From positions 1-64,000 of the forward strand of contig NZ_CANNGP010000010.1 in the NCBI RefSeq assembly GCF_947504105.1: a stretch of DNA of 64,000 nt, read 5' to 3'. The notes beneath the pieces were generated by a model. That model had not been told where the DNA came from and searched no databases. It saw nothing but the letters and a program-made list of their open reading frames with translations. Of this stretch, positions 1 to 64,000 are shown in pieces. How positions within the stretch are numbered: the first letter of the stretch is position 1; every line of letters starts with the position of its first letter. The translations under genes and the position numbers were made by a program. This DNA is from an uncultured Tateyamaria sp. GTDB lineage: Bacteria; Pseudomonadota; Alphaproteobacteria; Rhodobacterales; Rhodobacteraceae.

Positions 1-198
1 TGAGAATAGCAGCCTAAATGAACCCCTGATCCATCTTAAACCGGCTGCAAATTGGTCGAAAATCTAGGACCACCTCTCAAAGCCCCAACCGGTTGGGTTG
101 TCTCACAAATCCAATCTTGCGGCCGCAGCCTACGAAAAGAGCCAAAAATATGTTAGAATACGCTTATTGAAACAACGAATATTAAAGGAACTGATGAC

Positions 199-423
199 AT
201 GGCCGACCTTGATCGTAAGAACCTAAAATTTGATGTTGATACCGCTTCTTTGGCTGACCTTCAAAAAATTCAAAGCATGATTATGGGCCGTATTGTGCAG
301 GACATTCAGGCAAAGGCTGATCCCACCGCGATGTATGACAGCCACGGCTCCAATCATACAAATCACTCGGACGCAGTTGCAGCGGCCGCCTTGGCGGCGC
401 GAGTGAACCCCGGAAACCGCTAA
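199..423 (+). CDS. Candidate RiPP precursor peptide (74 aa)
   Basis: Small peptide immediately upstream of a radical SAM/SPASM enzyme and an HExxH protein, which is the gene order of cyclophane-type RiPP cassettes. Residues 1-45 are charged and helix-prone (leader-like). The C-terminal part holds YDS (46-48), HGS (49-51), HTN (53-55) and HSD (56-58), each an aromatic residue followed by two small or polar ones, then an Ala-rich tail ending NPGNR. Three-residue units starting with an aromatic residue are what triceptide-forming radical SAM enzymes crosslink. An AAAGGA ribosome-binding site lies about 9 bases before the ATG. No signal peptide and no obvious cleavage motif are visible. The precursor role is inferred from context and motif pattern. 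Confidence 0.75.
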   Translation: MADLDRKNLKFDVDTASLADLQKIQSMIMGRIVQDIQAKADPTAMYDSHGSNHTNHSDAVAAAALAARVNPGNR

Positions 424-430
424 CCGGATT

Positions 431-472
431 GGTCGGGCCAGATAGCTGATCTGGTTCGGCCCAAATTTTTTT
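431..472 (+). terminator. Hairpin with T-run between precursor and radical SAM genes
   Basis: GGGCC (435-439) can pair with GGCCC (458-462) around an inner AGAT/ATCT stem, and seven T residues follow at 466-472. This looks like an intrinsic terminator placed inside the cassette. Leaky termination here would give more precursor mRNA than enzyme mRNA, as in many RiPP operons; that role is inference. Confidence 0.55.
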
Positions 473-486
473 AAAGGTTGATCGAT

Positions 487-1650
487 ATGAATAGCACGTC
501 CTTTCGGGCAGTGCCTGATCGCGCGCCGTTGCGTTGGATAATTTTGAAGATCCATCAGCGTTGTAATCTCAATTGCTCTTATTGCTACGTGTACAACCGA
601 GGCGATGATAGCTGGAAATCGCGTCCCAAGCAGATGGGAAACGATGTTATTGATCAGGTCTGCAAACTCATCGTCGAGCATTGCGCACGATACACAATTG
701 ACGAGTTTGTCATAGAGCTTCACGGTGGCGAACCCATGCTCGTGGGCAAGACCAGGTTTGTCGAGATCATCAATCGGATCCGCACTGCCTGCGCGCCCCT
801 GTCCATCAAATTCCTGATGCAGACCAATGGCACACTGCTGGATCAGGAGTGGAGCGATATTCTGGCAGAACACGCGGTTGCCGTAGGTATCAGTGTTGAT
901 GGCCCTGCCGAATTCGCGGACCAGAAGCGGTTCTACCACAATGGCAAAGGCTCAACCAACGATGTGTTGCGTCGCCTTTCGTCGGTGAAGTCCCATCCGG
1001 ATAGGCCGTTTACGCATGGCTGCCTGGCCGTGATCGACCCGACGATCCCGGGCGCAGATATGATAGACTGGTTGGTGGAAAACGACATAATGTTTGCCGA
1101 CCTGTTGCTTCCTCTTGGCAACCGAGCCAACCCGCCTGACGGATGGACCGGCCCCGAGCCCTATACAAAGTATATGCTGGACGCGTTCGAGCGTTGGTGG
1201 GCGCTGGACGGAGATGCACCGCATATCCGTTTCTTCGAGATGATGATCCGCGCGCATCTGGGGTACAAACCTGAACTTGATGCATTGGGCGGAGACCTTG
1301 GTGCCTTATGTGTCGTGGAAACCAACGGAGCCATCGGCATCTCGGATGTGATCAGCGTGTGCGGTGGGTATAGCGGCACTGATCTCATCACCATCTGGGA
1401 CACCAGTCTGGATCAGCATGTTGACAAGCTTGACGTCGACCTTGTTCAGGCGCCGTGCGCCGCTTGCAAATCATGCCCGGAGTTCACGGCCTGTAACGGA
1501 GGCTACCTACCTCATCGCTGGGATGGGACAGGTTTCGACAACACCTCGCTCTACTGCGAGACACTTTCTGCCCTATCTGCGCGCATCAGGGAGGCAATCA
1601 CCTCTTCCCTGCCTGCCAGCATGATCAAAACAAAAGAGGTTGCAGCATGA
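487..1650 (+). CDS. Radical SAM/SPASM peptide-modifying enzyme (FxsB/XyeB-like)
   Basis: About 387 residues. The N-terminal radical SAM core carries CNLNCSYC (Cys26, Cys30, Cys33), the CX3CX2C ligands of the SAM-binding [4Fe-4S] cluster, followed by the LHGGEP motif. The C-terminal SPASM region has scattered cysteines, including a CX2CX2CX5C run and the GGYLPHRW signature seen in cyclophane-forming FxsB/XyeB-type enzymes. These enzymes join an aromatic side chain to the beta-carbon of a residue two positions on. The ATG at 487 is chosen because AAAGG sits 9 bases upstream; a TTG three codons earlier is possible. The stop overlaps the next gene (ATGA). Substrate is inferred to be the adjacent peptide. 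Confidence 0.85.
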   Translation: MNSTSFRAVPDRAPLRWIILKIHQRCNLNCSYCYVYNRGDDSWKSRPKQMGNDVIDQVCKLIVEHCARYTIDEFVIELHGGEPMLVGKTRFVEIINRIRTACAPLSIKFLMQTNGTLLDQEWSDILAEHAVAVGISVDGPAEFADQKRFYHNGKGSTNDVLRRLSSVKSHPDRPFTHGCLAVIDPTIPGADMIDWLVENDIMFADLLLPLGNRANPPDGWTGPEPYTKYMLDAFERWWALDGDAPHIRFFEMMIRAHLGYKPELDALGGDLGALCVVETNGAIGISDVISVCGGYSGTDLITIWDTSLDQHVDKLDVDLVQAPCAACKSCPEFTACNGGYLPHRWDGTGFDNTSLYCETLSALSARIREAITSSLPASMIKTKEVAA

Positions 1651-2768
1651 CCTCCCCGAACTTCTCGGCTTTTGAATGCTTTGCCTGCGCCGACAATGCC
1701 CGTTCTGACCCTTTGTTCGGTCTGGTCGTCCAAGGCTATGCAAACTCTGTAATATCCAGAATGATCGAGGATCCAAATCACAACAGTCTGGCCCCCGCAC
1801 TTGAGGGTTGGATGAACCGGTTGCAGCCATTGAGCGCAACATGGCACGCCAGTATCTCAAAACTTGGAAGGCGTATCTTTGACGAAGGCCGAGGTTGCGA
1901 TCAAGAGCGCGTGGGAAGGTTGCTGCTGGATCTGAGCGACAGATTGGACAAGGTAGACTTTGCTTTTGAACTGAAGAGCGGGCTGCCCATTGTGCATCAC
2001 GGTCGGATACACAAGGCGAAAGGTCCGGTGCGTCTGGTCAAAGAGAATGGACAGGTTGCGGTCCATGGTCTGGATGCAGGTTTGCCACTCTCCTCAGACG
2101 GGTCAATCGCAATGGTCGAAACCAGACAAACGGTAGAGTCATTGTGCCGCGATGGTGCGCCGGCCGTGCCGCTGAATCTATCAAAGATTGCCGATTACGG
2201 ATGGGCAGCCGAGGTGTCCGAGGGGATAAGCCTGATGTCTAAGGTCAACCCAAGTTATGAGATTTGGGTTCGGCGCCTTCTCAGCACATTAATCCTGACA
2301 GAACGGCTGGAAAACCGCACCTGTTCGGGCAGTTGGTCCGACACATCAGGAACGGTCTACATGTCCCAACCCAATTCGTTGCTCGAAGTAGGAGAGGTGC
2401 TGATCCACGAATGCGCTCACCAACACTTTCACCTTGCCTGCCGGGTTTTCCCCATGAAAACCGATACGGAAAACGGTCGATATTTCTCGCCTCCCGTTGG
2501 TCGTGAACGACCGCTTGATATGATACTGATCGCCTATCATGCGTTTGCCAACGTACTGACCTATTACGAATGCGCGTTCGACATGTCACTCGGCGACCAA
2601 CTTTCTCACAATAGGTACAGGAGTTTTAGTCAAGAGGTCGCCGTGCTTGAAAGCTATCTCGACAATAACAAGGGCCTATCGGAATTGGGGCGCACCATTT
2701 TCTCAACGCTTCGCACGTGCAGACAAGAGCGCATCTGCGCGATGCCGGGCGTAGCCGCGGATGCCTAA
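1647..2768 (+). CDS. HExxH-motif protein, putative alpha-ketoglutarate-dependent peptide beta-hydroxylase
   Basis: 373 residues, starting within the stop of the radical SAM gene (ATGA), so the two are probably co-translated. HECAH at residues 254-258 is a metal-binding HExxH. It is followed by a YFSPP...RPLDMILIAYHAFANV segment that matches the conserved downstream block of the aKG-HExxH family. In this family HExxH binds iron for alpha-ketoglutarate-dependent beta-hydroxylation rather than proteolysis, and members are found next to or fused to FxsB-type radical SAM enzymes. No signal peptide is seen. Substrate is inferred to be the upstream 74-residue peptide, before or after crosslinking. 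A true peptidase role is the main alternative. Confidence 0.75.
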   Translation: MTSPNFSAFECFACADNARSDPLFGLVVQGYANSVISRMIEDPNHNSLAPALEGWMNRLQPLSATWHASISKLGRRIFDEGRGCDQERVGRLLLDLSDRLDKVDFAFELKSGLPIVHHGRIHKAKGPVRLVKENGQVAVHGLDAGLPLSSDGSIAMVETRQTVESLCRDGAPAVPLNLSKIADYGWAAEVSEGISLMSKVNPSYEIWVRRLLSTLILTERLENRTCSGSWSDTSGTVYMSQPNSLLEVGEVLIHECAHQHFHLACRVFPMKTDTENGRYFSPPVGRERPLDMILIAYHAFANVLTYYECAFDMSLGDQLSHNRYRSFSQEVAVLESYLDNNKGLSELGRTIFSTLRTCRQERICAMPGVAADA

Positions 2769-2842
2769 GTGGGAAGTTATCTGTTGTCGGCCATGCGCGC
2801 TAGGCCGGGTTTCACTTTGCGAGTGATCGGTCAGCGATCCGC

Positions 2843-3832
2843 TTATGGCACAAGCCCGCGTTCTTCAAACAAGGCGCGAAGATAAGACTCGTCCTCCGCA
2901 ATATGAACCAACTCCCTCGGGGCGCGACCCGCCGCATGCGCCAAGGCGCTGACGCGACCTTGTCCACGAAACAGTGTGTTGGGCACCTTGTCCGCGATCT
3001 CATCCTGGTAGGCTGCGTCCAGTGGTATGATATCCCACCCGGCGTCCCGCAGCCCTAAGACGAGATCATATATGAACAGGGCCGCAATATCATTTTCATG
3101 AAGCAACAGAACGTGGCGGGGTGATCGAGCTAATGTTTCCTGTGCAATTGAATCATAGAATTCAACAGTGTCCACCAGCAGTTCAACATATGTCTGGCCC
3201 AGAACACTCAGGTCCAATGGGTGGTTCGCCGCAACGGCTTCATCTACCAAAGCCTGAAGATACCAATCATAGTTGTCGACGGTGATGTAACCGTTTCGCA
3301 GGCCTCTCTCGGCCAAGCCATCTTCGACAGCAGCCTGCTTTATTCTGTCGTCACCTTCTTGCAAGTACGGGTAACGGAAGAGGTCCAAAGTGTTTTCAAA
3401 GCTGGCCAAGGCTTCCGACGCCACATCAACATCCGCCAAAAATTCTTCTGCGCTTGTTCGACTCAGTGAGGGATGCGTATCGGTATGATTGGCCAGAAAA
3501 TGACCTGCGGCCTGATACGCGCGGAGACGCTCGGCACCATTTTCCGCTTTCGTGATGTTACCTGCTAGAACAAAGAATCCTGCGCCTTCAACACCTGCAC
3601 GGGCCAGCTCAGCGATCAACCGCGATGTCCTATCCGTCCCACTGAGCAGTGTCCCGTCCAATCGTGGTGCATCATCAAAACTAAGGGCGATCTCGCGTCG
3701 TTCCTCATTAGCTTGACTGGTTTCCTGAGAAGCCGCTGCCCCGATTGCCGTAACGTGCATGACAACAATGATGGCACCCAACGCACCGGCGAGTCTGTGC
3801 AAAGCTTCGTTTCTTATTTGACAGTGAAACAT
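2843..3832 (-). CDS. Secreted polysaccharide deacetylase (NodB homology domain)
   Basis: 329 residues. A hydrophobic segment near residues 15-35 predicts a signal peptide or anchor. NodB motifs are visible: ALSFDDAP (motif 1 with the Asp pair), NHTDTHPSL (motif 2, HxxxH metal ligands), FRYPYL (motif 3) and a C-terminal LLLHEND segment (motif 5-like). The family removes acetyl groups from N-acetylated glycans such as chitooligosaccharides or peptidoglycan, using a metal ion. It converges on the RiPP cassette with about 75 bases between stops, so a shared function is not implied. The exact substrate is unknown. Confidence 0.85.
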   Translation of the reverse strand: MFHCQIRNEALHRLAGALGAIIVVMHVTAIGAAASQETSQANEERREIALSFDDAPRLDGTLLSGTDRTSRLIAELARAGVEGAGFFVLAGNITKAENGAERLRAYQAAGHFLANHTDTHPSLSRTSAEEFLADVDVASEALASFENTLDLFRYPYLQEGDDRIKQAAVEDGLAERGLRNGYITVDNYDWYLQALVDEAVAANHPLDLSVLGQTYVELLVDTVEFYDSIAQETLARSPRHVLLLHENDIAALFIYDLVLGLRDAGWDIIPLDAAYQDEIADKVPNTLFRGQGRVSALAHAAGRAPRELVHIAEDESYLRALFEERGLVP

Positions 3833-4177
3833 TGATATGGCTCCACTGCGCTTGAACCGATCTATTTCTCCGGAGGGGAGTTTTTCATATTAGCGCGATG
3901 ACAAGTCCAGAAATTGAACATGGCGAGCAGGAATGCGTTGGCAATAGGCAAATGGAAATCCCGGTTACCTGCTACAAGGGGACAGACTGCCCATTTCGAG
4001 CAGCGGGGATTAGTTTTCGGTTCGCAAGGCGCACTGCACTAGCGACCCCAAGCCGCCAGGTCACTTAGAATGAGTGAGCGGAGTGGATGTTCGGACAAAA
4101 CGTAGCCCGATAGATTCTTGTGTCAGAGCCACATCACCGCATTTCACCATCGAAACGCAAGGGAGCCCGGGCGTGAA
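3833..4177. other. Intergenic stretch without recognised genes
   Basis: 345 bases between the deacetylase start and a small membrane-protein stop. It holds a short CTCCGGAGGGGAGTTT segment (about 3868-3884) that loosely resembles the CTCC-GGAGG module of the dispersed repeat described elsewhere. The rest must include the deacetylase promoter. Nothing else could be supported. Confidence 0.5.
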
Positions 4178-4441
4178 CTACAGCAAGTAGGCCCAGACAA
4201 AAACTACAGGCAACATGCATGTAAACGCGATCATAAATAGCTTCGCCGCATGGCTAACCTTGGCGAACCGACCATTGCCAAGTGCACTTTCGCCGTAGTT
4301 CATGGCGGCCGCCATCACGACATATCCTTGGCGTTCCCGTCCCATCTTGGCGCGATTGATCGACGCCATTGCCGCGTGATAGCGGGCGTCCTGGCGTGCT
4401 TGTTCATCAAGGCTCGGTTGCAGATTTTCCATATGTGTCAT
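4178..4441 (-). CDS. Small membrane protein of unknown function (87 aa)
   Basis: Not recognised. The first 60 residues are polar and Ala/Met-rich, and the last 20 or so (LFMIAFTCMLPVVFVWAYLL) form one clear C-terminal transmembrane segment, so it would be tail-anchored in the inner membrane. Codon use resembles the neighbours. A second in-frame ATG lies three codons downstream of the first. It sits alone, downstream of the ABC importer terminator on the same strand. Confidence 0.55.
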   Translation of the reverse strand: MTHMENLQPSLDEQARQDARYHAAMASINRAKMGRERQGYVVMAAAMNYGESALGNGRFAKVSHAAKLFMIAFTCMLPVVFVWAYLL

Positions 4442-4511
4442 GTGATGCGCACTCCTGTTGTCGGATCACGACATGGAGCGTGCAACGATCAAGTCCACAT
4501 TCTGCGACAAA

Positions 4512-4537
4512 AAAGGCCAGCCCATAGGCTGGCCTTT
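4512..4537 (-). terminator. Intrinsic terminator after the ABC importer operon
   Basis: An 11-base perfect stem, AAAGGCCAGCC / GGCTGGCCTTT, with a 4-base loop (CATA), followed on the minus strand by a T-run. It lies about 22 bases beyond the stop of the substrate-binding protein, the last gene of the pyrimidine/ABC operon. Confidence 0.85.
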
Positions 4538-4559
4538 GCTTGCAAGGTAAAAACGGATT

Positions 4560-5546
4560 CTATTTCAGTGCCTTATCGGTGATCTGGTGCGTCCACGCGC
4601 CCTCGGGTGCAGCAGAAATCACAGGGTCCGACCCGCCAGACAGCAGCGATTGCACTGTCCGCTCGTAGTCCGCAGGCAACAACGCCCCGTTTGATCCGGC
4701 TGTCAGCTTGGCAACCTCGCCCATCATACGCTTCTGGTGCTTTTCGGTCTGCGCTCCGGTCTCGTCGTACTCCAGCACGATATCGGCAGCTTCGTCCGGG
4801 TTTTCCTCGGCATATTTCCAGCCCTTCATCGAGGCGCGGACAAAGCGCACCATCTTGTCCTCAAAAGCCGGGTCGGTCAGGTTTTCTTCAAGCACATAGA
4901 GCCCGTCTTCCAGCGTGGCGACGCCATTGTCTTCGTACTTGAAGACAGTCAGGTCGTCGGGCGACAAGCCCGCGTCGATCACCTGCCAGTATTCGTTGTA
5001 GGTCATGGTTGATACACAAGCCGCCTGTCCGTTCAGTATCGGGTCGACGTTGAAGCCCTGCTTCAGCACTTCGACACCCGCATCCGAGCCGTCGGTGGGG
5101 ATCTCAAGCTGGCTCATCCAGGACAGGAACGGGAATTCGTTGCCAAAGAACCAGACACCCAGCGTCTTGCCCGGGAAGTCTGCCGTTGTCTCAACGCCCG
5201 CGTCCTTGCGGCAGGTCAGCATCATGCCGGACGACTTGAACGGTTGCGCAATATTGACCATCGGCAGGCCCTTTTCACGGGCAGCCAAGGCGGCTGGCAT
5301 CCACTCGACCGTCACATCGGCACCACCACCGGCCAGCACCTGCGTAGGCGCGATGTCAGGACCGCCAGGCTTGACGGTGACGTTCAAGTCTTCCTCACCA
5401 TAGAACCCTTTTTCCAGCGCCACATAGTAGCCCGCGAACTGGGCTTGTGTGACCCACTTCAGTTGCAGCGTGACATCATCTGCCGCCATGGCCGCACTGG
5501 CAACGAGCGATAGTGCCGCGGCTCCGAATGTTGCTTTGATCTTCAT
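4560..5546 (-). CDS. ABC transporter substrate-binding protein, NMT1/THI5-like
   Basis: 328 residues with a classical signal peptide (KIKATFGAAALSLVASAAMA, cleaved about residue 22), so periplasmic. The DVTLQLKWVTQAQFAGYYVA start and GGADVTVEWMP are typical of the NMT1/THI5-like fold, which binds pyrimidine-type and related small ligands for import. The start at 5546 is preferred because TTGGAGGG precedes it. It is the last gene of the importer set, 15 bases after a permease. Linkage to dihydropyrimidine dehydrogenase, dihydropyrimidinase and amidohydrolase suggests a pyrimidine, hydantoin or ureide ligand; that is inference. Confidence 0.85.
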   Translation of the reverse strand: MKIKATFGAAALSLVASAAMAADDVTLQLKWVTQAQFAGYYVALEKGFYGEEDLNVTVKPGGPDIAPTQVLAGGGADVTVEWMPAALAAREKGLPMVNIAQPFKSSGMMLTCRKDAGVETTADFPGKTLGVWFFGNEFPFLSWMSQLEIPTDGSDAGVEVLKQGFNVDPILNGQAACVSTMTYNEYWQVIDAGLSPDDLTVFKYEDNGVATLEDGLYVLEENLTDPAFEDKMVRFVRASMKGWKYAEENPDEAADIVLEYDETGAQTEKHQKRMMGEVAKLTAGSNGALLPADYERTVQSLLSGGSDPVISAAPEGAWTHQITDKALK

Positions 5547-5573
5547 GATACCCTCCAAGGTGATTGCAGTTTT

Positions 5574-6413
5574 TTATGCGCGTTGTGACGGGTGCCAGAA
5601 GGTCACCCGCTTTTCGATCCAGGCCACGATGCCATAGAATGCCGTGCCCGCCAAAGCTGCCACCGCGATCTCAGCCCAGACAAGGTCAATGCTCAAGCTT
5701 CCCACGCCGGTCGAGATGCGGAAACCCATACCGCGTGTGGGGGAGCCGAAATATTCGGCAACAATGGCCCCGATCAGGGCCAGCGTGGTGGCGATTTTCA
5801 GGCCGTTGAAAACGAACGGCATTGCCGCGGGCAATCTCAGGCGGAACAGGGTTTGCCAGTATCCGGCTGCATATGTCCGCATCAGATCGCGTTGCATGGC
5901 CGAGGCTTCGTTCAAACCCTGCACCTTGTTCACGAGGATCGGAAAGAAGACCATGACCACCACAACCGCTGCCTTCGACTGCCAATCGAAGCCGAACCAG
6001 TTCACCATGATCGGCGCGATGCCGACGATGGGCAAGGCCGCGACAAAGTTGCCAATGGGCAGAAGCCCCCTTGTCAGGAAAGCTGACCTGTCGATCAGGA
6101 TTGCCGCGACAAAGGCAGCGATGGCCCCGATGGCAAACCCGCGCAACGCTCCCTTGACTACAGTCTGCCGGAAGTCGATCAACAATATATCGGTGGACCC
6201 GGCAAATGTCTGTGCCACGGTCGACGGCGCGGGCAGGATCACAGGCGAGATGCCAAAGCCGCGCACCAGCGCCTCCCAAACGACCAAAAGGGTCACGCCA
6301 AAGATCACCGGGACAGCAATGCGGACGACCCTGTTGTCGCTTCGGCGCGCAAGCCAAGTGTTCAGTGCCCAACCACCCAGCCAGACCAGCAATGCAAGGA
6401 CAAGCCAACTCAT
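5574..6413 (-). CDS. ABC transporter permease (SsuC/ThiX-like)
   Basis: 279 residues with about six membrane helices. It carries a binding-protein-dependent transport EAA-type loop (around AMQRDLMRTYAAGYWQTLF...LPAAMPFVFNGLKI) that contacts the ATPase. Together with the neighbouring permease it should form a heterodimeric channel in the inner membrane. The start codon overlaps the stop of the upstream permease (ATGA at 6410-6413), so the two are translationally coupled. Substrate unproven; the pyrimidine context is given with the binding protein. Confidence 0.85.
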   Translation of the reverse strand: MSWLVLALLVWLGGWALNTWLARRSDNRVVRIAVPVIFGVTLLVVWEALVRGFGISPVILPAPSTVAQTFAGSTDILLIDFRQTVVKGALRGFAIGAIAAFVAAILIDRSAFLTRGLLPIGNFVAALPIVGIAPIMVNWFGFDWQSKAAVVVVMVFFPILVNKVQGLNEASAMQRDLMRTYAAGYWQTLFRLRLPAAMPFVFNGLKIATTLALIGAIVAEYFGSPTRGMGFRISTGVGSLSIDLVWAEIAVAALAGTAFYGIVAWIEKRVTFWHPSQRA

Positions 6414-7342
6414 GTCGCCATCCCCATGCGTTTAAGGGTCAGCCGCTGGATCAGATCAAGCAGTGTCACTAGCGCGCCCGCCAGCACGGCCGCCGCGAAC
6501 AACGCTGACCAGATAGCAAGCGGTGTCCCAAACTGGTCCCCGATCAGGATACGGGCGCCTAGACCGCTGATGGCGCCCGTGGGCAACTCGCCTACAATGG
6601 TGCCGACCAATGCGGCCGCGATCCCGACTTTGAGAGAGGTAAAGAGATAGGGCACCGAAGCCGGTAGTCGCAAGCGCAGGAAACTTTGCAAGCTATTGGC
6701 GTTGTAGGTCCGGAGCAAGTCAAGCTGGGACGATTGGGGCGCACGCAGCCCTTTTACCATTCCGACCAACACCGGGAAGAAACACAAATAGGCCGAGATA
6801 ATCGCCTTGGGCACCCCGCGACCCTCGATCCCCAACTGGGACGACAGCACGATGATCATGGGGGCCAAAGCCACAATGGGAATGGTCTGGCTGATGATGG
6901 CCCAGGGCATCAGGCTAAGTTGCGCGGTACGGGAATAGACGATTGCCACAGCTCCCACGATACCCAGAAGTGTGCCAAGCGCAAAGCCCCACAGCGTTGA
7001 TTGCAAGGTGATCCAGCCATGGTAGATCAGCCCGCGTTTGGACCATGGCCGCCCCTTGGCAATCATGGCACCTGTGGTCTTCCACAACTCCTGACCCACC
7101 TGTGCCGGTGTCGGCAACCGCGGGCGCTCAAGCGCATAGCCCAGTCCAACATGCTTGGAATTGTCCAGCATCAGGCGCCACACCGAGATCTCACGCCGCG
7201 GCACGGATCCTTCGGGCACAATAGCGTCCCCGGCCCGCTCGGCCTGATCCAGCGCCACCCGCACGTTCATGGGCGCCACAGCCAGATACCAGATGCCAAC
7301 AATCACGGTCAAAACAGTCAAGACAGGCAGCAATGATCGCAT
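6410..7342 (-). CDS. ABC transporter permease (SsuC/ThiX-like), second subunit
   Basis: About 310 residues. An N-terminal membrane segment and a periplasmic stretch are followed by five further helices with the EAA loop (SSQLDLLRTYNANSLQSFL...LPASVPYLFTSLKVG). Longer than its partner through the N-terminal extension. ATG at 7342 is preferred to the TTG one codon earlier. It lies 69 bases downstream of the ATPase and overlaps the next permease by 4 bases. Probable partner in a heterodimeric importer of the NMT1 class. Confidence 0.85.
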   Translation of the reverse strand: MRSLLPVLTVLTVIVGIWYLAVAPMNVRVALDQAERAGDAIVPEGSVPRREISVWRLMLDNSKHVGLGYALERPRLPTPAQVGQELWKTTGAMIAKGRPWSKRGLIYHGWITLQSTLWGFALGTLLGIVGAVAIVYSRTAQLSLMPWAIISQTIPIVALAPMIIVLSSQLGIEGRGVPKAIISAYLCFFPVLVGMVKGLRAPQSSQLDLLRTYNANSLQSFLRLRLPASVPYLFTSLKVGIAAALVGTIVGELPTGAISGLGARILIGDQFGTPLAIWSALFAAAVLAGALVTLLDLIQRLTLKRMGMAT

Positions 7343-7411
7343 CAAGACATCCCCTGCTTCATCTCGCCAAACAGACTTTCCCCGTGGAGTGGCTGTCCAC
7401 CAGGCCGACGC

Positions 7412-8194
7412 TCAGTCATAGGCATGGCCCGCCCGCAAACCATCTCGCACCCTGTGCGCGATTTCCAGAAATTCGGGGCTTTCCCTGATATCCAGCGGTC
7501 TTTCTTTTGGCAGCGTGCTTTCAATAACATCCGTGATGCGGCCCGGTCGTGGCGACATCACCACGATCTTTGTCGACAGATATACCGCCTCGGGGATCGA
7601 GTGGGTGACAAAGGCGATGGTCTTCTCCGTCCGGGCCCAAAGCTGCAACAGCTGCTCATTCAAATGATCCCGCACAATCTCATCGAGCGCACCAAAGGGT
7701 TCGTCCATCAGCAGAATGTCGGCATCAAAGGCCAAGGCACGGGCTATCGATGCACGTTGCTGCATCCCGCCTGACAACTGCCACGGAAACTTCTTCTCGA
7801 AGCCTGATAGCTCTACCAACTCCAATGTTCGCGCCACGCGTTCGGCTTGCTCGACCTTCGAATATCCCATGATCTCAAGCGGCAGCGAGATATTCCGCCC
7901 GATCGTCCGCCAAGGATACAGCCCCGCCGCCTGAAACACATAGCCATAAGCCCGCGCCTTGCGCGCCTCTTCGGGCGTGGTGCCGTTCACGGTGATGCCG
8001 CCGCCTGTTGGTTGTTCCAGATCGGCCATGCAGCGCAGAAAGGTGGTCTTGCCACAACCCGACGGGCCGATGAACGATACAAAATCGCCCTTCCCGATAT
8101 CCAGCGACACACCTTTCAAAGCGTGAACCGGGCCATCATTTGTTTGAAAGGTCAGATCGAGCGCGTTGGCTTGAATTACGGATTTTTCAGTCAC
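7412..8194 (-). CDS. ABC transporter ATP-binding protein (nitrate/sulfonate/taurine class)
   Basis: 260 residues with Walker A GPSGCGKTT, signature LSGGMQQR, Walker B ILLMDEPFGALD and the H-loop VTHSIPEAV. It powers the two downstream permeases. It starts at a GTG whose GTGA overlaps the stop of the HExxH peptidase gene, tying that gene to the importer operon. Family assignment is firm; the transported compound is inferred from the pyrimidine-degradation neighbours. Confidence 0.9.
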   Translation of the reverse strand: MTEKSVIQANALDLTFQTNDGPVHALKGVSLDIGKGDFVSFIGPSGCGKTTFLRCMADLEQPTGGGITVNGTTPEEARKARAYGYVFQAAGLYPWRTIGRNISLPLEIMGYSKVEQAERVARTLELVELSGFEKKFPWQLSGGMQQRASIARALAFDADILLMDEPFGALDEIVRDHLNEQLLQLWARTEKTIAFVTHSIPEAVYLSTKIVVMSPRPGRITDVIESTLPKERPLDIRESPEFLEIAHRVRDGLRAGHAYD

Positions 8195-8835
8195 TGTAGA
8201 GCCAGTCGTGCAGACGTTTTGAAATGTGGTGCGGGCGCTTGAGTCAAAGCAACGATGTCCTCGTCCATATGATCAATGTGGTAAGTGACAATACGATATC
8301 CTAAGCGATAGCCTGTCCAAGCCGGGTAGCGCCCAGCTCCAAAGAACCACGCGGCATGGTCATAACTCTTGTCCCAGCCTTCAAGCACATCATCAACCGG
8401 CGTGACATCGCCGTCGCGTGACATTTCCCAGGGTTCGGGTGGAGAGCCAAAGAGCTCACGGACAAATACGCCAGCAAGACCTTCGCTGGTCAGCGCTTCA
8501 CCTAATGTTGACCCATAACCAGGGCCACGCCCGCGCAACACGTGATTGATTTCATGGGCCAATGTACGCTCAAGCGGTTCGCCAAGGTTGTCTTCGAACG
8601 CTGCACACTCTGGATCGAAGGTCAGGTGGATCAACCACCCGGTTGGCGCGTACCCCACATGGCCACGTTCTCGGATCACGCGCGCGCCATCCTGAACCAC
8701 AATGTCGACAGCACCGACATCTACATGTGCTGACACGCGGCTATGTGTCCGATCTATTGCGGCTTCGATTGTGCTGCGCCATGGCTCCAACCTTCCGCGC
8801 GCATCCGCAACATGGATATGCCAAGGTGACCCCAT
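8191..8835 (-). CDS. DUF2268-type predicted Zn-dependent protease
   Basis: 214 residues from the ATG at 8835, which overlaps the dihydropyrimidinase stop (ATGA). Contains AHEINHVLRG (HExxH) followed by TLGEALTSEGLAGVFVRELFG, the pattern of DUF2268 predicted zinc proteases, where the downstream Glu would be the third ligand. No signal peptide. It is coupled at both ends inside the pyrimidine-catabolic/ABC operon, so co-expression is likely, but no pathway step is known to need it. The substrate is unknown. Confidence 0.75.
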   Translation of the reverse strand: MGSPWHIHVADARGRLEPWRSTIEAAIDRTHSRVSAHVDVGAVDIVVQDGARVIRERGHVGYAPTGWLIHLTFDPECAAFEDNLGEPLERTLAHEINHVLRGRGPGYGSTLGEALTSEGLAGVFVRELFGSPPEPWEMSRDGDVTPVDDVLEGWDKSYDHAAWFFGAGRYPAWTGYRLGYRIVTYHIDHMDEDIVALTQAPAPHFKTSARLALQ

Positions 8836-10295
8836 CAAATCCCCGCCGGAATATTCAGTGGATCGCGCTCGATCATCTTGGGTGCGGTCAGCGCCTTCCA
8901 CTTCGACAGCGCCACTGAAGCGCTCGGGAACGCAGGGCGCGGCACGAATTTACCCCGTCCTGGTGCGGGTTGCGAGTTCTGCCCCCAGGCCCAGATCACC
9001 TCGCCCCGGCTCAGCGTATAGCGCGACTGCGCTTTCACTTCGAACCCCTCAAACACGTTATAGTCCAGAACCGAATGGTGGTTGGTGGGCGAGATGGTCT
9101 TTCTAATCTTTGGATCCCAAACCACGATATCTGCGTCCGCACCTTCGACAATCGCGCCCTTCTTGGGATAGATATTCAGAATCTTCGCAACGTTCGTGGA
9201 TGTGGTTGCAACAAATTCGTTTGGCGTCAGACGCCCTGTTTCCACACCTTCGGTCCACAGCACCGCCAGCCGCTCCTCCAACCCGTTCGACCCGTTAGGA
9301 ATGATGCGGAAGTCATCGCGACCCGCGCGCTTCTGCTCGGTGTTGAACGCCGCATGGTCTGTCGCCACAACCTGCAGCGACCCCGCCTGCAAACCGGCCC
9401 AGAGCGAATCCTGATGTTCCTTCGACCGGAAGGGCGGCGACATTACGCGACGGGCAGCGTGGTCCCAATCGGTGTTGAAATACTCGCTCTCATCCAGCGT
9501 CAGAAACTGGATCAGCGGCTCGCCATAGACACGCATCCCTTTCTGCCGGGCGCGCCGGATCGCCTCGTGCGCCTGCTCGCAAGACACGTGTACGATGTAA
9601 AGCGGCACGCCCGCCGCGTCGGCGATCGTAATGGCGCGGTTGGCCGCCTCACCCTCAAACTCGGGTGGGCGAGAATAGGCGTGGCCCTCCGGCCCCGTGA
9701 TCCCCTGATCGAAATACTTCTGCTGCATCTCGGCCACCAAATCGCCGTTCTCGGCATGGACCATGGGTAGCGCACCCAACTCGGCGCAGCGCTTGAAGGA
9801 CGCGAACATCTCGTCATCCTCGATCATCAAGGCGCCTTTGTAGGCCATGAAGTGCTTGAAGGAATTGACGCCCATGTCGACGGCATCCTTCATCTCGTTG
9901 AAGATGCTCTCGTCCCAGCCGGTGATGGCCATGTGATAACCAACATCAGAACAGATCTGCGGCGCGGACTTGCGGTGCCACTCATTGATGGCGTTCTTGA
10001 TCGACCCATCGGCACCCGGCAGGCAGAAATCGACGATCATCGTGGTCCCGCCAACGGCGGCGGCCCATGTGCCAGACTCAAAGGTCTCGGCTGCGGTGGT
10101 GCCCATAAACGGCATTTCCAGATGGGTGTGCGGGTCTATCCCGCCGGGGATGACATAGGCACCTTCAGCGTCGATATACTCGTCACCCACCAAATCCTCG
10201 CCAATCTGCTTGATGGTCTCACCTTCGACCAGCACATCCGCTTTCCACGTCCGGTCCGCCGTACAGACCATCCCGCCCTTGATCACCTTGGTCAT
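8835..10295 (-). CDS. hydA: Dihydropyrimidinase (D-hydantoinase)
   Basis: 486 residues, the usual family length. It hydrolyses 5,6-dihydrouracil or dihydrothymine to the N-carbamoyl-beta-amino acid, the second step of reductive pyrimidine catabolism. Motifs: DPHTHLEMP (HxH metal ligands), HFMAYKGAL (the Lys normally carboxylated to bridge two zinc ions), MVHAENGD and YIVHVSCEQA (further His ligands), and VATDHAAF. A strong GAGGAG site precedes the ATG. The downstream protease gene is coupled to it by ATGA. Hydantoinase activity on other cyclic ureides cannot be excluded. Confidence 0.93.
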   Translation of the reverse strand: MTKVIKGGMVCTADRTWKADVLVEGETIKQIGEDLVGDEYIDAEGAYVIPGGIDPHTHLEMPFMGTTAAETFESGTWAAAVGGTTMIVDFCLPGADGSIKNAINEWHRKSAPQICSDVGYHMAITGWDESIFNEMKDAVDMGVNSFKHFMAYKGALMIEDDEMFASFKRCAELGALPMVHAENGDLVAEMQQKYFDQGITGPEGHAYSRPPEFEGEAANRAITIADAAGVPLYIVHVSCEQAHEAIRRARQKGMRVYGEPLIQFLTLDESEYFNTDWDHAARRVMSPPFRSKEHQDSLWAGLQAGSLQVVATDHAAFNTEQKRAGRDDFRIIPNGSNGLEERLAVLWTEGVETGRLTPNEFVATTSTNVAKILNIYPKKGAIVEGADADIVVWDPKIRKTISPTNHHSVLDYNVFEGFEVKAQSRYTLSRGEVIWAWGQNSQPAPGRGKFVPRPAFPSASVALSKWKALTAPKMIERDPLNIPAGI

Positions 10296-10317
10296 GTCAT
10301 CTCTCCTCTGTCAGCCG

Positions 10318-10366
10318 TTTCTTCTGACTGAAAATACCACGGGGTCTGGGGCAGCGCCCCAGTCAA
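10318..10366. repeat. Dispersed intergenic repeat, copy 1
   Basis: TTTCTTCTG-x4-GAAAATACCACGGGG followed by a perfect CTGGGGC/GCCCCAG hairpin (10346-10362). It lies between the 106-residue hypothetical gene and dihydropyrimidinase. The same module order occurs at 15996-16050 and, in variant form, at 58098-58153. Confidence 0.6.
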
Positions 10367-10683
10367 ACAGAAGCAAAACACCCCAACGCCGGCCCATGCA
10401 CCCCAATATCCAAAGGCCCGAAATCACTCTCCACACATAGCGAAAAGTACCCTGCGCGGGGCAAGTATACCACGCGATAGGCGCCATCGCTGCGCGTCAC
10501 GGTCCAGCAGCGCTGCGTGATGCCACCGCTAAAATTCACCGTCGTCTCAAACGGCTGCACCAGAGCGTCCGCAAAGGCCTGAACAAGCGTTCGCTCCGCC
10601 TCCGTCCCGCGCGGCGCATCCAGCGATTCCGCGGCCACCAGATCGGCGATGCGGTCGGCAAGGCTGAGGTCCGGGTCTATCAC
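10363..10683 (-). CDS. Conserved-looking hypothetical protein (106 aa)
   Basis: Begins at a GTG that overlaps the stop of the amidohydrolase gene (GTGA, 10680-10683) and reads 106 residues, VIDPDLSLADRIADLV to GPALGCFASV. No recognised domain, no signal peptide or membrane segment. Tight coupling between two pyrimidine-degradation genes suggests a role in that pathway, but nothing in the sequence names it. Its 3' end overlaps the edge of a dispersed repeat. Confidence 0.6.
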   Translation of the reverse strand: MIDPDLSLADRIADLVAAESLDAPRGTEAERTLVQAFADALVQPFETTVNFSGGITQRCWTVTRSDGAYRVVYLPRAGYFSLCVESDFGPLDIGVHGPALGCFASV

Positions 10684-11930
10684 CCGACGATCTCCGCCGT
10701 TTCCACAACTGCATGCATCAGAACGTCGGCACCGGCTGAGGCCCACTCCTTGGATATCTCTTCCGCTTCATTGTGGCTGAGGCCATCCACGCAAGGGCAC
10801 ATGACCATTGCGGTGGGTGCCACCTGATTGATCCAGCACGCATCATGCCCGGCCCCCGAAATGATGTTCTGGTGGCTGTAGCCCAACCGCTCGGCGGCGT
10901 CGCGCACGGCAGTCACACACCCATCGTCAAAGGCCACGGGATCGAAGCCGCCGACCTTCTCAAAGGTAATCTCGAGCCCCATCTCGGCCGCAATCCTCTT
11001 GCCTTCGAGGCGCAGCCGCGTCTCCATATCCTCGATCACCTCAAGCTCGGGTGAACGGAAATCGACGGTGAACACAACCTTGCCTGGGATCACGTTGCGC
11101 GAGTTCGGATAGACGTCGATATGACCCGCGGCGCCCACCGCATGGGGTTTGTGCGACCACGCGATCTCATCAACCTTCTCTAGCACGCGCGCCATGCCGA
11201 GCCCCGCATTCCTACGCATCGGCATCGGCGTCGAGCCGGTGTGGCTGTCCTTGCCGGTGATCGTGACCTCAGTCCAGCTCAGCCCCTGGCCGTGGGTGAC
11301 AACGCCAATGTCCTTGTTTTCGGACTCCAGAATGGGCCCTTGTTCGATATGCAGCTCGAAAAACGCGTGCATCTTGCGGGCGCCAACCTCTTCGTCACCG
11401 CGCCAGCCGATGCGCTTCAACTCATCACCAAACTTCTTGCCCTCCGCATCCGCGCGGTCATAGGCCCAGTCCTGTGTGTGGATGCCGGCGAACACCCCGG
11501 ACGACAACATCGCGGGGGCGTAGCGCGTGCCTTCTTCGTTGGTGAAGTTGGTAACAACGATCGGATGCTTCGTCTTAACGTCCAAGTCGTTGAGCGTTCG
11601 AATAATCTCCAGTCCGCCAAGCACACCAAGCACGCCGTCATATTTGCCACCGGTGGGCTGTGTATCGAGGTGGCTGCCCACATAGACCGGCAGCGCATCC
11701 GGGTCTGCGCCCTCACGTCGTGCGAACATGTTGCCCATCTGGTCCAGGCCCATGGTACACCCTGCCGCCTCGCACCACGACTGAAACAGCGCGCGGCCCT
11801 CAGCATCTTCATCCGTAAGAGTCTGGCGGTTGTTGCCACCGGCCACCCCCGGTCCGATCTTGGCCATCTCCATCAAGCTATCCCACAGCCGATCTCCGTT
11901 GATCCGAAGATTTTCGCCCGGTGCCGCCAT
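10680..11930 (-). CDS. N-carbamoyl-beta-alanine amidohydrolase (M20 hydantoinase/carbamoylase family)
   Basis: 416 residues from the ATG at 11930, preceded by GGGGA. Belongs to the dinuclear-metal Zn hydrolase family of beta-ureidopropionases and allantoate amidohydrolases: VGSHLDTQPTGGKYDGVLG (first metal site), FTNEEGTRY, ELHIEQGPILE and GAGHDACW. In context it would cleave N-carbamoyl-beta-alanine to beta-alanine, CO2 and ammonia, completing uracil catabolism. Transcribed divergently from the RutR-like regulator, with an operator-like site 35 bases upstream of the start. Confidence 0.9.
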   Translation of the reverse strand: MAAPGENLRINGDRLWDSLMEMAKIGPGVAGGNNRQTLTDEDAEGRALFQSWCEAAGCTMGLDQMGNMFARREGADPDALPVYVGSHLDTQPTGGKYDGVLGVLGGLEIIRTLNDLDVKTKHPIVVTNFTNEEGTRYAPAMLSSGVFAGIHTQDWAYDRADAEGKKFGDELKRIGWRGDEEVGARKMHAFFELHIEQGPILESENKDIGVVTHGQGLSWTEVTITGKDSHTGSTPMPMRRNAGLGMARVLEKVDEIAWSHKPHAVGAAGHIDVYPNSRNVIPGKVVFTVDFRSPELEVIEDMETRLRLEGKRIAAEMGLEITFEKVGGFDPVAFDDGCVTAVRDAAERLGYSHQNIISGAGHDACWINQVAPTAMVMCPCVDGLSHNEAEEISKEWASAGADVLMHAVVETAEIVG

Positions 11931-11964
11931 GTGATGTCCCCTTTTGCCGATGGTCATCCACTTT

Positions 11965-11980
11965 TTGACCAATTGGTAAA
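11965..11980. promoter_or_regulatory. RutR-like operator in the amidohydrolase/regulator divergent promoter
   Basis: TTGACCAATTGGTAAA matches the known E. coli RutR palindrome TTGACCANNTGGTCAA with one mismatch. It lies between the divergently read amidohydrolase operon (start 11930) and the TetR-family gene (start 12090), where a RutR homologue would control both. The site is seen directly; binding is inferred. Confidence 0.75.
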
Positions 11981-12089
11981 GCTACGATTGCCAGCCAACG
12001 CTTTTCTGTCAAGAACTGCTTTGAACAGAATTGCCCAAGCGACACGCATCTGCCTAGACTTGCAGCAGACCTAGACACTAGGATCAACC

Positions 12090-12701
12090 ATGCCCGACGG
12101 TACGTCGAAAAAACCCAGCCGCATTCAGATGCGCAACCGCAGCCTGATCCTTGATGCTGCACTAGATGTCTTTTCGGCCCATGGGTATCGCGGCGCAACG
12201 CTTGACCAGATTGCGGAAGCGGCAGGTCTTTCGAAGCCCAACATCCTTTACTACTTCACCGGTAAAGAAGAGATACACGTCACCCTGCTGAACCAGTTGA
12301 TGGAGACGTGGCTGGACCCTCTGGTCGAGATGGATGCCGCCGGCGATCCGCTGACCGAGCTTTTGGACTACGTACAACGTAAGCTCGACATGTCCCGTGA
12401 TCTGCCCCGCGAAAGCCGCCTTTTCGCGGGCGAGATCCTGCAAGGCGCACCAAGGATGCTGCCACATTTGCGCGCAGATCTGAAACCACTCTTGAACGAG
12501 AAATGCGCCGTCATTCAGACTTGGATGAATGATGGTAAACTCGCACAGGTCGACCCGCGCCATCTTGTGTTTTCGATCTGGGCCACCACACAGCACTACG
12601 CCGATTTCGACACACAAGTCCGCGTACTTTTAGATGACGATCCACATGACAGCGCCGCGCAGTTTCTGGATCAAATGTATCGCAGTCTGCTCACGCCTTG
12701 A
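12090..12701 (+). CDS. rutR: TetR-family regulator, RutR-like
   Basis: 203 residues. The N-terminal helix-turn-helix (ILDAALDVFSAHGYRGATLDQIAEAAGLSKPNILYYF) is followed by a C-terminal half resembling YcdC/RutR (ETWLDPLVEMDAAGDP, ESRLFAGEI, IWATTQHYADF). RutR senses uracil or thymine and releases DNA when the ligand binds. The gene sits inside the pyrimidine locus, divergent from the amidohydrolase operon and convergent with preA, and two RutR-box-like sequences lie at 11965-11980 and 15427-15442. RBS AGGA precedes the ATG. Confidence 0.85.
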   Translation: MPDGTSKKPSRIQMRNRSLILDAALDVFSAHGYRGATLDQIAEAAGLSKPNILYYFTGKEEIHVTLLNQLMETWLDPLVEMDAAGDPLTELLDYVQRKLDMSRDLPRESRLFAGEILQGAPRMLPHLRADLKPLLNEKCAVIQTWMNDGKLAQVDPRHLVFSIWATTQHYADFDTQVRVLLDDDPHDSAAQFLDQMYRSLLTP

Positions 12702-12730
12702 AAACGTCCCGAGATTTGTGGTCCGAAGTA

Positions 12731-14035
12731 TTACTCCGCCGCAGTGGCTGATGGATTGTTGGGGTGTGTGGTCCAGTTGGCATAGTCTGGCTCAACCAAC
12801 TTGCCCGTACGGGGGTCAGTAAGGCCCGGCTCCATCGCTTCCATAGTGATACAGTGCTCGACCGGGCACACGTTGACACACAAGTTGCACGCCACGCATT
12901 CATCGTCGATCACTTCGAACACGCGATCCTCCGACATCGAAATCGCCTGGTGCGAGGTGTCTTCGCACGCCGCATAACAGCGGCCACAAGACATGCAAAG
13001 ATCCTGGTCGATCTTCGCTTTACTCACGTAGTTTAGGTTCAGATACTGCCAGTCCGTCACGTTCGGGACAGCACGGCCTACCAGTTCATCCACAGATGCG
13101 AAGCCCTTGTCGTCCATGTAGTCAGACAGGCCCGAAATCATCTCTTGCACGATCTTGAAACCGTAAGTCATGGCCGCCGTGCAGACCTGAACATTGCCAG
13201 CGCCAAGGGCAAGAAACTCCGCCGCGTCCTTCCAAGTGGTCACCCCTCCAATGCCGCTGATAGGCACATCACGCAGCGAAGGATCACGCGCGATCTCGGC
13301 CACCATATTCAGGGCGATAGGCTTCACCGCCGGACCACAATAGCCTCCGTGCGCACCTTTGCCATCAATCGTGGGTTCCGGCGAAAACAGATCCAGATCT
13401 ACAGATGTGATCGAGTTGATCGTGTTGATCAGCGACACGGCGTCGGCGCCGCCCGATTTAGCGGCAGAAGCTGGCTTGCGAACATCGGTAATGTTTGGTG
13501 TCAGCTTGACTATCACGGGCATGCGCGTGTGTTTCTTCACCCACCGCGTCACCATCTCGATGTATTCAGGCACCTGCCCCACAGCAGACCCCATACCCCG
13601 TTCAGACATCCCGTGCGGGCACCCGAAGTTCAGCTCAACACCGTCCGCACCTGTCTCCTCGACGAGCGGCAGAATGCGAGCCCAGGGATCTTCCTCGCAC
13701 GGAACCATCAGCGACACGATCATAGCCCGGTCAGGGTAATCCCGTTTGACCGCTTTGATTTCCTGAAGGTTCACCTCAAGGGGGCGATCCGTGATCAGTT
13801 CGATGTTGTTCAGACCTAAAAGCCGCCGATCCGCGCCATAGATGGCTCCATATCGCGGGCCATTGACGTTGACGACGGGCGGTCCCGCCTCGCCCAGCGT
13901 TTTCCAGACAACACCGCCCCACCCAGCCTCGAATGCGCGACGGACATTGTATTCCTTGTCGGTCGGCGGAGCCGAAGCCAGCCAGAACGGGTTGGGGGAC
14001 TTGATCCCGATGAAATTGCTTTGAAGGTTTGCCAT
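12731..14035 (-). CDS. preA: NAD-dependent dihydropyrimidine dehydrogenase, FMN/FeS subunit PreA
   Basis: 434 residues. The N-terminal TIM barrel of the dihydroorotate/dihydropyrimidine dehydrogenase type binds FMN and reduces uracil or thymine (LNFGCPHGMSERGMGSAVGQ, VKLTPNITD, GGVTTWKDA). The C terminus has two ferredoxin-type [4Fe-4S] motifs (CMSCGRCYAAC, CVACNLCVNVC). It pairs with PreT, encoded 15 bases upstream, which supplies electrons from NAD(P)H. GGAGGAG precedes the start. The first, reductive step of the pathway. Confidence 0.95.
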   Translation of the reverse strand: MANLQSNFIGIKSPNPFWLASAPPTDKEYNVRRAFEAGWGGVVWKTLGEAGPPVVNVNGPRYGAIYGADRRLLGLNNIELITDRPLEVNLQEIKAVKRDYPDRAMIVSLMVPCEEDPWARILPLVEETGADGVELNFGCPHGMSERGMGSAVGQVPEYIEMVTRWVKKHTRMPVIVKLTPNITDVRKPASAAKSGGADAVSLINTINSITSVDLDLFSPEPTIDGKGAHGGYCGPAVKPIALNMVAEIARDPSLRDVPISGIGGVTTWKDAAEFLALGAGNVQVCTAAMTYGFKIVQEMISGLSDYMDDKGFASVDELVGRAVPNVTDWQYLNLNYVSKAKIDQDLCMSCGRCYAACEDTSHQAISMSEDRVFEVIDDECVACNLCVNVCPVEHCITMEAMEPGLTDPRTGKLVEPDYANWTTHPNNPSATAAE

Positions 14036-14050
14036 CTATCTCTCCTCCGG

Positions 14051-15373
14051 TCAGCCCATCAGGCTTGCATGAATATCCATCGCCGCATCGCGCCCTTCGG
14101 CCACGGCCGTCACTGTCAGGTCATCACCACCCAAGGCGCAGTCGCCCCCGGCCCAGACACCGTCGACCGACGTGCGGCCGGAACCCGTCACGGCAATCTT
14201 ACCCATTTCCAGATCGGGCAGCCCGTTGCTTTCCAACGTCTGGCCAATGGCACGCAACACCTGATCCGCAGGAATGCGCACGGTTTCACCAGTGCCAGCC
14301 ATGTCGTCAGTCACGTACTCGAATTCGATCTCTCGCACCGCGCCATTGCCGTGCACAGCCTTGGGCACCACGTTTGTCATAATCCGCACCCCCTTGGAGG
14401 CCGCAAGATCCTGCTCAAAAACGCTCGCGTTCATCCGGTCGCGGCCACGCCGGTAGGCGAGCGTCACATTCAACGCGCCCAACAGCTTGGATTGGACGGC
14501 AGCGTCGACAGCCGTCATGCCCCCGCCGATGACCACAACATCGCGTCCAACGGGCAGCGCGCCCAGATCGGATGACTGCCGCACATCGGCAATGAAGTCG
14601 ACGGCGTCCGAAACACCCGCCTTGTCACCACCTTCTACATCCAGCGCATTCACGCCCCCCAACCCCATCCCAAGGAAAACCGCGTCGAAATCCGATTGTA
14701 ACTGATCAAGGGTTACATCCGCCCCCAGTGCCTTGCCATGCTCAAGCGTGATGCCACCGATCTGAAGCAGCCAGTCGACTTCTGCCTGCGCGAAGCCCTC
14801 GGGCGTCTTGTAAGCCGCGATGCCATATTCATTCAGCCCCCCGGGCTTGGGCCGTGCATCATGGACAGTCACGTCATGACCCAGTATCGCGAGCCTGTGC
14901 GCACAAGAGAGGCCTGCCGGACCCGCTCCCACCACGGCCACCGTCTTGCCGGTGACCGTAGCGCGGGAGAACGGGTGGATGCCCTGTTGTTGCAAATGAT
15001 CCGTCGCATACCGCTGCAGTTGACCGATCTTGACCGGTTTGCCCTCGGCCATCTCGCGCACACATGCTTCCTCGCACAGCGTTTCGGTCGGGCATACGCG
15101 GGCGCACATACCACCCATGATGTTCTGGCTCAGGATCGTCTTGGCGGCAGCGTCAGGCGTGCCGGTCGCGATCTGACGGATGAAAAGCGGAATGTCGATG
15201 TCGGTTGGGCACGCCGTGATGCAGGGGGCATCATGACAGAAGTAGCAGCGATCGGCCGCGACAAGCGCCTCATGCGGATCAAGGGCCGGATGCAGTTCCG
15301 AAAAATTCTCGGAATATGCTGCATCATCCAGACGGCCCGCCGCCACACCCGGTGAGAAAGGAGATTGCGTCAT
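14051..15373 (-). CDS. preT: Dihydropyrimidine dehydrogenase electron-transfer subunit PreT (GltD-like)
   Basis: 440 residues from the ATG at 15373. N-terminal cysteine-rich FeS region (CYFCHDAPCITACPTDIDIP, CARVCPTETLCEEACVRE), then an FAD site VAVVGAGPAGLSCAHRLA and an NAD(P) site VVVIGGGMTAVDAA. It passes electrons from NAD(P)H to PreA. First gene of the preT-preA pair. A RutR-box-like sequence lies 55 bases upstream of its start, consistent with shared control of both halves of the locus. Confidence 0.93.
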   Translation of the reverse strand: MTQSPFSPGVAAGRLDDAAYSENFSELHPALDPHEALVAADRCYFCHDAPCITACPTDIDIPLFIRQIATGTPDAAAKTILSQNIMGGMCARVCPTETLCEEACVREMAEGKPVKIGQLQRYATDHLQQQGIHPFSRATVTGKTVAVVGAGPAGLSCAHRLAILGHDVTVHDARPKPGGLNEYGIAAYKTPEGFAQAEVDWLLQIGGITLEHGKALGADVTLDQLQSDFDAVFLGMGLGGVNALDVEGGDKAGVSDAVDFIADVRQSSDLGALPVGRDVVVIGGGMTAVDAAVQSKLLGALNVTLAYRRGRDRMNASVFEQDLAASKGVRIMTNVVPKAVHGNGAVREIEFEYVTDDMAGTGETVRIPADQVLRAIGQTLESNGLPDLEMGKIAVTGSGRTSVDGVWAGGDCALGGDDLTVTAVAEGRDAAMDIHASLMG

Positions 15374-15426
15374 GTCCGCTCCATCGCAACAATCATTTGC
15401 CTGAAACGGTCTCACAGGTTCAAAAT

Positions 15427-15442
15427 TTTATCAACTGGTAAA
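15427..15442. promoter_or_regulatory. Second RutR-like operator, upstream of preT
   Basis: TTTATCAACTGGTAAA aligns to TTGACCANNTGGTCAA with three mismatches. Its right half TGGTAAA is identical to that of the site at 11965-11980. Position 55 bases upstream of preT fits an operator. Weaker than the first site. Confidence 0.5.
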
Positions 15443-15665
15443 AAAGTGAACTCCGCCCGTAATGCACACGTTTGCACAAAGAAGCGGCACTTTGCCGGAA
15501 TCCGAAAAGCCTTGGGGAAAGCCTTGCAATGCAGCAAAACGGTGCCATATGTCGCCGTGCTACATCATCTATCGACCCACTGCTCCTATCGGCTCAGTCA
15601 CTCGATCTCATGACAACGCCACGGCTGCCGCATGTCGCGGGCAGCACCACATAGGAGTAACGACG

Positions 15666-15872
15666 ATGGCCAACGGCACCGTCAAATGGTTCAACACCAC
15701 CAAAGGTTACGGCTTTATTGCACCCGAAGATGGCGGCAAAGACATCTTTGTTCACATCTCGGCAGTCGAGCGTTCGGGTCTCACTGGCCTGGCCGACAAC
15801 CAAAAGGTCACCTTTGACCTCGAAGCTGGTCGTGACGGCCGCGAGAGCGCGGTGAACATCGCTCTGGCCTGA
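15666..15872 (+). CDS. Cold-shock domain protein (CspA family)
   Basis: 68 residues, a single cold-shock OB fold that binds single-stranded RNA or DNA. RNP1 KGYGFI and RNP2 DIFVHI are intact, with the typical GTVKWFN start. ATG at 15666 follows AGGAG. The roughly 290-base leader region between preT and this gene holds the preT operator and presumably a long cspA 5' UTR, as in other csp genes. Whether it is cold-induced or constitutive cannot be told. Confidence 0.95.
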   Translation: MANGTVKWFNTTKGYGFIAPEDGGKDIFVHISAVERSGLTGLADNQKVTFDLEAGRDGRESAVNIALA

Positions 15873-15897
15873 TTGGCCGCGCGATACGGGAATTTTC

Positions 15898-15934
15898 GGG
15901 CGGTGCATCCCCATGGTGCGCCGCCCTTTGTTTT
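15898..15934 (+). terminator. Intrinsic terminator of the cold-shock gene
   Basis: GGGCGGTGCA pairs with TGCGCCGCCC (one G-T pair) across a 9-base loop and is followed by TTTGTTTT. It lies 26 bases after the stop. Confidence 0.8.
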
Positions 15935-15995
15935 GGGACCGAAGACACTTCGAGCAGGGGCTTGAAGACGCACTGCGCCTGTGCCTGTCGCCCAG

Positions 15996-16050
15996 TTTCT
16001 TCTGGTGGAAAATACCGCGGGGAGTCGCGACAGCGACGGGGCAGAGCCCC
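15996..16050. repeat. Dispersed intergenic repeat, copy 2
   Basis: TTTCTTCTG-x3-GGAAAATACCGCGGGG, a short GTCGCGACAGCGAC stem and GGGGCAGAGCCCC (16038-16050). Same architecture as 10318-10366. It fills most of the gap between the cold-shock terminator and the SRAP gene stop. Confidence 0.6.
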
Positions 16051-16081
16051 TAAAGAATGGCGTCGCGCAGCGGCAATCGGA

Positions 16082-16696
16082 TCATGGTTCGCCCCAGTTC
16101 ACTCCAACTGCCTCTTCGATACTCAACCGCCCAGCTGGCCATGGCACCATCAACGCCTTTGCAGCACCCAGATCGTCCCCCAGCCACACATCCATATCCT
16201 CACGTCTCAACAATACGCCCATGCGATGATGGATCGGGGCCACATCGGCATTCGGCTCACAGGTCACGGCGGCCACCTGCGGCACCTGCAAGCCACCCGG
16301 CGCTGTCCAGACATCCGTGATCGCTGCAAAATACAGGAACCCGCCCCCTTTGGGCGCAATCCGCCAAGCCGTCTTCTTCCGCTTCTCTCCGGTCCATTCG
16401 TACCAACCATTGACCGGGATCACGGCGCGGCCGACGCCATCAAACGCCGACTTGTCAAAAACTGTCTCTGACCGTGCGTTGATAATCTGCTCCATCACCG
16501 GGCGGCCGCGGGCATTCACACGCCCAACCGGCACGATACCCCACCGCATCCGTTTCAATACACCGTCAAATACAATGATCTCCTGGCTGGGCGCGATGTT
16601 CTGGCGGGCGGGTTCATTGTCGACTGTCCCCGCGGGGACACCAAGCGTGTCACTCAAATCTGACACGGGATCCGTGAAGAAAAACCGCCCCGGCAT
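16082..16696 (-). CDS. SRAP-domain protein (YedK/HMCES family) lacking the catalytic Cys2
   Basis: 204 residues. SRAP proteins crosslink to abasic sites in single-stranded DNA through Cys2, aided by conserved Asn, Glu and His. Here NARSET (Asn about 75), NGWYEW (Glu) and IHHRMGVLL (His) are kept, but the protein begins MPGRF where the family has MCGRF, so the essential Cys is Pro. The ATG-CCG-GGG reading is unambiguous, and no alternative start restores a Cys. It lies 2 bases after the TesA-type esterase and is probably in its operon. It may be a diverged, non-crosslinking paralogue. Confidence 0.85.
   Translation of the reverse strand: MPGRFFFTDPVSDLSDTLGVPAGTVDNEPARQNIAPSQEIIVFDGVLKRMRWGIVPVGRVNARGRPVMEQIINARSETVFDKSAFDGVGRAVIPVNGWYEWTGEKRKKTAWRIAPKGGGFLYFAAITDVWTAPGGLQVPQVAAVTCEPNADVAPIHHRMGVLLRREDMDVWLGDDLGAAKALMVPWPAGRLSIEEAVGVNWGEP
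16625..16640. repeat. 16-bp perfect palindrome, copy 1
   Basis: TGTCCCCGCGGGGACA, inside the SRAP coding sequence. An identical 16-mer lies in the mreB-mreC intergenic region at 45866-45881. Confidence 0.7.
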
Positions 16697-16698
16697 GT

Positions 16699-17334
16699 CT
16701 ATTCAACCCGCGCAATAAGGGCCTGTACGCTTGGTCCCAGCCCCTCGACGATCTGTGCAACACCTTCGGCATTCGGGTGGACACCGTCGGACTGCATGAA
16801 AGAGCGCGCATCAGCCGGATCGATCTCTGAACCTCCGAGACCTGTAAAGAAGCTGTCGACATAAAGCGTATCGAACTCCTCGGCGATTTCCGGGTACATA
16901 GCGTCAAACGCCTGTTTGTAATCGGGGCCATAGTTGCCCGGCGCTTGCATCCCCACAACCAATACTTCCACCCCGGCATCACGTGCGGTTTGCACGATGC
17001 CTTCCAGGTTGGCGCGGCTGACCTCTGGCCCGATCCCGCGCAACAGATCGTTGCCTCCAAGCGTGACAATCATCGCGTCCACCTCTGGCGTCAGCGTCCA
17101 CGCAACCCGGCTGAACCCGCCTTGGGTCGTATCGCCAGACACGCCAGCATTGATCAGGGTGACATCATGGCCGGCATTCGCCAACCATGCCTCGAGCTGC
17201 GGTACAAAACCCTGTTCGATCGGCAGACCATAGCCTTGGGTCAGGCTATCGCCCAACGCTGCAATGGTCACCGGTTCGGCCCACACCATCCCAGCCAACA
17301 GACTTACGACAATTGCACCTGTCACCTTGCCCAT
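16699..17334 (-). CDS. tesA: Periplasmic arylesterase/lysophospholipase, SGNH-GDSL (TesA-like)
   Basis: About 211 residues from the ATG at 17334. Signal peptide VTGAIVVSLLAGMVWA. SGNH blocks: GDSLTQGYGL (nucleophile Ser), GVSGDTT (Gly), GGNDLL (Asn) and DGVHPN (catalytic Asp/His). Hydrolyses thioesters, aryl esters or lysophospholipids in the periplasm. Divergent from an LolD-like ATPase and its FtsX-like permease, the arrangement seen for tesA-ybbA-ybbP in E. coli, which supports the assignment. SRAP gene follows after 2 bases. Confidence 0.9.
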   Translation of the reverse strand: MGKVTGAIVVSLLAGMVWAEPVTIAALGDSLTQGYGLPIEQGFVPQLEAWLANAGHDVTLINAGVSGDTTQGGFSRVAWTLTPEVDAMIVTLGGNDLLRGIGPEVSRANLEGIVQTARDAGVEVLVVGMQAPGNYGPDYKQAFDAMYPEIAEEFDTLYVDSFFTGLGGSEIDPADARSFMQSDGVHPNAEGVAQIVEGLGPSVQALIARVE

Positions 17335-17384
17335 GTTGATCCGATCTCCATATGACCCCGTAGACGATATAAAGGCGACCGAGC

Positions 17385-18077
17385 ATGTCCGATCCAGCCC
17401 TATCACTAAAAAATGCAGCACTCAGCCTCGATGGCAATGCCGGTCGGGTCGATATCCTGCACGGCATAACCATAGAAATAGGCAAGGGCGAAACAGTCGG
17501 GCTGGTGGGCCCGTCAGGGTCCGGCAAATCATCCTTGCTCATGGTTATGGGTGGGTTGGAGCGTGCGACCGGCGGCTCCGTCTCCGCACTTGGCCAGGAC
17601 CTGACACACATGAACGAAGACGCACTTGCCCGTTTTCGCCGCGGTCATATGGGCGTTGTCTTTCAAAGCTTTCACCTGATCCCGACCATGACCGCTCTTG
17701 AAAACGTGGCAACACCGTTGGAACTGGCTGGTGCTCGCGACGCATTCGACCGGGCCGAGGCAGAGCTGGAAGCCGTGGGTCTTGCCCATCGCAGCGGTCA
17801 TTATCCCAGCCAGATGTCTGGTGGCGAACAACAGCGCGTTGCACTGGCACGCGCCCTGGTCACGCGACCGGAAATCCTGCTGGCAGATGAACCCACCGGG
17901 AACCTTGACGGTGCCAATGGACAAGCCATCATGGACCTTCTTTTTGCCCTGCGCGACCGGCACGGTGCAACGCTGGTGCTGGTTACCCACGCGCCCGAGC
18001 TTGCATCACGCTGCGACCGCGTGATCCGCCTGGCCGATGGCCGGATCGAAGGGCCGGTGAAGGCCGCCGCGGAATGA
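17385..18077 (+). CDS. ybbA: ABC transporter ATPase, LolD/YbbA type
   Basis: 230 residues. Walker A GPSGSGKSS, signature MSGGEQQR, Walker B ILLADEPTGNLD and H-loop LVTHAPELA are characteristic of the MacB/LolD/YbbA subfamily, which drives mechanotransmission or lipoprotein extraction rather than classical import. The stop overlaps the permease start by 4 bases. The divergent tesA-type gene starts 50 bases away. Substrate unknown. Confidence 0.9.
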   Translation: MSDPALSLKNAALSLDGNAGRVDILHGITIEIGKGETVGLVGPSGSGKSSLLMVMGGLERATGGSVSALGQDLTHMNEDALARFRRGHMGVVFQSFHLIPTMTALENVATPLELAGARDAFDRAEAELEAVGLAHRSGHYPSQMSGGEQQRVALARALVTRPEILLADEPTGNLDGANGQAIMDLLFALRDRHGATLVLVTHAPELASRCDRVIRLADGRIEGPVKAAAE

Positions 18078-20602
18078 GCATCGCAACATCTGCCCGCTTT
18101 GCCCGCCGCGAATTGCGCGGGGGCCTGCGCGGCTTTCGCATCTTCCTGGCCTGCCTCTCCCTTGGCGTGGCTGCCATCGCAGCCGTCGGATCTGTCCGCT
18201 CCGCCATTGAGGCCGGGCTGGAGCGCGAAGGCGCAGCCTTGCTGGGTGGCGATGCCGAACTGGACTTCACCTACCGCTTTGCCACGGACGTCGAACGCGC
18301 GTGGATGGAAAATGTCGCGGACAACGTTTCAGAGATCGCCGATTTCCGTTCCATGGCAGTCGTCGACCAGAACGGGGATACGGAACGCGGGCTGACGCAG
18401 ATCAAGGCGGTCGATGGCGCCTATCCAGTGGTCGGCACTGTGGACCTGGACCCTGAAATTGAACTGCCCGACGCGCTTGCTGGCGCAGATGGCCTGCCTG
18501 GCGCTGTTATGGAGCGCGCGCTGATTGATCGACTGGGCCTGACGACTGGGGATTCTTTCCGCCTTGGCACGCAAGACTTCGTGCTGATGGCGACGCTGGT
18601 CCGCGAACCTGACAGCGCGGCTGGTGGCTTTGGTCTAGGACCGCGCACCATCGTGCTGCGCAGCGCGCTTGAGAACGCGCAACTGCTCGCACCCGGGACG
18701 CTGTTCAACTCCAAGTACCGTCTTGATCTGTCCGACAACACAGACCTTGCCACGCTCGAAGAAGAGGCGCGCGATCAATTCGAAGCCACCGGCATGCGGT
18801 GGACAGACGCGCGCAACGGCGCCCCCGGAGTGGCCGAGTTCGTGGACAGGCTGGGTGCCTTCCTCGTCCTCGTGGGGCTTTCGGGCCTGGCTGTAGGCGG
18901 AGTGGGTGTATCGGCGGCGGTGCGTGCCTATCTGGCGGGCAAGACATCCGTCATCGCGACGCTGCGCACGCTCGGAGCTGAGCGACGGACCATCTTCCAA
19001 ACCTATTTTATACAGATCGGTGTGCTGTCCTTGCTGGGCATCGCCATCGGCCTTGCCTTGGGCGCACTTACTCCCCTCGCCCTTGCCCCTATTATCGAAG
19101 CGCGGCTGCCGATCCCTGCCAGTTTTACGGTCTACCCAGCTCCACTGATCGAAGCGGCGATCTACGGACTTCTGACAGCCTTTGTTTTTACCTTGTGGCC
19201 GCTGGCCCGGGCTGAAGATGTGCGGGCCGCCACCCTGTTTCGCGATGCGCTGGACAAGACCCGGTTACTGCCCCGGCTGGGGTACCTGCTTTGGATGGGG
19301 CTTGGCCTTGGTGCGCTGATTGGTCTTGCCGGTGTGTTCTCGGGCACGTGGCGGCTGACCCTTTGGACTGCAGGCGGCATCGCATTTGCGCTTTTCCTAC
19401 TCGCCCTTGCGGCCACCCTGATCCGCTGGCTGTCGCGCAAGATCGCGCCCCGGGCCAAGGGACGCCCAGCCCTGCGATGGGCGCTTGGTGCCATCTCGGG
19501 AACTCGCGAAGGTGCCGCCTCTGTCGTCTTGTCCCTGGGCCTTGGCCTGTCAGTCCTTGCCGCGGTTGGGCAGATCGATGGCAACCTGCGCAACGCCATC
19601 ACCGGAAACCTGCCCGAGGTCGCGCCCAGCTACTTCTTCGTCGACATCCAGCGCGACCAGATGCTGGGCTATACTGAGCGTTTGGAAAGTGACCCAGCCG
19701 TCAGCCGTATAGACAGTGCACCGATGCTGCGGGGGATCATCACGCAGATCAATGGACAGCGGGCCGCCGATGTCGCAGGCGATCACTGGGTGCTGTCTGG
19801 CGATCGGGGCATCACATATTCCGAAGCACCTTCTGAAAACACGCGTATCACGGCGGGCGAATGGTGGCCCGAAGGCTACACCGGCGCGCCGCAAATCAGC
19901 TTTGCCGCCGAGGAAGCCGAAGAGATGGGCCTGTCCATCGGAGACAGTATGACCATCAACATCCTTGGCAGAGATATCATGGGCACGATCACATCGTTCC
20001 GCGAGGTCGACTTTTCGACCGCTGGCATCGGGTTCATTCTGTCCATGAACCCATCCGCTTTGCAGGGCGCGCCCCACACCTTCATCTCGACCGTTTATGC
20101 CGAGGACACCGCCGAAACCCAGATTCTGCGCGATATCGCAAATGCTTATCCCAACGTGACCGCCATCCGCGTCCGTGACGCCATCGACCGTGTAAGCGAA
20201 GTCCTCTCCGGCCTCGCGGCCGCGACGTCCTATGGCGCTGCGGCCACGCTGCTGACCGGGTTCCTCGTCCTGATCGGGGCGGCTGCGGCAGGCACGCAGG
20301 CACGTACCTACGAGGCGGCGGTACTGAAGACGCTGGGGGCCACCCGCCAAAGCATCCTGATCAGCTTCGCCACACGCGCCGCACTTTTGGGCCTTGGAGC
20401 GGGCACAGTGGCCCTGGCTGCCGGGATCGCAGGAGGTTGGGCGGTCAGCACTTACGTAATGGAAACCGATTTCACGGTGATCTGGCCGTCTGCCCTTGCG
20501 ATCATCATTGGGGGCATCGCAGCAACGCTCGTGGCTGGCCTTGCCTTCGCTTGGGGCCCGCTGGCGGCACGCCCGGCACACGTGTTGCGGGGACGTGAAT
20601 GA
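18074..20602 (+). CDS. ybbP: FtsX-like ABC permease, YbbP type (842 aa)
   Basis: Large permease with one N-terminal helix (residues about 20-45), periplasmic domains, and two FtsX-type four-helix blocks (about 255-430 and 700-840), including TLRTLGAERRTIFQTYF and VLKTLGATRQSILISF, the coupling segments that meet the ATPase. About ten membrane segments in all, as in YbbP. Coupled to the ATPase upstream (ATGA). Role probably envelope lipid or lipoprotein related, by analogy only. Confidence 0.9.
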   Translation: MSIATSARFARRELRGGLRGFRIFLACLSLGVAAIAAVGSVRSAIEAGLEREGAALLGGDAELDFTYRFATDVERAWMENVADNVSEIADFRSMAVVDQNGDTERGLTQIKAVDGAYPVVGTVDLDPEIELPDALAGADGLPGAVMERALIDRLGLTTGDSFRLGTQDFVLMATLVREPDSAAGGFGLGPRTIVLRSALENAQLLAPGTLFNSKYRLDLSDNTDLATLEEEARDQFEATGMRWTDARNGAPGVAEFVDRLGAFLVLVGLSGLAVGGVGVSAAVRAYLAGKTSVIATLRTLGAERRTIFQTYFIQIGVLSLLGIAIGLALGALTPLALAPIIEARLPIPASFTVYPAPLIEAAIYGLLTAFVFTLWPLARAEDVRAATLFRDALDKTRLLPRLGYLLWMGLGLGALIGLAGVFSGTWRLTLWTAGGIAFALFLLALAATLIRWLSRKIAPRAKGRPALRWALGAISGTREGAASVVLSLGLGLSVLAAVGQIDGNLRNAITGNLPEVAPSYFFVDIQRDQMLGYTERLESDPAVSRIDSAPMLRGIITQINGQRAADVAGDHWVLSGDRGITYSEAPSENTRITAGEWWPEGYTGAPQISFAAEEAEEMGLSIGDSMTINILGRDIMGTITSFREVDFSTAGIGFILSMNPSALQGAPHTFISTVYAEDTAETQILRDIANAYPNVTAIRVRDAIDRVSEVLSGLAAATSYGAAATLLTGFLVLIGAAAAGTQARTYEAAVLKTLGATRQSILISFATRAALLGLGAGTVALAAGIAGGWAVSTYVMETDFTVIWPSALAIIIGGIAATLVAGLAFAWGPLAARPAHVLRGRE

Positions 20603-20669
20603 GTCACGTTGCGGCACCGCAGCAAAGCATGGCAAACCAAGCACAAGTATTGGAATCGAGGACGTTGTC

Positions 20670-21539
20670 ATGACTGATCAGTTGCCCATGCCCGTGACCG
20701 CCCCCCTGTCTCAGGCCCAGAAAACACAGATCATCAACCTGATCCGTCGCGCCGCGCGTGCAGAAATCATGCCGCGCTTCCGCCGCCTCGATGCGGGAGA
20801 GATCGACACCAAACGGGATGAAACAGACCTTGTGACCCAAGCCGACACGGCAGCCGAGGCCATGATTACCCGCGGCCTCCAAATGGCGTTCCCCCACGCA
20901 TTGGTGATCGGGGAAGAGGCGGTGTCAGCAAAGCCTGATCTACTAGACGGTGTAGGGGAGGCGGAGCTAAGTTTTATCATCGATCCGGTCGATGGCACCT
21001 GGAACTTTGCCAAAGGCATGCCGTTGTTCGGCACGATGGTGTCGGTGTGCCGGTTCGGGCAGCCTGTGTTCGGCCTGATCTATGACCCGGTCGGTGACGA
21101 TCTGATCCTTGCCGACAACACGTCGCCCGCGCAATGGCAGACCCAGACTGGACGTATGCGGGCGATCCAAACGGCCATGACCAAACCTCTGAACCAGTTG
21201 GCGGGCTACGCCCACATCCGTCTTATGCCGCCCGCGGATCGCGCTCTGATGTGGACCAAGGTCGGCGCGATTGCCTTTATCGGATCGTTGCGCTGCTCGG
21301 CCCATGAATACCGTTTGTTGGCGACCGGTGCCGTGGACTTTGTCCTGTCTGGCCACCTCAACAGCTGGGACCACGCGGCTGGCGTGTTGATCTGTCAGCA
21401 AGCAGGCGGCAAGGCCGCGATGCTGGATGGATCGGACTACAATGCGACGGTCAAAACGGGTTACCTGCTTGCGGCTTCGTCACCAGAAGTCTGGGGCGTA
21501 GCTGCGGCGCATTTTGCCGACCTGATGTCTGACACATGA
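20670..21539 (+). CDS. Inositol monophosphatase-family phosphatase
   Basis: 289 residues from the ATG at 20670, which GAGGA precedes. IMPase signatures: EEAVS (metal-binding Glu), IIDPVDGTWNF (DPxDGT) and SWDHAAGVLICQQAGG (WDxAAG). Mg-dependent phosphatases of this family act on inositol phosphate, histidinol phosphate, 3'-phosphoadenosine phosphate or NADP; the substrate cannot be chosen by eye. Coupled to the following cyclotransferase-like gene by ATGA. Confidence 0.88.
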   Translation: MTDQLPMPVTAPLSQAQKTQIINLIRRAARAEIMPRFRRLDAGEIDTKRDETDLVTQADTAAEAMITRGLQMAFPHALVIGEEAVSAKPDLLDGVGEAELSFIIDPVDGTWNFAKGMPLFGTMVSVCRFGQPVFGLIYDPVGDDLILADNTSPAQWQTQTGRMRAIQTAMTKPLNQLAGYAHIRLMPPADRALMWTKVGAIAFIGSLRCSAHEYRLLATGAVDFVLSGHLNSWDHAAGVLICQQAGGKAAMLDGSDYNATVKTGYLLAASSPEVWGVAAAHFADLMSDT

Positions 21540-22075
21540 CACCTTGGTTTTTTGGTTATGGCAGCCTCGTCAACCGTGCCACGCATGACTATCCGCACGC
21601 CCAGCATGCAACCTTGGAAGGCTGGCGACGCATCTGGGTTCGCACCGCGTTGCGCGAGGTTGTTTTCCTGTCCGTGCACCCAGTGCAGGGGAACCGTATC
21701 GACGGATTGATCGCTTCTGTCCCTCGCGCGGATTGGGCCGCGTTGGATCAGCGCGAAACAGGCTATGACCGGATCGATGCAACCCGCTCCGTTCAACACA
21801 AGGCCGCGGCCAGCGACATCGCGGTATATCAGGTCCCAACCGCTGCCCAACGCAAGGATGGCGATCATCGCATTCTGCTGAGTTATCTGGACGTCGTCGT
21901 ACAAGGGTTCCATCGCGAGTTCGGAGAAGCGGGCGCAGAGCACTTCTTTGCCACGACCGATGGGTGGGACACACCCTTGCATGATGACCGCGCTGCACCA
22001 CTGTACCCTCGCGCACAACAGCTGACGGTGGCGGAACGTGCACTCACTGACAAGCTACTTGCGCAGGTTCAATAG
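21536..22075 (+). CDS. Gamma-glutamylcyclotransferase-fold protein
   Basis: 179 residues. Begins TPWFFGYGSLVNRAT, with the YGSL loop that binds the gamma-glutamyl group in GGCT-like proteins, followed by the LEGWRRIWV strand. A catalytic Glu is expected near the middle; the ALDQRETGYDRI segment is the likely place. Overlaps the IMPase stop by 4 bases and runs 21 bases into the convergent MATE gene. Function in glutathione or gamma-glutamyl turnover is inferred from the fold. Confidence 0.75.
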   Translation: MTPWFFGYGSLVNRATHDYPHAQHATLEGWRRIWVRTALREVVFLSVHPVQGNRIDGLIASVPRADWAALDQRETGYDRIDATRSVQHKAAASDIAVYQVPTAAQRKDGDHRILLSYLDVVVQGFHREFGEAGAEHFFATTDGWDTPLHDDRAAPLYPRAQQLTVAERALTDKLLAQVQ

Positions 22076-23398
22076 GGACAAAAGCCGACCCTCGCGGCCA
22101 AAACTGTCACGGGTAACCGCCTCACCGTCGGCTGCGATCACTCGCGAAGCCAGCACCCACGAAACAGCGCCAAAGACGACACCCGCCAACGCCTGCCCGA
22201 TCAGCACACCCGGCGCTCCGAAAAGCTGCGCACCCAGCCAGACCAGCGGGATCATCGCAACGGTGTTGCGGCCCCAATTCATCCCTGTGGAATAGAACGG
22301 GTGCCCGAGGTTGTTGAACGCGGCATTGGACACGAACAGCACTCCGTTGAAGAAGAAGAGCAGCGCCAATGGTCCACAAAACAGAAACAACAGCTCGCGC
22401 GTCAAGCCGGTTGCGGTAAAGAGATCAGCGATCGGGCCACGCAATACGAACAGAACGCCTGCAATCACGAAAATCATGACCCCGGCAAAGATAAGCGCCG
22501 CATTGAATCCGGTCTGCACCCTGTCATGTCGCCCAGCACCATAGTTCTGCCCCAGTATCGGGCCGACAGCCCCCGATAAGGCAAAGATCACGGCAAAGGA
22601 GAGGGGCATAAGACGACCTATAATGGCCATGCCCGCCACCGCTTCCACACCATATTGCGCCATGGATCGGGTTACGATGGCCTGCCCTACGGGTGTCGCG
22701 AACTGGGTCAGGATGGCTGGAAACCCAATTGTGACAAGCGGCCAAAGATCGCGCGCCATCCCGCGCAGATTGGGGCGGGGCAATCCGCCGTGATGGCGTA
22801 AGATCGGCAACAGCGCGGCTATGCCAATGGCGACACGCGCCGCGACGGATGCCAGCGCCGCGCCGGTCAGGTCCAGCCCCAAACCAAAGATCAGGATCGG
22901 GTCCAGAACGGCATTTACCCCACCACCCCAGATCGTCGCCATCATGGCTCTGCGTGCATCGCCATGCGCCCGCAAGATCGCGCTGCCCATCATGCCAGCC
23001 ACCAGAAACGGCAGGGAAGGGACGATGATGCGCAGATATCCTTCAGCCAATGTCGTCGTCTCACCCGTTGCTCCGATCCAAGCTACGAAGGCTGGAATGT
23101 TCCACCAGACGAACACCGAAAACAGCACGCTAAAACCAATGCCATAGGTCAGGCCATGCGCACTCCGCGCCCTTGCACGGCCTATATCCCCCGACCCCAG
23201 ATCGCGCGCCACCAGCGCGCCTACCGCAATTGCCATGCCGATGGAAAACGAGGTGGTAAAAAACAGGATCGACCCGGCATAGCCAACGGCCGCAGCAAGT
23301 TCGGCCTTGCCCAGCATCGAAATGAAAACCATATCGATGAAGTCGACCAGGAAAACAGCCATCAACCCGATGGTCGAGGTCAAAGACATCAATGTCAC
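22055..23398 (-). CDS. MATE-family efflux transporter
   Basis: 447 residues from the GTG at 23398, with about twelve membrane helices in two halves, typical MATE/NorM proteins that export drugs or metabolites by Na+ or H+ antiport. In-frame sequence upstream of the GTG reads AKFLSGSLLRH, which resembles the usual MATE N terminus, yet has no ATG, GTG or TTG. The true start is therefore uncertain and may be a rare codon further upstream. Substrate unknown. Confidence 0.85.
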   Translation of the reverse strand: MTLMSLTSTIGLMAVFLVDFIDMVFISMLGKAELAAAVGYAGSILFFTTSFSIGMAIAVGALVARDLGSGDIGRARARSAHGLTYGIGFSVLFSVFVWWNIPAFVAWIGATGETTTLAEGYLRIIVPSLPFLVAGMMGSAILRAHGDARRAMMATIWGGGVNAVLDPILIFGLGLDLTGAALASVAARVAIGIAALLPILRHHGGLPRPNLRGMARDLWPLVTIGFPAILTQFATPVGQAIVTRSMAQYGVEAVAGMAIIGRLMPLSFAVIFALSGAVGPILGQNYGAGRHDRVQTGFNAALIFAGVMIFVIAGVLFVLRGPIADLFTATGLTRELLFLFCGPLALLFFFNGVLFVSNAAFNNLGHPFYSTGMNWGRNTVAMIPLVWLGAQLFGAPGVLIGQALAGVVFGAVSWVLASRVIAADGEAVTRDSFGREGRLLSLLNLRK

Positions 23399-23483
23399 AT
23401 GCCGTAACAGCGATCCGGACAGGAACTTGGCCTGAGTCTCAGCTACAAGCCCGTCTCTTCTCTGTTCCCCAAAAATCTCCCTC

Positions 23484-23511
23484 GGAGGGTCGCTTTTTCA
23501 AAGCGCCCTCC
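23484..23511 (-). terminator. Hairpin downstream of gltX
   Basis: GGAGGG-T-CGCTTT pairs with AAAGCG-CCCTCC (two 6-base stems with one bulge and a TTC loop), 8 bases after the gltX stop. An ATTTTT run follows about ten bases later on the minus strand. It sits in the region upstream of the MATE gene. Confidence 0.6.
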
Positions 23512-23518
23512 GCCGGGA

Positions 23519-24844
23519 TCATGCGCGGGCCTTCACAACCTGCAAAAGCGGCATGAGTGAGCCCATGTCAGGCCCATGTCGTTGCCCGGTCAGGGCAAGG
23601 CGTAAGGGCATGAACAGGCCACGCCCCTTGCGACCCGTCGCCGCTTTTACCGCTCCGGTCCACGCGCTCCATGTGCCATCGTCAAATGGGCCCTCGGGCA
23701 GAAGGGTCATGGCCTCAGCGACGAAATCCTTGTCCTCATCTTCGATCACCGGCTCAGCCCCGTTGCGGCACAGCGCCCACCATGTGGCAATGTCAGCTCG
23801 CGTGTCTATGTTTTCGCGGATCACGGACCAGAACGCCTCCTGCTGATCGGCAGGCACCCCCGCAGCATCAAGGTCGGCCTTCACCGCCTCAACCGAAAGG
23901 GTCTGCAAATAACGGCTTGTCAGTGGCGCAAGGTCAGCCACGTCGAATTTGGTTGGCGCGGTGCCGAAACGGCCAACATCAAAGCCTTCGATCAGACTTT
24001 CCATGTCGGTGCGCAACTCTATCGGGTCCGACGACCCAAGACGGGCCAGCAGGCTGAGGATCGCCATTGGCTCCATGCCGCCAGCACGCAGGTCGCGCAG
24101 CGCCAGTGTGCCCAGACGCTTCGACAACGCCTCGCCCTGCGGGCCTGTCAAAAGCGAATGGTGGGCAAAGCGCGGCGCGGTGCCGCCCAGCGCCTCGATG
24201 ATCTGGATTTGCGTTGCTGTATTGGTCACATGGTCCGATCCGCGAACCACATCCGTCACACCCATTTCGGTGTCATCAACAACGGACGCGATGGTGTACA
24301 GCACCTGACCGTCCCCACGGATCAGCACCGGGTCGGATACGCTTGCAGCATCAATGCTGACATCCCCGATAATGCCGTCAGTCCATTCGATACGCTCATG
24401 ATCCAGTTTGAAGCGCCACACGCCCTGCCCGCGCTCGGCACGCAGGGCGGCCTTTTCCTCATCGCTCAGCGCCAGGGCAGCCCGGTCGTACACCGGCGGC
24501 TTGCCCATGTTCAGTTGCTTCTTGCGCTTAAGGTCCAGCTCGGTTGGTGTCTCGAACGCCTCGTAGAAGCGCCCAATCTCGCGTAGCTTGTCAGCAGCGG
24601 CAGCATAGCGATCCAGACGGTCCGACTGCCGCTCAACTCGGTCCCAATGCAGACCCAGCCATTCCATGTCCTGTTTGATCGCATCGACATATTCTTCCTT
24701 TGACCGCTCGGGGTCGGTATCATCGATACGCAGGATGAATGTCCCACCGGCCTTGCGCGCGATCAGGTAGTTCATCAAGGCTGTCCGCAGGTTGCCGATA
24801 TGTAGGTAACCGGTGGGGGACGGGGCAAAACGGGTGGTGGTCAT
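23519..24844 (-). CDS. gltX: Glutamate-tRNA ligase
   Basis: 441 residues from the ATG at 24844. Class I synthetase: FAPSPTGYLHIGNLRTAL contains the HIGH motif (HIGN) and EALSKRLGT is the KMSKS-like loop. Charges tRNA-Glu (and possibly tRNA-Gln, corrected by an amidotransferase in alphaproteobacteria). Slightly shorter than typical GltX; alphaproteobacteria often have two copies and this could be the second type. A separate DUF1801 gene precedes it by about 30 bases. Confidence 0.93.
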   Translation of the reverse strand: MTTTRFAPSPTGYLHIGNLRTALMNYLIARKAGGTFILRIDDTDPERSKEEYVDAIKQDMEWLGLHWDRVERQSDRLDRYAAAADKLREIGRFYEAFETPTELDLKRKKQLNMGKPPVYDRAALALSDEEKAALRAERGQGVWRFKLDHERIEWTDGIIGDVSIDAASVSDPVLIRGDGQVLYTIASVVDDTEMGVTDVVRGSDHVTNTATQIQIIEALGGTAPRFAHHSLLTGPQGEALSKRLGTLALRDLRAGGMEPMAILSLLARLGSSDPIELRTDMESLIEGFDVGRFGTAPTKFDVADLAPLTSRYLQTLSVEAVKADLDAAGVPADQQEAFWSVIRENIDTRADIATWWALCRNGAEPVIEDEDKDFVAEAMTLLPEGPFDDGTWSAWTGAVKAATGRKGRGLFMPLRLALTGQRHGPDMGSLMPLLQVVKARA

Positions 24845-24875
24845 GGCGATCTCCGGACTCTTGCCGCCTGCCTTG

Positions 24876-25331
24876 TCACAGGGGCCGCGCCTTGTCCAGT
24901 TCGGCCCGTGACCGCACCGGCCAGTGGGTTGCAAGATCGCGCAATCCCGCCGTAATCAGTTCGCCCAGAACATCCGGATCCACGCGTTCAAGTCGCGTGA
25001 TGTAAAGACAGGACTTGCCTGTCGCATGCGGTCCGAGCCGATCAAGTATGGGGGTGAAATCCGCGTAGCCGGGCATGATGTAGATGCTGAGCCTCGCCTT
25101 GCGTGGGGCAAATCCGGTGGCCATCCACGTGCCTGACCGACCAGAGGCATAGGTGTAGTCATAAGCCCCATATCCCACGATGCCGCCGGTCCACACCTGC
25201 GGTTCAAACCCGGTAAAACGGCGAAACAGCCCATCCAGTTGGCGCGCCTCATTGCGTCGGTTGTCAGGCTCGACACCCGCCACCCACTGGGAAAAACTGA
25301 CCGACAGAACCTTGGTTTTAGCGGCAGCCAT
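24876..25331 (-). CDS. DUF1801 domain protein
   Basis: 151 residues resembling DUF1801/YdhG proteins: a central WTGGIVGYGAYDYTY...WMATGFAPRKARLSIYIMPG and later KSCLYITRLERVDPDVLGELI. Cytoplasmic, no signal peptide. Function of the family is not established. Same strand as gltX, 31 bases upstream. Confidence 0.75.
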   Translation of the reverse strand: MAAAKTKVLSVSFSQWVAGVEPDNRRNEARQLDGLFRRFTGFEPQVWTGGIVGYGAYDYTYASGRSGTWMATGFAPRKARLSIYIMPGYADFTPILDRLGPHATGKSCLYITRLERVDPDVLGELITAGLRDLATHWPVRSRAELDKARPL

Positions 25332-25431
25332 GGCACCTCTCGCAAAAATGAACAGACCACCCTGCGTTGTGACGCGTGACTATGAGACATGCGCGCTATG
25401 TTGAGAGTCTCTGACAGGAAGGATAGCACCC

Positions 25432-26361
25432 ATGTCCACATCCCCCAAATTCAACCGTCGCACCGCGCTGATGGGCGCGGCAGCCTTGCCATTGGCAGCG
25501 GCCACGGCCACGCAAAGTCGGGCCGCAGCGCCCATGCTGGGCGTGTCACAGGCCCCGTTCCGCCGCGTTAAAGTCGGCAATTTCGAGGTGACAACACTGC
25601 TGGCAGGCACGCGTTCGATTGACGGGCCGCACGATATCTTTGGCCTGAACGTGGACGCTGACACGTTCAACAGCATCTCGGCTGAGGCTGGTCTGTCCAC
25701 GGATGCCGCACAGTTTTTCTTTACCCCCACGCTGGTCAACAACGGCTCGGAACTGGTGCTGTTCGACACCGGTCTGCAAGGCGCGGGCACCGTTGCGGCG
25801 ATCGAGGCAGCAGGCTACACCGCCGATCAGGTGGACAAGGTGGTCATTACGCACATGCATGGCGACCATATCGGTGGGATCTCGACCGACGGCACGCCAA
25901 CCTTTGCCAATGCCTCCTACATAACCGGCGCGGTCGAGTTTGACGCGTGGTCTGGCACGGACAACGAAAACTTCGATGGCAAGATCGCCCCTCTGGCCGA
26001 ACAGTTCACCATGCTGGACGATGGTGGATCGGCGGCGTCTGGAATCACGGCCATGGCTGCCTTTGGGCACACGCCCGGGCACATGGTGTATATGGTCGAG
26101 GACGGCGGCACGCAGCTGGTTATCGGCGCAGATTTCGCCAACCACTATGTCTGGTCACTGGCACATCCCGATTGGGAAGTACGGTTCGACATGGACAAGG
26201 CTGCTGCTGCTGCTACGCGGAAACAGCTGTTGGACATGATGGCGACGGACCGCACGGCGTTCGTCGGCTATCACATGCCATGGCCCGGGATCGGCTACGT
26301 GGTGGGCAATGGCGACGGTGGTTACCGTTACGAGGCGCACAGCTATCAGCTTATGCTGTGA
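25432..26361 (+). CDS. Tat-exported MBL-fold metallohydrolase
   Basis: 309 residues. Twin-arginine signal FNRRTALMGAAALPLAAATATQ suggests export of the folded, metal-loaded enzyme to the periplasm. The metallo-beta-lactamase core shows ITHMHGDHIGG (HxHxDH), later AFGHTPGHMVYMV (third His site), IGADFAN and GYHMPWPG. Could hydrolyse lactones or other esters; the substrate is not clear. Two hairpin repeats follow its stop. Confidence 0.88.
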   Translation: MSTSPKFNRRTALMGAAALPLAAATATQSRAAAPMLGVSQAPFRRVKVGNFEVTTLLAGTRSIDGPHDIFGLNVDADTFNSISAEAGLSTDAAQFFFTPTLVNNGSELVLFDTGLQGAGTVAAIEAAGYTADQVDKVVITHMHGDHIGGISTDGTPTFANASYITGAVEFDAWSGTDNENFDGKIAPLAEQFTMLDDGGSAASGITAMAAFGHTPGHMVYMVEDGGTQLVIGADFANHYVWSLAHPDWEVRFDMDKAAAAATRKQLLDMMATDRTAFVGYHMPWPGIGYVVGNGDGGYRYEAHSYQLML

Positions 26362-26368
26362 GCGGCGG

Positions 26369-26387
26369 GGCGGAGGACACCTCCGCC
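26369..26387. repeat. GGCGG-hairpin-TTACA repeat, copy A
   Basis: GGCGGAGG-ACA-CCTCCGCC followed by TTACAGTTTTT, 8 bases after the MBL gene stop. Eight-base perfect stem and T-run, so it can serve as that gene's terminator. Related copies at 26409-26428, 42055-42073 and 42104-42122. Confidence 0.7.
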
Positions 26388-26408
26388 TTACAGTTTTTCC
26401 AGGTTAGA

Positions 26409-26428
26409 GGCGGACCAACAGGTCCGCC
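26409..26428. repeat. GGCGG-hairpin-TTACA repeat, copy B
   Basis: GGCGGACC-AACA-GGTCCGCC followed by TTACACTTTT. Eight-base perfect stem, 21 bases after copy A and immediately before the convergent esterase stop. Confidence 0.7.
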
Positions 26429-27238
26429 TTACACTTTTCCAGCGGCACTCAGACGATCCCAAGCATAGCTCAGAAAGCTGCGCCGAAAGGAATGTCCGCC
26501 AGGGAACGTGCAGAACTCCAGCACATTGCCATCCACATTGGACTGACGCTGGCAGGTCAGATCGTTCAATGCCTCCGCGCCATCGATGGTGCCAAAATCA
26601 CCCTCTGCCCGGTACATAGAAAGGACTTCGGCCACATCTCCCTGCTTCGTGTCCGCGATCTCTCGACCCGCAAGGGGCACCGTATTGTCGGCAGTGCCGT
26701 GGATATGGATCACGCTCGCAGGCGCCACGCAACTCTTGGGCGGGCCTTGCCAGAACGTTCCCGAGACTGGCGCAAAACCCGCAAACAGATCTGGGCGCTT
26801 GCAGGCCAGTTCCCACGTCACCATGCCACCCGCTGAAAAGCCCGACATCATGATACGCGCTTGATCAACGGAAAAACGCGTCGTCACGTCAGACACAACC
26901 GCGTCGAAATAGGCCATCTCGGCCTCTCCGGTACTGTCCATGGCGCTGGGAACACCGGGAATGTCCCAATCCGGTCCAGCCGATTTCACTGCGACAAGGG
27001 CCAACCCCATGTCCGACACCATGCGGCGCATGTTCGTGTTGCGCATGATGCCCTGCGCCGACCCGCGATAGCCATGGGCGAAGATGATCGCGCCCACTGG
27101 CGTCGCACCATCATGGTTCTCGGGCATTGCGATGCGGTAATATCGGTCGCCCAGCAGGCAATCCGTATCAGGGCCACAGGCCAGCGCAGGGGATGCGCCC
27201 AACAAAGCGAGAAAAAGGACAGAAAACCGATTGATCAT
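26429..27238 (-). CDS. Secreted PHB-depolymerase/LpqC-like esterase
   Basis: 269 residues from the ATG at 27238. Signal peptide MINRFSVLFLALLGASPALA. Alpha/beta-hydrolase fold with oxyanion segment IIFAHGYRGS, nucleophile box MSGFSAGGMVTWELAC, HIHGTADNTVP (Asp region) and FPGGHSFR (catalytic His). Resembles the polyhydroxybutyrate depolymerase/feruloyl-esterase-like family. It would act outside the inner membrane; the true substrate is not determined. Converges on the MBL gene. Confidence 0.82.
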   Translation of the reverse strand: MINRFSVLFLALLGASPALACGPDTDCLLGDRYYRIAMPENHDGATPVGAIIFAHGYRGSAQGIMRNTNMRRMVSDMGLALVAVKSAGPDWDIPGVPSAMDSTGEAEMAYFDAVVSDVTTRFSVDQARIMMSGFSAGGMVTWELACKRPDLFAGFAPVSGTFWQGPPKSCVAPASVIHIHGTADNTVPLAGREIADTKQGDVAEVLSMYRAEGDFGTIDGAEALNDLTCQRQSNVDGNVLEFCTFPGGHSFRRSFLSYAWDRLSAAGKV

Positions 27239-27321
27239 TGCATACACTCCCAGCGACAGCGGTCGCTGACACAATGGCAAGCCCACCAGCTTGCACAATT
27301 CACATGCGCGTGTTGGCGGGT

Positions 27322-28353
27322 TCAGGCCGCATAGAAGAAACTGGGAGGATGGGTCGTTTCATCGCGTAGCTTCAAACCAAGCCATTTGCGGATCAGCAAT
27401 GCGTCACCCTTGCGCAACGCGCGGCGCGCCATGACTTGCGCCCGACGCGTGGGAAAGCGTCCGCCAACGTCATCCTTAAACTTGTCCTGCGCCGCCTTGG
27501 ACATGACGCCACGCATATCATCGCCCAAAAGCAGGCTCTCACTGTACAGGCCATCCGCACAGATCACTTCGTGCCGCTCGAACAGAAGGTGATGATATGT
27601 GACCAGCTTTCGGCTTTCCCTGCGCACCTGCTGGCCGTCTACAAGATGGCCAGCCGCGACTAAGACCTCAGGCACGCCGAAATGTGCGTCGCATCGTGGA
27701 TCGCTGATCAGCAAACGGTGCTGTGGCGACACAACAACCGGTGACTTGGCACCAAGAATACCCGCATCCAAGGTGACGGGCCCCGCCCGACCTAACCCCG
27801 GCACAGTCGACGCCGCCACCCAAAGAACCGGTTCGACGTCACCATCCTTTGTCGGTACAAGATCGCCCGGCACGATTTGTTCCACCGGTTTCGGACCCAG
27901 GTAGGTGTCAATCAGCGTACCAGCGGCAAAACACGCAAAACTGTAGTCCCCATCTACACGGTCATATGTGTAAAATCCCGGCGACTGACCGGAACTGGAA
28001 TTGTCGTCATACCACTGCTCAAGATCAAAGTTGGGCGACCAGACAATCTGCACCAATTCGCCATCAGGGTTTGTCCCCTCGAACACGACGGCACCTTTGT
28101 TGCTGTAAAGCGTATCACTCCGGATAACGGTTGCATCTTCAAGCGTGGTGCCACCGTTGCCATCGAATGTAAGGGAATAAGTTTCGCCAACTTCAAACAG
28201 GCGTGGGTCATCATCATCCGCATGCGATGTGACCACCAAGTTCAGTGTCGATGACGGCGGGTAGTCAAACGTGCTTGTATCACCCCCAGCGTTCACGTTG
28301 CTACCGGTTGAAGCGGCAAACTCATTGTCTTCGGCATAGAATGTAAACGGCAT
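27322..28353 (-). CDS. Hint-domain protein (Hedgehog/intein fold)
   Basis: About 343 residues from the ATG at 28353. The N-terminal 140 residues are beta-rich and acidic. A Hint domain follows from CFAAGTLIDTYLGPKPVEQIVPGDLV, with VVSPQHRLLI and the LLFERHEVICADGLYSESLL block. Such proteins are common in Rhodobacteraceae, where the Hint module may self-process or crosslink. The nucleophile-position Cys is present. No conventional signal peptide; release through type I secretion is possible but not shown. Confidence 0.82.
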   Translation of the reverse strand: MPFTFYAEDNEFAASTGSNVNAGGDTSTFDYPPSSTLNLVVTSHADDDDPRLFEVGETYSLTFDGNGGTTLEDATVIRSDTLYSNKGAVVFEGTNPDGELVQIVWSPNFDLEQWYDDNSSSGQSPGFYTYDRVDGDYSFACFAAGTLIDTYLGPKPVEQIVPGDLVPTKDGDVEPVLWVAASTVPGLGRAGPVTLDAGILGAKSPVVVSPQHRLLISDPRCDAHFGVPEVLVAAGHLVDGQQVRRESRKLVTYHHLLFERHEVICADGLYSESLLLGDDMRGVMSKAAQDKFKDDVGGRFPTRRAQVMARRALRKGDALLIRKWLGLKLRDETTHPPSFFYAA

Positions 28354-28454
28354 CACGCACGATCCTTTCGCGCGCAACAAAACCCATTTGGTGCTTCGGT
28401 TGCGTTAAACCTGACGCCCGCTCAAATCGAATTCTTCCGACAATTCGTGCAAAA

Positions 28455-30113
28455 TCAGCTGGGATCGCGCCAACGGTTCACGATGGGATAGCGGCGATCC
28501 AGCCAGAACGCCCGCTTTGTCAGGCGTGCGCCGGGTGCAGATTGGAAGCGTTTGTATTCGCTGAGGTAAATCAACCGCTCGACCTTGCGCGCGACATCGG
28601 CATCGAAACCTGCCGCCACACAATCCGCAATCGATCCGTCCTGATCCACCAGAATGTCCAATAGCCGATCCAGATCGGGGTAATCCGGCAGGCTGTCGCT
28701 GTCCTTCTGATCCTCACGCAGCTCTGCGCTGGGTGGTTTAGTGATGATGCGATCCGGGATTACCTCGCCCGCGCTGCCCATCATCCAGTCCCGGTGGTTG
28801 GCATTGCGCCAACGGCACGTTTCGAACACGCGGGTCTTGTACAGGTCCTTGATCGGGTTGTAGCCACCCGCCATGTCGCCATAGATCGTCGCATAGCCCA
28901 CGGCCACTTCGGACTTGTTGCCGGTGGTCAACAGCATCTCGCCGAACTTGTTGGACAATGCCATGAGCAACAGGCCCCGGATGCGGCTCTGGATATTCTC
29001 CTCGGTCAACCCCTCGTCCAAACCTTCGAACAGGGGGGCTAGGGTCGACGTCACGGCTGCACGTGTATCAGCGATCGGCACGTAGTCGTAATGACAGCCC
29101 AACGCCTTGGCACAAGCCTCTGCATCCTCAAGGCTATGAGGCGATGTGTATTCAGACGGCAGCATCACGCAACGCACATTGTCGGGGCCCAAAGCATCGG
29201 CAGCGATGGTGGCGACCAGGGCGGAATCCACGCCACCCGAAAGACCCAGCAGCACCTTCCCGAACCCTGTCTTGGCACAATAGTCCCGCAAGGATGTGAC
29301 CATGACACGGTAATCCTGCTCCCACTCATCCGGGTGGGTGGCAATTTCACCGGCCTGAACACGCCAACCGTCGGGGCCCCGTTCCAGATCGACATGGCTG
29401 ACCATCTCATCAAAAATCGGCAGTTGCACCGCCAGCGCACCGCCGGGGTTCAGCGCGAAACTGCCCCCATCGAACACCTGATCATCCTGACCACCCACCA
29501 TGTTGAGGTAGATCAGTGGCAAGCCTGTTTCGACCACGCGCGACACCATGTGATTCAGACGGGTCTCATATTTGCCGCGATAGTAGGGCGACCCGTTGGG
29601 CACCAACAGAAACTCGGCGCCCGTCTCCTGCAAAGTTTCAGCCACTTCAGGGTGCCATGCGTCCTCACAGATCGGGCTGCCCACCCGCGTGTTACCAACA
29701 GAGTAAGGGCCGCCCAAGGGACCGGCATCAAAAACGCGCACCTCGTCAAAAACCGTCTCGTTCGGCAGGTTGTGCTTGAGCAACCGGCTGACGATCTTGC
29801 CGCCGCGACAGATGAGATAGGCGTTGTACAGTTCTGTGCCTTCTGTCCACGGGCAACCAATGGCCAACGCTGGCCCATCAGCACAGTCCGTTGCCAATGC
29901 CTCGACTGCCGCCATTGCCGCCGTATGAAAGACGGGCTTCATCACAAGATCCTGCGCATTGTAGCCCGCTATGAACATCTCTGGCAAAGCGACCAGATCG
30001 GCACCCGCATCGCGGCCCGCATCCCATGCGGCGCGAGCCTTGGCCGCATTGCCGGGAATGTCCCCAACAACCGGGTTCAACTGTCCCAGGGTGATACGGA
30101 ATGTGTCGGCCAT
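28455..30113 (-). CDS. nadE: Glutamine-dependent NAD+ synthase
   Basis: 552 residues in two domains. The N-terminal nitrilase-type glutaminase (ALPEMFIAGYN with Glu, LLKHNLPNETVFDE with Lys, PICEDAWHPE with Cys) releases ammonia. The C-terminal ATP-pyrophosphatase synthase has LLGLSGGVDSALVA (PP-loop) and TTGNKSEVAVGYATIYGDMAGGYNPIKDLYK. Converts nicotinate adenine dinucleotide to NAD+. Divergent from the MORN protein across a 222-base region. Confidence 0.95.
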   Translation of the reverse strand: MADTFRITLGQLNPVVGDIPGNAAKARAAWDAGRDAGADLVALPEMFIAGYNAQDLVMKPVFHTAAMAAVEALATDCADGPALAIGCPWTEGTELYNAYLICRGGKIVSRLLKHNLPNETVFDEVRVFDAGPLGGPYSVGNTRVGSPICEDAWHPEVAETLQETGAEFLLVPNGSPYYRGKYETRLNHMVSRVVETGLPLIYLNMVGGQDDQVFDGGSFALNPGGALAVQLPIFDEMVSHVDLERGPDGWRVQAGEIATHPDEWEQDYRVMVTSLRDYCAKTGFGKVLLGLSGGVDSALVATIAADALGPDNVRCVMLPSEYTSPHSLEDAEACAKALGCHYDYVPIADTRAAVTSTLAPLFEGLDEGLTEENIQSRIRGLLLMALSNKFGEMLLTTGNKSEVAVGYATIYGDMAGGYNPIKDLYKTRVFETCRWRNANHRDWMMGSAGEVIPDRIITKPPSAELREDQKDSDSLPDYPDLDRLLDILVDQDGSIADCVAAGFDADVARKVERLIYLSEYKRFQSAPGARLTKRAFWLDRRYPIVNRWRDPS

Positions 30114-30197
30114 CTTGGCGCTCCTTCAACGTTCTGGCTGATGTAGCAGAAAGCAGGACCGAGGGAACCCACCCGCGACATCGCAATCGGATGGCCA

Positions 30198-30218
30198 AGA
30201 AAATTCACAGAATTTTCT
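30198..30218. promoter_or_regulatory. Perfect inverted repeat in the nadE/MORN divergent region
   Basis: AGAAAATTC-ACA-GAATTTTCT, nine perfect base pairs, AT-rich in a GC-rich setting. It lies 85 bases upstream of nadE and 118 upstream of the MORN gene. It could be an operator or a hairpin; no known regulator is claimed. Confidence 0.4.
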
Positions 30219-30335
30219 CTTTGCGCGCGAAGCGTGCACACGAAACCTTAAGCCCATTGCCCCTTGCGGCCCCCTGTCTTACCCTCGCCGCGCCTGCTCC
30301 GGATGGGGCGGGCCAACGAATCTGCGAGGTGAGCC

Positions 30336-31730
30336 ATGTCCATGTCCGTACGCGGTCTGATCTTTTGCCTATGCCTTTTGCCCGGCGCGGCGCTGGCCCA
30401 ATCGGGCACGGTGCTGACCAAGCAATACGATGATGGCGGCGTATACGAAGGCACGTTCCGCGGCGGTCTTCAACATGGGCAAGGCACCTACCGGTTGCCC
30501 AACGGGTACGAGTATTCCGGTGAATGGGTGGACGGAGAGATAAAGGGCGAAGGCACCGCACGCTTCCCCAACGGCTCGATCTACGAAGGCACGTTTGCCA
30601 AGGGCAAACCCGACGGGTTTGGCAAGATCACCTTTGCCGATGGCGGGACCTATGAGGGCGAATGGCAAACAGGTGCCATAGTCGGCGAAGGCGTGGCGCT
30701 TTATGCCAACGGCGTTCGCTACGAGGGCCAGTTCCGCAACGCCAAGCACCACGGCAAGGGGGTCATGCAATCCCCGGGCGGCTACGAATACAAGGGCGAC
30801 TGGATCGACGGCATCAAACAGGGAATGGGGGTCATCACCTATCCTGACGGATCTGTTTACGATGGGCAGATCGAAACGGGCAAACGCCAAGGCGAGGGCA
30901 AGCTGACCACGCCAGACGGTCTGGTTTACGTAGGTCTTTGGGCAGAGGGGCAGATTGACGGCGTCGGAACACTCACCCAACCCAATGGGGATGTCTACGA
31001 AGGCGACCTCGTATCCGGCAAACGCGCCGGCAAGGGGCGTGTGACCTACGCGAATGGCGATGTCTACGAAGGGCAGTTCAGCGACGACCGGCGGCATGGG
31101 CAAGGCACGTTTATCGGCAATGATGGCTACACCTATATCGGCCAGTGGGCCGAGGGCCAGATCGAAGGCAGTGGCCGCGTCACCTATCCGGACGGGTCAG
31201 TCTACGAAGGTCAATTCGTCGACGACCTGCCCCAAGGCACCGGTAAGATCATGTATACCGACGGCTCGGTGTTCGAAGGGGACTGGATCGCGGGCGTAAT
31301 CGAAGGCCAAGGCAAGATCACCTATGCCAACGGCATCACGTATGAGGGCGGCTTCAAGAATGCGCGCAATCACGGCACGGGCGTCATGACCTATGCCGAC
31401 GGCTACCGCTACGACGGCAACTGGGTCGACGGGAAACGTCAGGGCACAGGCACCGCGACCTACCCTGACGGCACCGTCTATACCGGTGCGTTTCAGGACG
31501 GGCAGCGCCATGGCACAGGCAAGATCGTGATGGCCTCGGGCTTCACCTATGAAGGCGAATGGCAGCAAGGCGAAATCAACGGCAAGGGCATCGCCACCTA
31601 CGCCAGCGGCGATGTGTACGAAGGGATGTTCAAGAACGGCAAGCGCCAGGGTGTCGGGACGATGCGCTACGCTACCGGCGAGGAAGCGACAGGCGAATGG
31701 GAAAGCGGAGCACTGAATGAGGACAGCTAA
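30336..31730 (+). CDS. Secreted MORN-repeat protein (18 repeats)
   Basis: 464 residues. A signal peptide (LIFCLCLLPGAALA) is followed by 18 consecutive 23-residue MORN repeats of form G-x-x-YEG-x-[FW]-x-x-G-x-x-x-G-x-G-x-x-x-[YF]-x-[ND] plus a degenerate nineteenth, and nothing else. MORN arrays form long beta-hairpin rods that bind proteins or membranes. Here it would be periplasmic or exported. The final codons overlap the next gene by 14 bases (ATG at 31717), so the two are co-translated. Function unknown. Confidence 0.88.
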   Translation: MSMSVRGLIFCLCLLPGAALAQSGTVLTKQYDDGGVYEGTFRGGLQHGQGTYRLPNGYEYSGEWVDGEIKGEGTARFPNGSIYEGTFAKGKPDGFGKITFADGGTYEGEWQTGAIVGEGVALYANGVRYEGQFRNAKHHGKGVMQSPGGYEYKGDWIDGIKQGMGVITYPDGSVYDGQIETGKRQGEGKLTTPDGLVYVGLWAEGQIDGVGTLTQPNGDVYEGDLVSGKRAGKGRVTYANGDVYEGQFSDDRRHGQGTFIGNDGYTYIGQWAEGQIEGSGRVTYPDGSVYEGQFVDDLPQGTGKIMYTDGSVFEGDWIAGVIEGQGKITYANGITYEGGFKNARNHGTGVMTYADGYRYDGNWVDGKRQGTGTATYPDGTVYTGAFQDGQRHGTGKIVMASGFTYEGEWQQGEINGKGIATYASGDVYEGMFKNGKRQGVGTMRYATGEEATGEWESGALNEDS

Positions 31731-32415
31731 GGCTGCCGCAACCACGTTTCTGTTGCTCTGTACCCCGGCATGGGCCGAATGGACCTTTGTCGATCCCTGG
31801 ACCGACCCAATCAACGGGTTCGACACCAAGGCCGCGGTAACCACCGCGGATGACGGAACCAGTCTGCATCTTTATCGGAATCCCGCCGGGCGGGTCTATG
31901 CACTCTTCACCCTGCCAGAGGGCAAAGGCGATATCGCCGTTGAAGGGCAGGTGGCAACCCTCACACCCGAAGGCTTCGACACCAAAGTGATCGAGGCACG
32001 TACGGAACGGGGTCGCGTTGTTGAATACGCCGCCAGCACGGGCCGCACCCTGCGTGACCGACTGTGGCATGGCGAAGGGACAGCCCCTGCATTCGGCACG
32101 TTGCACGACATGATCGAAGCGTCCAGCCTGACCGCAACCTTCACACTTTCGGATGGCAATGAACATGCCGCGACGTGGTCTATGGCGACCTCCGGCACCC
32201 CTATCGCTCAAGCCTTGGGTATTACTGTCCAAGGGGCCGCAGCTGGCGATGAATGGGATGACGCAGCAGCCCAAGCGTTGCTGGCGGCCATGACAACCTG
32301 CCAGTTCCCCAAACTGGATGTGACCTGCGTGCAAAAGGTCACGGCCTGTTCAGACAAGATCAGTCAGGACCGCGACATAGAAGCGTTCGACAGCTGCGTC
32401 GCGGCCCAGGATTAG
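31717..32415 (+). CDS. Secreted protein of unknown function, partner of the MORN protein
   Basis: 232 residues, not recognised. The signal peptide (AAATTFLLLCTPAWA) predicts periplasmic location. Beta-rich body resembling invasion-associated-locus-B-like secreted proteins only in style. Four Cys near the C terminus (TCQFPKLDVTCVQKVTAC and SC) could form two disulfides. It begins inside the MORN gene (14-base overlap), so the two are probably produced in fixed ratio and may interact. That link is inference. Confidence 0.7.
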   Translation: MRTAKAAATTFLLLCTPAWAEWTFVDPWTDPINGFDTKAAVTTADDGTSLHLYRNPAGRVYALFTLPEGKGDIAVEGQVATLTPEGFDTKVIEARTERGRVVEYAASTGRTLRDRLWHGEGTAPAFGTLHDMIEASSLTATFTLSDGNEHAATWSMATSGTPIAQALGITVQGAAAGDEWDDAAAQALLAAMTTCQFPKLDVTCVQKVTACSDKISQDRDIEAFDSCVAAQD

Positions 32416-32425
32416 CGCGCGGCCA

Positions 32426-34618
32426 CTAAACCTCGGCCCGATGAGATGCTGATCGCACCTGAACCAATTGCTCGATCCGCATTTGCTCATCATCAACCCC
32501 GGACATACGTGGCTCGCGTAACACAAACAGACCCAGCCGATCAGGCCCTTTGGGATCGCCGGTGCCGGTCTTCAGATCGAGCTTCTCAAGGTAACCCGCG
32601 ACCTTTTTCATCTCACCGTCGGACGTGTCCAGAAAGGCATCGGCCAACGCGCGCGCGACCTGTGGGGCCGCCGAAGACGTTCCGCTTTGCGCGATGTACG
32701 TCCCGCTGCGTGTCCCTGCACCGACTATGCCCGGCTGGATAAAGGATCGCTCGGACGCAGCCGAAAGCTGCACCTGCGCGCCTGCCGCCATCATGTCGCC
32801 TGAATCGCTTCCCTTGGTTCGCAAAGCCCCCGCGCAGCTATAACGCGCGGCGCGCAACGTGGTTTCGTCATAGCCACCAACGCGCAGCACGTGGCCGCCG
32901 GTCGCCATGCCGCTCATAGTGCCAAACCGCCGAACCATGGCACCCTGACTGTCCGTTTCCGCCAGTCGCCCGTCATCTGCGTAAGTCGCGTTATCCGGGT
33001 CGATGAAGTAGCTCTGGCGGGCACCGGACCGTGCGCCTCCGAAATCCTCATCCCGTTGGATCCAGAATTGCAGCCCCCCGGCCAAAGGTTGTCCATCAGG
33101 TCCCTGCGTGTGACCCGGCAATGGATCGGGCGTGTTTTTGGTCACGCGCAGCGTCCAGCGCCCCGCGGGCACGGGGGTCTGATCCTGCAAAACATCCGTC
33201 GGAGCCAAAGCCACCACGTGCCGCCACCGCCCGTCGCGATAGCGTTGGGTCGACAATTGCCCAACGGCCTGGCCCCCTTTCGTGATCGGGGCATGAGCAA
33301 CCGTACCACCTGTGGGAAAGCCGTAGTCCTTGGCATCAAGCTGCCCATGGCCGGGCGGCACAAGTTCGACTGTCAGATCATCGGGCGTGACACCATCTGG
33401 AAACCAGATCTCGAGAAAACTCGACGTGCGATCGTCAGGCGGCAGGAACCAATCCAGCTGCACTAACCCATCTGCATCGACAAAGTGCTGTTCGGTCATC
33501 ACGGCATGAATGCTCTGCATGAACATGTTGCCAGATGGCAGAACGACTGCCGTTGGGTGATGCGCACGGCGCGCTGCAATCATCTCGTCAAAGGCGGCCT
33601 CGATCAATCCATTGCCGTCATGAGGACCGGAAGAATGGCCATAGCTCAGATTGACAATCAGCGGCACGCGCGCGCCCGGTTTGGCGTGGGCCGCAGCAAT
33701 ACGCTCTGCACGGTCAAAGATGTAGTGCATGGCCGAGAGCATGAACATGTCCTTGCCAAAGCCCGATGTTTCAGCACTGACCATGGCAGGCAAATCCACC
33801 GCGATGATATGCACGCGGTCCTGCTTAGCCTCACCTTTGCCTGGGGTCTGACCAGCCAGGCTATCCAGCACATGCGCTCCGTGTGAAAACGCCTGATCCA
33901 GCGGGTTGCGGACGGTCGGATCGCCTCTGCCCGCCAAACCCGCGGCGTGATAGATGGCCCCCTCGTCACCTGCATACTCAAGATAGAGCGCATCGATCTC
34001 CGTGTTGTCATACTCCCGACCAAACAGCATCGACCGCCCGGCATGCGTCGCGGATTGAGACCAACAATAGTCGATGCGGGTGCCCTGCCCCGCAGCATCG
34101 GCAAAGTGGCGATGGGCAAACGGAATACAGTCATCGATGATCGCAACGATAACAATGCTTTCGCGGTCCTTTGCCGGGTCAGGCGTTCCACCATCGACCC
34201 AATCGCAAAACACGGTCTGCTCCCGCACGGGATAGTTCACATGGCTGACGATCTGGGGGGGCGGGGACACAGCCGTCAAGGTCGAAACAGCCGTTTGGCC
34301 GACACATGCGCCAAAGCACTGCCAGCGCGCGGAAGGCGTGTTGCCCCGCGCATCCACATTTTCATAAATCACGGCCGGTACAAACCGCGACTTGAAGTCC
34401 CGCGCTGTCCACAGGACGGGTGTCAGGACATCACCCTTGTCCGTGCTCCAACGGTGCGGGATGTCACACATCTCAATTGGGTCCGACGCTTCAAAGACGC
34501 ACGTCAACGCATCAGACGCCCGATCAAGACCCGGGTGTTTGTAACCCTTGCCCGTCCCGTAGACCCACGCCTCATATGGGCCATCCGCGCATTCCACATG
34601 CGCCACGTCGAGGGTCAT
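32426..34618 (-). CDS. S8-family (subtilisin-like) serine protease
   Basis: 730 residues. The catalytic triad is readable: Asp about 160 in VAIIDDCIPFAHRHF, His about 245 in FSHGAHVLDSLAG, and Ser about 645 in SGTSSAAPQVARALADAF, with the oxyanion Asn region VVLPSGNMFMQS. No signal peptide is evident, and about 150 residues precede the catalytic core. The start codon overlaps the stop of the PAP2/haloperoxidase-like gene (ATGA), so they are translationally coupled. The role of the pair is unknown. Confidence 0.88.
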   Translation of the reverse strand: MTLDVAHVECADGPYEAWVYGTGKGYKHPGLDRASDALTCVFEASDPIEMCDIPHRWSTDKGDVLTPVLWTARDFKSRFVPAVIYENVDARGNTPSARWQCFGACVGQTAVSTLTAVSPPPQIVSHVNYPVREQTVFCDWVDGGTPDPAKDRESIVIVAIIDDCIPFAHRHFADAAGQGTRIDYCWSQSATHAGRSMLFGREYDNTEIDALYLEYAGDEGAIYHAAGLAGRGDPTVRNPLDQAFSHGAHVLDSLAGQTPGKGEAKQDRVHIIAVDLPAMVSAETSGFGKDMFMLSAMHYIFDRAERIAAAHAKPGARVPLIVNLSYGHSSGPHDGNGLIEAAFDEMIAARRAHHPTAVVLPSGNMFMQSIHAVMTEQHFVDADGLVQLDWFLPPDDRTSSFLEIWFPDGVTPDDLTVELVPPGHGQLDAKDYGFPTGGTVAHAPITKGGQAVGQLSTQRYRDGRWRHVVALAPTDVLQDQTPVPAGRWTLRVTKNTPDPLPGHTQGPDGQPLAGGLQFWIQRDEDFGGARSGARQSYFIDPDNATYADDGRLAETDSQGAMVRRFGTMSGMATGGHVLRVGGYDETTLRAARYSCAGALRTKGSDSGDMMAAGAQVQLSAASERSFIQPGIVGAGTRSGTYIAQSGTSSAAPQVARALADAFLDTSDGEMKKVAGYLEKLDLKTGTGDPKGPDRLGLFVLREPRMSGVDDEQMRIEQLVQVRSASHRAEV

Positions 34619-35700
34619 GTGGACGCACGCAGGTGGCGCACATCATCCAGTGCGCGGCTCCAGAGCCATGCAACCTTGCTGTCCGCCGATGGCATCTTGA
34701 CTGTCTTTCGCTCAAGACTGGCGCCCGCAATCGGCTTGGCCGAATTTGGCTCGAACAACGTCTTTGCGTCACGCAGAATAAAGTCAGACCCCTGCGCCGC
34801 CGTATCATTTGGATCAAACGAAAACTTCAGCAGCTCTACGTCGGCGTTCTGTCCCAAGGCCGCGACGATACGACCGACATTGGTGCCGATCATGAAACCT
34901 GCTGCGCTGTCTATGGGATAGTGCACGCCTGCAACAGTACGGTTCACAGCGATCCGATGGCCCGTGGCATGGATCATGTCACGACGCTCGGCCAAGTGGC
35001 TGATGCCGGTACCGGCAGCTTCAAGCAATGCCACAAGCACGGTCGACACGGCAGCGGCCTGGGTCGCGTGACCGCTGGGCAGACTACCATGAGACGGTGT
35101 CGGGATCAGGGGCACCAATCGGCTATCCAATTCGTCAGGTCGGCGGCAGGCCAGTGCATGCTTGGCGGGCATCGAACACAGACCGGCAAGGTGCTGAACA
35201 AGCAGAAGCAGTTCCGTCAAATACTTTGAACGAGCGGCGGGCAAGGCAACAATGGGCGCAAAGAACTCGGTCACGCCGCCCGTTTGGCTTACGATCTCGG
35301 CTGCGCGGTCGCCCCGCTGATCCATGTAATAGCGGACCAGATTCACTTGCGTGCCCAATGTTTCTGCCGATGCGGGAACAATGCTGGCAAAGTCGGTGCC
35401 GGCCCAAGACAGCGCAACGCGCCCTGTGCCTGGTTCGGGGGTAAAGACTGACTTGAAGCCGTCCAGAAATTCCATGGTCAACAACATCGACCGGACATCC
35501 TGCCCGTAACGGTCCATATGATCCACCGCATTGGGGGTAAGCGTGCCTCCACCAAACGCAGGGAAGTCATCAGTGCCGGCCAGATGAACAACGGCCATTG
35601 TGCTGGCCTGAACCGCACCGCCCGCGGCGTAAACGCCCGCATGCCCAGCATGGCCGGCGTGACCAGCGTGGCAGGCGTGGAATGGACCAAATAATGACAT
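34615..35700 (-). CDS. PAP2/vanadium-haloperoxidase superfamily protein
   Basis: 361 residues. The three phosphate/vanadate-binding motifs are in order: KHALACRRP (Kx6RP, about 182-190), SLPSGHATQ (PSGH, about 208) and NRTVAGVHYPID (Rx3GxHxxxD, about 250). These serve either acid phosphatase or vanadium-dependent haloperoxidase chemistry. The N terminus is peculiar: HACHAGHAGHAGHAG, a run of His-Ala-Gly repeats. No signal peptide or membrane helices are clear, which favours a soluble enzyme. Coupled to the downstream subtilase. Confidence 0.8.
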   Translation of the reverse strand: MSLFGPFHACHAGHAGHAGHAGVYAAGGAVQASTMAVVHLAGTDDFPAFGGGTLTPNAVDHMDRYGQDVRSMLLTMEFLDGFKSVFTPEPGTGRVALSWAGTDFASIVPASAETLGTQVNLVRYYMDQRGDRAAEIVSQTGGVTEFFAPIVALPAARSKYLTELLLLVQHLAGLCSMPAKHALACRRPDELDSRLVPLIPTPSHGSLPSGHATQAAAVSTVLVALLEAAGTGISHLAERRDMIHATGHRIAVNRTVAGVHYPIDSAAGFMIGTNVGRIVAALGQNADVELLKFSFDPNDTAAQGSDFILRDAKTLFEPNSAKPIAGASLERKTVKMPSADSKVAWLWSRALDDVRHLRAST

Positions 35701-35738
35701 CTCTTTTTCCTCTTTTGGTTCAAATATATTTAATAAAA

Positions 35739-37379
35739 TCAGAAGCCTGCGGCCTTCAGAGCGGTAACCATACGATTACCCACTTCGTACTCGGCAGCAG
35801 GGTGGGACCTGCGGTATTCATCCAGATCGAAATACGGCAGTTGACGACGCAAACGTTCGCCAGTTTTTATCATCTGCTCCTGCTGGTCCAGATGATAATG
35901 AGCACATAATTTGGTGCGCAGGGTCGACACATGGCGCGCGTTCAGATCAAGCGACAAATCGGACAGCTCGACTGCCCGCGCATAGTCCCCCGCAGACACA
36001 TGTGCAAAAGCCGCAAAGGAATGGAAAAGATATCCCAGCGGATCGATGGGCGACAGCCGGTGCGCTTTCTCGACATATTCAACCGCCACATCGGAACTAT
36101 CGCGGAAAGCATGCATAACACCGCTGAACAACCAAGACATTGAATCGTTCGGGTTCACCTCGAGCGCCTTGCTGAACCGCTTTTCAGCCACACCCTGACT
36201 GTTGTTGAGGGCCGAGTGCACAACACCATCAACCGCAAGGCACAAAGAGTTGTCAGGATCAATGTCCAGCGCGCGCTGGGTGAGTTCAGAGGCCAGCAAC
36301 GCATCAGATTTCGGATCGGAACTCCACCCGTTCCAAATGGACATGATATACCAATCCCCCAACCACGCCAAAGGCTCGGCAGCATAAGGGGCTCGGGCAA
36401 CCGATTCTTCGATCAACTGGCGGGCTCGGGCAAAGCTGGACAGCTTCAACTCATGCATCATGCCGACACCGGCCAGAAGCAGACGGTGATCTTCAAGGTC
36501 AGCAATGTGGCGACCGCGCGCGTAACGCACGGTATCAGACGCAATCATGCGGCTTACGGCCGTGGTCAGTTCGGCAATCGCATCACTTTCTGATGACAGG
36601 AACTCTGTAATCGGCGCAGTAAAGGATCGTGTCCACAGAATGCGGCCGGTCGATGTGTCGATGAAGTCAGCATTCAGCGTCACGTTCATGTCCTGCGCGC
36701 GCAGCGACCCGGTCAGGCAATAGTGCGCGCCAAGTGTGTTATGCACCGCTTGAATGTCGATCTGTTGCTGGCTCAACTGACGGGCGGACATATGCGAAAT
36801 AACGGACATCAGGCTGGACTTCGAAAGGGATCGGCAGACCTCCTCCGCCACGAAATCCCCCATCACACTCAGACTGCGATCACCCGACATAAGCCGAAAC
36901 GGGACAACCGCGACCGTGGGCAGGATTGATGGCGGCGGCGGCTGGTGCGATGTGCTGAACAAGCCATAGATCTGGCTGGGGTTCTGGCGGATGTTCTGCA
37001 CCCACTCCTCAAACCCCTGCTCGCGAATATCCAACCCTTCAAGAAAGGTTGCACCGCCCGGACGACCCAGGAAGCGCACATTCTGAAGGTTCAGCGCCAG
37101 CTCTGAATGGGTCGTGGTAATGAAGTGTTCGAAATCCTCACCCAGATGCGCCTTGATATCGGACACAGCACGCCGCAAGCTTTGCCGCCCGCTGTCAAAA
37201 GTAGACATGCCCCACAACGTGTTCTGCAGAAAGCTGCGCGTACGGCGACCAAACGGCGCCGTCGCCAGCAAAGCGAATAGCGCTTTGTGCTTCGTTCCTG
37301 TGATCTCATACCCATCCGCGCCCGCTTTGCGGACGACACAAGGGCCGAACAGATTGATCTCAAGCATTTTTTTGCCCAC
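35739..37379 (-). CDS. Winged-helix/TolB-like/TPR transcriptional regulator
   Basis: 546 residues. Residues 1-100 resemble an OmpR/SARP-type winged-helix domain (LEINLFGPCVV...TGTKHKALFALLATAP...RQSLRRAVSDIK). Residues about 150-280 form a TolB-N-like or CyaA-associated domain (VAVVPFRLMSGDRSLSVMGDFVAEEV). The rest is helical TPR-like repeats. Proteins of this architecture are presumed one-component or signalling regulators. A GTG start at 37379 is used; an ATG four codons on is equally possible. It lies upstream of, and on the same strand as, the PAP2-subtilase pair, which it may control. Confidence 0.7.
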   Translation of the reverse strand: MGKKMLEINLFGPCVVRKAGADGYEITGTKHKALFALLATAPFGRRTRSFLQNTLWGMSTFDSGRQSLRRAVSDIKAHLGEDFEHFITTTHSELALNLQNVRFLGRPGGATFLEGLDIREQGFEEWVQNIRQNPSQIYGLFSTSHQPPPPSILPTVAVVPFRLMSGDRSLSVMGDFVAEEVCRSLSKSSLMSVISHMSARQLSQQQIDIQAVHNTLGAHYCLTGSLRAQDMNVTLNADFIDTSTGRILWTRSFTAPITEFLSSESDAIAELTTAVSRMIASDTVRYARGRHIADLEDHRLLLAGVGMMHELKLSSFARARQLIEESVARAPYAAEPLAWLGDWYIMSIWNGWSSDPKSDALLASELTQRALDIDPDNSLCLAVDGVVHSALNNSQGVAEKRFSKALEVNPNDSMSWLFSGVMHAFRDSSDVAVEYVEKAHRLSPIDPLGYLFHSFAAFAHVSAGDYARAVELSDLSLDLNARHVSTLRTKLCAHYHLDQQEQMIKTGERLRRQLPYFDLDEYRRSHPAAEYEVGNRMVTALKAAGF

Positions 37380-37537
37380 GGAGACTTCCCCAGCACCACA
37401 GGTTTACCTTAACGGAACTCAAATAGCCGAAAAAGCGACTTCACGCTTTATTCACACGCCTGACGACCCCAAACCTGACATATTCGCATCAGAACGACGA
37501 TCTGCACCGGCAGAACACAACGTATGAGAGAAATGCG

Positions 37538-37747
37538 ATGACAGTCACACCCAAATTCCTGCCAGAGTCGGTTACTGACTACGAACCTCTGACGGCGCGC
37601 GACGTCATCGACTTCCATATCCGCTGGGATGAATTTCGGCCGGTGGCCAAGTCGATCCATGGCATGCCGGACCTGTCCCAAGACCAGGCCGAAACACTTT
37701 ACTGGCTGATTGAACTGTCGGATCGCGTACACAAGGACGACCTGTAA
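37538..37747 (+). CDS. Small hypothetical protein (69 aa)
   Basis: Soluble, acidic; MTVTPKFLPESV to LIELSDRVHKDDL. No recognised domain or membrane segment. Divergent from the TPR regulator across about 160 bases, so the two may share a promoter region. Regular codon bias supports it as a real gene. Function unknown. Confidence 0.6.
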   Translation: MTVTPKFLPESVTDYEPLTARDVIDFHIRWDEFRPVAKSIHGMPDLSQDQAETLYWLIELSDRVHKDDL

Positions 37748-37877
37748 CCGCCGCACGTGCTGTTTTGCGCGCCCGCGGTGGATGAACGACAAATCTGTTT
37801 CTTTAAGGCTATTACACCCGATCAAGCCGCGGCGGCGCCTCAGATCTTGTCGGTATTAACGATTACAACACAGTTTC

Positions 37878-37956
37878 GGGCCACATTTCACATGTGGCCC
37901 GGGATGGCCGGAATCCACCTGCGTATCTTATAGGTGGAAGCGTAAAGTATCCGGCC
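37878..37956. other. Structured intergenic segment with nested and competing hairpins
   Basis: Perfect hairpin GGGCCACAT-TTCAC-ATGTGGCCC (37878-37900), then a nested stem GGCCGGA (37906-37912)/TCCGGCC (37950-37956) enclosing CCACCT (37915-37920)/AGGTGG (37932-37937). GGCCACAT recurs at 37953-37960 and could compete for ATGTGGCC. No strong T-run. It lies between the 69-residue gene and the convergent photolyase stop. Possibly a terminator or small RNA. Confidence 0.45.
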
Positions 37957-37998
37957 ACATATGTGATCCTGACCGCACAGCACCCGGTCAATGAGGAT

Positions 37999-39528
37999 TC
38001 AAACCACTTCGCCCGCCGACATTCTATCCAGAAATTCGTCGGCCTCGCGCAACACTGTCTCGCGCCGATCTTCGTCCATGCGGTCCCAGGTCCTGTACAT
38101 GTTGCCCATGCGCGCGTTGTTCGAAAACTGCGCCCGATGCCGATCCAGGAAATGCCAGTAAAGCAGGTTGAACGGGCACGCCTCGTTTCCCGTCTTGGCA
38201 CTGACCTTGTAATGGCACCCTTTGCAATAGTCCGACATCCGATTGATGTAGGCCCCCGACGACACATACGGCTTGGACGCGATCACACCGCCATCGGCAA
38301 AAAGCGACATGCCAACCACATTCGGCGCCTCGACCCATTCGAACGCATCGGCATAAACCGCCAGATACCATTCCGACACCTCCGCCGGATCCAGCCCTGC
38401 CAACAGCGCAAAGTTCCCCGTCACCATCAGCCGCTGGATATGGTGGGCATAAGCCTCGGCCCCCGTCTGCTCCACCGCCTTCGACACGCAGCGCATCCGC
38501 GTCTCAGCGCCCCAATAGAAGTCGGGCAACTTGCGCTGATGGTTCAGCCCATTGCGGCGCGGATAATCCGGCCCCTCCAGAAAATAGATGCCGCGCACAT
38601 ATTCGCGCCACCCGATGATCTGGCGAATGAACCCTTCGGCCGCGTTGATCGGCGCATCACCGTCCCTCCACGCCTGTTCAACTGCATGACAGACCTCCAG
38701 CGGGTCCAGCAGGCCAATGTTGATATAAAGCCCCACCACAGCGTGATAGAGGAACCGATTGTCCGCCAGCATCGCGTCTTGGAAATCGCCAAACCTGGGC
38801 AAGGCATGCTGGACGAAATGGGTCAGCGCCTGATGCGCCTGCTCGTGATCCGTCGCAAACCAGAACGGGCGAAGATCGCCAAAGTGGTTGCCAAAGCGGC
38901 GCTCGACCAGTTCCAACACCTCTTCGACCACCGGGTCGGGCCAGAACTGCATCGGTCCGCCAAAATCCACATCATCCGGCGCGGGCTTGCGATTGTCATG
39001 ATCGTAATTCCACTTGTCCCCGGCAGGCTTACCACCCTCCATCAAGAGGCCAGTCTTGCGCCGCATCTCGCGGTAGAAATACTCCATCCGCAGCGCCTTG
39101 CGCCCCTCGGCCCAATCCTCGAACTCCTTGTGAGACGCGATGAACCGATCATCCTCCAGCAATGTCACCTTCAGCGGACAGCCCTCAAGCGCTGCAATTA
39201 ACCGATACTCCCCGGGCCGTATCGCAATGACCTCGGACGCACCGAACTGCTCGGCCCGGCGCAATAGCTCTCCGCAAATCGACTGGCTGTTCCCGGTGTC
39301 GTCCAACTCGGAATAGGCAACGGTCCACCCATCCCCCCGCAACCGCGCCGCAAACTTGCGCATGGCGGCCAGGATCAACGCAATCTTCTTGGGGTGATGA
39401 GGAACATAAGACCCCTCCTCCGCCACCTCGGCCATCACGACAACATCGCTGGACTTATCTGCCGCCTTCAACGCCGCCACGCCCTCGGTCAGCTGATCAC
39501 CCAGAACCAAAATCAACCGACTCACCAC
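37999..39528 (-). CDS. Iron-sulfur bacterial cryptochrome/photolyase (FeS-BCP, PhrB-like)
   Basis: 509 residues. N-terminal Rossmann-like antenna domain (RLILVLGDQLTEGV) and a long helical FAD domain. Four cysteines expected to bind a [4Fe-4S] cluster are present: MRCVSK, then CKGC and ACPFN in the C-terminal third. This family includes PhrB, a (6-4) photolyase using FAD and a lumazine antenna. The GTG start overlaps the SDR stop by 7 bases; a second GTG one codon on gives a GTGA overlap. Likely repairs UV lesions or senses blue light. Confidence 0.9.
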   Translation of the reverse strand: MVSRLILVLGDQLTEGVAALKAADKSSDVVVMAEVAEEGSYVPHHPKKIALILAAMRKFAARLRGDGWTVAYSELDDTGNSQSICGELLRRAEQFGASEVIAIRPGEYRLIAALEGCPLKVTLLEDDRFIASHKEFEDWAEGRKALRMEYFYREMRRKTGLLMEGGKPAGDKWNYDHDNRKPAPDDVDFGGPMQFWPDPVVEEVLELVERRFGNHFGDLRPFWFATDHEQAHQALTHFVQHALPRFGDFQDAMLADNRFLYHAVVGLYINIGLLDPLEVCHAVEQAWRDGDAPINAAEGFIRQIIGWREYVRGIYFLEGPDYPRRNGLNHQRKLPDFYWGAETRMRCVSKAVEQTGAEAYAHHIQRLMVTGNFALLAGLDPAEVSEWYLAVYADAFEWVEAPNVVGMSLFADGGVIASKPYVSSGAYINRMSDYCKGCHYKVSAKTGNEACPFNLLYWHFLDRHRAQFSNNARMGNMYRTWDRMDEDRRETVLREADEFLDRMSAGEVV

Positions 39529-40184
39529 GGCACCTCCGCACCCGAATAGTCAAAGAATTTGCCGGTCTGCCCAGGCCCCAACGCGTCCATGACGGCAATC
39601 AACTCCGCCGCTGCCTGCGCAGGCTCCACCGCAGGATGTCGCCCTAGATACTTCTCGGTAAAGGCCGTCGCCACAGTCCCCGGATGCAGCGCCACAACTG
39701 CCGCCCGCTTATGCGTCCGCGCCAGCTCAATCGATGCCGTGCGGACCACTTGGTTCACCGCAGCCTTGGCCGCCCGATAACTGATCCAGCCACCAATCTT
39801 GTTGTCCCCAATCGATCCCACGCGGGCGGACAACACAGCCACAAGCCCCGGCGCATCCCGGTCCAAAAGACTATGGGCATGAGACAGAACAAGCGCAGGG
39901 CCCACAGCATTCAGCGCGAACTGGTCCAGCATGGCCTGCGCGCTCAATCCCTTGATTGTCTTCTCTGGCGCAGCCGCGCCAATTTCCAACGCGCCAGTGG
40001 CAACAACCACCCGATCATAGGGGCCCTTGCCGGACAGATGCGCCGCTACCGCGCCTTGATCCGTCACATCAAAACCATCCTCTGACCGCGAGAGCCGATG
40101 CACATCCGCCCCACGCGCCTCGAACCCATCCGCCAAAGCGGCGCCGATGCCGCCAGACGCACCCAATATCAAAACCTTGTCCAT
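39522..40184 (-). CDS. Short-chain dehydrogenase/reductase (SDR family)
   Basis: 220 residues from the ATG at 40184. VLILGASGGIGAAL is the Rossmann GxxxGxG, with later SARVGSIGDNKIGGWISYRAAKAAVNQ (catalytic Ser and YxxxK). Resembles CsgA/C-factor-like SDRs. Overlaps the photolyase start, an arrangement I associate with Roseobacter genomes. Substrate unknown. A dispersed repeat lies about 40 bases upstream. Confidence 0.85.
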   Translation of the reverse strand: MDKVLILGASGGIGAALADGFEARGADVHRLSRSEDGFDVTDQGAVAAHLSGKGPYDRVVVATGALEIGAAAPEKTIKGLSAQAMLDQFALNAVGPALVLSHAHSLLDRDAPGLVAVLSARVGSIGDNKIGGWISYRAAKAAVNQVVRTASIELARTHKRAAVVALHPGTVATAFTEKYLGRHPAVEPAQAAAELIAVMDALGPGQTGKFFDYSGAEVPW

Positions 40185-40220
40185 GGAAGCACGAGCTAGC
40201 AGCCAAACCCGATCCATCAA

Positions 40221-40253
40221 CTTCATCTTGCCAAATAAACTCCCCCCGGAGGG
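40221..40253. repeat. Dispersed intergenic repeat, copy 3
   Basis: CTTCATCTTGCCAAATAAAC followed by TCCCCCCGGAGGG, upstream of the SDR gene. The CTTCaTCTTGCCAAATAAAC part recurs at 56781-56802 and, inverted with variation, at 58131-58153. Confidence 0.6.
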
Positions 40254-40323
40254 TCGGGCAGCAATAGATCCTATCCGGAAATCCCTACTTCCCATTCACC
40301 AAAAGCGCGGTATAACTAGCGCC

Positions 40324-40404
40324 ATGTCACATGCTACGCATATCCCGACTGCACGCCGTTCCGGCGCGTCGCTGCGTGGCCTCCTGCTCCTAATCCGCCT
40401 CTGA
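40324..40404 (+). CDS. leuL: leuA leader peptide, Leu-rich (26 aa)
   Basis: MSHATHIPTARRSGASLRG followed by LLLLIRL and TGA: five Leu codons and one Ile in the last seven. It ends 74 bases before leuA. Leu codon runs in a short peptide ahead of 2-isopropylmalate synthase are the hallmark of attenuation by ribosome stalling on charged tRNA-Leu supply. The stop codon lies inside the first of two mutually exclusive hairpins. Confidence 0.8.
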   Translation: MSHATHIPTARRSGASLRGLLLLIRL

Positions 40405-40447
40405 GCGTGCCCAACGGCGCGACCGCTCAGAGGATGCCTCTCGCGCC
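40398..40447 (+). promoter_or_regulatory. Attenuator-like competing hairpins upstream of leuA
   Basis: CCTCTGAGCG (40398-40407, containing the leader stop) pairs perfectly with CGCTCAGAGG (40424-40433). Alternatively GGCGCG (40416-40421) pairs with CGCGCC (40442-40447) around AGAGG (40429-40433)/CCTCT (40437-40441). AGAGG is shared, so only one structure can form. Which one blocks leuA is not evident, since no long T-run follows; control may be at translation or by a weak terminator. Confidence 0.7.
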
Positions 40448-40477
40448 AAGGCTTTAGGACAGAAAAAGAGAATTCAA

Positions 40478-42049
40478 ATGACCCAAGACAAGACATCTCA
40501 GGATCGCGTTGTCATCTTTGACACAACCCTCCGCGACGGCGAACAATCCCCCGGCGCAACCATGACCCATGCCGAAAAGCTGGAGATTGCTGGCCTGCTC
40601 GACGAGATGGGCGTCGACATCATCGAGGCTGGATTTCCCATCGCATCCGAAGGCGACTTCAACGCGGTGAGCGAGATCGCGAAAAACGCTCAAAACTCGG
40701 TCATCTGCGGCCTTGCGCGCGCCCAGATCGGGGATATCGATCGCTGTTGGGAGGCGGTGAAACACGCCACGCAGCCCCGCATCCACACCTTTATCGGCAC
40801 GTCGCCGCTGCACCGTGCCATTCCGAACCTGACGCAGGACGAAATGGCCGAACGGATCGAACAGACGGTCACCCACGCCCGCAACCTCTGCGACAACGTG
40901 CAATGGTCGCCCATGGACGCCACGCGGACCGAACTCGACTACCTCTACCGCGTGGTCGAAATCGCGATCAAAGCGGGCGCGACCACGATCAACATCCCCG
41001 ACACGGTCGGATACACCGCTCCGCGCGAAAGCGCTGACCTGATCCGCAAGCTGATAGAAAACGTGCCCGGTGCTGACGAGATCACCTTCGCCACCCACTG
41101 CCACAACGATCTGGGCATGGCGACAGCGAACAGCCTCGCAGCCGTCGAAGCAGGCGCACGCCAGATCGAATGCACGATCAACGGTCTTGGCGAACGTGCA
41201 GGCAACACCGCGCTGGAAGAGGTCGTGATGGCCCTCAAGGTCCGCAATGATATCATGCCGTTCCAGACGGGTATCGACTCGACCAAGATCATGAACATTT
41301 CCCGCCGCGTCGCGGCTGTGTCCGGCTTCCCCGTCCAGTTCAACAAGGCTATCGTCGGCAAGAACGCCTTTGCCCATGAATCCGGCATCCACCAGGATGG
41401 CATGCTCAAAAACGCCGAAACGTTCGAGATCATGCGCCCCGAGGACGTAGGCCTGAGCGAGACCAACCTCGTCATGGGCAAGCACTCGGGCCGCGCGGCG
41501 CTGCGCGACAAGCTCGAACAACTGGGCTTCGAGGTGGGCGACAACCAGCTCAAGGACGTCTTTGTCCGGTTCAAGGCGCTCGCCGACCGCAAGAAAGAAA
41601 TCTTCGACGACGACCTGATCGCGCTCATGCGCACGTCCTCCGACCCCGAAGACGAACGGCTGAAGATCGAAAAGCTGGCCGTGCGCTGCGGCACCGAAGG
41701 GCCGCAGGTGGCCGATCTGGTGATGAAGATCGACGGCGAGCGGCACATGACCACCCAAACCGGCGATGGCCCGGTCGATGCGACCTTCAACGCCGTCAAA
41801 GCGCTGTTCCCACACGAGGCAAAGCTGCAGCTTTATCAGGTCCACGCCGTGACCGAGGGCACGGATGCGCAAGCCACGGTGTCGGTCCGGATGGAAGAAG
41901 CGGGGCGCATCGTGACCGGCCAGTCAGCAGACACCGACACGGTTGTGGCCTCGGCCAAGGCCTATGTCCACGCGCTCAACCGCCTGCTGGTCCGGCGCGA
42001 AAAGGCGGGCACGGACAAGGCCGAGATCAGCTACAAAGACGTGAGCTGA
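40478..42049 (+). CDS. leuA: 2-isopropylmalate synthase
   Basis: 523 residues, full-length bacterial LeuA. Condenses acetyl-CoA with 2-oxoisovalerate in the first committed step of leucine synthesis. IFDTTLRDGEQSPG carries the metal-binding Asp and catalytic Arg, THCHNDLGMA the HxH metal ligands, and GxGERAGN the substrate loop; the C-terminal 130 residues form the LeuA allosteric domain that binds leucine. Preceded by a Leu-rich leader peptide and hairpins. Two GGCGG hairpin repeats follow the stop. Confidence 0.96.
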   Translation: MTQDKTSQDRVVIFDTTLRDGEQSPGATMTHAEKLEIAGLLDEMGVDIIEAGFPIASEGDFNAVSEIAKNAQNSVICGLARAQIGDIDRCWEAVKHATQPRIHTFIGTSPLHRAIPNLTQDEMAERIEQTVTHARNLCDNVQWSPMDATRTELDYLYRVVEIAIKAGATTINIPDTVGYTAPRESADLIRKLIENVPGADEITFATHCHNDLGMATANSLAAVEAGARQIECTINGLGERAGNTALEEVVMALKVRNDIMPFQTGIDSTKIMNISRRVAAVSGFPVQFNKAIVGKNAFAHESGIHQDGMLKNAETFEIMRPEDVGLSETNLVMGKHSGRAALRDKLEQLGFEVGDNQLKDVFVRFKALADRKKEIFDDDLIALMRTSSDPEDERLKIEKLAVRCGTEGPQVADLVMKIDGERHMTTQTGDGPVDATFNAVKALFPHEAKLQLYQVHAVTEGTDAQATVSVRMEEAGRIVTGQSADTDTVVASAKAYVHALNRLLVRREKAGTDKAEISYKDVS

Positions 42050-42054
42050 ACAGA

Positions 42055-42073
42055 GGCGGGCGACACGCTCGCC
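42055..42073. repeat. GGCGG-hairpin-TTACA repeat, copy C
   Basis: GGCGGGCG-ACA-CGCTCGCC (one G-T pair) followed by TTACAATCTC, 5 bases after the leuA stop. Same design as copies A and B at 26.4 kb; probable leuA terminator. Confidence 0.65.
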
Positions 42074-42099
42074 TTACAATCTCTTCATTGCAAAAAGCC

Positions 42100-42126
42100 G
42101 TCAGGCGGACGTATCGTCCGCCTGAC
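42100..42126. repeat. GGCGG-hairpin repeat, copy D
   Basis: GTCAGGCGGAC-GTATC-GTCCGCCTGAC, an 11-base perfect stem, between copy C and the FAD monooxygenase. Its core GGCGGACG-TAT-CGTCCGCC matches the repeat family, but TGACT replaces TTACA. Confidence 0.65.
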
Positions 42127-42145
42127 TTGGGACTATACTGCCCTC

Positions 42146-43915
42146 ATGCAATACCACCTCAACGGCTTCCGCCCCGTCGATCCGACCCATCACCCGCAAG
42201 CCGACACCAAAACAGACACCGACGTCTTGATCGTTGGCACCGGGCCTGCGGGCCCCACCCTCGCCGCCTACCTCGCGCAATTCTCCCGTATCCGCACCCG
42301 CATCGTTGAACAGCGCGACGGGCCGCTGGTCATGGGGCAAGCCGACGGCATCGCCTGCCGCACGATGGAGATGTTCGAGGCGTTCGGCTTTGCGCACCTG
42401 GTCAACCGCGAAGCCTACCACGTCAACGAAACCACCTTCTGGAACCCCGACGCGAGCGGAAACATCACCCGCACAGGCCGCATCGACGATGTTGAAGAGG
42501 GCCTCTCCGAACAGCCCCACGTGATCCTCAGCCAGGCGCGGGTGCACGACTTCTACCTCGACCTGATGCGCAACGCCCCGACCCGCCTCGAACCCGAATA
42601 CGGCACCCAAGTCACAGGTCTGACCATCCATGACGAAGGCCCTGTTGCGGTCGACACGAACCACGGCACGATCAATGCCCGCTATGTCATCGGCTGTGAC
42701 GGCGCCCGCAGCGCAGTACGAAAAGCGCTCCAAATCCAGCTCAAGGGCGAAGCCGAAAACGCCGCCTGGGGCGTCATGGACATCCTCGCCACCACCGACT
42801 TCCCCGACATCCGGCTCAAAACGGCCATCCAATCCAAGGACCAAGGCAGCCTCCTGATCATCCCGCGCGAAGGCGGGTACATGGTCCGCTTCTACATCGA
42901 ACTGGCGAAACTCAACCCGGATGAACGGGTGGCAGACCGGGACCTGACACCAGATGACCTGATCGCGGCGGCAAAACGCATCCTCGCGCCCTACACGCTC
43001 GACGTAAAAGACATCGTCTGGTGGTCTGTCTACGAAATCGGGCAGCGCGTGACCGACCAGTTCGCCGACACGGGCCCCGATGACGCCACACCGCCAAGGG
43101 TCTTCATCGCAGGCGACGCCTGCCACACCCACAGCCCCAAGGCGGGGCAAGGGATGAACGTGTCGATGCAGGACGCGTTCAACCTTGGTTGGAAACTGCA
43201 ATCGGTGCTGGAAGGGCGGGCCTCACCTGACCTCCTGCACACATACTCCGCCGAACGGCAGGCCATCGCACAGGACCTGATCGACTTCGACCGCGACTTT
43301 GCCCGGGCCTTTGCCGCACGGGGGCAAGACCCGCAAACCTTCCAAAACCACTTCCAGAAACACGCGCGCTACACCGCCGGGGTCGAAACGCGCTACGCCC
43401 CGGGCCGCCTCACCGGTCCAAACGATCACCAGGCACTCGCCACCGGGTTCACGATCGGCAAAAGGTTTCACTCGGCCCCGGTCATCCGCTGGGCAGACGC
43501 CAAATCCATACAGCTTGGCCACACCATCATGGCTGACGGACGATGGCAGCTGTTTCACTTTGCAGGCGACACTGACCATACGGGTACGCTGGCAAAGATC
43601 ATCGCCAGCCATACCCCGGAAAACCACGACCCCGACAGCATCATCGATATGCGCACCATCGTCCAAACCGGACACAGGGAAACCCATACGGACATTGCAC
43701 GCTTTCCGACCAAGGGCGCGCTGAACCTGCGCGACATGGAAAAGCTGTTTTGCCCCGATCCCGATGCCGACATCTTCGATATGCGCGGGATCGACCGCAA
43801 GACCGGGGCGCTCGTCCTCGTGCGCCCCGGTCAGTACGTGTCACATGTCCTGCCACCGGGGCAGCAAGACGCACTCGTCAATTGGTTCACTCAAATCTTC
43901 GGCAGCCGGACTTAG
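42146..43915 (+). CDS. FAD-dependent aromatic monooxygenase (phenol hydroxylase/PHBH type)
   Basis: 589 residues. N-terminal VLIVGTGPAGPTLAAYLAQ (FAD Rossmann GxGxxG), central VIGCDGARSAVRK (DG motif) and FIAGDACHTHSPKAGQGMNVSMQDAFNLGWKL (GD motif binding FAD ribityl). The C-terminal 160 residues resemble the thioredoxin-like domain of phenol 2-monooxygenases. Would hydroxylate an aromatic ring with NAD(P)H and O2. No aromatic-ring-cleavage genes are nearby. Convergent with the YceI gene with a 4-base overlap. Confidence 0.88.
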   Translation: MQYHLNGFRPVDPTHHPQADTKTDTDVLIVGTGPAGPTLAAYLAQFSRIRTRIVEQRDGPLVMGQADGIACRTMEMFEAFGFAHLVNREAYHVNETTFWNPDASGNITRTGRIDDVEEGLSEQPHVILSQARVHDFYLDLMRNAPTRLEPEYGTQVTGLTIHDEGPVAVDTNHGTINARYVIGCDGARSAVRKALQIQLKGEAENAAWGVMDILATTDFPDIRLKTAIQSKDQGSLLIIPREGGYMVRFYIELAKLNPDERVADRDLTPDDLIAAAKRILAPYTLDVKDIVWWSVYEIGQRVTDQFADTGPDDATPPRVFIAGDACHTHSPKAGQGMNVSMQDAFNLGWKLQSVLEGRASPDLLHTYSAERQAIAQDLIDFDRDFARAFAARGQDPQTFQNHFQKHARYTAGVETRYAPGRLTGPNDHQALATGFTIGKRFHSAPVIRWADAKSIQLGHTIMADGRWQLFHFAGDTDHTGTLAKIIASHTPENHDPDSIIDMRTIVQTGHRETHTDIARFPTKGALNLRDMEKLFCPDPDADIFDMRGIDRKTGALVLVRPGQYVSHVLPPGQQDALVNWFTQIFGSRT

Positions 43916-44505
43916 CCGCCCGTCCCATCGGCATCGAACATCAGGCGCATGGTCACCGGCACGGTACGCACGATGTTGGGCAAGCTTGCCAGTTCCATCA
44001 ACTTGTCCACGGCAGGATCAATTTCAGCATCGGCAGTGGAGAGGAACATCATGCTGTCGGTCGTGACCATCACCTTGTCCTCCGTCACGCGCATCACGAA
44101 CATGTCGCCATACATCGGCACCTCGACGCCCAACAGGTCAAGGGTGCCCTCAACCTCCATCACCGCGCTGTCACCCACGGCCACGGCCTCCATCGCGGCC
44201 ATTTCGATCTGGGCCGAGACCGCGGCGCGCGGCGCATTCTTGAACACATGCTCGACCATACGTTCGTTGCGGATGTCGATATTCGTTTCCACTGACGACA
44301 AATCGATGCCAAGTGTCACGCTGCCATCTTCAGCCACGCCACCATTGATGGATGAAAAGCTGTGCACCTCGCCCGTGTCGTTGAACTTGATCGACCCAAA
44401 TGCCAGCTGCGATGCGCTGCCATCCAGCGTCCAGCTGTCGGCCTGTGCAGCGGTTGCGGCCAGCGCCAATCCAAGGCCAAGTGCTGCGGTACGAAGTGAA
44501 AACAT
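43912..44505 (-). CDS. YceI-family periplasmic protein
   Basis: 197 residues from the ATG at 44505, preceded by GGGAGG. Signal peptide FSLRTAALGLGLALAATAAQA. The body begins DSWTLDGSASQLAFGSIKFNDTGEVHSFSSINGGV, typical of the YceI lipocalin-like barrel that binds isoprenoid or other lipids. Periplasmic; cellular role unknown. A 257-base gap separates it from the divergent mreB and must hold both promoters. Confidence 0.85.
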   Translation of the reverse strand: MFSLRTAALGLGLALAATAAQADSWTLDGSASQLAFGSIKFNDTGEVHSFSSINGGVAEDGSVTLGIDLSSVETNIDIRNERMVEHVFKNAPRAAVSAQIEMAAMEAVAVGDSAVMEVEGTLDLLGVEVPMYGDMFVMRVTEDKVMVTTDSMMFLSTADAEIDPAVDKLMELASLPNIVRTVPVTMRLMFDADGTGG

Positions 44506-44687
44506 GTGTTCCTCCCGAATTGAATTTAATCCGGACGAACATGTCCGGTTCAAATGACAACACGGCACACCACAGCTTTATTCACGCCCCCCGGGAAAAA
44601 ATGTGGCGACATCAAAACAGCTTGGCAGGACCTTGCCGATTGCTCCTTGTTTTCGGCCCTTTCGTCCTAATGCCCACGCCCTTATAA

Positions 44688-45809
<1,122 letters not shown>

Positions 45810-45865
45810 CGCAAATTAACTTTTGCTCAAACCTAAGCCTCTGATAAGGTTTGGTAAAAGCAAAG

Positions 45866-45881
45866 TGTCCCCGCGGGGACA
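45866..45881. repeat. 16-bp perfect palindrome, copy 2
   Basis: TGTCCCCGCGGGGACA in the 147-base mreB-mreC spacer, identical to 16625-16640. As RNA it could form a short stem; as DNA it could be a protein-binding site. Confidence 0.65.
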
Positions 45882-45956
45882 AAATTTGGCCGCTTGCTAC
45901 GTCGTGGCAAATGTCGGACCATTCCGGGAACGGACCAGATTTGAGGTGACATCGCC

Positions 45957-46847
45957 TTGGCCAAGGACCGCGCACAGATAGATTATGGCGGCCCGCTGCG
46001 GCGGCTGGTTCTGGCTGTGCTGGTGCTGGTTTTGGCCGGCACATTTTTGGTCTGGCGCATCGACAGCCCGCGCGTCGAACGGTTCCGGGCGCAAGTGACG
46101 GACCGGATCGTGCCGAACATGGATTGGGCGATGGCCCCGGTCACAGGCACCATCAACCTGTTCCGCGATTTCCAAAGCTACCGCCGTATCGCCGAACAGA
46201 ACACCGAACTGCGCCGCGAGTTGCGCCAGATGCAGGCGTGGAAAGAGGCGGCCCTCCAGCTTGAACAGGAAAACGCGCGGCTTCTTGACCTTAACAACGT
46301 CCGGCTGGACCCCCGCCTGACCTACATCACCGGCGTGGTGCTGGCGGACTCTGGCTCACCTTTCCGCCAGTCCGTGTTGCTGAACGTCGGCGCGCGCGAC
46401 GGCATCGTCGAAGGCTGGGCCACCATGGACGGCATCGGTCTTGTAGGTCGCATCTCGGGCATGGCGCAGAATACCGCGCGCGTGATCATGGTCACCGACG
46501 CCTCCAGCCGCGTGCCCGCGATCATCCAGCCCTCCGGGCAGAACGCCATCGTGGCGGGCGACAACTCTGCCGCCCCGCCCATCGACTTTCTGGAAAATCC
46601 AGACCTTGTCCGCCCCGGTGACAGGGTGATCAGCAGTGGCGACGGCGGTGTCTTCCCCGCAGGTCTCCTCATTGGGCAGGTGGCTGCGGACCCCGGCGGG
46701 CGGTTGCGCGTGCGGCTGGCCGCGGACTACGAACGGCTCGAATTCCTGCGCGTCCTACGCCACTACGGCAACGAACCCGTCACGGATGACAGTAACGTGC
46801 TGGCCCCCGGCGGCGCCGCGCTTCTGGAAACAGAGGTCGCGGAATGA
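45957..46847 (+). CDS. mreC: Rod-shape-determining protein MreC
   Basis: 296 residues. One N-terminal membrane helix (LVLAVLVLVLAGTFLVW), a coiled-coil stretch around residues 65-105 (RIAEQNTELRRELRQMQAWKEAALQLEQENARLLDL), and the periplasmic beta-barrel pair (VLLNVGARDGIVEGWATMDG, GDRVISSGDGGVFPAGLLIG). Bridges MreB to PBP2 and activates it. A TTG start with GAGGTG upstream fits best. Overlaps mreD by 4 bases (ATGA). Confidence 0.93.
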   Translation: MAKDRAQIDYGGPLRRLVLAVLVLVLAGTFLVWRIDSPRVERFRAQVTDRIVPNMDWAMAPVTGTINLFRDFQSYRRIAEQNTELRRELRQMQAWKEAALQLEQENARLLDLNNVRLDPRLTYITGVVLADSGSPFRQSVLLNVGARDGIVEGWATMDGIGLVGRISGMAQNTARVIMVTDASSRVPAIIQPSGQNAIVAGDNSAAPPIDFLENPDLVRPGDRVISSGDGGVFPAGLLIGQVAADPGGRLRVRLAADYERLEFLRVLRHYGNEPVTDDSNVLAPGGAALLETEVAE

Positions 46848-47386
46848 TTGATACCGCCCCTTCCTCTCGCCTCTGGACCATGCGCATCGCCTTCTCGGCG
46901 CTGACACTGCTGATCCTGTTCCTGCATCTGCTGCCGCTTCAAACGGCGACAGGCGGGCTGATCTGGCCCGATTTTCTGCTGCTCTTTGCATTGGCCTGGT
47001 CGGTACGTCGCCCGGACTACGTGCCCGCCACCCTGCTGGCCGTGCTGTTCCTGATGGCCGATCTGCTGCTGCAACGCCCACCCGGCCTTTGGGCGCTGCT
47101 CGCACTCATTGCCTGCGAACAAATGAAGACACAGTCGCGGTCCCTGCGGGATGCGAGCCTCGCCACCGAATTGGTGTCGGCTGTGCTGTGGATCGTAGGC
47201 ATCGGCATTGCCTATCGTTTGACGCTGGCCGTCCTGCTTGTCGAGGTGCCACAACTCGGCCCCACGCTGATCCAGATCGTGGTAACAGCCATTGCATACC
47301 CGGTGGTCGTGACGATCACCCACGTGCTAATGGGCGTGCGCAAACCAACGCCCGGCGATATTGACGGCAAGGGGGTACGATCATGA
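46844..47386 (+). CDS. mreD: Rod-shape-determining protein MreD
   Basis: 180 residues, about five or six membrane helices (FSALTLLILFLHLLPL, PDFLLLFALAW, PATLLAVLFLMADLLL and others), as in the MreD family of the elongasome. Weakly conserved at sequence level; assignment rests on topology and its place between mreC and mrdA, both coupled by ATGA overlaps. Confidence 0.9.
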   Translation: MIDTAPSSRLWTMRIAFSALTLLILFLHLLPLQTATGGLIWPDFLLLFALAWSVRRPDYVPATLLAVLFLMADLLLQRPPGLWALLALIACEQMKTQSRSLRDASLATELVSAVLWIVGIGIAYRLTLAVLLVEVPQLGPTLIQIVVTAIAYPVVVTITHVLMGVRKPTPGDIDGKGVRS

Positions 47387-49326
47387 AACGACCCCGCGTC
47401 GATACCGAGGCAAACCACCGCTTGGTGACCCGCCGCGCGGCAATCCTGGGTGGGGTGCAGCTGGCCTTTGTCGGCGCGCTTGGCGCGCGTATGCAGTTCC
47501 TACAGGTCGATCAGGCCGACCAGTTCCGTCTGCTGGCCGAAGAAAACCGGATCAACATCCGACTTATCCCTCCATCGCGCGGTGAAATCTTTGACCGCAA
47601 CGGCGTGCCCCTGGCCCGCAACGTGCCCAGCTATCGCATCGTCATCGTGCGCGAAGACGCAAACGACGTCGAAGAGGTGGTGCAGGAACTCAGCAAACTC
47701 GTGTCGCTTGACCCGGGCGAGGTTCAACGCGCCATGGCCGAGATGAAACGCTCTGCCCCTTTCCTGCCCATTACCTTCGCCGACGAAGTCAGCTGGGAAG
47801 ACCTGAGCCGCGTCAGCGTCAACGCTCCGGCCCTGCCCGGCGTCACGCCCGAGGTGGGCCTGAGCCGCGTTTACCCGCTGGGATCGGACTATGCCCACGT
47901 GCTGGGCTATGTCGGACCGGTCAGCGACTACGATCTTGAGCGCATCGAGGACCCGGACCAGTTGCTGCGCATCCCCCGGTTCCAGATCGGTAAGGTTGGG
48001 GTCGAAGCAAAGGTCGAAGAGAATCTGCGCGGCAAGGCGGGTGCTCGCCGGGTCGAGGTCAACGCTGCGGGCCGGGTGATGCGCGAGTTGGACCGACAGG
48101 AAGGTATCGCCGGGTCCGATATGCAACTGACCATCGACGCCAAATTGCAAAGCTATGTGCAGGCACGTCTGAGTGGCGAAAGCGCCAGTGCAGTGGTCAT
48201 GGACGTCCGATCTGGCGATCTGATGGCGATTGCATCAGCACCAACCTTTGACCCGAACCTGTTCGTGCGGGGCATTTCCAGCCGCGACTACAAGGCTCTG
48301 ACCAAAAACAAGTACCGCCCTCTGGCGTCCAAGACAGTGCAGGGCACGTATCCGCCCGGCTCGACCTTCAAGATGATCACAGCCATGGCCGCGCTCGAAG
48401 CCGGGCTGATTGGTCCGGACGAAACAGTCTATTGCCCCGGTCACCTGACGGTCAGCGGCCGCCGCTTCCATTGCTGGAAACGCGCGGGGCATGGTTGGGT
48501 TGATCTGGAAACATCGCTGAAACGATCGTGCGACGTCTATTACTATGACCTTGCCGTCAAGGTCGGGATTGAAAAGATCACCGCCATGGCCAACCGGTTT
48601 GGGCTCGGCGAACGCCACGATATCCCCATGTCAGCGGTGGCCAGAGGTCTGACTCCGACCAAAGACTGGAAGCGAAGCGTGCATGATCAAAGCTGGGTCG
48701 TGGGTGACACCGTGAATGCCTCGATCGGCCAGGGCTTCATGCTTGCCTCGCCCCTGCAGCTGGCAGTGATGACGGCGCGGCTGGCATCGGGCATGGCCGT
48801 CAAGCCGCGCCTGATCAAGACCATCGACGGGATCGAACAGCCCTCGGGTGCGGGTGAAAGCTTGGGCATGAACGAAAACAACCTGCGCAAGATGCGCCGG
48901 GCCATGTATGCCGTGGTCAACGACAGGCGCGGCACGGCCTATGGCAGCCGCATCATCGAAGATGCGGTGCGCATGGCGGGCAAGACCGGCACCAGCCAGG
49001 TCCGCAACATCACCGCCGCCGAACGACGCGCGGGCGTGGTCCGGAACGAGGACCTGCCATGGGAACGCCGCGACCACGCGCTGTTCGTGAACTTCGCGCC
49101 CTATGACGAACCGAAATACGCGGTGGCCGTGGTGGTCGAGCATGGCGGCGGCGGATCCAAGGCCGCGGCCCCCATCGCCCGTGACGTGACCTTGCAGGCG
49201 CTCTATGATGGTGAGCCCCCGCTTGATGCCTACCCGACCAAGGATCGGGGCCGGATCGAGACCCAGCAACAGGTCCTGCGCGGTATACAACCGGTCGCCA
49301 ACATCTCGGGGCGCGATCAGGCATGA
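47383..49326 (+). CDS. mrdA: Penicillin-binding protein 2 (transpeptidase)
   Basis: 647 residues. N-terminal membrane anchor (about 22-42), dimerisation/pedestal domain, then the class B transpeptidase: PPGSTFKMITAM (SxxK nucleophile), the SCDVYYYDLA region (SxN-like) and AGKTGTSQVR (KTG). Crosslinks peptidoglycan during cell elongation with RodA. Overlaps mreD and rodA by 4 bases each, so the whole operon is translationally coupled. Confidence 0.96.
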   Translation: MKRPRVDTEANHRLVTRRAAILGGVQLAFVGALGARMQFLQVDQADQFRLLAEENRINIRLIPPSRGEIFDRNGVPLARNVPSYRIVIVREDANDVEEVVQELSKLVSLDPGEVQRAMAEMKRSAPFLPITFADEVSWEDLSRVSVNAPALPGVTPEVGLSRVYPLGSDYAHVLGYVGPVSDYDLERIEDPDQLLRIPRFQIGKVGVEAKVEENLRGKAGARRVEVNAAGRVMRELDRQEGIAGSDMQLTIDAKLQSYVQARLSGESASAVVMDVRSGDLMAIASAPTFDPNLFVRGISSRDYKALTKNKYRPLASKTVQGTYPPGSTFKMITAMAALEAGLIGPDETVYCPGHLTVSGRRFHCWKRAGHGWVDLETSLKRSCDVYYYDLAVKVGIEKITAMANRFGLGERHDIPMSAVARGLTPTKDWKRSVHDQSWVVGDTVNASIGQGFMLASPLQLAVMTARLASGMAVKPRLIKTIDGIEQPSGAGESLGMNENNLRKMRRAMYAVVNDRRGTAYGSRIIEDAVRMAGKTGTSQVRNITAAERRAGVVRNEDLPWERRDHALFVNFAPYDEPKYAVAVVVEHGGGGSKAAAPIARDVTLQALYDGEPPLDAYPTKDRGRIETQQQVLRGIQPVANISGRDQA

Positions 49327-50471
49327 GTTATCTTGAGTATACGGTCAAACACGTCCCCACAGGGCCGCGCAAGATCCTGTTCCTGAACTGGCCCCTCGCC
49401 CTTTTGCTGGCTGCCGTAGCCGGGGTCGGGTTCCTGATGCTGTATTCTGTGGCAGGCGGGTCATTCAGCCCGTGGGCCGAGCCGCAAATGAAACGATTTG
49501 CCTTGGGCTTTGTGCTGATGCTGATCGTGGCGATGGTCCCTATCTGGTTTTGGCGCAGCATGGCCGGGGTGGCCTATTTGACGTCGCTGTTGTTGCTGGT
49601 GGCCGTTGAGTTCTTCGGCTCTGTCGGTATGGGTGCGCAGCGGTGGATTGACTTGGGTTTTATGCGGCTGCAGCCCTCCGAGTTGATGAAAATCACACTC
49701 GTCATGATGTTGGCGGCCTACTACGACTGGCTGCCAATCGCACGCAAATCACGGCCCTTCTGGGTGCTGTTGCCTGTGGTGCTGATCCTGATCCCCGTGG
49801 CCCTGGTGCTGCGTCAACCGGACCTTGGCACATCCATCCTGCTGCTGGCGGCCGGGGGCGGGTTGATGTTTCTGGCGGGGGTGCACTGGGCGTATTTTGC
49901 TGCCGTGATTGCAGCCGCTGCTGGGCTGATCACAACCGTGTTCCAGTCGCGTGGCACCGAGTGGCAGCTGCTTAAAGACTATCAGTACCGCCGCATCGAT
50001 ACGTTTCTTGATCCGGCCTCGGATCCGCTGGGCGCGGGCTACCACATCACGCAATCCAAGATCGCGTTGGGATCTGGCGGCTGGACGGGCCGTGGGTTCA
50101 TGCAAGGCACACAGTCGCGGCTGAACTTCCTGCCCGAAAAGCACACCGACTTCATCTTTACCACGCTGGCCGAAGAGTTCGGGTTCATCGGAGCGTTTTC
50201 CCTGCTGGCCCTTTATGCACTTATCATCTTGTTCTGTGTGGCCTCAGCCCTGACCAACAAGGACCGGTTTTCATCGCTTCTGACCCTTGGCATCGCGCTA
50301 AACTTTTTTCTGTTCTTTGCGGTCAACATGTCGATGGTCATGGGGCTTGCCCCGGTTGTCGGTGTCCCTCTGCCCCTTGTCAGCTATGGCGGGTCCGCGA
50401 TGCTGGTTGTCATGCTGGCCTTTGGTTTTGCCCAAAGCGCGCATGTGCATCGGCCGCGGCAGGGACACTGA
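49323..50471 (+). CDS. rodA: SEDS-family peptidoglycan glycosyltransferase RodA
   Basis: 382 residues with about ten membrane helices. SEDS signatures include QPSELMKITLVMMLA, LRQPDLGTSILL (with the catalytic Asp in the loop), GGWTGRGFMQGTQSRLNFLPEKHTDF and GVPLPLVSYGGSAM. Polymerises glycan strands from lipid II as partner of PBP2. Last gene of the mre-mrd set by clear function; a small gene follows after 2 bases. Confidence 0.96.
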   Translation: MSYLEYTVKHVPTGPRKILFLNWPLALLLAAVAGVGFLMLYSVAGGSFSPWAEPQMKRFALGFVLMLIVAMVPIWFWRSMAGVAYLTSLLLLVAVEFFGSVGMGAQRWIDLGFMRLQPSELMKITLVMMLAAYYDWLPIARKSRPFWVLLPVVLILIPVALVLRQPDLGTSILLLAAGGGLMFLAGVHWAYFAAVIAAAAGLITTVFQSRGTEWQLLKDYQYRRIDTFLDPASDPLGAGYHITQSKIALGSGGWTGRGFMQGTQSRLNFLPEKHTDFIFTTLAEEFGFIGAFSLLALYALIILFCVASALTNKDRFSSLLTLGIALNFFLFFAVNMSMVMGLAPVVGVPLPLVSYGGSAMLVVMLAFGFAQSAHVHRPRQGH

Positions 50472-50473
50472 TC

Positions 50474-50947
50474 GTGAGCCATCTGGATCCATTTCGCGCG
50501 CGGACCGTGTTATCGTTGCCTGCGGAGCGTTCGGCAGGGTGGCAGCTGAAGCGCTACGCCATTCTGGCGGATGGCCGTGCCTTTTCCGAAGAGGTTGCGA
50601 CCGCAGCAACCGCAGCTGCCATCCAACGTTTGCCGCAAGCCCGTCCACTGTCCGAGGTGGATGGCAATCACGGCATGGGTTTTCAGTTGATCCATTTTGC
50701 AGAAACCGCGGTGGTATCGCCGGCGTTCTATTGGCAATGGGGCAGCGTTCTGGCTCATATCGACCAACTGCGCGCCCCTTGGGATGACCCCACCCGCTTT
50801 GACACCGGCAGTCCCGAGGTCTTTGGCTGCGTCTGGGAGATGGAGATCGTGACCTTTGAAGTGGGTGCATGGACCTCAACCATGCTGTCGGATCACGGCG
50901 CACCGGCTGACAGGCTGCAGGCATACACGCAGAAAGTGGCTGCCTGA
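50474..50947 (+). CDS. Hypothetical protein downstream of rodA (157 aa)
   Basis: Not recognised. GTG start two bases after rodA, so part of the operon. Soluble and Trp-rich in its second half (FYWQWGSVLAHIDQLRAPW, FGCVWEMEIVTFE, WTSTML). No signal peptide or membrane helices. Codon use matches neighbours. Function unknown; an elongasome link rests only on position. Confidence 0.65.
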   Translation: MSHLDPFRARTVLSLPAERSAGWQLKRYAILADGRAFSEEVATAATAAAIQRLPQARPLSEVDGNHGMGFQLIHFAETAVVSPAFYWQWGSVLAHIDQLRAPWDDPTRFDTGSPEVFGCVWEMEIVTFEVGAWTSTMLSDHGAPADRLQAYTQKVAA

Positions 50948-51053
50948 ACGGACCCATCGCCTAACCATGTGGGCAGCATCACAAGACGCGGTTTTGCATT
51001 CGTGACCCTCAACGCTACACCAACACCCAGCTGACTTAGACGCGGAGATGCTT

Positions 51054-51464
51054 ATGGCCCTGTTTCACCTTGCCTTCAACGTAACTGATCTGGATGCGAC
51101 CCGCGCGTTCTATGGCAACCTACTGGGCTGCGCAGAGGGGCGCAGCACCGACACCTGGGTGGATTTTGATTTCTTCGGGCACCAGTTGAGCTGCCATCTG
51201 GGCAAGCCGTTCGACAGTGCACCAACAGGGAAGGTAGGGGACCACGATGTGCCAATGCCCCATTTCGGGGCCGTCCTGCCCATGTCCGACTGGCGCGCGC
51301 TGGCGGACAAGCTGCAAGCCAAGGGCATGGATTTCATCCTGTCCCCGCAGATACGGTTCGAAGGCGAACCGGGTGAGCAGAGTACGATGTTCTTCACCGA
51401 TCCCTCGGGCAATCCGATCGAGATCAAGGGCATGGCTGATCTGGACGGAGCCTTTGCCACATGA
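51054..51464 (+). CDS. VOC-family (glyoxalase-fold) protein
   Basis: 136 residues from the ATG at 51054, six bases into a longer frame, chosen because GGAG then sits at a usable distance. LFHLAFNVTDLDATRAFYGNLLGCAEG is the first beta-alpha-beta-beta-beta unit, and FFTDPSGNPIEIKGM the C-terminal unit with the metal-ligand Glu. Similar to small dioxygenase-like or glyoxalase-like VOC proteins. Coupled to the downstream reductase by ATGA. Confidence 0.82.
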   Translation: MALFHLAFNVTDLDATRAFYGNLLGCAEGRSTDTWVDFDFFGHQLSCHLGKPFDSAPTGKVGDHDVPMPHFGAVLPMSDWRALADKLQAKGMDFILSPQIRFEGEPGEQSTMFFTDPSGNPIEIKGMADLDGAFAT

Positions 51465-52393
51465 GCGTGAATGTCCTGTTTGCCGCAACCGAGGACCGTT
51501 GGGCCGAGTACGAAGCGCCCTTGCGCAAAGAGATCGCTGCCGTGGGCGTCAATGCGCATCTCGCCACCGATATCCCCGCTGATCAGGTCGACTACATCGT
51601 CTATGCACCCAATTCCGCGGTCAAGGATTTCACCCCCTTCACCCGCGCCAAGGCGGTGCTGAACCTGTGGGCAGGGGTCGAGGCCATCGTGGGCAACCCC
51701 ACCCTGCACCTGCCGCTGGCACGCATGGTCGATCCGGCGCTGACGCAAGGGATGGTAGAATGGGTGACCGGACATATCCTGAGGCTTCATCTGGGGTTGG
51801 ACGCGCATATCAATGCCACGCCGGGAACGTGGGAACCGAAGGCGCCGCCCCTGTCGTTCGACACGCGCGTGACGGTTTTGGGATTGGGAGAGTTGGGCAC
51901 GGCCTGTGCCACCGCACTGGCGGGTCTCGGGTTTCAGGTGACCGGGTGGAGCCGGTCGCAGAAAGAGGTGGATGGCATCACCTGTCTGTCTGGCGCTGAG
52001 GGTCTGGATCAAGCTCTGAGCGTTGCCGACTACTGCGTACTGATTCTGCCCAAGACCCAAGCAACTGAGAACACCCTGAATGCCCGCACATTGTCACTGA
52101 TGCCAAAGAACGCGCGCATCCTGAACCCCGGACGCGGGCCGCTGATCGATGACAACGCGCTGCTGGCCGCGCTCGACACGGGCCACATCGACCACGCCAC
52201 GCTAGACGTCTTTCGGGTAGAGCCACTGCCTGCGGATCATCCCTACTGGGCCCATCCGCGCGTCACGGTCACACCCCATATCGCGTCGGAAACCCGTGCC
52301 GCCTATTCCAGCAAAACCGTTGCCGAGAACATCCGCCGGGGCGAGGCGGGCGCGCCGTTTCTGTATCTTGTCGACCGCGGCGCGGGGTACTGA
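51461..52393 (+). CDS. ghrA: Glyoxylate/hydroxypyruvate reductase A-type dehydrogenase
   Basis: 310 residues, GhrA length. D-isomer-specific 2-hydroxyacid dehydrogenase with VTVLGLGELGTACATALAGLGF (NAD(P)-binding GxGxxG), catalytic region RILNPGRGPLIDD (Arg), later VFRVEPLPADHPYWAHPRVTVTPHIAS (Glu and His). Reduces glyoxylate or hydroxypyruvate. Overlaps the VOC gene by 4 bases. Confidence 0.88.
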   Translation: MSVNVLFAATEDRWAEYEAPLRKEIAAVGVNAHLATDIPADQVDYIVYAPNSAVKDFTPFTRAKAVLNLWAGVEAIVGNPTLHLPLARMVDPALTQGMVEWVTGHILRLHLGLDAHINATPGTWEPKAPPLSFDTRVTVLGLGELGTACATALAGLGFQVTGWSRSQKEVDGITCLSGAEGLDQALSVADYCVLILPKTQATENTLNARTLSLMPKNARILNPGRGPLIDDNALLAALDTGHIDHATLDVFRVEPLPADHPYWAHPRVTVTPHIASETRAAYSSKTVAENIRRGEAGAPFLYLVDRGAGY

Positions 52394-52485
52394 AGCAATT
52401 ACCGCACGTTTGTGCCGCGATGCGAATGCATTTGTGAACCTCAGCCCGCTTGTCGACAGTGACATCGCCCGGTTACCATCGGTGC

Positions 52486-53202
52486 ATGGACCTTTTTGGC
52501 AACGCCCTCCGCGACCGATACGCTGGTCGACGGGGTCGGATGCTTACCATCCGGCGCGACGACGGTCATGTGGACAGGCACGACCCCGATCTTTACTTCG
52601 CGCCCGCGCCCTTCGCGCATGAGATTCCTTTGCTTGAGAAAGTCGACGGGCCCGTCCTTGATGTTGGCTGTGGGGCCGGGCGAACGCTTTTATGGCTCGA
52701 AAAGCGGGGCGTATCCGCTACCGGTGTCGATCTATCCCGCGGAGCGGTCGAGGTCGCGCGGATGCGCGGATGCCAAGACGTAAGGTTCGGCGACATCATG
52801 GATCCCGAACTGCCGTTCCAAGGCAATACATTCAGGACGGCCGTCGTTTTTGGCAATAATATTGGTATCGGCGGCACCTATGCGGGTGCTGAAACGTTAT
52901 TGCGTCGCCTCGCTCACGTTGTCGCGCCGGGCGGGCAACTTCTTGTCACCGGGTTGGACATCGCAAATACTGATCAAGAACATCACCTTGCCTACCACCA
53001 GCACAACATTGAAAGGGGACGCCCGCGGGGCGAGATTGCGATGCGCTTCGAATACCGGGGGGCAGTGGAGGACTGGATACAGTGGTTCCATCCCGAGCCT
53101 GACGAACTTGAACGCATGGCAAAGGCCACCGGATGGATCGTCGAAGACATCGGGCCTGCCGTCGGGCCGTTTTACACTGGCGTTTTCTACAGGGTTGAGT
53201 GA
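52486..53202 (+). CDS. SAM-dependent methyltransferase (class I)
   Basis: 238 residues from the ATG at 52486, preferred over a TTG 12 codons upstream. SAM-binding motif I VLDVGCGAGRTLLWLEKRG, motif II ATGVDLSRGAVEVAR, and an LAHVVAPGGQLLVTGLD post-motif. C-terminal half has the beta-strand set of class I enzymes. Substrate unknown. Stands alone between the reductase and the convergent M3 peptidase. Confidence 0.85.
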   Translation: MDLFGNALRDRYAGRRGRMLTIRRDDGHVDRHDPDLYFAPAPFAHEIPLLEKVDGPVLDVGCGAGRTLLWLEKRGVSATGVDLSRGAVEVARMRGCQDVRFGDIMDPELPFQGNTFRTAVVFGNNIGIGGTYAGAETLLRRLAHVVAPGGQLLVTGLDIANTDQEHHLAYHQHNIERGRPRGEIAMRFEYRGAVEDWIQWFHPEPDELERMAKATGWIVEDIGPAVGPFYTGVFYRVE

Positions 53203-53210
53203 GGCCAGCT

Positions 53211-55223
53211 TTAGGCCGCCAACCCCCGCCCCTTCAGAAGCGCGTCTACACCGGGCAAACGTCCACGGAACGCTGTATAAAGCTCTGCCGCATCCACACT
53301 GCCGCCCGTGCTGAGGATATGTTCCTCAAGTGCAGCAGCCTTTTCCGGGTCAAAGGGCCCGCCGGCTTCCTCGAACGCAGCAAAAGCGTCGGCATCCATA
53401 ACCTCGGACCACATGTAGCTGTAATAGCCGGAGGAGTATCCATCACCGGCAAAGACATGGGCGAAGTGCGGGGTTGCGTGACGCATCCCGATGGCGTGGG
53501 GCATTTCGAGACGCTCAAGCACCTCGGCCTGTTTCTGCATCGGATCGGCGGGGGCATCGCCATCATGGAACTCAAGGTCGACAAGGGCCGAGGCGACGTA
53601 TTCCACTGTCTGAAACCCCATGTCATAGGTCGCCGCCGCCAACACATTGTCGAGCAGGGTTTGCGGCATTGCCTCACCCGTCTCGGCGTGGGTGGCGAAT
53701 TCCTGCAGAACCTCAGGCACGTCGAGCCAGTGTTCATAAAGCTGGCTGGGCAGCTCCACAAAGTCACGGGCCACAGAGGTGCCACTAATCGACTCGTAGG
53801 TCACGTTTGACAGCATCTGGTGCAATGCGTGGCCAAACTCGTGGAACAGCGTGCGCGCGTCATCATAGGACAAAAGCGCCGGTTCGCTCTTGGCGAAATT
53901 GCACACGTTGATGACGATGGGCGTTTGCGGTTTGGGGTGTTTGGCCTGTGATCGCATAGCCGAACACCACGCCCCGGACCGTTTCGAACCTCGCGCAAAA
54001 TAGTCACCGATGAACACGGCCACATGCTCACCTTCCCGCGTGACCTCCCAAGCGCGGCAATCGGGGTGGTAGAGCGGGATGTCGAGCGGTTTGAATGCGA
54101 GGCCAAACAGGCGGCTCGCGCAATCAAAGGATGCGTCGATCATGTGATCGAGCTGGAAATATGGTTTGACCTCAGCCTCATCCAGATCGTGTAGTTCCTT
54201 GCGCCGCTTTTCCGCATAGAAACGCCAGTCCCAGGGTTCCAGCGGGCCGTCGACTCCGTCCGCCTTGAGCAACTGTTCCAACACCCACGCATCTGCATTG
54301 GCCTGAGACTTGGCCGGTTCCCAAACGGCCATCAGCAGGTCGCGCACGGCCTCGGGCGTCTTGGCCATCTCGGTTTCCAGCTTGAAGTTGGCAAAGTTGT
54401 CGTAGCCCAGAAGTTTCGCCCGTTCTTCCCGCAGCTTCAGCGTCTCGGCTGCAATGGCACGGTTGTCCGTTTTGCCGCCATTGGCCCCTCGTGCTGCCCA
54501 GGCCCGGTATGCTTTTTCGCGCAGATCGCGGCGCGTCGAAAACTGCAGAAAAGGTACGATGATCGAGCGGGACAGGGTGACAACCGGGCCACCGGCCTCT
54601 TTCTCTTCCCCGGCCGCATGCGCCGCATCGACAACAAAGGCAGGCAGTCCAGCCATGTCGCCGCCGCCCAGTGTCATGTACCAGTCCCGCTCATCCGCCA
54701 GCAGGTTCTGGGTAAAGGCGGTGCCAAGTTCGGCAAGCCGTCCCTTGATTTCTTTCATTCGGGCATCGTCCGCCCCCTCAAGCGCCGCGCCCGACCGGAC
54801 GTAGTTTCGGTGGGTCAGCATCAGCACGCGGGCCTGTTCGTCCGTCAGGTCCAGATCGTCGCGGGCGTCCCACACGGCTGCGATGCGGGCAAACAGGGCC
54901 TTGTTGCTGGAAATCTCGGCAAAATGCGCGGCCAGTTTGGGAGAAAAGTCACGTTGCAGCGCCTCACGCTGCGGATTGCTGTCGGCCCCTGCCACGGTGA
55001 AGAACGTGCCCAGCACCTTTTCCAGGCCATCGCCCGCCGCCTCGAGCGCCTCGATCACATTGGCGAATGTGGGCGCGTCAGCGCTGCCCGCAATCGCGTC
55101 GATTTCGGCCTTGTGGGCGTCAAGGGCGATGTCGAGCGCTGGGGCAAAATCATCATCTGAAATGGCGTCAAAGGGGGCGATCTGGAACGGGGTGTCCCAG
55201 TCTTGCAGCAGCACGTTGGTCAT
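53211..55223 (-). CDS. M3-family oligopeptidase (peptidyl-dipeptidase/OpdA type)
   Basis: 670 residues from the ATG at 55223, with AGGAG upstream. Thimet-oligopeptidase fold; the zinc site is TLFHEFGHALHQM (HExxH) with the downstream third Glu ligand region. Degrades short peptides in the cytoplasm. No signal peptide. Length and start (LLQDWDTPFQIAPFDAI) fit Dcp/PrlC-type enzymes; which of the two is uncertain. Confidence 0.92.
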   Translation of the reverse strand: MTNVLLQDWDTPFQIAPFDAISDDDFAPALDIALDAHKAEIDAIAGSADAPTFANVIEALEAAGDGLEKVLGTFFTVAGADSNPQREALQRDFSPKLAAHFAEISSNKALFARIAAVWDARDDLDLTDEQARVLMLTHRNYVRSGAALEGADDARMKEIKGRLAELGTAFTQNLLADERDWYMTLGGGDMAGLPAFVVDAAHAAGEEKEAGGPVVTLSRSIIVPFLQFSTRRDLREKAYRAWAARGANGGKTDNRAIAAETLKLREERAKLLGYDNFANFKLETEMAKTPEAVRDLLMAVWEPAKSQANADAWVLEQLLKADGVDGPLEPWDWRFYAEKRRKELHDLDEAEVKPYFQLDHMIDASFDCASRLFGLAFKPLDIPLYHPDCRAWEVTREGEHVAVFIGDYFARGSKRSGAWCSAMRSQAKHPKPQTPIVINVCNFAKSEPALLSYDDARTLFHEFGHALHQMLSNVTYESISGTSVARDFVELPSQLYEHWLDVPEVLQEFATHAETGEAMPQTLLDNVLAAATYDMGFQTVEYVASALVDLEFHDGDAPADPMQKQAEVLERLEMPHAIGMRHATPHFAHVFAGDGYSSGYYSYMWSEVMDADAFAAFEEAGGPFDPEKAAALEEHILSTGGSVDAAELYTAFRGRLPGVDALLKGRGLAA

Positions 55224-55260
55224 GGGCGGGTCTCCTTTGACTACCGATGTAGGGCGGGGT

Positions 55261-56319
55261 TCACCCCACCACCACCCCGGCGCAGGTTTCACAGTCCTTG
55301 CGGCGGTTCAGTGCGATCTTGCGGCTTTCACCGTAGAGCGCGTCGTAGATCACCATTTCGCCGCGCAGGGGGGTGCCTGCACCGGTGATCAGCTTGACAG
55401 CTTCCACCGCCATCATGGATCCAACCACGCCCGGCAACGGGCCAATCACACCGGCCTCTGCGCAATTGGGGGCCAGTTCAGCGGCGGGTGCCCCGGGAAA
55501 AATGCAACGGTAACAGGGGGCATCATGGGCCGGGTCAAACACGCTCACCTGCCCCTCCCATTGCGTCAGTGCACCCGAGATGAGGGGAACGCCTGCCCGC
55601 ACGGCGGCAGCGTTGACGCGGTAGCGCGTGTCGAAATTGTCGGTCCCGTCGATTACCAGATCATATTCGGCCACCAGGTCGTCCACGACATCATCGGTCA
55701 GGCGACGGTGATAGGGGCGCACCGTGACAAATGGGTTCTGCGCCTCCATTGCGGCCTGGGCCGAAAAGACCTTGGGCATCCCGATCCGGTCATCGGTGTG
55801 GATCGTCTGGCGCTGCAGGTTGGTGTTTTCCACTGTGTCATCGTCGATCACACCGATGGTCCCAACCCCGGCCGCCGCGAGGTATTGCAGCACCGGCGCA
55901 CCAAGCCCCCCTGCCCCAACCACAAGCACCTTGGCATCCTTGAGCCGTTTTTGCCCAAGGCCACCCACCTCGCGCAGTACGATGTGACGGGCGTAGCGGT
56001 TAAGCTCAGTATCGCTGAACGGTCCCTCCTGAGCTTCGGCTGGCGCAGCCTTGGCTTCCGCCACCTCGGCACGGTTGCGCAGCTTGCGCAAAACGGCCCG
56101 GTAGCCAACCGCGATCACGGCAAAGCCACCCACAATCAACCAGAGCGCAGGGCTTTCCCCGGTTGCCATGCGCAGCGGGTGCCCAGCGGGCAAGGCCACC
56201 TGAACGACAAGCACCACCACGTAGAGCAGCCCGATCATCAACCACCGCGCCTTGTGCGGCGTGTTCATCATGGCACCGATGCCCCACAACACCCCGGCCA
56301 GCAGGACAACCAGCAGCAT
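55261..56319 (-). CDS. moeB: Membrane-anchored ThiF/MoeB/HesA-family adenylyltransferase
   Basis: 352 residues. About three predicted N-terminal membrane segments (residues 1-15, 25-45, 60-80) precede a full E1-like domain from about residue 105: NRYARHIVLREVGGLGQKRL, VLVVGAGGLGAPVLQYLAAAGVG (ATP), DDDTVENTNLQRQ and DGTDNFDTRYRVN. Cys pairs (CYRCIF, CETCAG) bind zinc. Activates MoaD- or ThiS-like C termini. The membrane extension is unusual for MoeB. Overlaps the dut stop (ATGA). Confidence 0.88.
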   Translation of the reverse strand: MLLVVLLAGVLWGIGAMMNTPHKARWLMIGLLYVVVLVVQVALPAGHPLRMATGESPALWLIVGGFAVIAVGYRAVLRKLRNRAEVAEAKAAPAEAQEGPFSDTELNRYARHIVLREVGGLGQKRLKDAKVLVVGAGGLGAPVLQYLAAAGVGTIGVIDDDTVENTNLQRQTIHTDDRIGMPKVFSAQAAMEAQNPFVTVRPYHRRLTDDVVDDLVAEYDLVIDGTDNFDTRYRVNAAAVRAGVPLISGALTQWEGQVSVFDPAHDAPCYRCIFPGAPAAELAPNCAEAGVIGPLPGVVGSMMAVEAVKLITGAGTPLRGEMVIYDALYGESRKIALNRRKDCETCAGVVVG

Positions 56320-56780
56320 CAGCCGCGCCCCGTGGAACCGAAGCCGCCAGTGCCGCGCGCAGTGTCATCAAGCGTATCCACCACTTCGAACGCAGCCTGG
56401 ACGACGGGGGCCAGCACCATCTGCGCGATCCGCATGCCGTGGGTCACCTCGAACGGCTGATCCGAGGTGTTGAGAAGGATCACGCCCACCTGACCCCGAT
56501 AGTCACTGTCGATGGTGCCGGGGCTGTTGACCAATGCAATGCCGTGTTTCAGCGCAAGGCCAGAGCGCGGGCGCACCTGCACCTCGAACCCATGTGGAAT
56601 GGCCATGGCAAGCCCTGTGGGGATAAACGCGCGCGCGCCGGGTGCAAGTGTCACGGTCTGGCCATCCGGGAAATTGGAGCGCATATCCGCCCCCGCCGCG
56701 CCACCTGTCTCGTAAGAGGGCAAGGCAATGTCCGGGTCCGATCCGGCGACACGCATGATCTTCAATGCAACTCTGCTCAT
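56319..56780 (-). CDS. dut: dUTP pyrophosphatase
   Basis: 153 residues from the ATG at 56780. Trimeric dUTPase motifs: [14 protein letters not shown] (motif 1), [12 protein letters not shown] (2), [20 protein letters not shown] (3), RIAQMVLAP (4), and C-terminal GTGGFGSTG (5). Cleaves dUTP to dUMP, preventing uracil incorporation. Overlaps the MoeB-like gene by one codon. A dispersed repeat covers its ribosome-binding site region. Confidence 0.96.
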
Positions 56781-56812
56781 CTTCACCTTGCCAAATAAAC
56801 TCAAATCCGGCG
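56781..56812. repeat. Dispersed intergenic repeat, copy 4
   Basis: CTTCACCTTGCCAAATAAAC then TCAAATCCGGCGG, directly before the dut start on the minus strand, where AAGGTGAAG from the repeat may act as the ribosome-binding site. One base differs from the matching 20 bases of copy 3 (40221-40240). Confidence 0.65.
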
Positions 56813-56832
56813 GCTGCAAGCGGGTGCAGCCC

Positions 56833-58026
56833 TCATGTCAGCGCGTCCGCGATGCGCTGGGCGAGGCGCAGGGCGACCTCGGCCTTGGGCATGCGCGGCC
56901 ACGGATCGGCGCCATCCTCGGTGATCAGGATCACCGCATTTTCTGACCCGCCCATGATACCGGTCTCCGGTGACACGTCATTGGCGACGATCCAGTCGCA
57001 CCCCTTGCGTGTACGCTTGGCCGTGGCATGGGCCTGTACGTCATCCGTTTCTGCCGCGAAACCGACGACCAGACCGGGCCGTCCCTTGGTCATCTGAGAC
57101 ACACCGGCCAGAATGTCCGGGTTCTCGGCAAATTCGAGCACTGGCAACCCGTCCTTCGATTTCTTCAGCTTGCGGTCGCTGGCCGTCGCCATGCGCCAAT
57201 CCGCCACCGCGGCGGCAAAGATGGCGGCATCGGCGGGCAAGGCTGCATCAACTGCCGCCTTCATCTCCTGTGCTGTTTGCACCGGTACGACGTGTGCACC
57301 TACCGGGGCCGCGACATCAGCCGGTCCCGTGACAAATGTCACATCAGCCCCCAAGGCAAGCAGTGCGCCAGCGACAGCGGCACCTTGCGCCCCGGAGGAC
57401 CGGTTGGCGATGTAGCGGACAGGATCAATGGGTTCGTGTGTCGGTCCGGAGGTCACAAGCACATGCTTTCCGACGAGCGGTTTAGGGCCGAAATGGGTCT
57501 CGACCGCCGCCACGATTTCAAGCGGTTCGGACATGCGGCCCGGACCGTATTCGCCACAGGCCATATCGCCATCATTGGGGCCAACCACAGAAACGCCGTC
57601 ATCCGTAATTTGTGCCAAATTGCGTTGCGTCGCGGGATGATCCCACATGCGCACATTCATGGCGGGCGCGATCATCACCGGCGTGTCAGTGGCCAGCAGG
57701 AGCGTCGAGGCCAGGTCATCCGCGCGTCCCTGCGCCATTTTCGCCATGATGTCTGCCGTGGCCGGAGCAACAAGGATCAGGTCCGCAGAACGCGACAGCT
57801 GAATATGTCCCATCTCGGCTTCGTCTGTCAGATCAAAGAGGTCGCGATAAACCTTTTCTCCCGCCAGCGCCGACACCGACAGGGGCGTTACAAACTGTTC
57901 GGCGGCGCGGGTCACAACGGGCGTCACTGCCGCACCGCGTTCCCGCAGGCGGCGGATTAGGTCGAGCCCTTTGTAAGCTGCAATCCCACCCGTCAGGATC
58001 AGCAGAATTCGTTTGTCTTGCAGCAT
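56833..58026 (-). CDS. coaBC: Bifunctional phosphopantothenoylcysteine decarboxylase/synthetase
   Basis: 397 residues from the ATG at 58026. N-terminal CoaC flavoprotein: [40 protein letters not shown] (the PATAN site) and [15 protein letters not shown]-terminal Coa[25 protein letters not shown] and FAAETDD...[10 protein letters not shown]. Makes 4'-phosphopantetheine from phosphopantothenate and cysteine, for coenzyme A. Probably heads the coaBC-dut-moeB operon. Confidence 0.96.
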
Positions 58027-58097
58027 GATAGCGTGTCCGGCTGGCTGTCGTCGGTGTGACCATAGGCATAGAGATGCGCAAGTGCCAGAGGGGTGAA

Positions 58098-58153
58098 GGG
58101 GCTCTGCCCCCGCCCTGCGGGCTCCCCCGGAGTTTATCTTGCAAGATGAAGAA
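58098..58153. repeat. Dispersed intergenic repeat, copy 5
   Basis: GGGGCTCTGCCCC (58098-58110), a GC-rich spacer, then CTCCCCCGGAGTTTATCTTGCAAGATGAAG. It joins the GGGGCAGAGCCCC module of copies 1-2 to the AAATAAAC-CTTCATCTTG module of copies 3-4, inverted. Lies between ChaN stop and coaBC. Confidence 0.65.
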
Positions 58154-58156
58154 GCA

Positions 58157-58960
58157 TCAATTGGCCTTCTGGAACACCGCACAAGGATCATCGCGGTCAG
58201 GGGACGCTGCCCCATTCAACGTCCAGGAAAACACGCCGTCGGGTGGCTCTTGCCGTTCGCCTTGCCCAATGCTGGTGACGTCAAGCTCTGGCCGGGTCCG
58301 CATCAGGTACACCGGGACACCCCAGTCCATTCGGGCGTGGCCGTTGCCCGTGATCAGCACGACGGGGCTGCCATATGTGTCCAGTGCATCGATGACGGTC
58401 CGGGCAAAGGCCGCATCGCGCAGGCGCTGCGCCTCAATCATGCCACCCATCATTTCGAGCGGCATCGCCTCGCAGTGAGCATCAAACTGGTTGAGTTCCC
58501 GGATCGCCTGTTCGTCTTCGGCCAAAGGCTGGTCCAGCCCATAAATGTCGGCATCCGGACCAAACACCTCTGCCGCGCCCGTACTGAAGGCTGCACGCAT
58601 GTCCTCGCGCGTCGGGGCGGCGCCGACGATCACCGGGCTTGCGGCCAGAATGTCAGCGTAGTCCGCGATATTGGACCAGTGGAAGCCATCAATTGCCGCT
58701 GTTATCGCGCCACGGTCCTGCGGAAGGTCAGAGAGTGCCTGCGCCTCGTCTGGTGTGAGCATTTCGAAGACAACGGCCTTGGGCTGGATCACCTGCACGG
58801 CGGTCGCCTGTTCGGCATGGTGCTGCGGGTTGTTGTGGAACTCACCCATGATCAGCACGTCACCGGAGAAGTCGGACCAGTCTGTTGCAGCAGACAGAAA
58901 CGCCGCCGTCGACAACGTCGCGGCGGCGGCAATCAAGATCGGTTTCACCAGTGTCCTCAT
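58157..58960 (-). CDS. ChaN-family haem-binding/uptake protein
   Basis: 267 residues with a signal peptide (KPILIAAAATLSTAAFLSA). Body fits the ChaN/Tiki-like fold: DVLIMGEFHNNPQHHAEQ with conserved Glu and His, VVFEMLTPD, and VVLITGNGHARMDWGVP. The family is periplasmic or outer-membrane; ChaN is a haem-binding lipoprotein, but no lipobox Cys is seen here. Overlaps rpoH by 4 bases (ATGA), so the pair is co-expressed. Confidence 0.85.
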   Translation of the reverse strand: MRTLVKPILIAAAATLSTAAFLSAATDWSDFSGDVLIMGEFHNNPQHHAEQATAVQVIQPKAVVFEMLTPDEAQALSDLPQDRGAITAAIDGFHWSNIADYADILAASPVIVGAAPTREDMRAAFSTGAAEVFGPDADIYGLDQPLAEDEQAIRELNQFDAHCEAMPLEMMGGMIEAQRLRDAAFARTVIDALDTYGSPVVLITGNGHARMDWGVPVYLMRTRPELDVTSIGQGERQEPPDGVFSWTLNGAASPDRDDPCAVFQKAN

Positions 58961-59835
58961 ACGAGGAAATGATGGACCTCGCGGCTTTGATTTTCCAGTG
59001 CCTTGCGCATCTTTGTGAACGCAGCCGCTTCCAGCTGACGCACGCGCTCTTTTGACAAGCTGAGCTCTTGACCGAGGCTTTCCAGCGTTCGAGGGTCTTC
59101 CCGCAGCTTGCGCTCGCGTACGATGAACCGCTCACGTTCGTTGAGACCGTTCAACGCGGTGAGCAACCATTCCCGCAGCTGTTCGGTGTCATGCGACTGT
59201 TCGACCATCTCAGCGGCCTGCGCGCTGTCATCTTCCAGCGCGTCAATCCATTCCCGCCCTTCGTCATCGACCGATTGCGTCGCATTCAGCGAATAATCAG
59301 AGCCAGACAGGCGCCCTTCCATCATCTCGACATCGCGCAGTGGCACGCCAATCTCGGTCGAGATCATCTGACGCAGCTGGTGCTTGTCCAGTGTTTCGCC
59401 GACCGACGCGCTTTCACGCTCAAGCCGGGCCTGCACGCGGCGCATGTTGAAGAAAAGCGATTTCTGCGATGAGGTTGAACCGGTTCGCACCATGGACCAG
59501 TTGCGCATCACGTAGTCCTGGATCGACGCCTTGATCCACCACACGGCATATGTCGAAAAGCGCACACCGCGATCCGGGTCAAATTTGTCGGCCGCTTTCA
59601 TCAACCCCAGACCTGCTTCCTGAATCAGATCGTTCATCGGGGCTCCGTAGCGTTTGAATTTCGATGCCATGGAGATCGCCAAGCGCATGTAGGCCGTAAT
59701 CAGGCGATGAAGCGCTGCCTCATCCCGATCGTCCCGCCAGGCATATGCAAGCTTCAACTCTGTCTCTGCATCCAGCAACTCGGCTTTCATCGCCGTGCGC
59801 GACAGAGACATATCTCGAACATTATCCAAAGCCAT
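58957..59835 (-). CDS. rpoH: RNA polymerase sigma factor RpoH (RpoHII type)
   Basis: 292 residues from the ATG at 59835. Region 2 (RLAISMASKFKRYGAPMNDLIQEAGLGLMKAADKFDPDRGVRFSTYAVWWIKASIQDYVMRN) and region 4 HTH (RTLESLGQELSLSKERVRQLEAAAFTKMR) are clear. The RpoH box appears as QKSLFFNMRR, marking sigma-32-type factors. In Rhodobacter a second RpoH handles singlet-oxygen and heat stress; that role is inferred here. Coupled to ChaN. Confidence 0.93.
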   Translation of the reverse strand: MALDNVRDMSLSRTAMKAELLDAETELKLAYAWRDDRDEAALHRLITAYMRLAISMASKFKRYGAPMNDLIQEAGLGLMKAADKFDPDRGVRFSTYAVWWIKASIQDYVMRNWSMVRTGSTSSQKSLFFNMRRVQARLERESASVGETLDKHQLRQMISTEIGVPLRDVEMMEGRLSGSDYSLNATQSVDDEGREWIDALEDDSAQAAEMVEQSHDTEQLREWLLTALNGLNERERFIVRERKLREDPRTLESLGQELSLSKERVRQLEAAAFTKMRKALENQSREVHHFLV

Positions 59836-59925
59836 TTGGTCATCCCCCTGGATGGTTATGCTTGTTTTGCGCACTTGATATAGATACGCGTCGACCCCGA
59901 GATCGGTTCACTCTTGAGACAAAAA

Positions 59926-60447
59926 ATGTTGCCCAACACGACACTCGTCCTAGGAGGCGCGGCTTCCGGTAAATCGCAATGGGCGGAATCTTTGATCCTT
60001 AACAGTGGGTTAATGCCGGTTTACCTGGCGACATCGCGCATTTGGGACGAAGAGATGCAGGCCAAGGTTGATCTGCACAAGGCGCGGCGCGGGGCCGAAT
60101 GGACAACAATCGACGCATCCGATGAGGTCGAGAATGGGCTGCGCGGGGCAACCCCGGACCAGTCTGTGCTGCTGGATTGCGCAACCATGTGGCTAACCAA
60201 CCTGATGATGGACGAGGCGGATATCGGCGCGGCCCAAACCGACCTGCTGGTCGCGCTTGCCGATTGCACTGCACCGGTCGTTGTCGTGTCGAATGAGGTG
60301 GGTCAGGGGATTGTGCCCGAGAACGTGCTTGCCCGACGGTTCCGCGAAGCACAGGGGCGTCTGAACATCGCCCTGGCTGCGCAGGCAGACACGGTGTGGC
60401 ACGTGCTGGCGGGCCTTCCGCAGCTGCGCAAGGGAGTGGCGCCATGA
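59926..60447 (+). CDS. cobU: Adenosylcobinamide kinase/guanylyltransferase
   Basis: 173 residues from the ATG at 59926. P-loop LVLGGAASGKSQWAE, LLDCATMWLTNLMM and VVVVSNEVGQGIVP, GRLNIALAAQADTV are typical of CobU/CobP. Phosphorylates adenosylcobinamide and adds GMP in the nucleotide-loop assembly of vitamin B12. Overlaps the histidine phosphatase by 4 bases (ATGA). No other cobalamin genes in the window. Confidence 0.93.
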   Translation: MLPNTTLVLGGAASGKSQWAESLILNSGLMPVYLATSRIWDEEMQAKVDLHKARRGAEWTTIDASDEVENGLRGATPDQSVLLDCATMWLTNLMMDEADIGAAQTDLLVALADCTAPVVVVSNEVGQGIVPENVLARRFREAQGRLNIALAAQADTVWHVLAGLPQLRKGVAP

Positions 60448-61016
60448 CCACATGGCATTGGGTCAGGCATGGGCCGACCCACCAGAAGACATTTACCGGC
60501 TGGCGCAATGTCGATGCCGATCTGGGGGATACCGCCGCCATCTCGCGGTTGGCGGCCCATTTGCCGGACGATGCGCTTGTCATCTCGTCTGACCTGACCC
60601 GGTCCATCAACACGGCATCGGCGGTGCAAGGCGCACGAACGCGCCTGCCCCACGACCCGGCCCTACGCGAATTTCACTTCGGCACATGGGACGGCGTGCA
60701 CTTTTCGACCGTGGCCGACTGGCACCCCGATCTGAGCCGCGCCTATTGGGAAACGCCCGGAGATCACACGCCACCGGGCGGCGAAAGCTGGAACGCCTCT
60801 GCCGCGCGCGTCGCTATGGCAGTGCACCGGATCGAAGCGACACATCCCGGTCGACACATCGTCGCCGTGGCCCATTTCGGTGTGATCCTGACGCAAGTGC
60901 AGGCCGTGCTGGGCATCACCGCGCGTGAAGTGCTGGCCCACAAGATCGACCCACTCTCCGTCACGACCCTAAACCGCGCAACCGGACAGGCAGAGATCAT
61001 CAATCACACCCCGTGA
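60444..61016 (+). CDS. Histidine phosphatase-family protein, possibly CobC-like
   Basis: 190 residues from the ATG at 60444. WHWVRHGPTH is the RHG catalytic loop, SDLTRSINTA and ALREFHFGTWDG follow, and VAVAHFGVILT holds the second catalytic His. Coupled to cobU, so alpha-ribazole-5'-phosphate phosphatase (CobC), the companion step in the B12 nucleotide loop, is a plausible role, but the family is broad. Confidence 0.82.
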   Translation: MTTWHWVRHGPTHQKTFTGWRNVDADLGDTAAISRLAAHLPDDALVISSDLTRSINTASAVQGARTRLPHDPALREFHFGTWDGVHFSTVADWHPDLSRAYWETPGDHTPPGGESWNASAARVAMAVHRIEATHPGRHIVAVAHFGVILTQVQAVLGITAREVLAHKIDPLSVTTLNRATGQAEIINHTP

Positions 61017-61075
61017 TGCGGCCCCTCACAAATCACCGTTGGGCAAGGGCACGCCGTTACGCCTAGCCTGCCCGC

Positions 61076-61756
61076 ATGACTTATGACCTGTATATCGGCG
61101 ACCGCACTTTTTCGAGCTGGTCGCTACGCGGCTGGCTCATGCTTGAGAAGTTCGGCCTGTCCCACCGCACCCATATGATTGGCCTCTATTCCGGTACCAT
61201 GGCGGATGACTTGGCCCCGCTGGCCCCTGCTCGGCTGGTGCCAACGCTCAGACTGCCGGACGGTACAGTCGTGGGTGAAAGCCTCGCCATGGCAGAAACA
61301 CTGGCCGAACAGAACCCCGATGCGGGTCTGTGGCCCAAAGATGCATCCGCCCGCGCCACGGCGCGATGGCTGTGCGCCGAGATGGCATCAGGGTTTGCCG
61401 CATTGCGCGGCGCCTGCCCGATGCAGCTTCAATATGTGAACACCGGATTCGAGGTACCGGAGGCCGTCCGAACCGATCTGGACCGGATCGAGACCCTGTG
61501 GGCCCATGCCGCCAAGTTCAAGACAGACGGCCCATGGCTGTTTGGGGCTTACTCGCTTGCTGATGCGTTCTATGCCCCTGTCTGCGCGAGGATTGTAGGG
61601 TATGACCTGCCGGTGTCGGACATGGCACGTGCCTACTGCATGACCACACTGGCCGATCCCGCGTTTCAAACGTGGCGGGCCGAAGGGTTAAAATCCGTCT
61701 ATGACCCCTTTCCTTACGATATGCGCGTTCCCACAAGGGACTGGCCTAGCGCATGA
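61076..61756 (+). CDS. Glutathione S-transferase-family protein
   Basis: 226 residues. Thioredoxin-like N-terminal domain (YDLYIGDRTFSSWSLRGWLML, with VPTLRLPDGTVVGESLAMAETLAE as the glutathione-binding segment), then an all-alpha C-terminal domain ending PWLFGAYSLADAFYAPVCARI. Resembles maleylacetoacetate-isomerase-like or zeta/other bacterial GSTs. Convergent with DUF1992 gene, stops overlapping by 11 bases. Confidence 0.88.
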   Translation: MTYDLYIGDRTFSSWSLRGWLMLEKFGLSHRTHMIGLYSGTMADDLAPLAPARLVPTLRLPDGTVVGESLAMAETLAEQNPDAGLWPKDASARATARWLCAEMASGFAALRGACPMQLQYVNTGFEVPEAVRTDLDRIETLWAHAAKFKTDGPWLFGAYSLADAFYAPVCARIVGYDLPVSDMARAYCMTTLADPAFQTWRAEGLKSVYDPFPYDMRVPTRDWPSA

Positions 61757-62078
61757 ACCGTTGGCGGGCTTCGCGGGCAATGTTGTAGCGTAATTCCAGC
61801 CGCGCCAGCTCTGCCATCGCCTCCTTCCGTGCTACCCGATCCGTCAGGCGGGCAACCAGTGCGCGCTGCTTGGCCATGGCGTGTTTGATTTTGATCTCTT
61901 CGGGCATGACACCCGCCTGCGCCATCATCCGGAAGCCGGCGGCATCGGCCGTATCCACAAAAGCCTCTTCCGGGCGATCAGGCAGGGGTTTGCCTTCGCC
62001 CTCCAATCGATCCAACTGACCGTCGAGGCGAGCCTTCTGGATCTGTCGTTCAATCAGTTCGCGTAAGCCGCGCGTCAT
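61746..62078 (-). CDS. DUF1992 (DnaJ-related) domain protein
   Basis: 110 residues. LIERQIQKARLDGQLDRLEGEGKPLP is the DUF1992 signature, with a helical C-terminal half rich in Arg, Lys and Ala. Found as a small stand-alone protein in many proteobacteria; function unknown. Cytoplasmic. Confidence 0.82.
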   Translation of the reverse strand: MTRGLRELIERQIQKARLDGQLDRLEGEGKPLPDRPEEAFVDTADAAGFRMMAQAGVMPEEIKIKHAMAKQRALVARLTDRVARKEAMAELARLELRYNIAREARQRFMR

Positions 62079-62180
62079 GCCTCATCGTACCAAACGCGAC
62101 CGGGTCTCGCCAGCGGTCATACTTTAACCAATCGTAAACCATGCCCCCTTAACCGTTAACCAAGAGTGAGGGAGACGCAC

Positions 62181-63692
62181 ATGGTCGCACGGGCCTACAC
62201 GGTTGCATTCCAAGGTGTCGACGCGCGCGAGGTCGAAGTGCAATGCGCCATGACGCCGGGCTTGCCCGCCTTTTCCATCGTGGGCCTGCCGGACAAGGCG
62301 GTGTCCGAAGCGCGCGACCGGGTCCGCGCGGCCCTGACGGCCATGTCCATCGCACTGCCGTCGAAACGGATCACGATCAACATGTCGCCCGCCGATCTGC
62401 CCAAGGAGGGATCGCATTTCGACCTGCCCATCGCGCTGGCGCTGCTTGCCGCCCTTGGCATCCTGCCCGAAGACACGGTGGAAGGCACCGTTGCCCTTGG
62501 AGAGCTGTCGCTGGACGGCACCCTCGTCCCCGTTCTGGGCGCCCTGCCCGCCGCCATGGCTGCAGCAGAACAGGACCGCGGGTTGCTGTGCCCTGCAGGG
62601 TCGGGGGCCGAAGCCGCATGGGTTGACGCGACCAAGGTCATTGCCGCCAGATCCCTTGGCGACGTGGTGCGACATTACACGGGACAGGTCCCGCTGGAAC
62701 CGGCAAAGGCTGGACAGATCGCCCGGGGCACCGGACTGCCCGATTTGCGCGATGTCAAAGGACAGGAACGGGCTAAGCGGGCGATGGAGGTGGCCGCCGC
62801 CGGACGGCACCACTTCCTGATGGTCGGCACGCCCGGGTCCGGCAAATCCATGCTGGCCGCACGCCTACCGGGCATCTTGCCACCACTCTCGGCGATGGAA
62901 GCGCTCGAAACCTCGATGATCCACTCGCTGGCCGGATTGCTGGACGCGGGCGGCATTTCGATGGATCGCCCGTTTCGCGAGCCGCATCACACCGCTTCCA
63001 TGGCCGCGATCATCGGCGGCGGGCGCGGGGCGAAACCCGGTGAGGTGTCACTGGCCCATAACGGCGTGCTGTTCATGGACGAATTCCCCGAGTTTCCGCG
63101 CACAGTGCTTGAGACCCTGCGCCAACCCATCGAGACGGGCGAGGTCATGGTGGCCCGCGCCAACAACCACGTGAAATACCCATGCCGGTTCATGCTGGTG
63201 GCGGCAGCCAACCCCTGCAAATGCGGCTACCTGTCGGACGCGTCCCGCGCCTGTGGCCGCGCGCCTGCTTGCGGAGAGGACTATATGGGGCGCATATCGG
63301 GGCCGCTGATGGACAGGTTCGACCTGCGGGTCGATGTGCCGCCCGTCACCTATACGGACCTCGACCTACCCGCCTCGGGCGACAGCTCTGCCGCGGTCGC
63401 AGCCCGCGTGGCGGCTGCACGACAGGTGCAAAGCGCCCGCTTGGCCGACACGGGCATGCGCAGCAATGCGGACCTGAGCGGCGCCGCGCTGGATGAATAC
63501 GCTGCCCCAGACGCCGAGGGACGCGCCCTGCTGACCAAAGTGGCTGACCGGTTTGGCCTGTCAGCGCGCGGCTACCACAGGGTGCTGCGCGTGGCGCGGA
63601 CCATTGCCGACCTTGATGGATCGCCGGACGTGCGCAAACCCCACGTGGCCGAGGCGGTCAGTTACCGGGTTCCGGCGCTTGTTCCAGTCTGA
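62181..63692 (+). CDS. comM: YifB/ComM-family AAA ATPase (Mg-chelatase-like)
   Basis: 503 residues from the ATG at 62181, with GAGGGAG upstream; a GTG at 62166 is less likely. N-terminal Lon-like domain (VEVQCAMTPGLPAFSIVGLPDKAVSEARDRVRAAL), then AAA ATPase with Walker A VGTPGSGKSMLAARLPG, Walker B NGVLFMDEFPEF and a CKCG zinc-type loop. In naturally competent bacteria ComM is a hexameric helicase promoting branch migration during transformation. Whether this organism is competent is unknown. Confidence 0.93.
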   Translation: MVARAYTVAFQGVDAREVEVQCAMTPGLPAFSIVGLPDKAVSEARDRVRAALTAMSIALPSKRITINMSPADLPKEGSHFDLPIALALLAALGILPEDTVEGTVALGELSLDGTLVPVLGALPAAMAAAEQDRGLLCPAGSGAEAAWVDATKVIAARSLGDVVRHYTGQVPLEPAKAGQIARGTGLPDLRDVKGQERAKRAMEVAAAGRHHFLMVGTPGSGKSMLAARLPGILPPLSAMEALETSMIHSLAGLLDAGGISMDRPFREPHHTASMAAIIGGGRGAKPGEVSLAHNGVLFMDEFPEFPRTVLETLRQPIETGEVMVARANNHVKYPCRFMLVAAANPCKCGYLSDASRACGRAPACGEDYMGRISGPLMDRFDLRVDVPPVTYTDLDLPASGDSSAAVAARVAAARQVQSARLADTGMRSNADLSGAALDEYAAPDAEGRALLTKVADRFGLSARGYHRVLRVARTIADLDGSPDVRKPHVAEAVSYRVPALVPV

Positions 63693-64000
63693 GCCATGAT
63701 CCATTTCGCCAGAGTGTTCAGGGTGCGCCGCGCCTCGGGCAAGGTATTGTGGAAGATCGGCCAGACATGGGGCAGGTCGTATTCCTCGACATAGGTTACA
63801 TTGACGCCTTGCCCTTGCATCTGGCCGACAATGCGGCGGCTATCATCCAGCAAAATCTCTGTATCACCCACAGTGATCCAGACCGGAGGCGCACCGGTGA
63901 AATCGGCAAAGAGCGGGCTGGCCAACGGGTTGGTCTCATCCGCGCCGTTCAGATACATCTGCGCCATTTTGCTCGCGCGTTCAGCGGGCAGTTCGACGTC
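63662..64000 (-). CDS. Alpha/beta hydrolase (HSL-like), 5' end outside the window
   Basis: C-terminal 112 residues only; the frame stays open past base 64000 (DVELPAERASK before the first internal Met). Sequence SPLFADFTGAPPVWITVGDTEILLDDS and VTYVEEYDLPHVWPIFHNTLPEARRTLN matches the end of the hormone-sensitive-lipase-type carboxylesterase family, with the catalytic Asp and His. The nucleophile part is missing. Stop overlaps the ComM-like gene by about 30 bases. Confidence 0.75.
   Translation of the reverse strand, partial: DVELPAERASKMAQMYLNGADETNPLASPLFADFTGAPPVWITVGDTEILLDDSRRIVGQMQGQGVNVTYVEEYDLPHVWPIFHNTLPEARRTLNTLAKWIMAQTGTSAGTR

What the first reader, a model, noticed from the sequence alone, without database searches (positions are those of the whole stretch)
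199..2768. Three-gene RiPP cassette: peptide, radical SAM/SPASM enzyme and stand-alone HExxH beta-hydroxylase-type protein
Seen: a 74-residue peptide, a CX3CX2C radical SAM protein with an FxsB/XyeB-like GGYLPHRW tail, and an HECAH protein joined to it by ATGA. Known: fused radical SAM/aKG-HExxH enzymes have been reported to form cyclophanes and beta-hydroxylate peptides. Inference: here the two activities are encoded separately and act in turn on one His-rich core, giving a crosslinked, hydroxylated peptide. I do not recognise this precursor family. The lower GC than the neighbours hints at acquisition by transfer.
Basis: partly seen in the sequence, partly recalled or inferred. Interest (0 to 1): 0.88.

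Follow-up and report, generated by a model that had tools for sequence, protein, structure and literature searches.

The report
Peptide crosslinking and hydroxylating gene trio
A small bacterial gene set encodes a peptide plus two separate enzymes that probably tie its tyrosine and histidine side chains into small rings and then oxidise it; the same trio occurs in unrelated bacteria, so it looks like a real, uncharacterised branch of a known class of modified peptides.

Summary
Window 199-423 encodes a 74-aa peptide, 487-1650 a radical SAM/SPASM enzyme, 1647-2768 a stand-alone aKG-HExxH-type protein (over the NCBIfam cut-off; predicted fold matches ChlB-HExxH and SjiH). The trio recurs in order in two Tateyamaria, two Paludibacterium, Collimonas and a Rhodococcus plasmid, with an invariant YD-x-H-x-S-x-H peptide core; outside Tateyamaria most of the rest of the peptide diverges. 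Synonymous change dominates and the two enzyme genes overlap by ATGA. The rSAM is nearest to ChlB, YhhB and FxsB (cyclophane formers) but misses the YhhB and FxsB cut-offs; no Pfam or NCBIfam model fits the peptide. Best reading: an unfused triceptide-like pathway. The rSAM probably makes tandem three-residue cyclophanes (YDS, HGS, HTN, perhaps HSD) and the HExxH protein probably beta-hydroxylates that core; both products are inferred. GC supports recent transfer only weakly; patchy distribution supports it better.

The parts
82..198 (+). Upstream region shared with the two Tateyamaria trio loci, with an AAAGGA ribosome-binding-like site at 184-189; presumably holds the promoter (inferred; the sigma-70 scan found none here).
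   Evidence: DNA similarity to L017/L018 starts at window 82; alignment; promoter scan
199..423 (+). Precursor peptide, 74 aa; presumed leader about residues 1-45, core YDSHGSNHTNHSD (46-58, bases 334-372), then a short Ala-rich tail
431..461 (+). Hairpin followed by a T-run between peptide and rSAM genes. Hairpins of different sequence stand at the same place in L017 (no T-run) and L018 (T-run); perhaps a partial terminator that lets the peptide be made in excess (inferred)
   Evidence: (z of the intergenic stretches -2.46, -3.69, -3.46)
487..1650 (+). Radical SAM/SPASM peptide maturase, 387 aa (CxxxCxxC at bases 562-585); related to ChlB/YhhB/FxsB; C275 and C292 invariant in the trio rows, absent in ChlB and YhhB-fused rows
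1647..2768 (+). Stand-alone aKG-HExxH-type protein, 373 aa, HECAH at bases 2406-2420

Best explanation
The trio is an unfused, triceptide-like RiPP pathway. Step 1 (inferred from homology and core pattern): the rSAM/SPASM enzyme binds the peptide's leader, abstracts a beta-hydrogen at the residue two places after each core aromatic, and joins that carbon to the ring, giving tandem three-residue cyclophanes at Y46-D-S48, H49-G-S51, H53-T-N55 and perhaps H56-S-D58. Step 2 (inferred): the HExxH protein, translated from the overlapping gene, acts as an iron and alpha-ketoglutarate oxygenase and beta-hydroxylates one or more residues of the ringed core, the invariant D47 and the histidines being the first candidates. 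Shown here: the three genes, their conservation as a unit across alpha- and betaproteobacteria and an actinobacterium, purifying selection, the invariant core and the enzyme families. Removal of the leader, export and biological role are unknown; the conserved unit holds no protease or transporter gene.
For: Same trio, same order in 7 distinct loci: window, L017, L018, L019, L020, L021 and L015. Peptide core Y46 D47 H49 S51 H53 invariant in 7 of 7 rows. At +2 from each core Tyr/His stands S, S, N, D (window), K, S, R (Rhodococcus) or R, S, R (Paludibacterium, Collimonas); two YhhA peptides read here have YDR and HNR, and a YhhB is reported to join C3(Tyr) and C2(His) to C-beta of Arg (PMC11002830, passages; the peptide used there was not seen). 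rSAM profile against PDB: ChlB rSAM domain E 1.2e-73. HExxH over TIGR04267 cut-off; predicted model (pLDDT 83.6) finds SjiH (E 4.9e-10) and ChlB-HExxH (1.3e-8), next hit at 0.3. [quoted passage not shown]
Against: No product has been seen. rSAM is well under the YhhB and FxsB cut-offs. The window peptide is not significantly similar to YhhA (231 and 119 of 2000 shuffles as good); the Paludibacterium, Collimonas and Rhodococcus peptides are somewhat (1 to 15 of 2000 in 4 pairs), so the ring rule is carried over through them. X48 varies (S, K, R), and Lys is not among the acceptors named in the passages read. HExxH proteins also do other chemistry (oxidative backbone cleavage, PMC12636437). Fold matches are loose (rmsd 6.3-10.1, TM 0.49-0.65). 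The third iron ligand could not be assigned, and residues 297, 298 and 302 differ from the YhhB-fused rows.
Confidence: 0.68

Rival explanations
1. Ring formation as above, but the HExxH protein carries out another oxidation or cuts the backbone (as PflC/PosC do), releasing the core from its tail or leader; this would also fit the absence of a protease gene from the unit.
For: PflC/PosC are stand-alone HEXXH proteins that hydroxylate Gln and oxidatively cleave the backbone (PMC12636437); the conserved unit holds only the three genes; peptides carry a tail after the core in 7 of 7 loci.
Against: The tail shows no invariant column, unlike the ARMD motif of PflA; structural nearest neighbours ChlB-HExxH and SjiH (deposited as radical SAM core domain-containing protein) come from rSAM-linked systems.
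Confidence: 0.15
2. The rSAM makes another bond (for example Tyr-to-His across YDxH, or an epimerisation or ether) rather than i to i+2 cyclophanes.
For: Invariant Y-x-x-H and H-x-x-x-H spacing fits other links too; C275 and C292, invariant in 7 of 7 trio rows, are absent from 3 of 3 YhhB-fused rows and from ChlB, suggesting a differing auxiliary-cluster site; the trio rSAMs fall outside the group holding YhhB. Anaerobic sulfatase maturases are relatives as well.
Against: The three best named families (YhhB, FxsB, XyeB) and the best solved relative, ChlB, are cyclophane formers; +2 residues are mostly of known acceptor type.
Confidence: 0.15
3. Not a RiPP: the small ORF is a regulator or chaperone-like partner of the two enzymes.
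For: No export or protease gene in the unit; no Pfam or NCBIfam family for the peptide.
Against: Core conserved while, outside Tateyamaria, most of the rest diverges, in 7 loci, each time before an rSAM maturase.
Confidence: 0.02

Closest known systems
ChlB (fused rSAM/aKG-HExxH; PDB 9gm3, 8s5f)
   Same: Both enzyme parts are homologous: rSAM E 2.9e-54 single sequence, 1.2e-73 profile; HExxH profile 1.3e-7 and fold match 1.3e-8.
   Different: One fused protein there (PMC12636437), two genes here; ChlB lacks Cys at 275 and 292 (alignment).
YhhABC triceptide system (NF041705, NF041707, NF041706)
   Same: Peptide + cyclophane rSAM + separate oxygenase in Vibrio; YDR/HNR triads like the YDR/HSR of Paludibacterium and Collimonas peptides.
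   Different: Oxygenase is a 2OG-Fe(II) YhhC in Vibrio or a fused HExxH domain in 3 of 3 long YhhB scanned; trio peptides and the window rSAM miss the YhhA/YhhB models.
Split rSAM + HEXXH pairs on rhizobial plasmids (L036, L039)
   Same: Separate, overlapping rSAM and HExxH genes; HExxH over TIGR04267 cut-off in both.
   Different: In L036 the upstream protein is long with repeated EMHDQTHSEG-type units; rSAM 31-33% identical; their HExxH groups with the fused type.
Stand-alone aKG-HExxH enzymes PflC/PosC, BipH (BpmH), PesO
   Same: Unfused HExxH oxygenases acting on RiPP precursors (PMC12636437 sections; PMC12707348, PMC12257519 (BpmH predicted only), PMC13060819 passages).
   Different: Partners there are MNIO, nitroreductase, arginase-like or B12-rSAM enzymes, not a cyclophane-type SPASM rSAM.

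Membership tests
aKG-HExxH peptide beta-hydroxylase | Over TIGR04267 curated cut-off | tested here: met
   65.9 bits against 40
aKG-HExxH peptide beta-hydroxylase | ChlB-HExxH fold | tested here: met
   Foldseek E 1.3e-8 and, to SjiH, 4.9e-10 with a predicted model; TM 0.54-0.65
aKG-HExxH peptide beta-hydroxylase | 2-His-1-carboxylate iron site (definition recalled) | tested here: inconclusive
   H254/H258 in 19 of 19 rows; third ligand not assignable: acid at 275 in the 7 trio proteins and in ChlH and SjiH, not in all relatives
aKG-HExxH peptide beta-hydroxylase | alpha-ketoglutarate-dependent beta-hydroxylation | not testable with these tools
   needs protein
Triceptide | rSAM/SPASM of the three-residue-cyclophane group | tested here: inconclusive
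   nearest named families YhhB, FxsB, XyeB and nearest solved ChlB, but no curated cut-off of these is met
Triceptide | aromatic i to C-beta i+2 crosslink in product | not testable with these tools
   core pattern compatible only
YhhABC | precursor matches NF041705 | tested here: not met
   no hit for the window peptide (E up to 1) or for the 6 related peptides (3 at E up to 0.5; 3 at E up to 0.001); two YhhA do hit
YhhABC | rSAM over NF041707 cut-off | tested here: not met
   283.5 against 445 bits; L019 rSAM 295.2
YhhABC | YhhC 2OG-Fe(II) oxygenase | tested here: not met
   third protein hits only TIGR04267
FxsB | rSAM over TIGR04269 cut-off | tested here: not met
   255.1 against 370 bits

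The most novel reading that the evidence does not exclude
A previously undescribed triceptide family whose core YDxHxSxH carries a ladder of three or four adjacent Tyr/His cyclophanes, built by rSAM enzymes with two additional invariant cysteines at a presumed cluster site, and then decorated by exchangeable oxygenases: one HExxH protein in Tateyamaria and Rhodococcus, two in Paludibacterium and Collimonas, with a tyrosinase-like gene nearby in two Tateyamaria loci.
Probability: 0.4. Interest if true: 0.62.

Novelty: new variant of a known kind. Interest (0 to 1): 0.5.

Why it matters
Fused rSAM/aKG-HExxH proteins do ring formation and hydroxylation in one chain. A conserved unfused pair with its own short substrate would let order, dependence and substrate recognition of the two steps be tested separately, and adds a defined precursor family (YDxHxSxH) that Pfam and NCBIfam models miss. 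If the ladder is real, it is a densely ringed His/Tyr peptide made by three small genes, handy for peptide engineering.

Tried and rejected
Weak Pfam hits of the peptide (DUF3618, EspC; E about 0.01, under cut-offs) are dismissed; two related peptides have none. A role of the tyrosinase-like gene as an essential part: it lies upstream in L017/L018 only, was not found in the own genome (an assembly of 214 contigs) nor in the window, L015, L019, L020 and L021 stretches, and DNA similarity to the window starts 117 bases before the peptide. GC as proof of transfer: rejected as weak. A 3-His iron site (H298 in place of a carboxylate): considered because H298 and N302 are invariant in the 7 trio proteins, dropped because ChlH has no acid shared with its relatives at those columns and no coordinates could be read. 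The viral-contig scan gave 1 weak locus, not used further. The SjiH paper search listed only arthritis papers among its best 20. Of the 7 genome-contig loci, L022 (no related peptide found; rSAM 31% identical and 3 kb away) and L023 (two HExxH genes, no rSAM hit) lack the trio. BLAST at E 0.01 found the peptide in L017-L020 and L015 but not in L021, where a motif search found it. In the rSAM tree two of three phylum hits (L031, L033) were left out because the script picked no ORF for them.
Full report
WHAT IS THERE. Window 199-423, 487-1650 and 1647-2768 (all +) encode a 74-aa peptide, a 387-aa radical SAM/SPASM protein and a 373-aa HExxH protein. The first base of the window is the first base of contig C10 of the own genome, so only 198 bases upstream of the peptide are known. 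Downstream, on the other strand, lie a polysaccharide deacetylase (PF01522, 2843-3832) and an ABC system with an NMT1-like binding protein (4560-8194); neither is in the Tateyamaria trio stretches by DNA similarity.

ENZYMES. The rSAM's best named families are NF041707 YhhB (283.5 bits, cut-off 445) and TIGR04269 FxsB (255.1, cut-off 370), so it is near them but in neither as curated. Its nearest solved relative is the rSAM domain of ChlB (2.9e-54 single sequence; 1.2e-73 with the trio profile); anaerobic sulfatase maturases follow (3e-35). The HExxH protein passes TIGR04267, 'aKG-HExxH-type peptide beta-hydroxylase' (65.9 bits, cut-off 40), and has no Pfam match at E up to 1. An AlphaFold2 model from 9 aligned rows (mean pLDDT 83.6, pTM 0.86) finds SjiH-Ni (22ob, E 4.9e-10, TM 0.65) and ChlB-HExxH (8s5f, four chains, best E 1.3e-8, TM 0.54); rmsd is 6.3-10.1, so the match is of overall fold; the next hit is at E 0.3. 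Sequence profiles agree (22nu 6e-9, 8s5f 1.3e-7).

CONSERVATION OF THE TRIO. One genome-contig scan with the window and Rhodococcus HExxH proteins gave 7 loci: 5 of 7 carry the whole trio (L017 Tateyamaria omphalii, L018 Tateyamaria sp., L019 a Paludibacterium MAG, L020 P. purpuratum, L021 Collimonas), 2 of 7 do not (L022, L023). A plasmid of Rhodococcus sp. DMU1 adds another (L015). That makes 7 distinct loci with the window; the same-genus hits L046 and L045 are identical to L017 and L018 over 4161 bases. Identity of the window rSAM: 93% to Tateyamaria, 46-49% to the others; HExxH 79-81% and, over the BLAST-aligned part, 27-34%. The rSAM and HExxH genes overlap by ATGA in 6 of 6 loci measured; in Rhodococcus the annotated HExxH start leaves a 44-base gap, but an in-frame ATG sits in an ATGA at the rSAM stop (read). 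Peptides align with invariant D12, L21, I24, Y46, D47, H49, S51, H53 in 7 of 7 rows; the two Tateyamaria peptides are 97-99% identical to the window's, the other four 20-27%. Local alignment scores of the window peptide to the Rhodococcus, two Paludibacterium and Collimonas peptides were reached by 0 of 2000 shuffles in each of 4 pairs. Between window and the two Tateyamaria loci, dN/dS is 0.015-0.023, 0.036-0.037 and 0.089-0.090 for peptide, rSAM and HExxH (dS above 1 for the enzymes, so rough). DNA similarity to those loci covers only window 82 to 2713/2767: the unit is the trio plus about 117 bases upstream, and the flanks differ.

DISTRIBUTION. Peptide: 1 of 295 family genomes (own). HExxH: 2 of 390 order genomes, one the own and the other weak (E 1.6e-4). 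rSAM profile at E 1e-60 or better: 4 of 398 phylum genomes, only the own above 250 bits. Within the genus, 3 of 20 genomes have the peptide and the same 3 have the trio-type rSAM above 720 bits (a fourth, G454, at 269 bits, is another kind). One of these 3 carries the T. omphalii stretch without a difference. Patchy distribution and a 49% identical rSAM on an actinobacterial plasmid speak for horizontal movement at some time; GC is weak evidence (0.538 against 0.599, 4 of 246 windows as low or lower; deacetylase 0.533; Tateyamaria trios 0.546-0.557 against flanks 0.569-0.577; Collimonas 0.491 against 0.507; in Paludibacterium and Rhodococcus the trio is at or above its flanks).

HOW IT PROBABLY WORKS. 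In the core, each Tyr/His starts a triad: YDS, HGS, HTN, HSD (window); YDK, HTS, HLR (Rhodococcus); YDR, HGS, HSR (Paludibacterium, Collimonas). PMC11002830 (passages) names Ser, Asn, Asp, Arg and Ala as residues crosslinked at their C-beta by three-residue cyclophane enzymes (Lys, present in Rhodococcus, is not named there), and states that a YhhB joins C3 of Tyr and C2 of His to C-beta of Arg; two YhhA peptides read here (R. etli, Vibrio) have YDR and HNR. The window peptide itself is not significantly like these YhhA (231 and 119 of 2000 shuffles as good); one Paludibacterium, the Collimonas and the Rhodococcus peptides are somewhat (1, 4, 7 and 15 of 2000 in 4 pairs). Ring formation by the rSAM at i/i+2 is therefore the first choice (inference). 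The ChlB HExxH part hydroxylates Asp and His of a peptide that already carries a cyclophane (PMC12636437), hence the order rings first, hydroxylation second (inference); D47, invariant inside the first triad, and the His residues are the first candidates. A hairpin with a T-run stands between peptide and rSAM; hairpins of different sequence stand at the same place in L017 (without a T-run) and L018 (z of the stretches -2.46, -3.69, -3.46), which could be a partial terminator (inference).

VARIATION. L019, L020 and L021 each have a second HExxH gene downstream, 3 of 3 over the TIGR04267 cut-off (47.9, 41.9, 43.2 bits). tblastn with the L019 copy finds none in the window, L017, L018 and L015 stretches. 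In a tree of 19 HExxH rows these second copies group with rhizobial split and YhhB-fused HExxH domains (8 rows, 99/96), apart from the trio's own HExxH, which lie in the other 11 rows together with L016, L022 and L023. L017 and L018 have a tyrosinase-like gene upstream (PF00264 in L017; 94% identical in L018), in L017 followed by a 102-aa ORF.

PLACE OF THE rSAM. In a 21-row tree the trio rSAMs lie outside a 12-row group (93/91, not starred) that holds YhhB and the rhizobial split type; whether they form one clade is unresolved (they stand in an open fork with L041), and long branches make the tree rough. All 7 trio rSAMs have Cys at 275 and 292; 0 of 3 YhhB-fused rows have either; of the other 11 rows one (L035) has both, seven have one of the two and three none. 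ChlB has neither.

KNOWN OR NEW. YhhABC (Vibrio L040: peptide, rSAM, 2OG-Fe(II) oxygenase) is the same logic with another oxygenase; 3 of 3 long YhhB proteins scanned (R. etli, Novosphingobium, R. tumorigenes) are rSAM fused to HExxH; two rhizobial plasmids and a Paracoccus plasmid have split rSAM/HEXXH pairs. Stand-alone HExxH enzymes are characterised in other RiPP classes. I found no description of this trio or precursor in searches, of which I saw listings and, for five papers, passages or sections; the library lacks most subscription papers, including the key ChlB and triceptide-landscape papers. Verdict: a real, uncharacterised variant of a known kind; interest moderate.

Noticed in passing
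G000:C9:14677-15771 (L014 1465-2979, minus strand): A second YhhB/FxsB-like rSAM in the same genome beside a peptide with repeated GHARSL units and an unclassified ORF overlapping the rSAM stop.
   Followed up: partly
L036 1460-5321 (Rhizobium lusitanum plasmid p_2): A 380-480 aa protein with many EMHDQTHSEG-type repeats directly before a split rSAM/HExxH pair: looks like a giant multi-core precursor.
   Followed up: partly
L039 998-5261 (Rhizobium ruizarguesonis plasmid p4): A hypothetical protein of about 630 aa directly before a split rSAM/HEXXH pair; its sequence was not read.
   Followed up: no
L019 7085-8161, L020 6452-7627, L021 3231-4346: Second HExxH gene downstream of the trio in betaproteobacteria, of the other HExxH lineage.
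   Followed up: partly
L017 2496-4250, L018 2498-3922: Tyrosinase-like gene (and in L017 a 102-aa ORF) directly upstream of the trio in Tateyamaria, not at the window locus as far as the contig reaches.
   Followed up: partly
L015 5492-6544: Caspase-domain protein convergent with the Rhodococcus trio.
   Followed up: no
L038, L042, L043, L040, L044: YhhB is fused to an HExxH domain in R. etli, Novosphingobium and R. tumorigenes, and unfused beside a 2OG oxygenase in Vibrio; in L044 a short yhhB is followed by IS21 genes.
   Followed up: partly
L023 89-1177 and 5740-6861 (Parvularcula MAG): Two HExxH genes in one locus without a detected rSAM.
   Followed up: no
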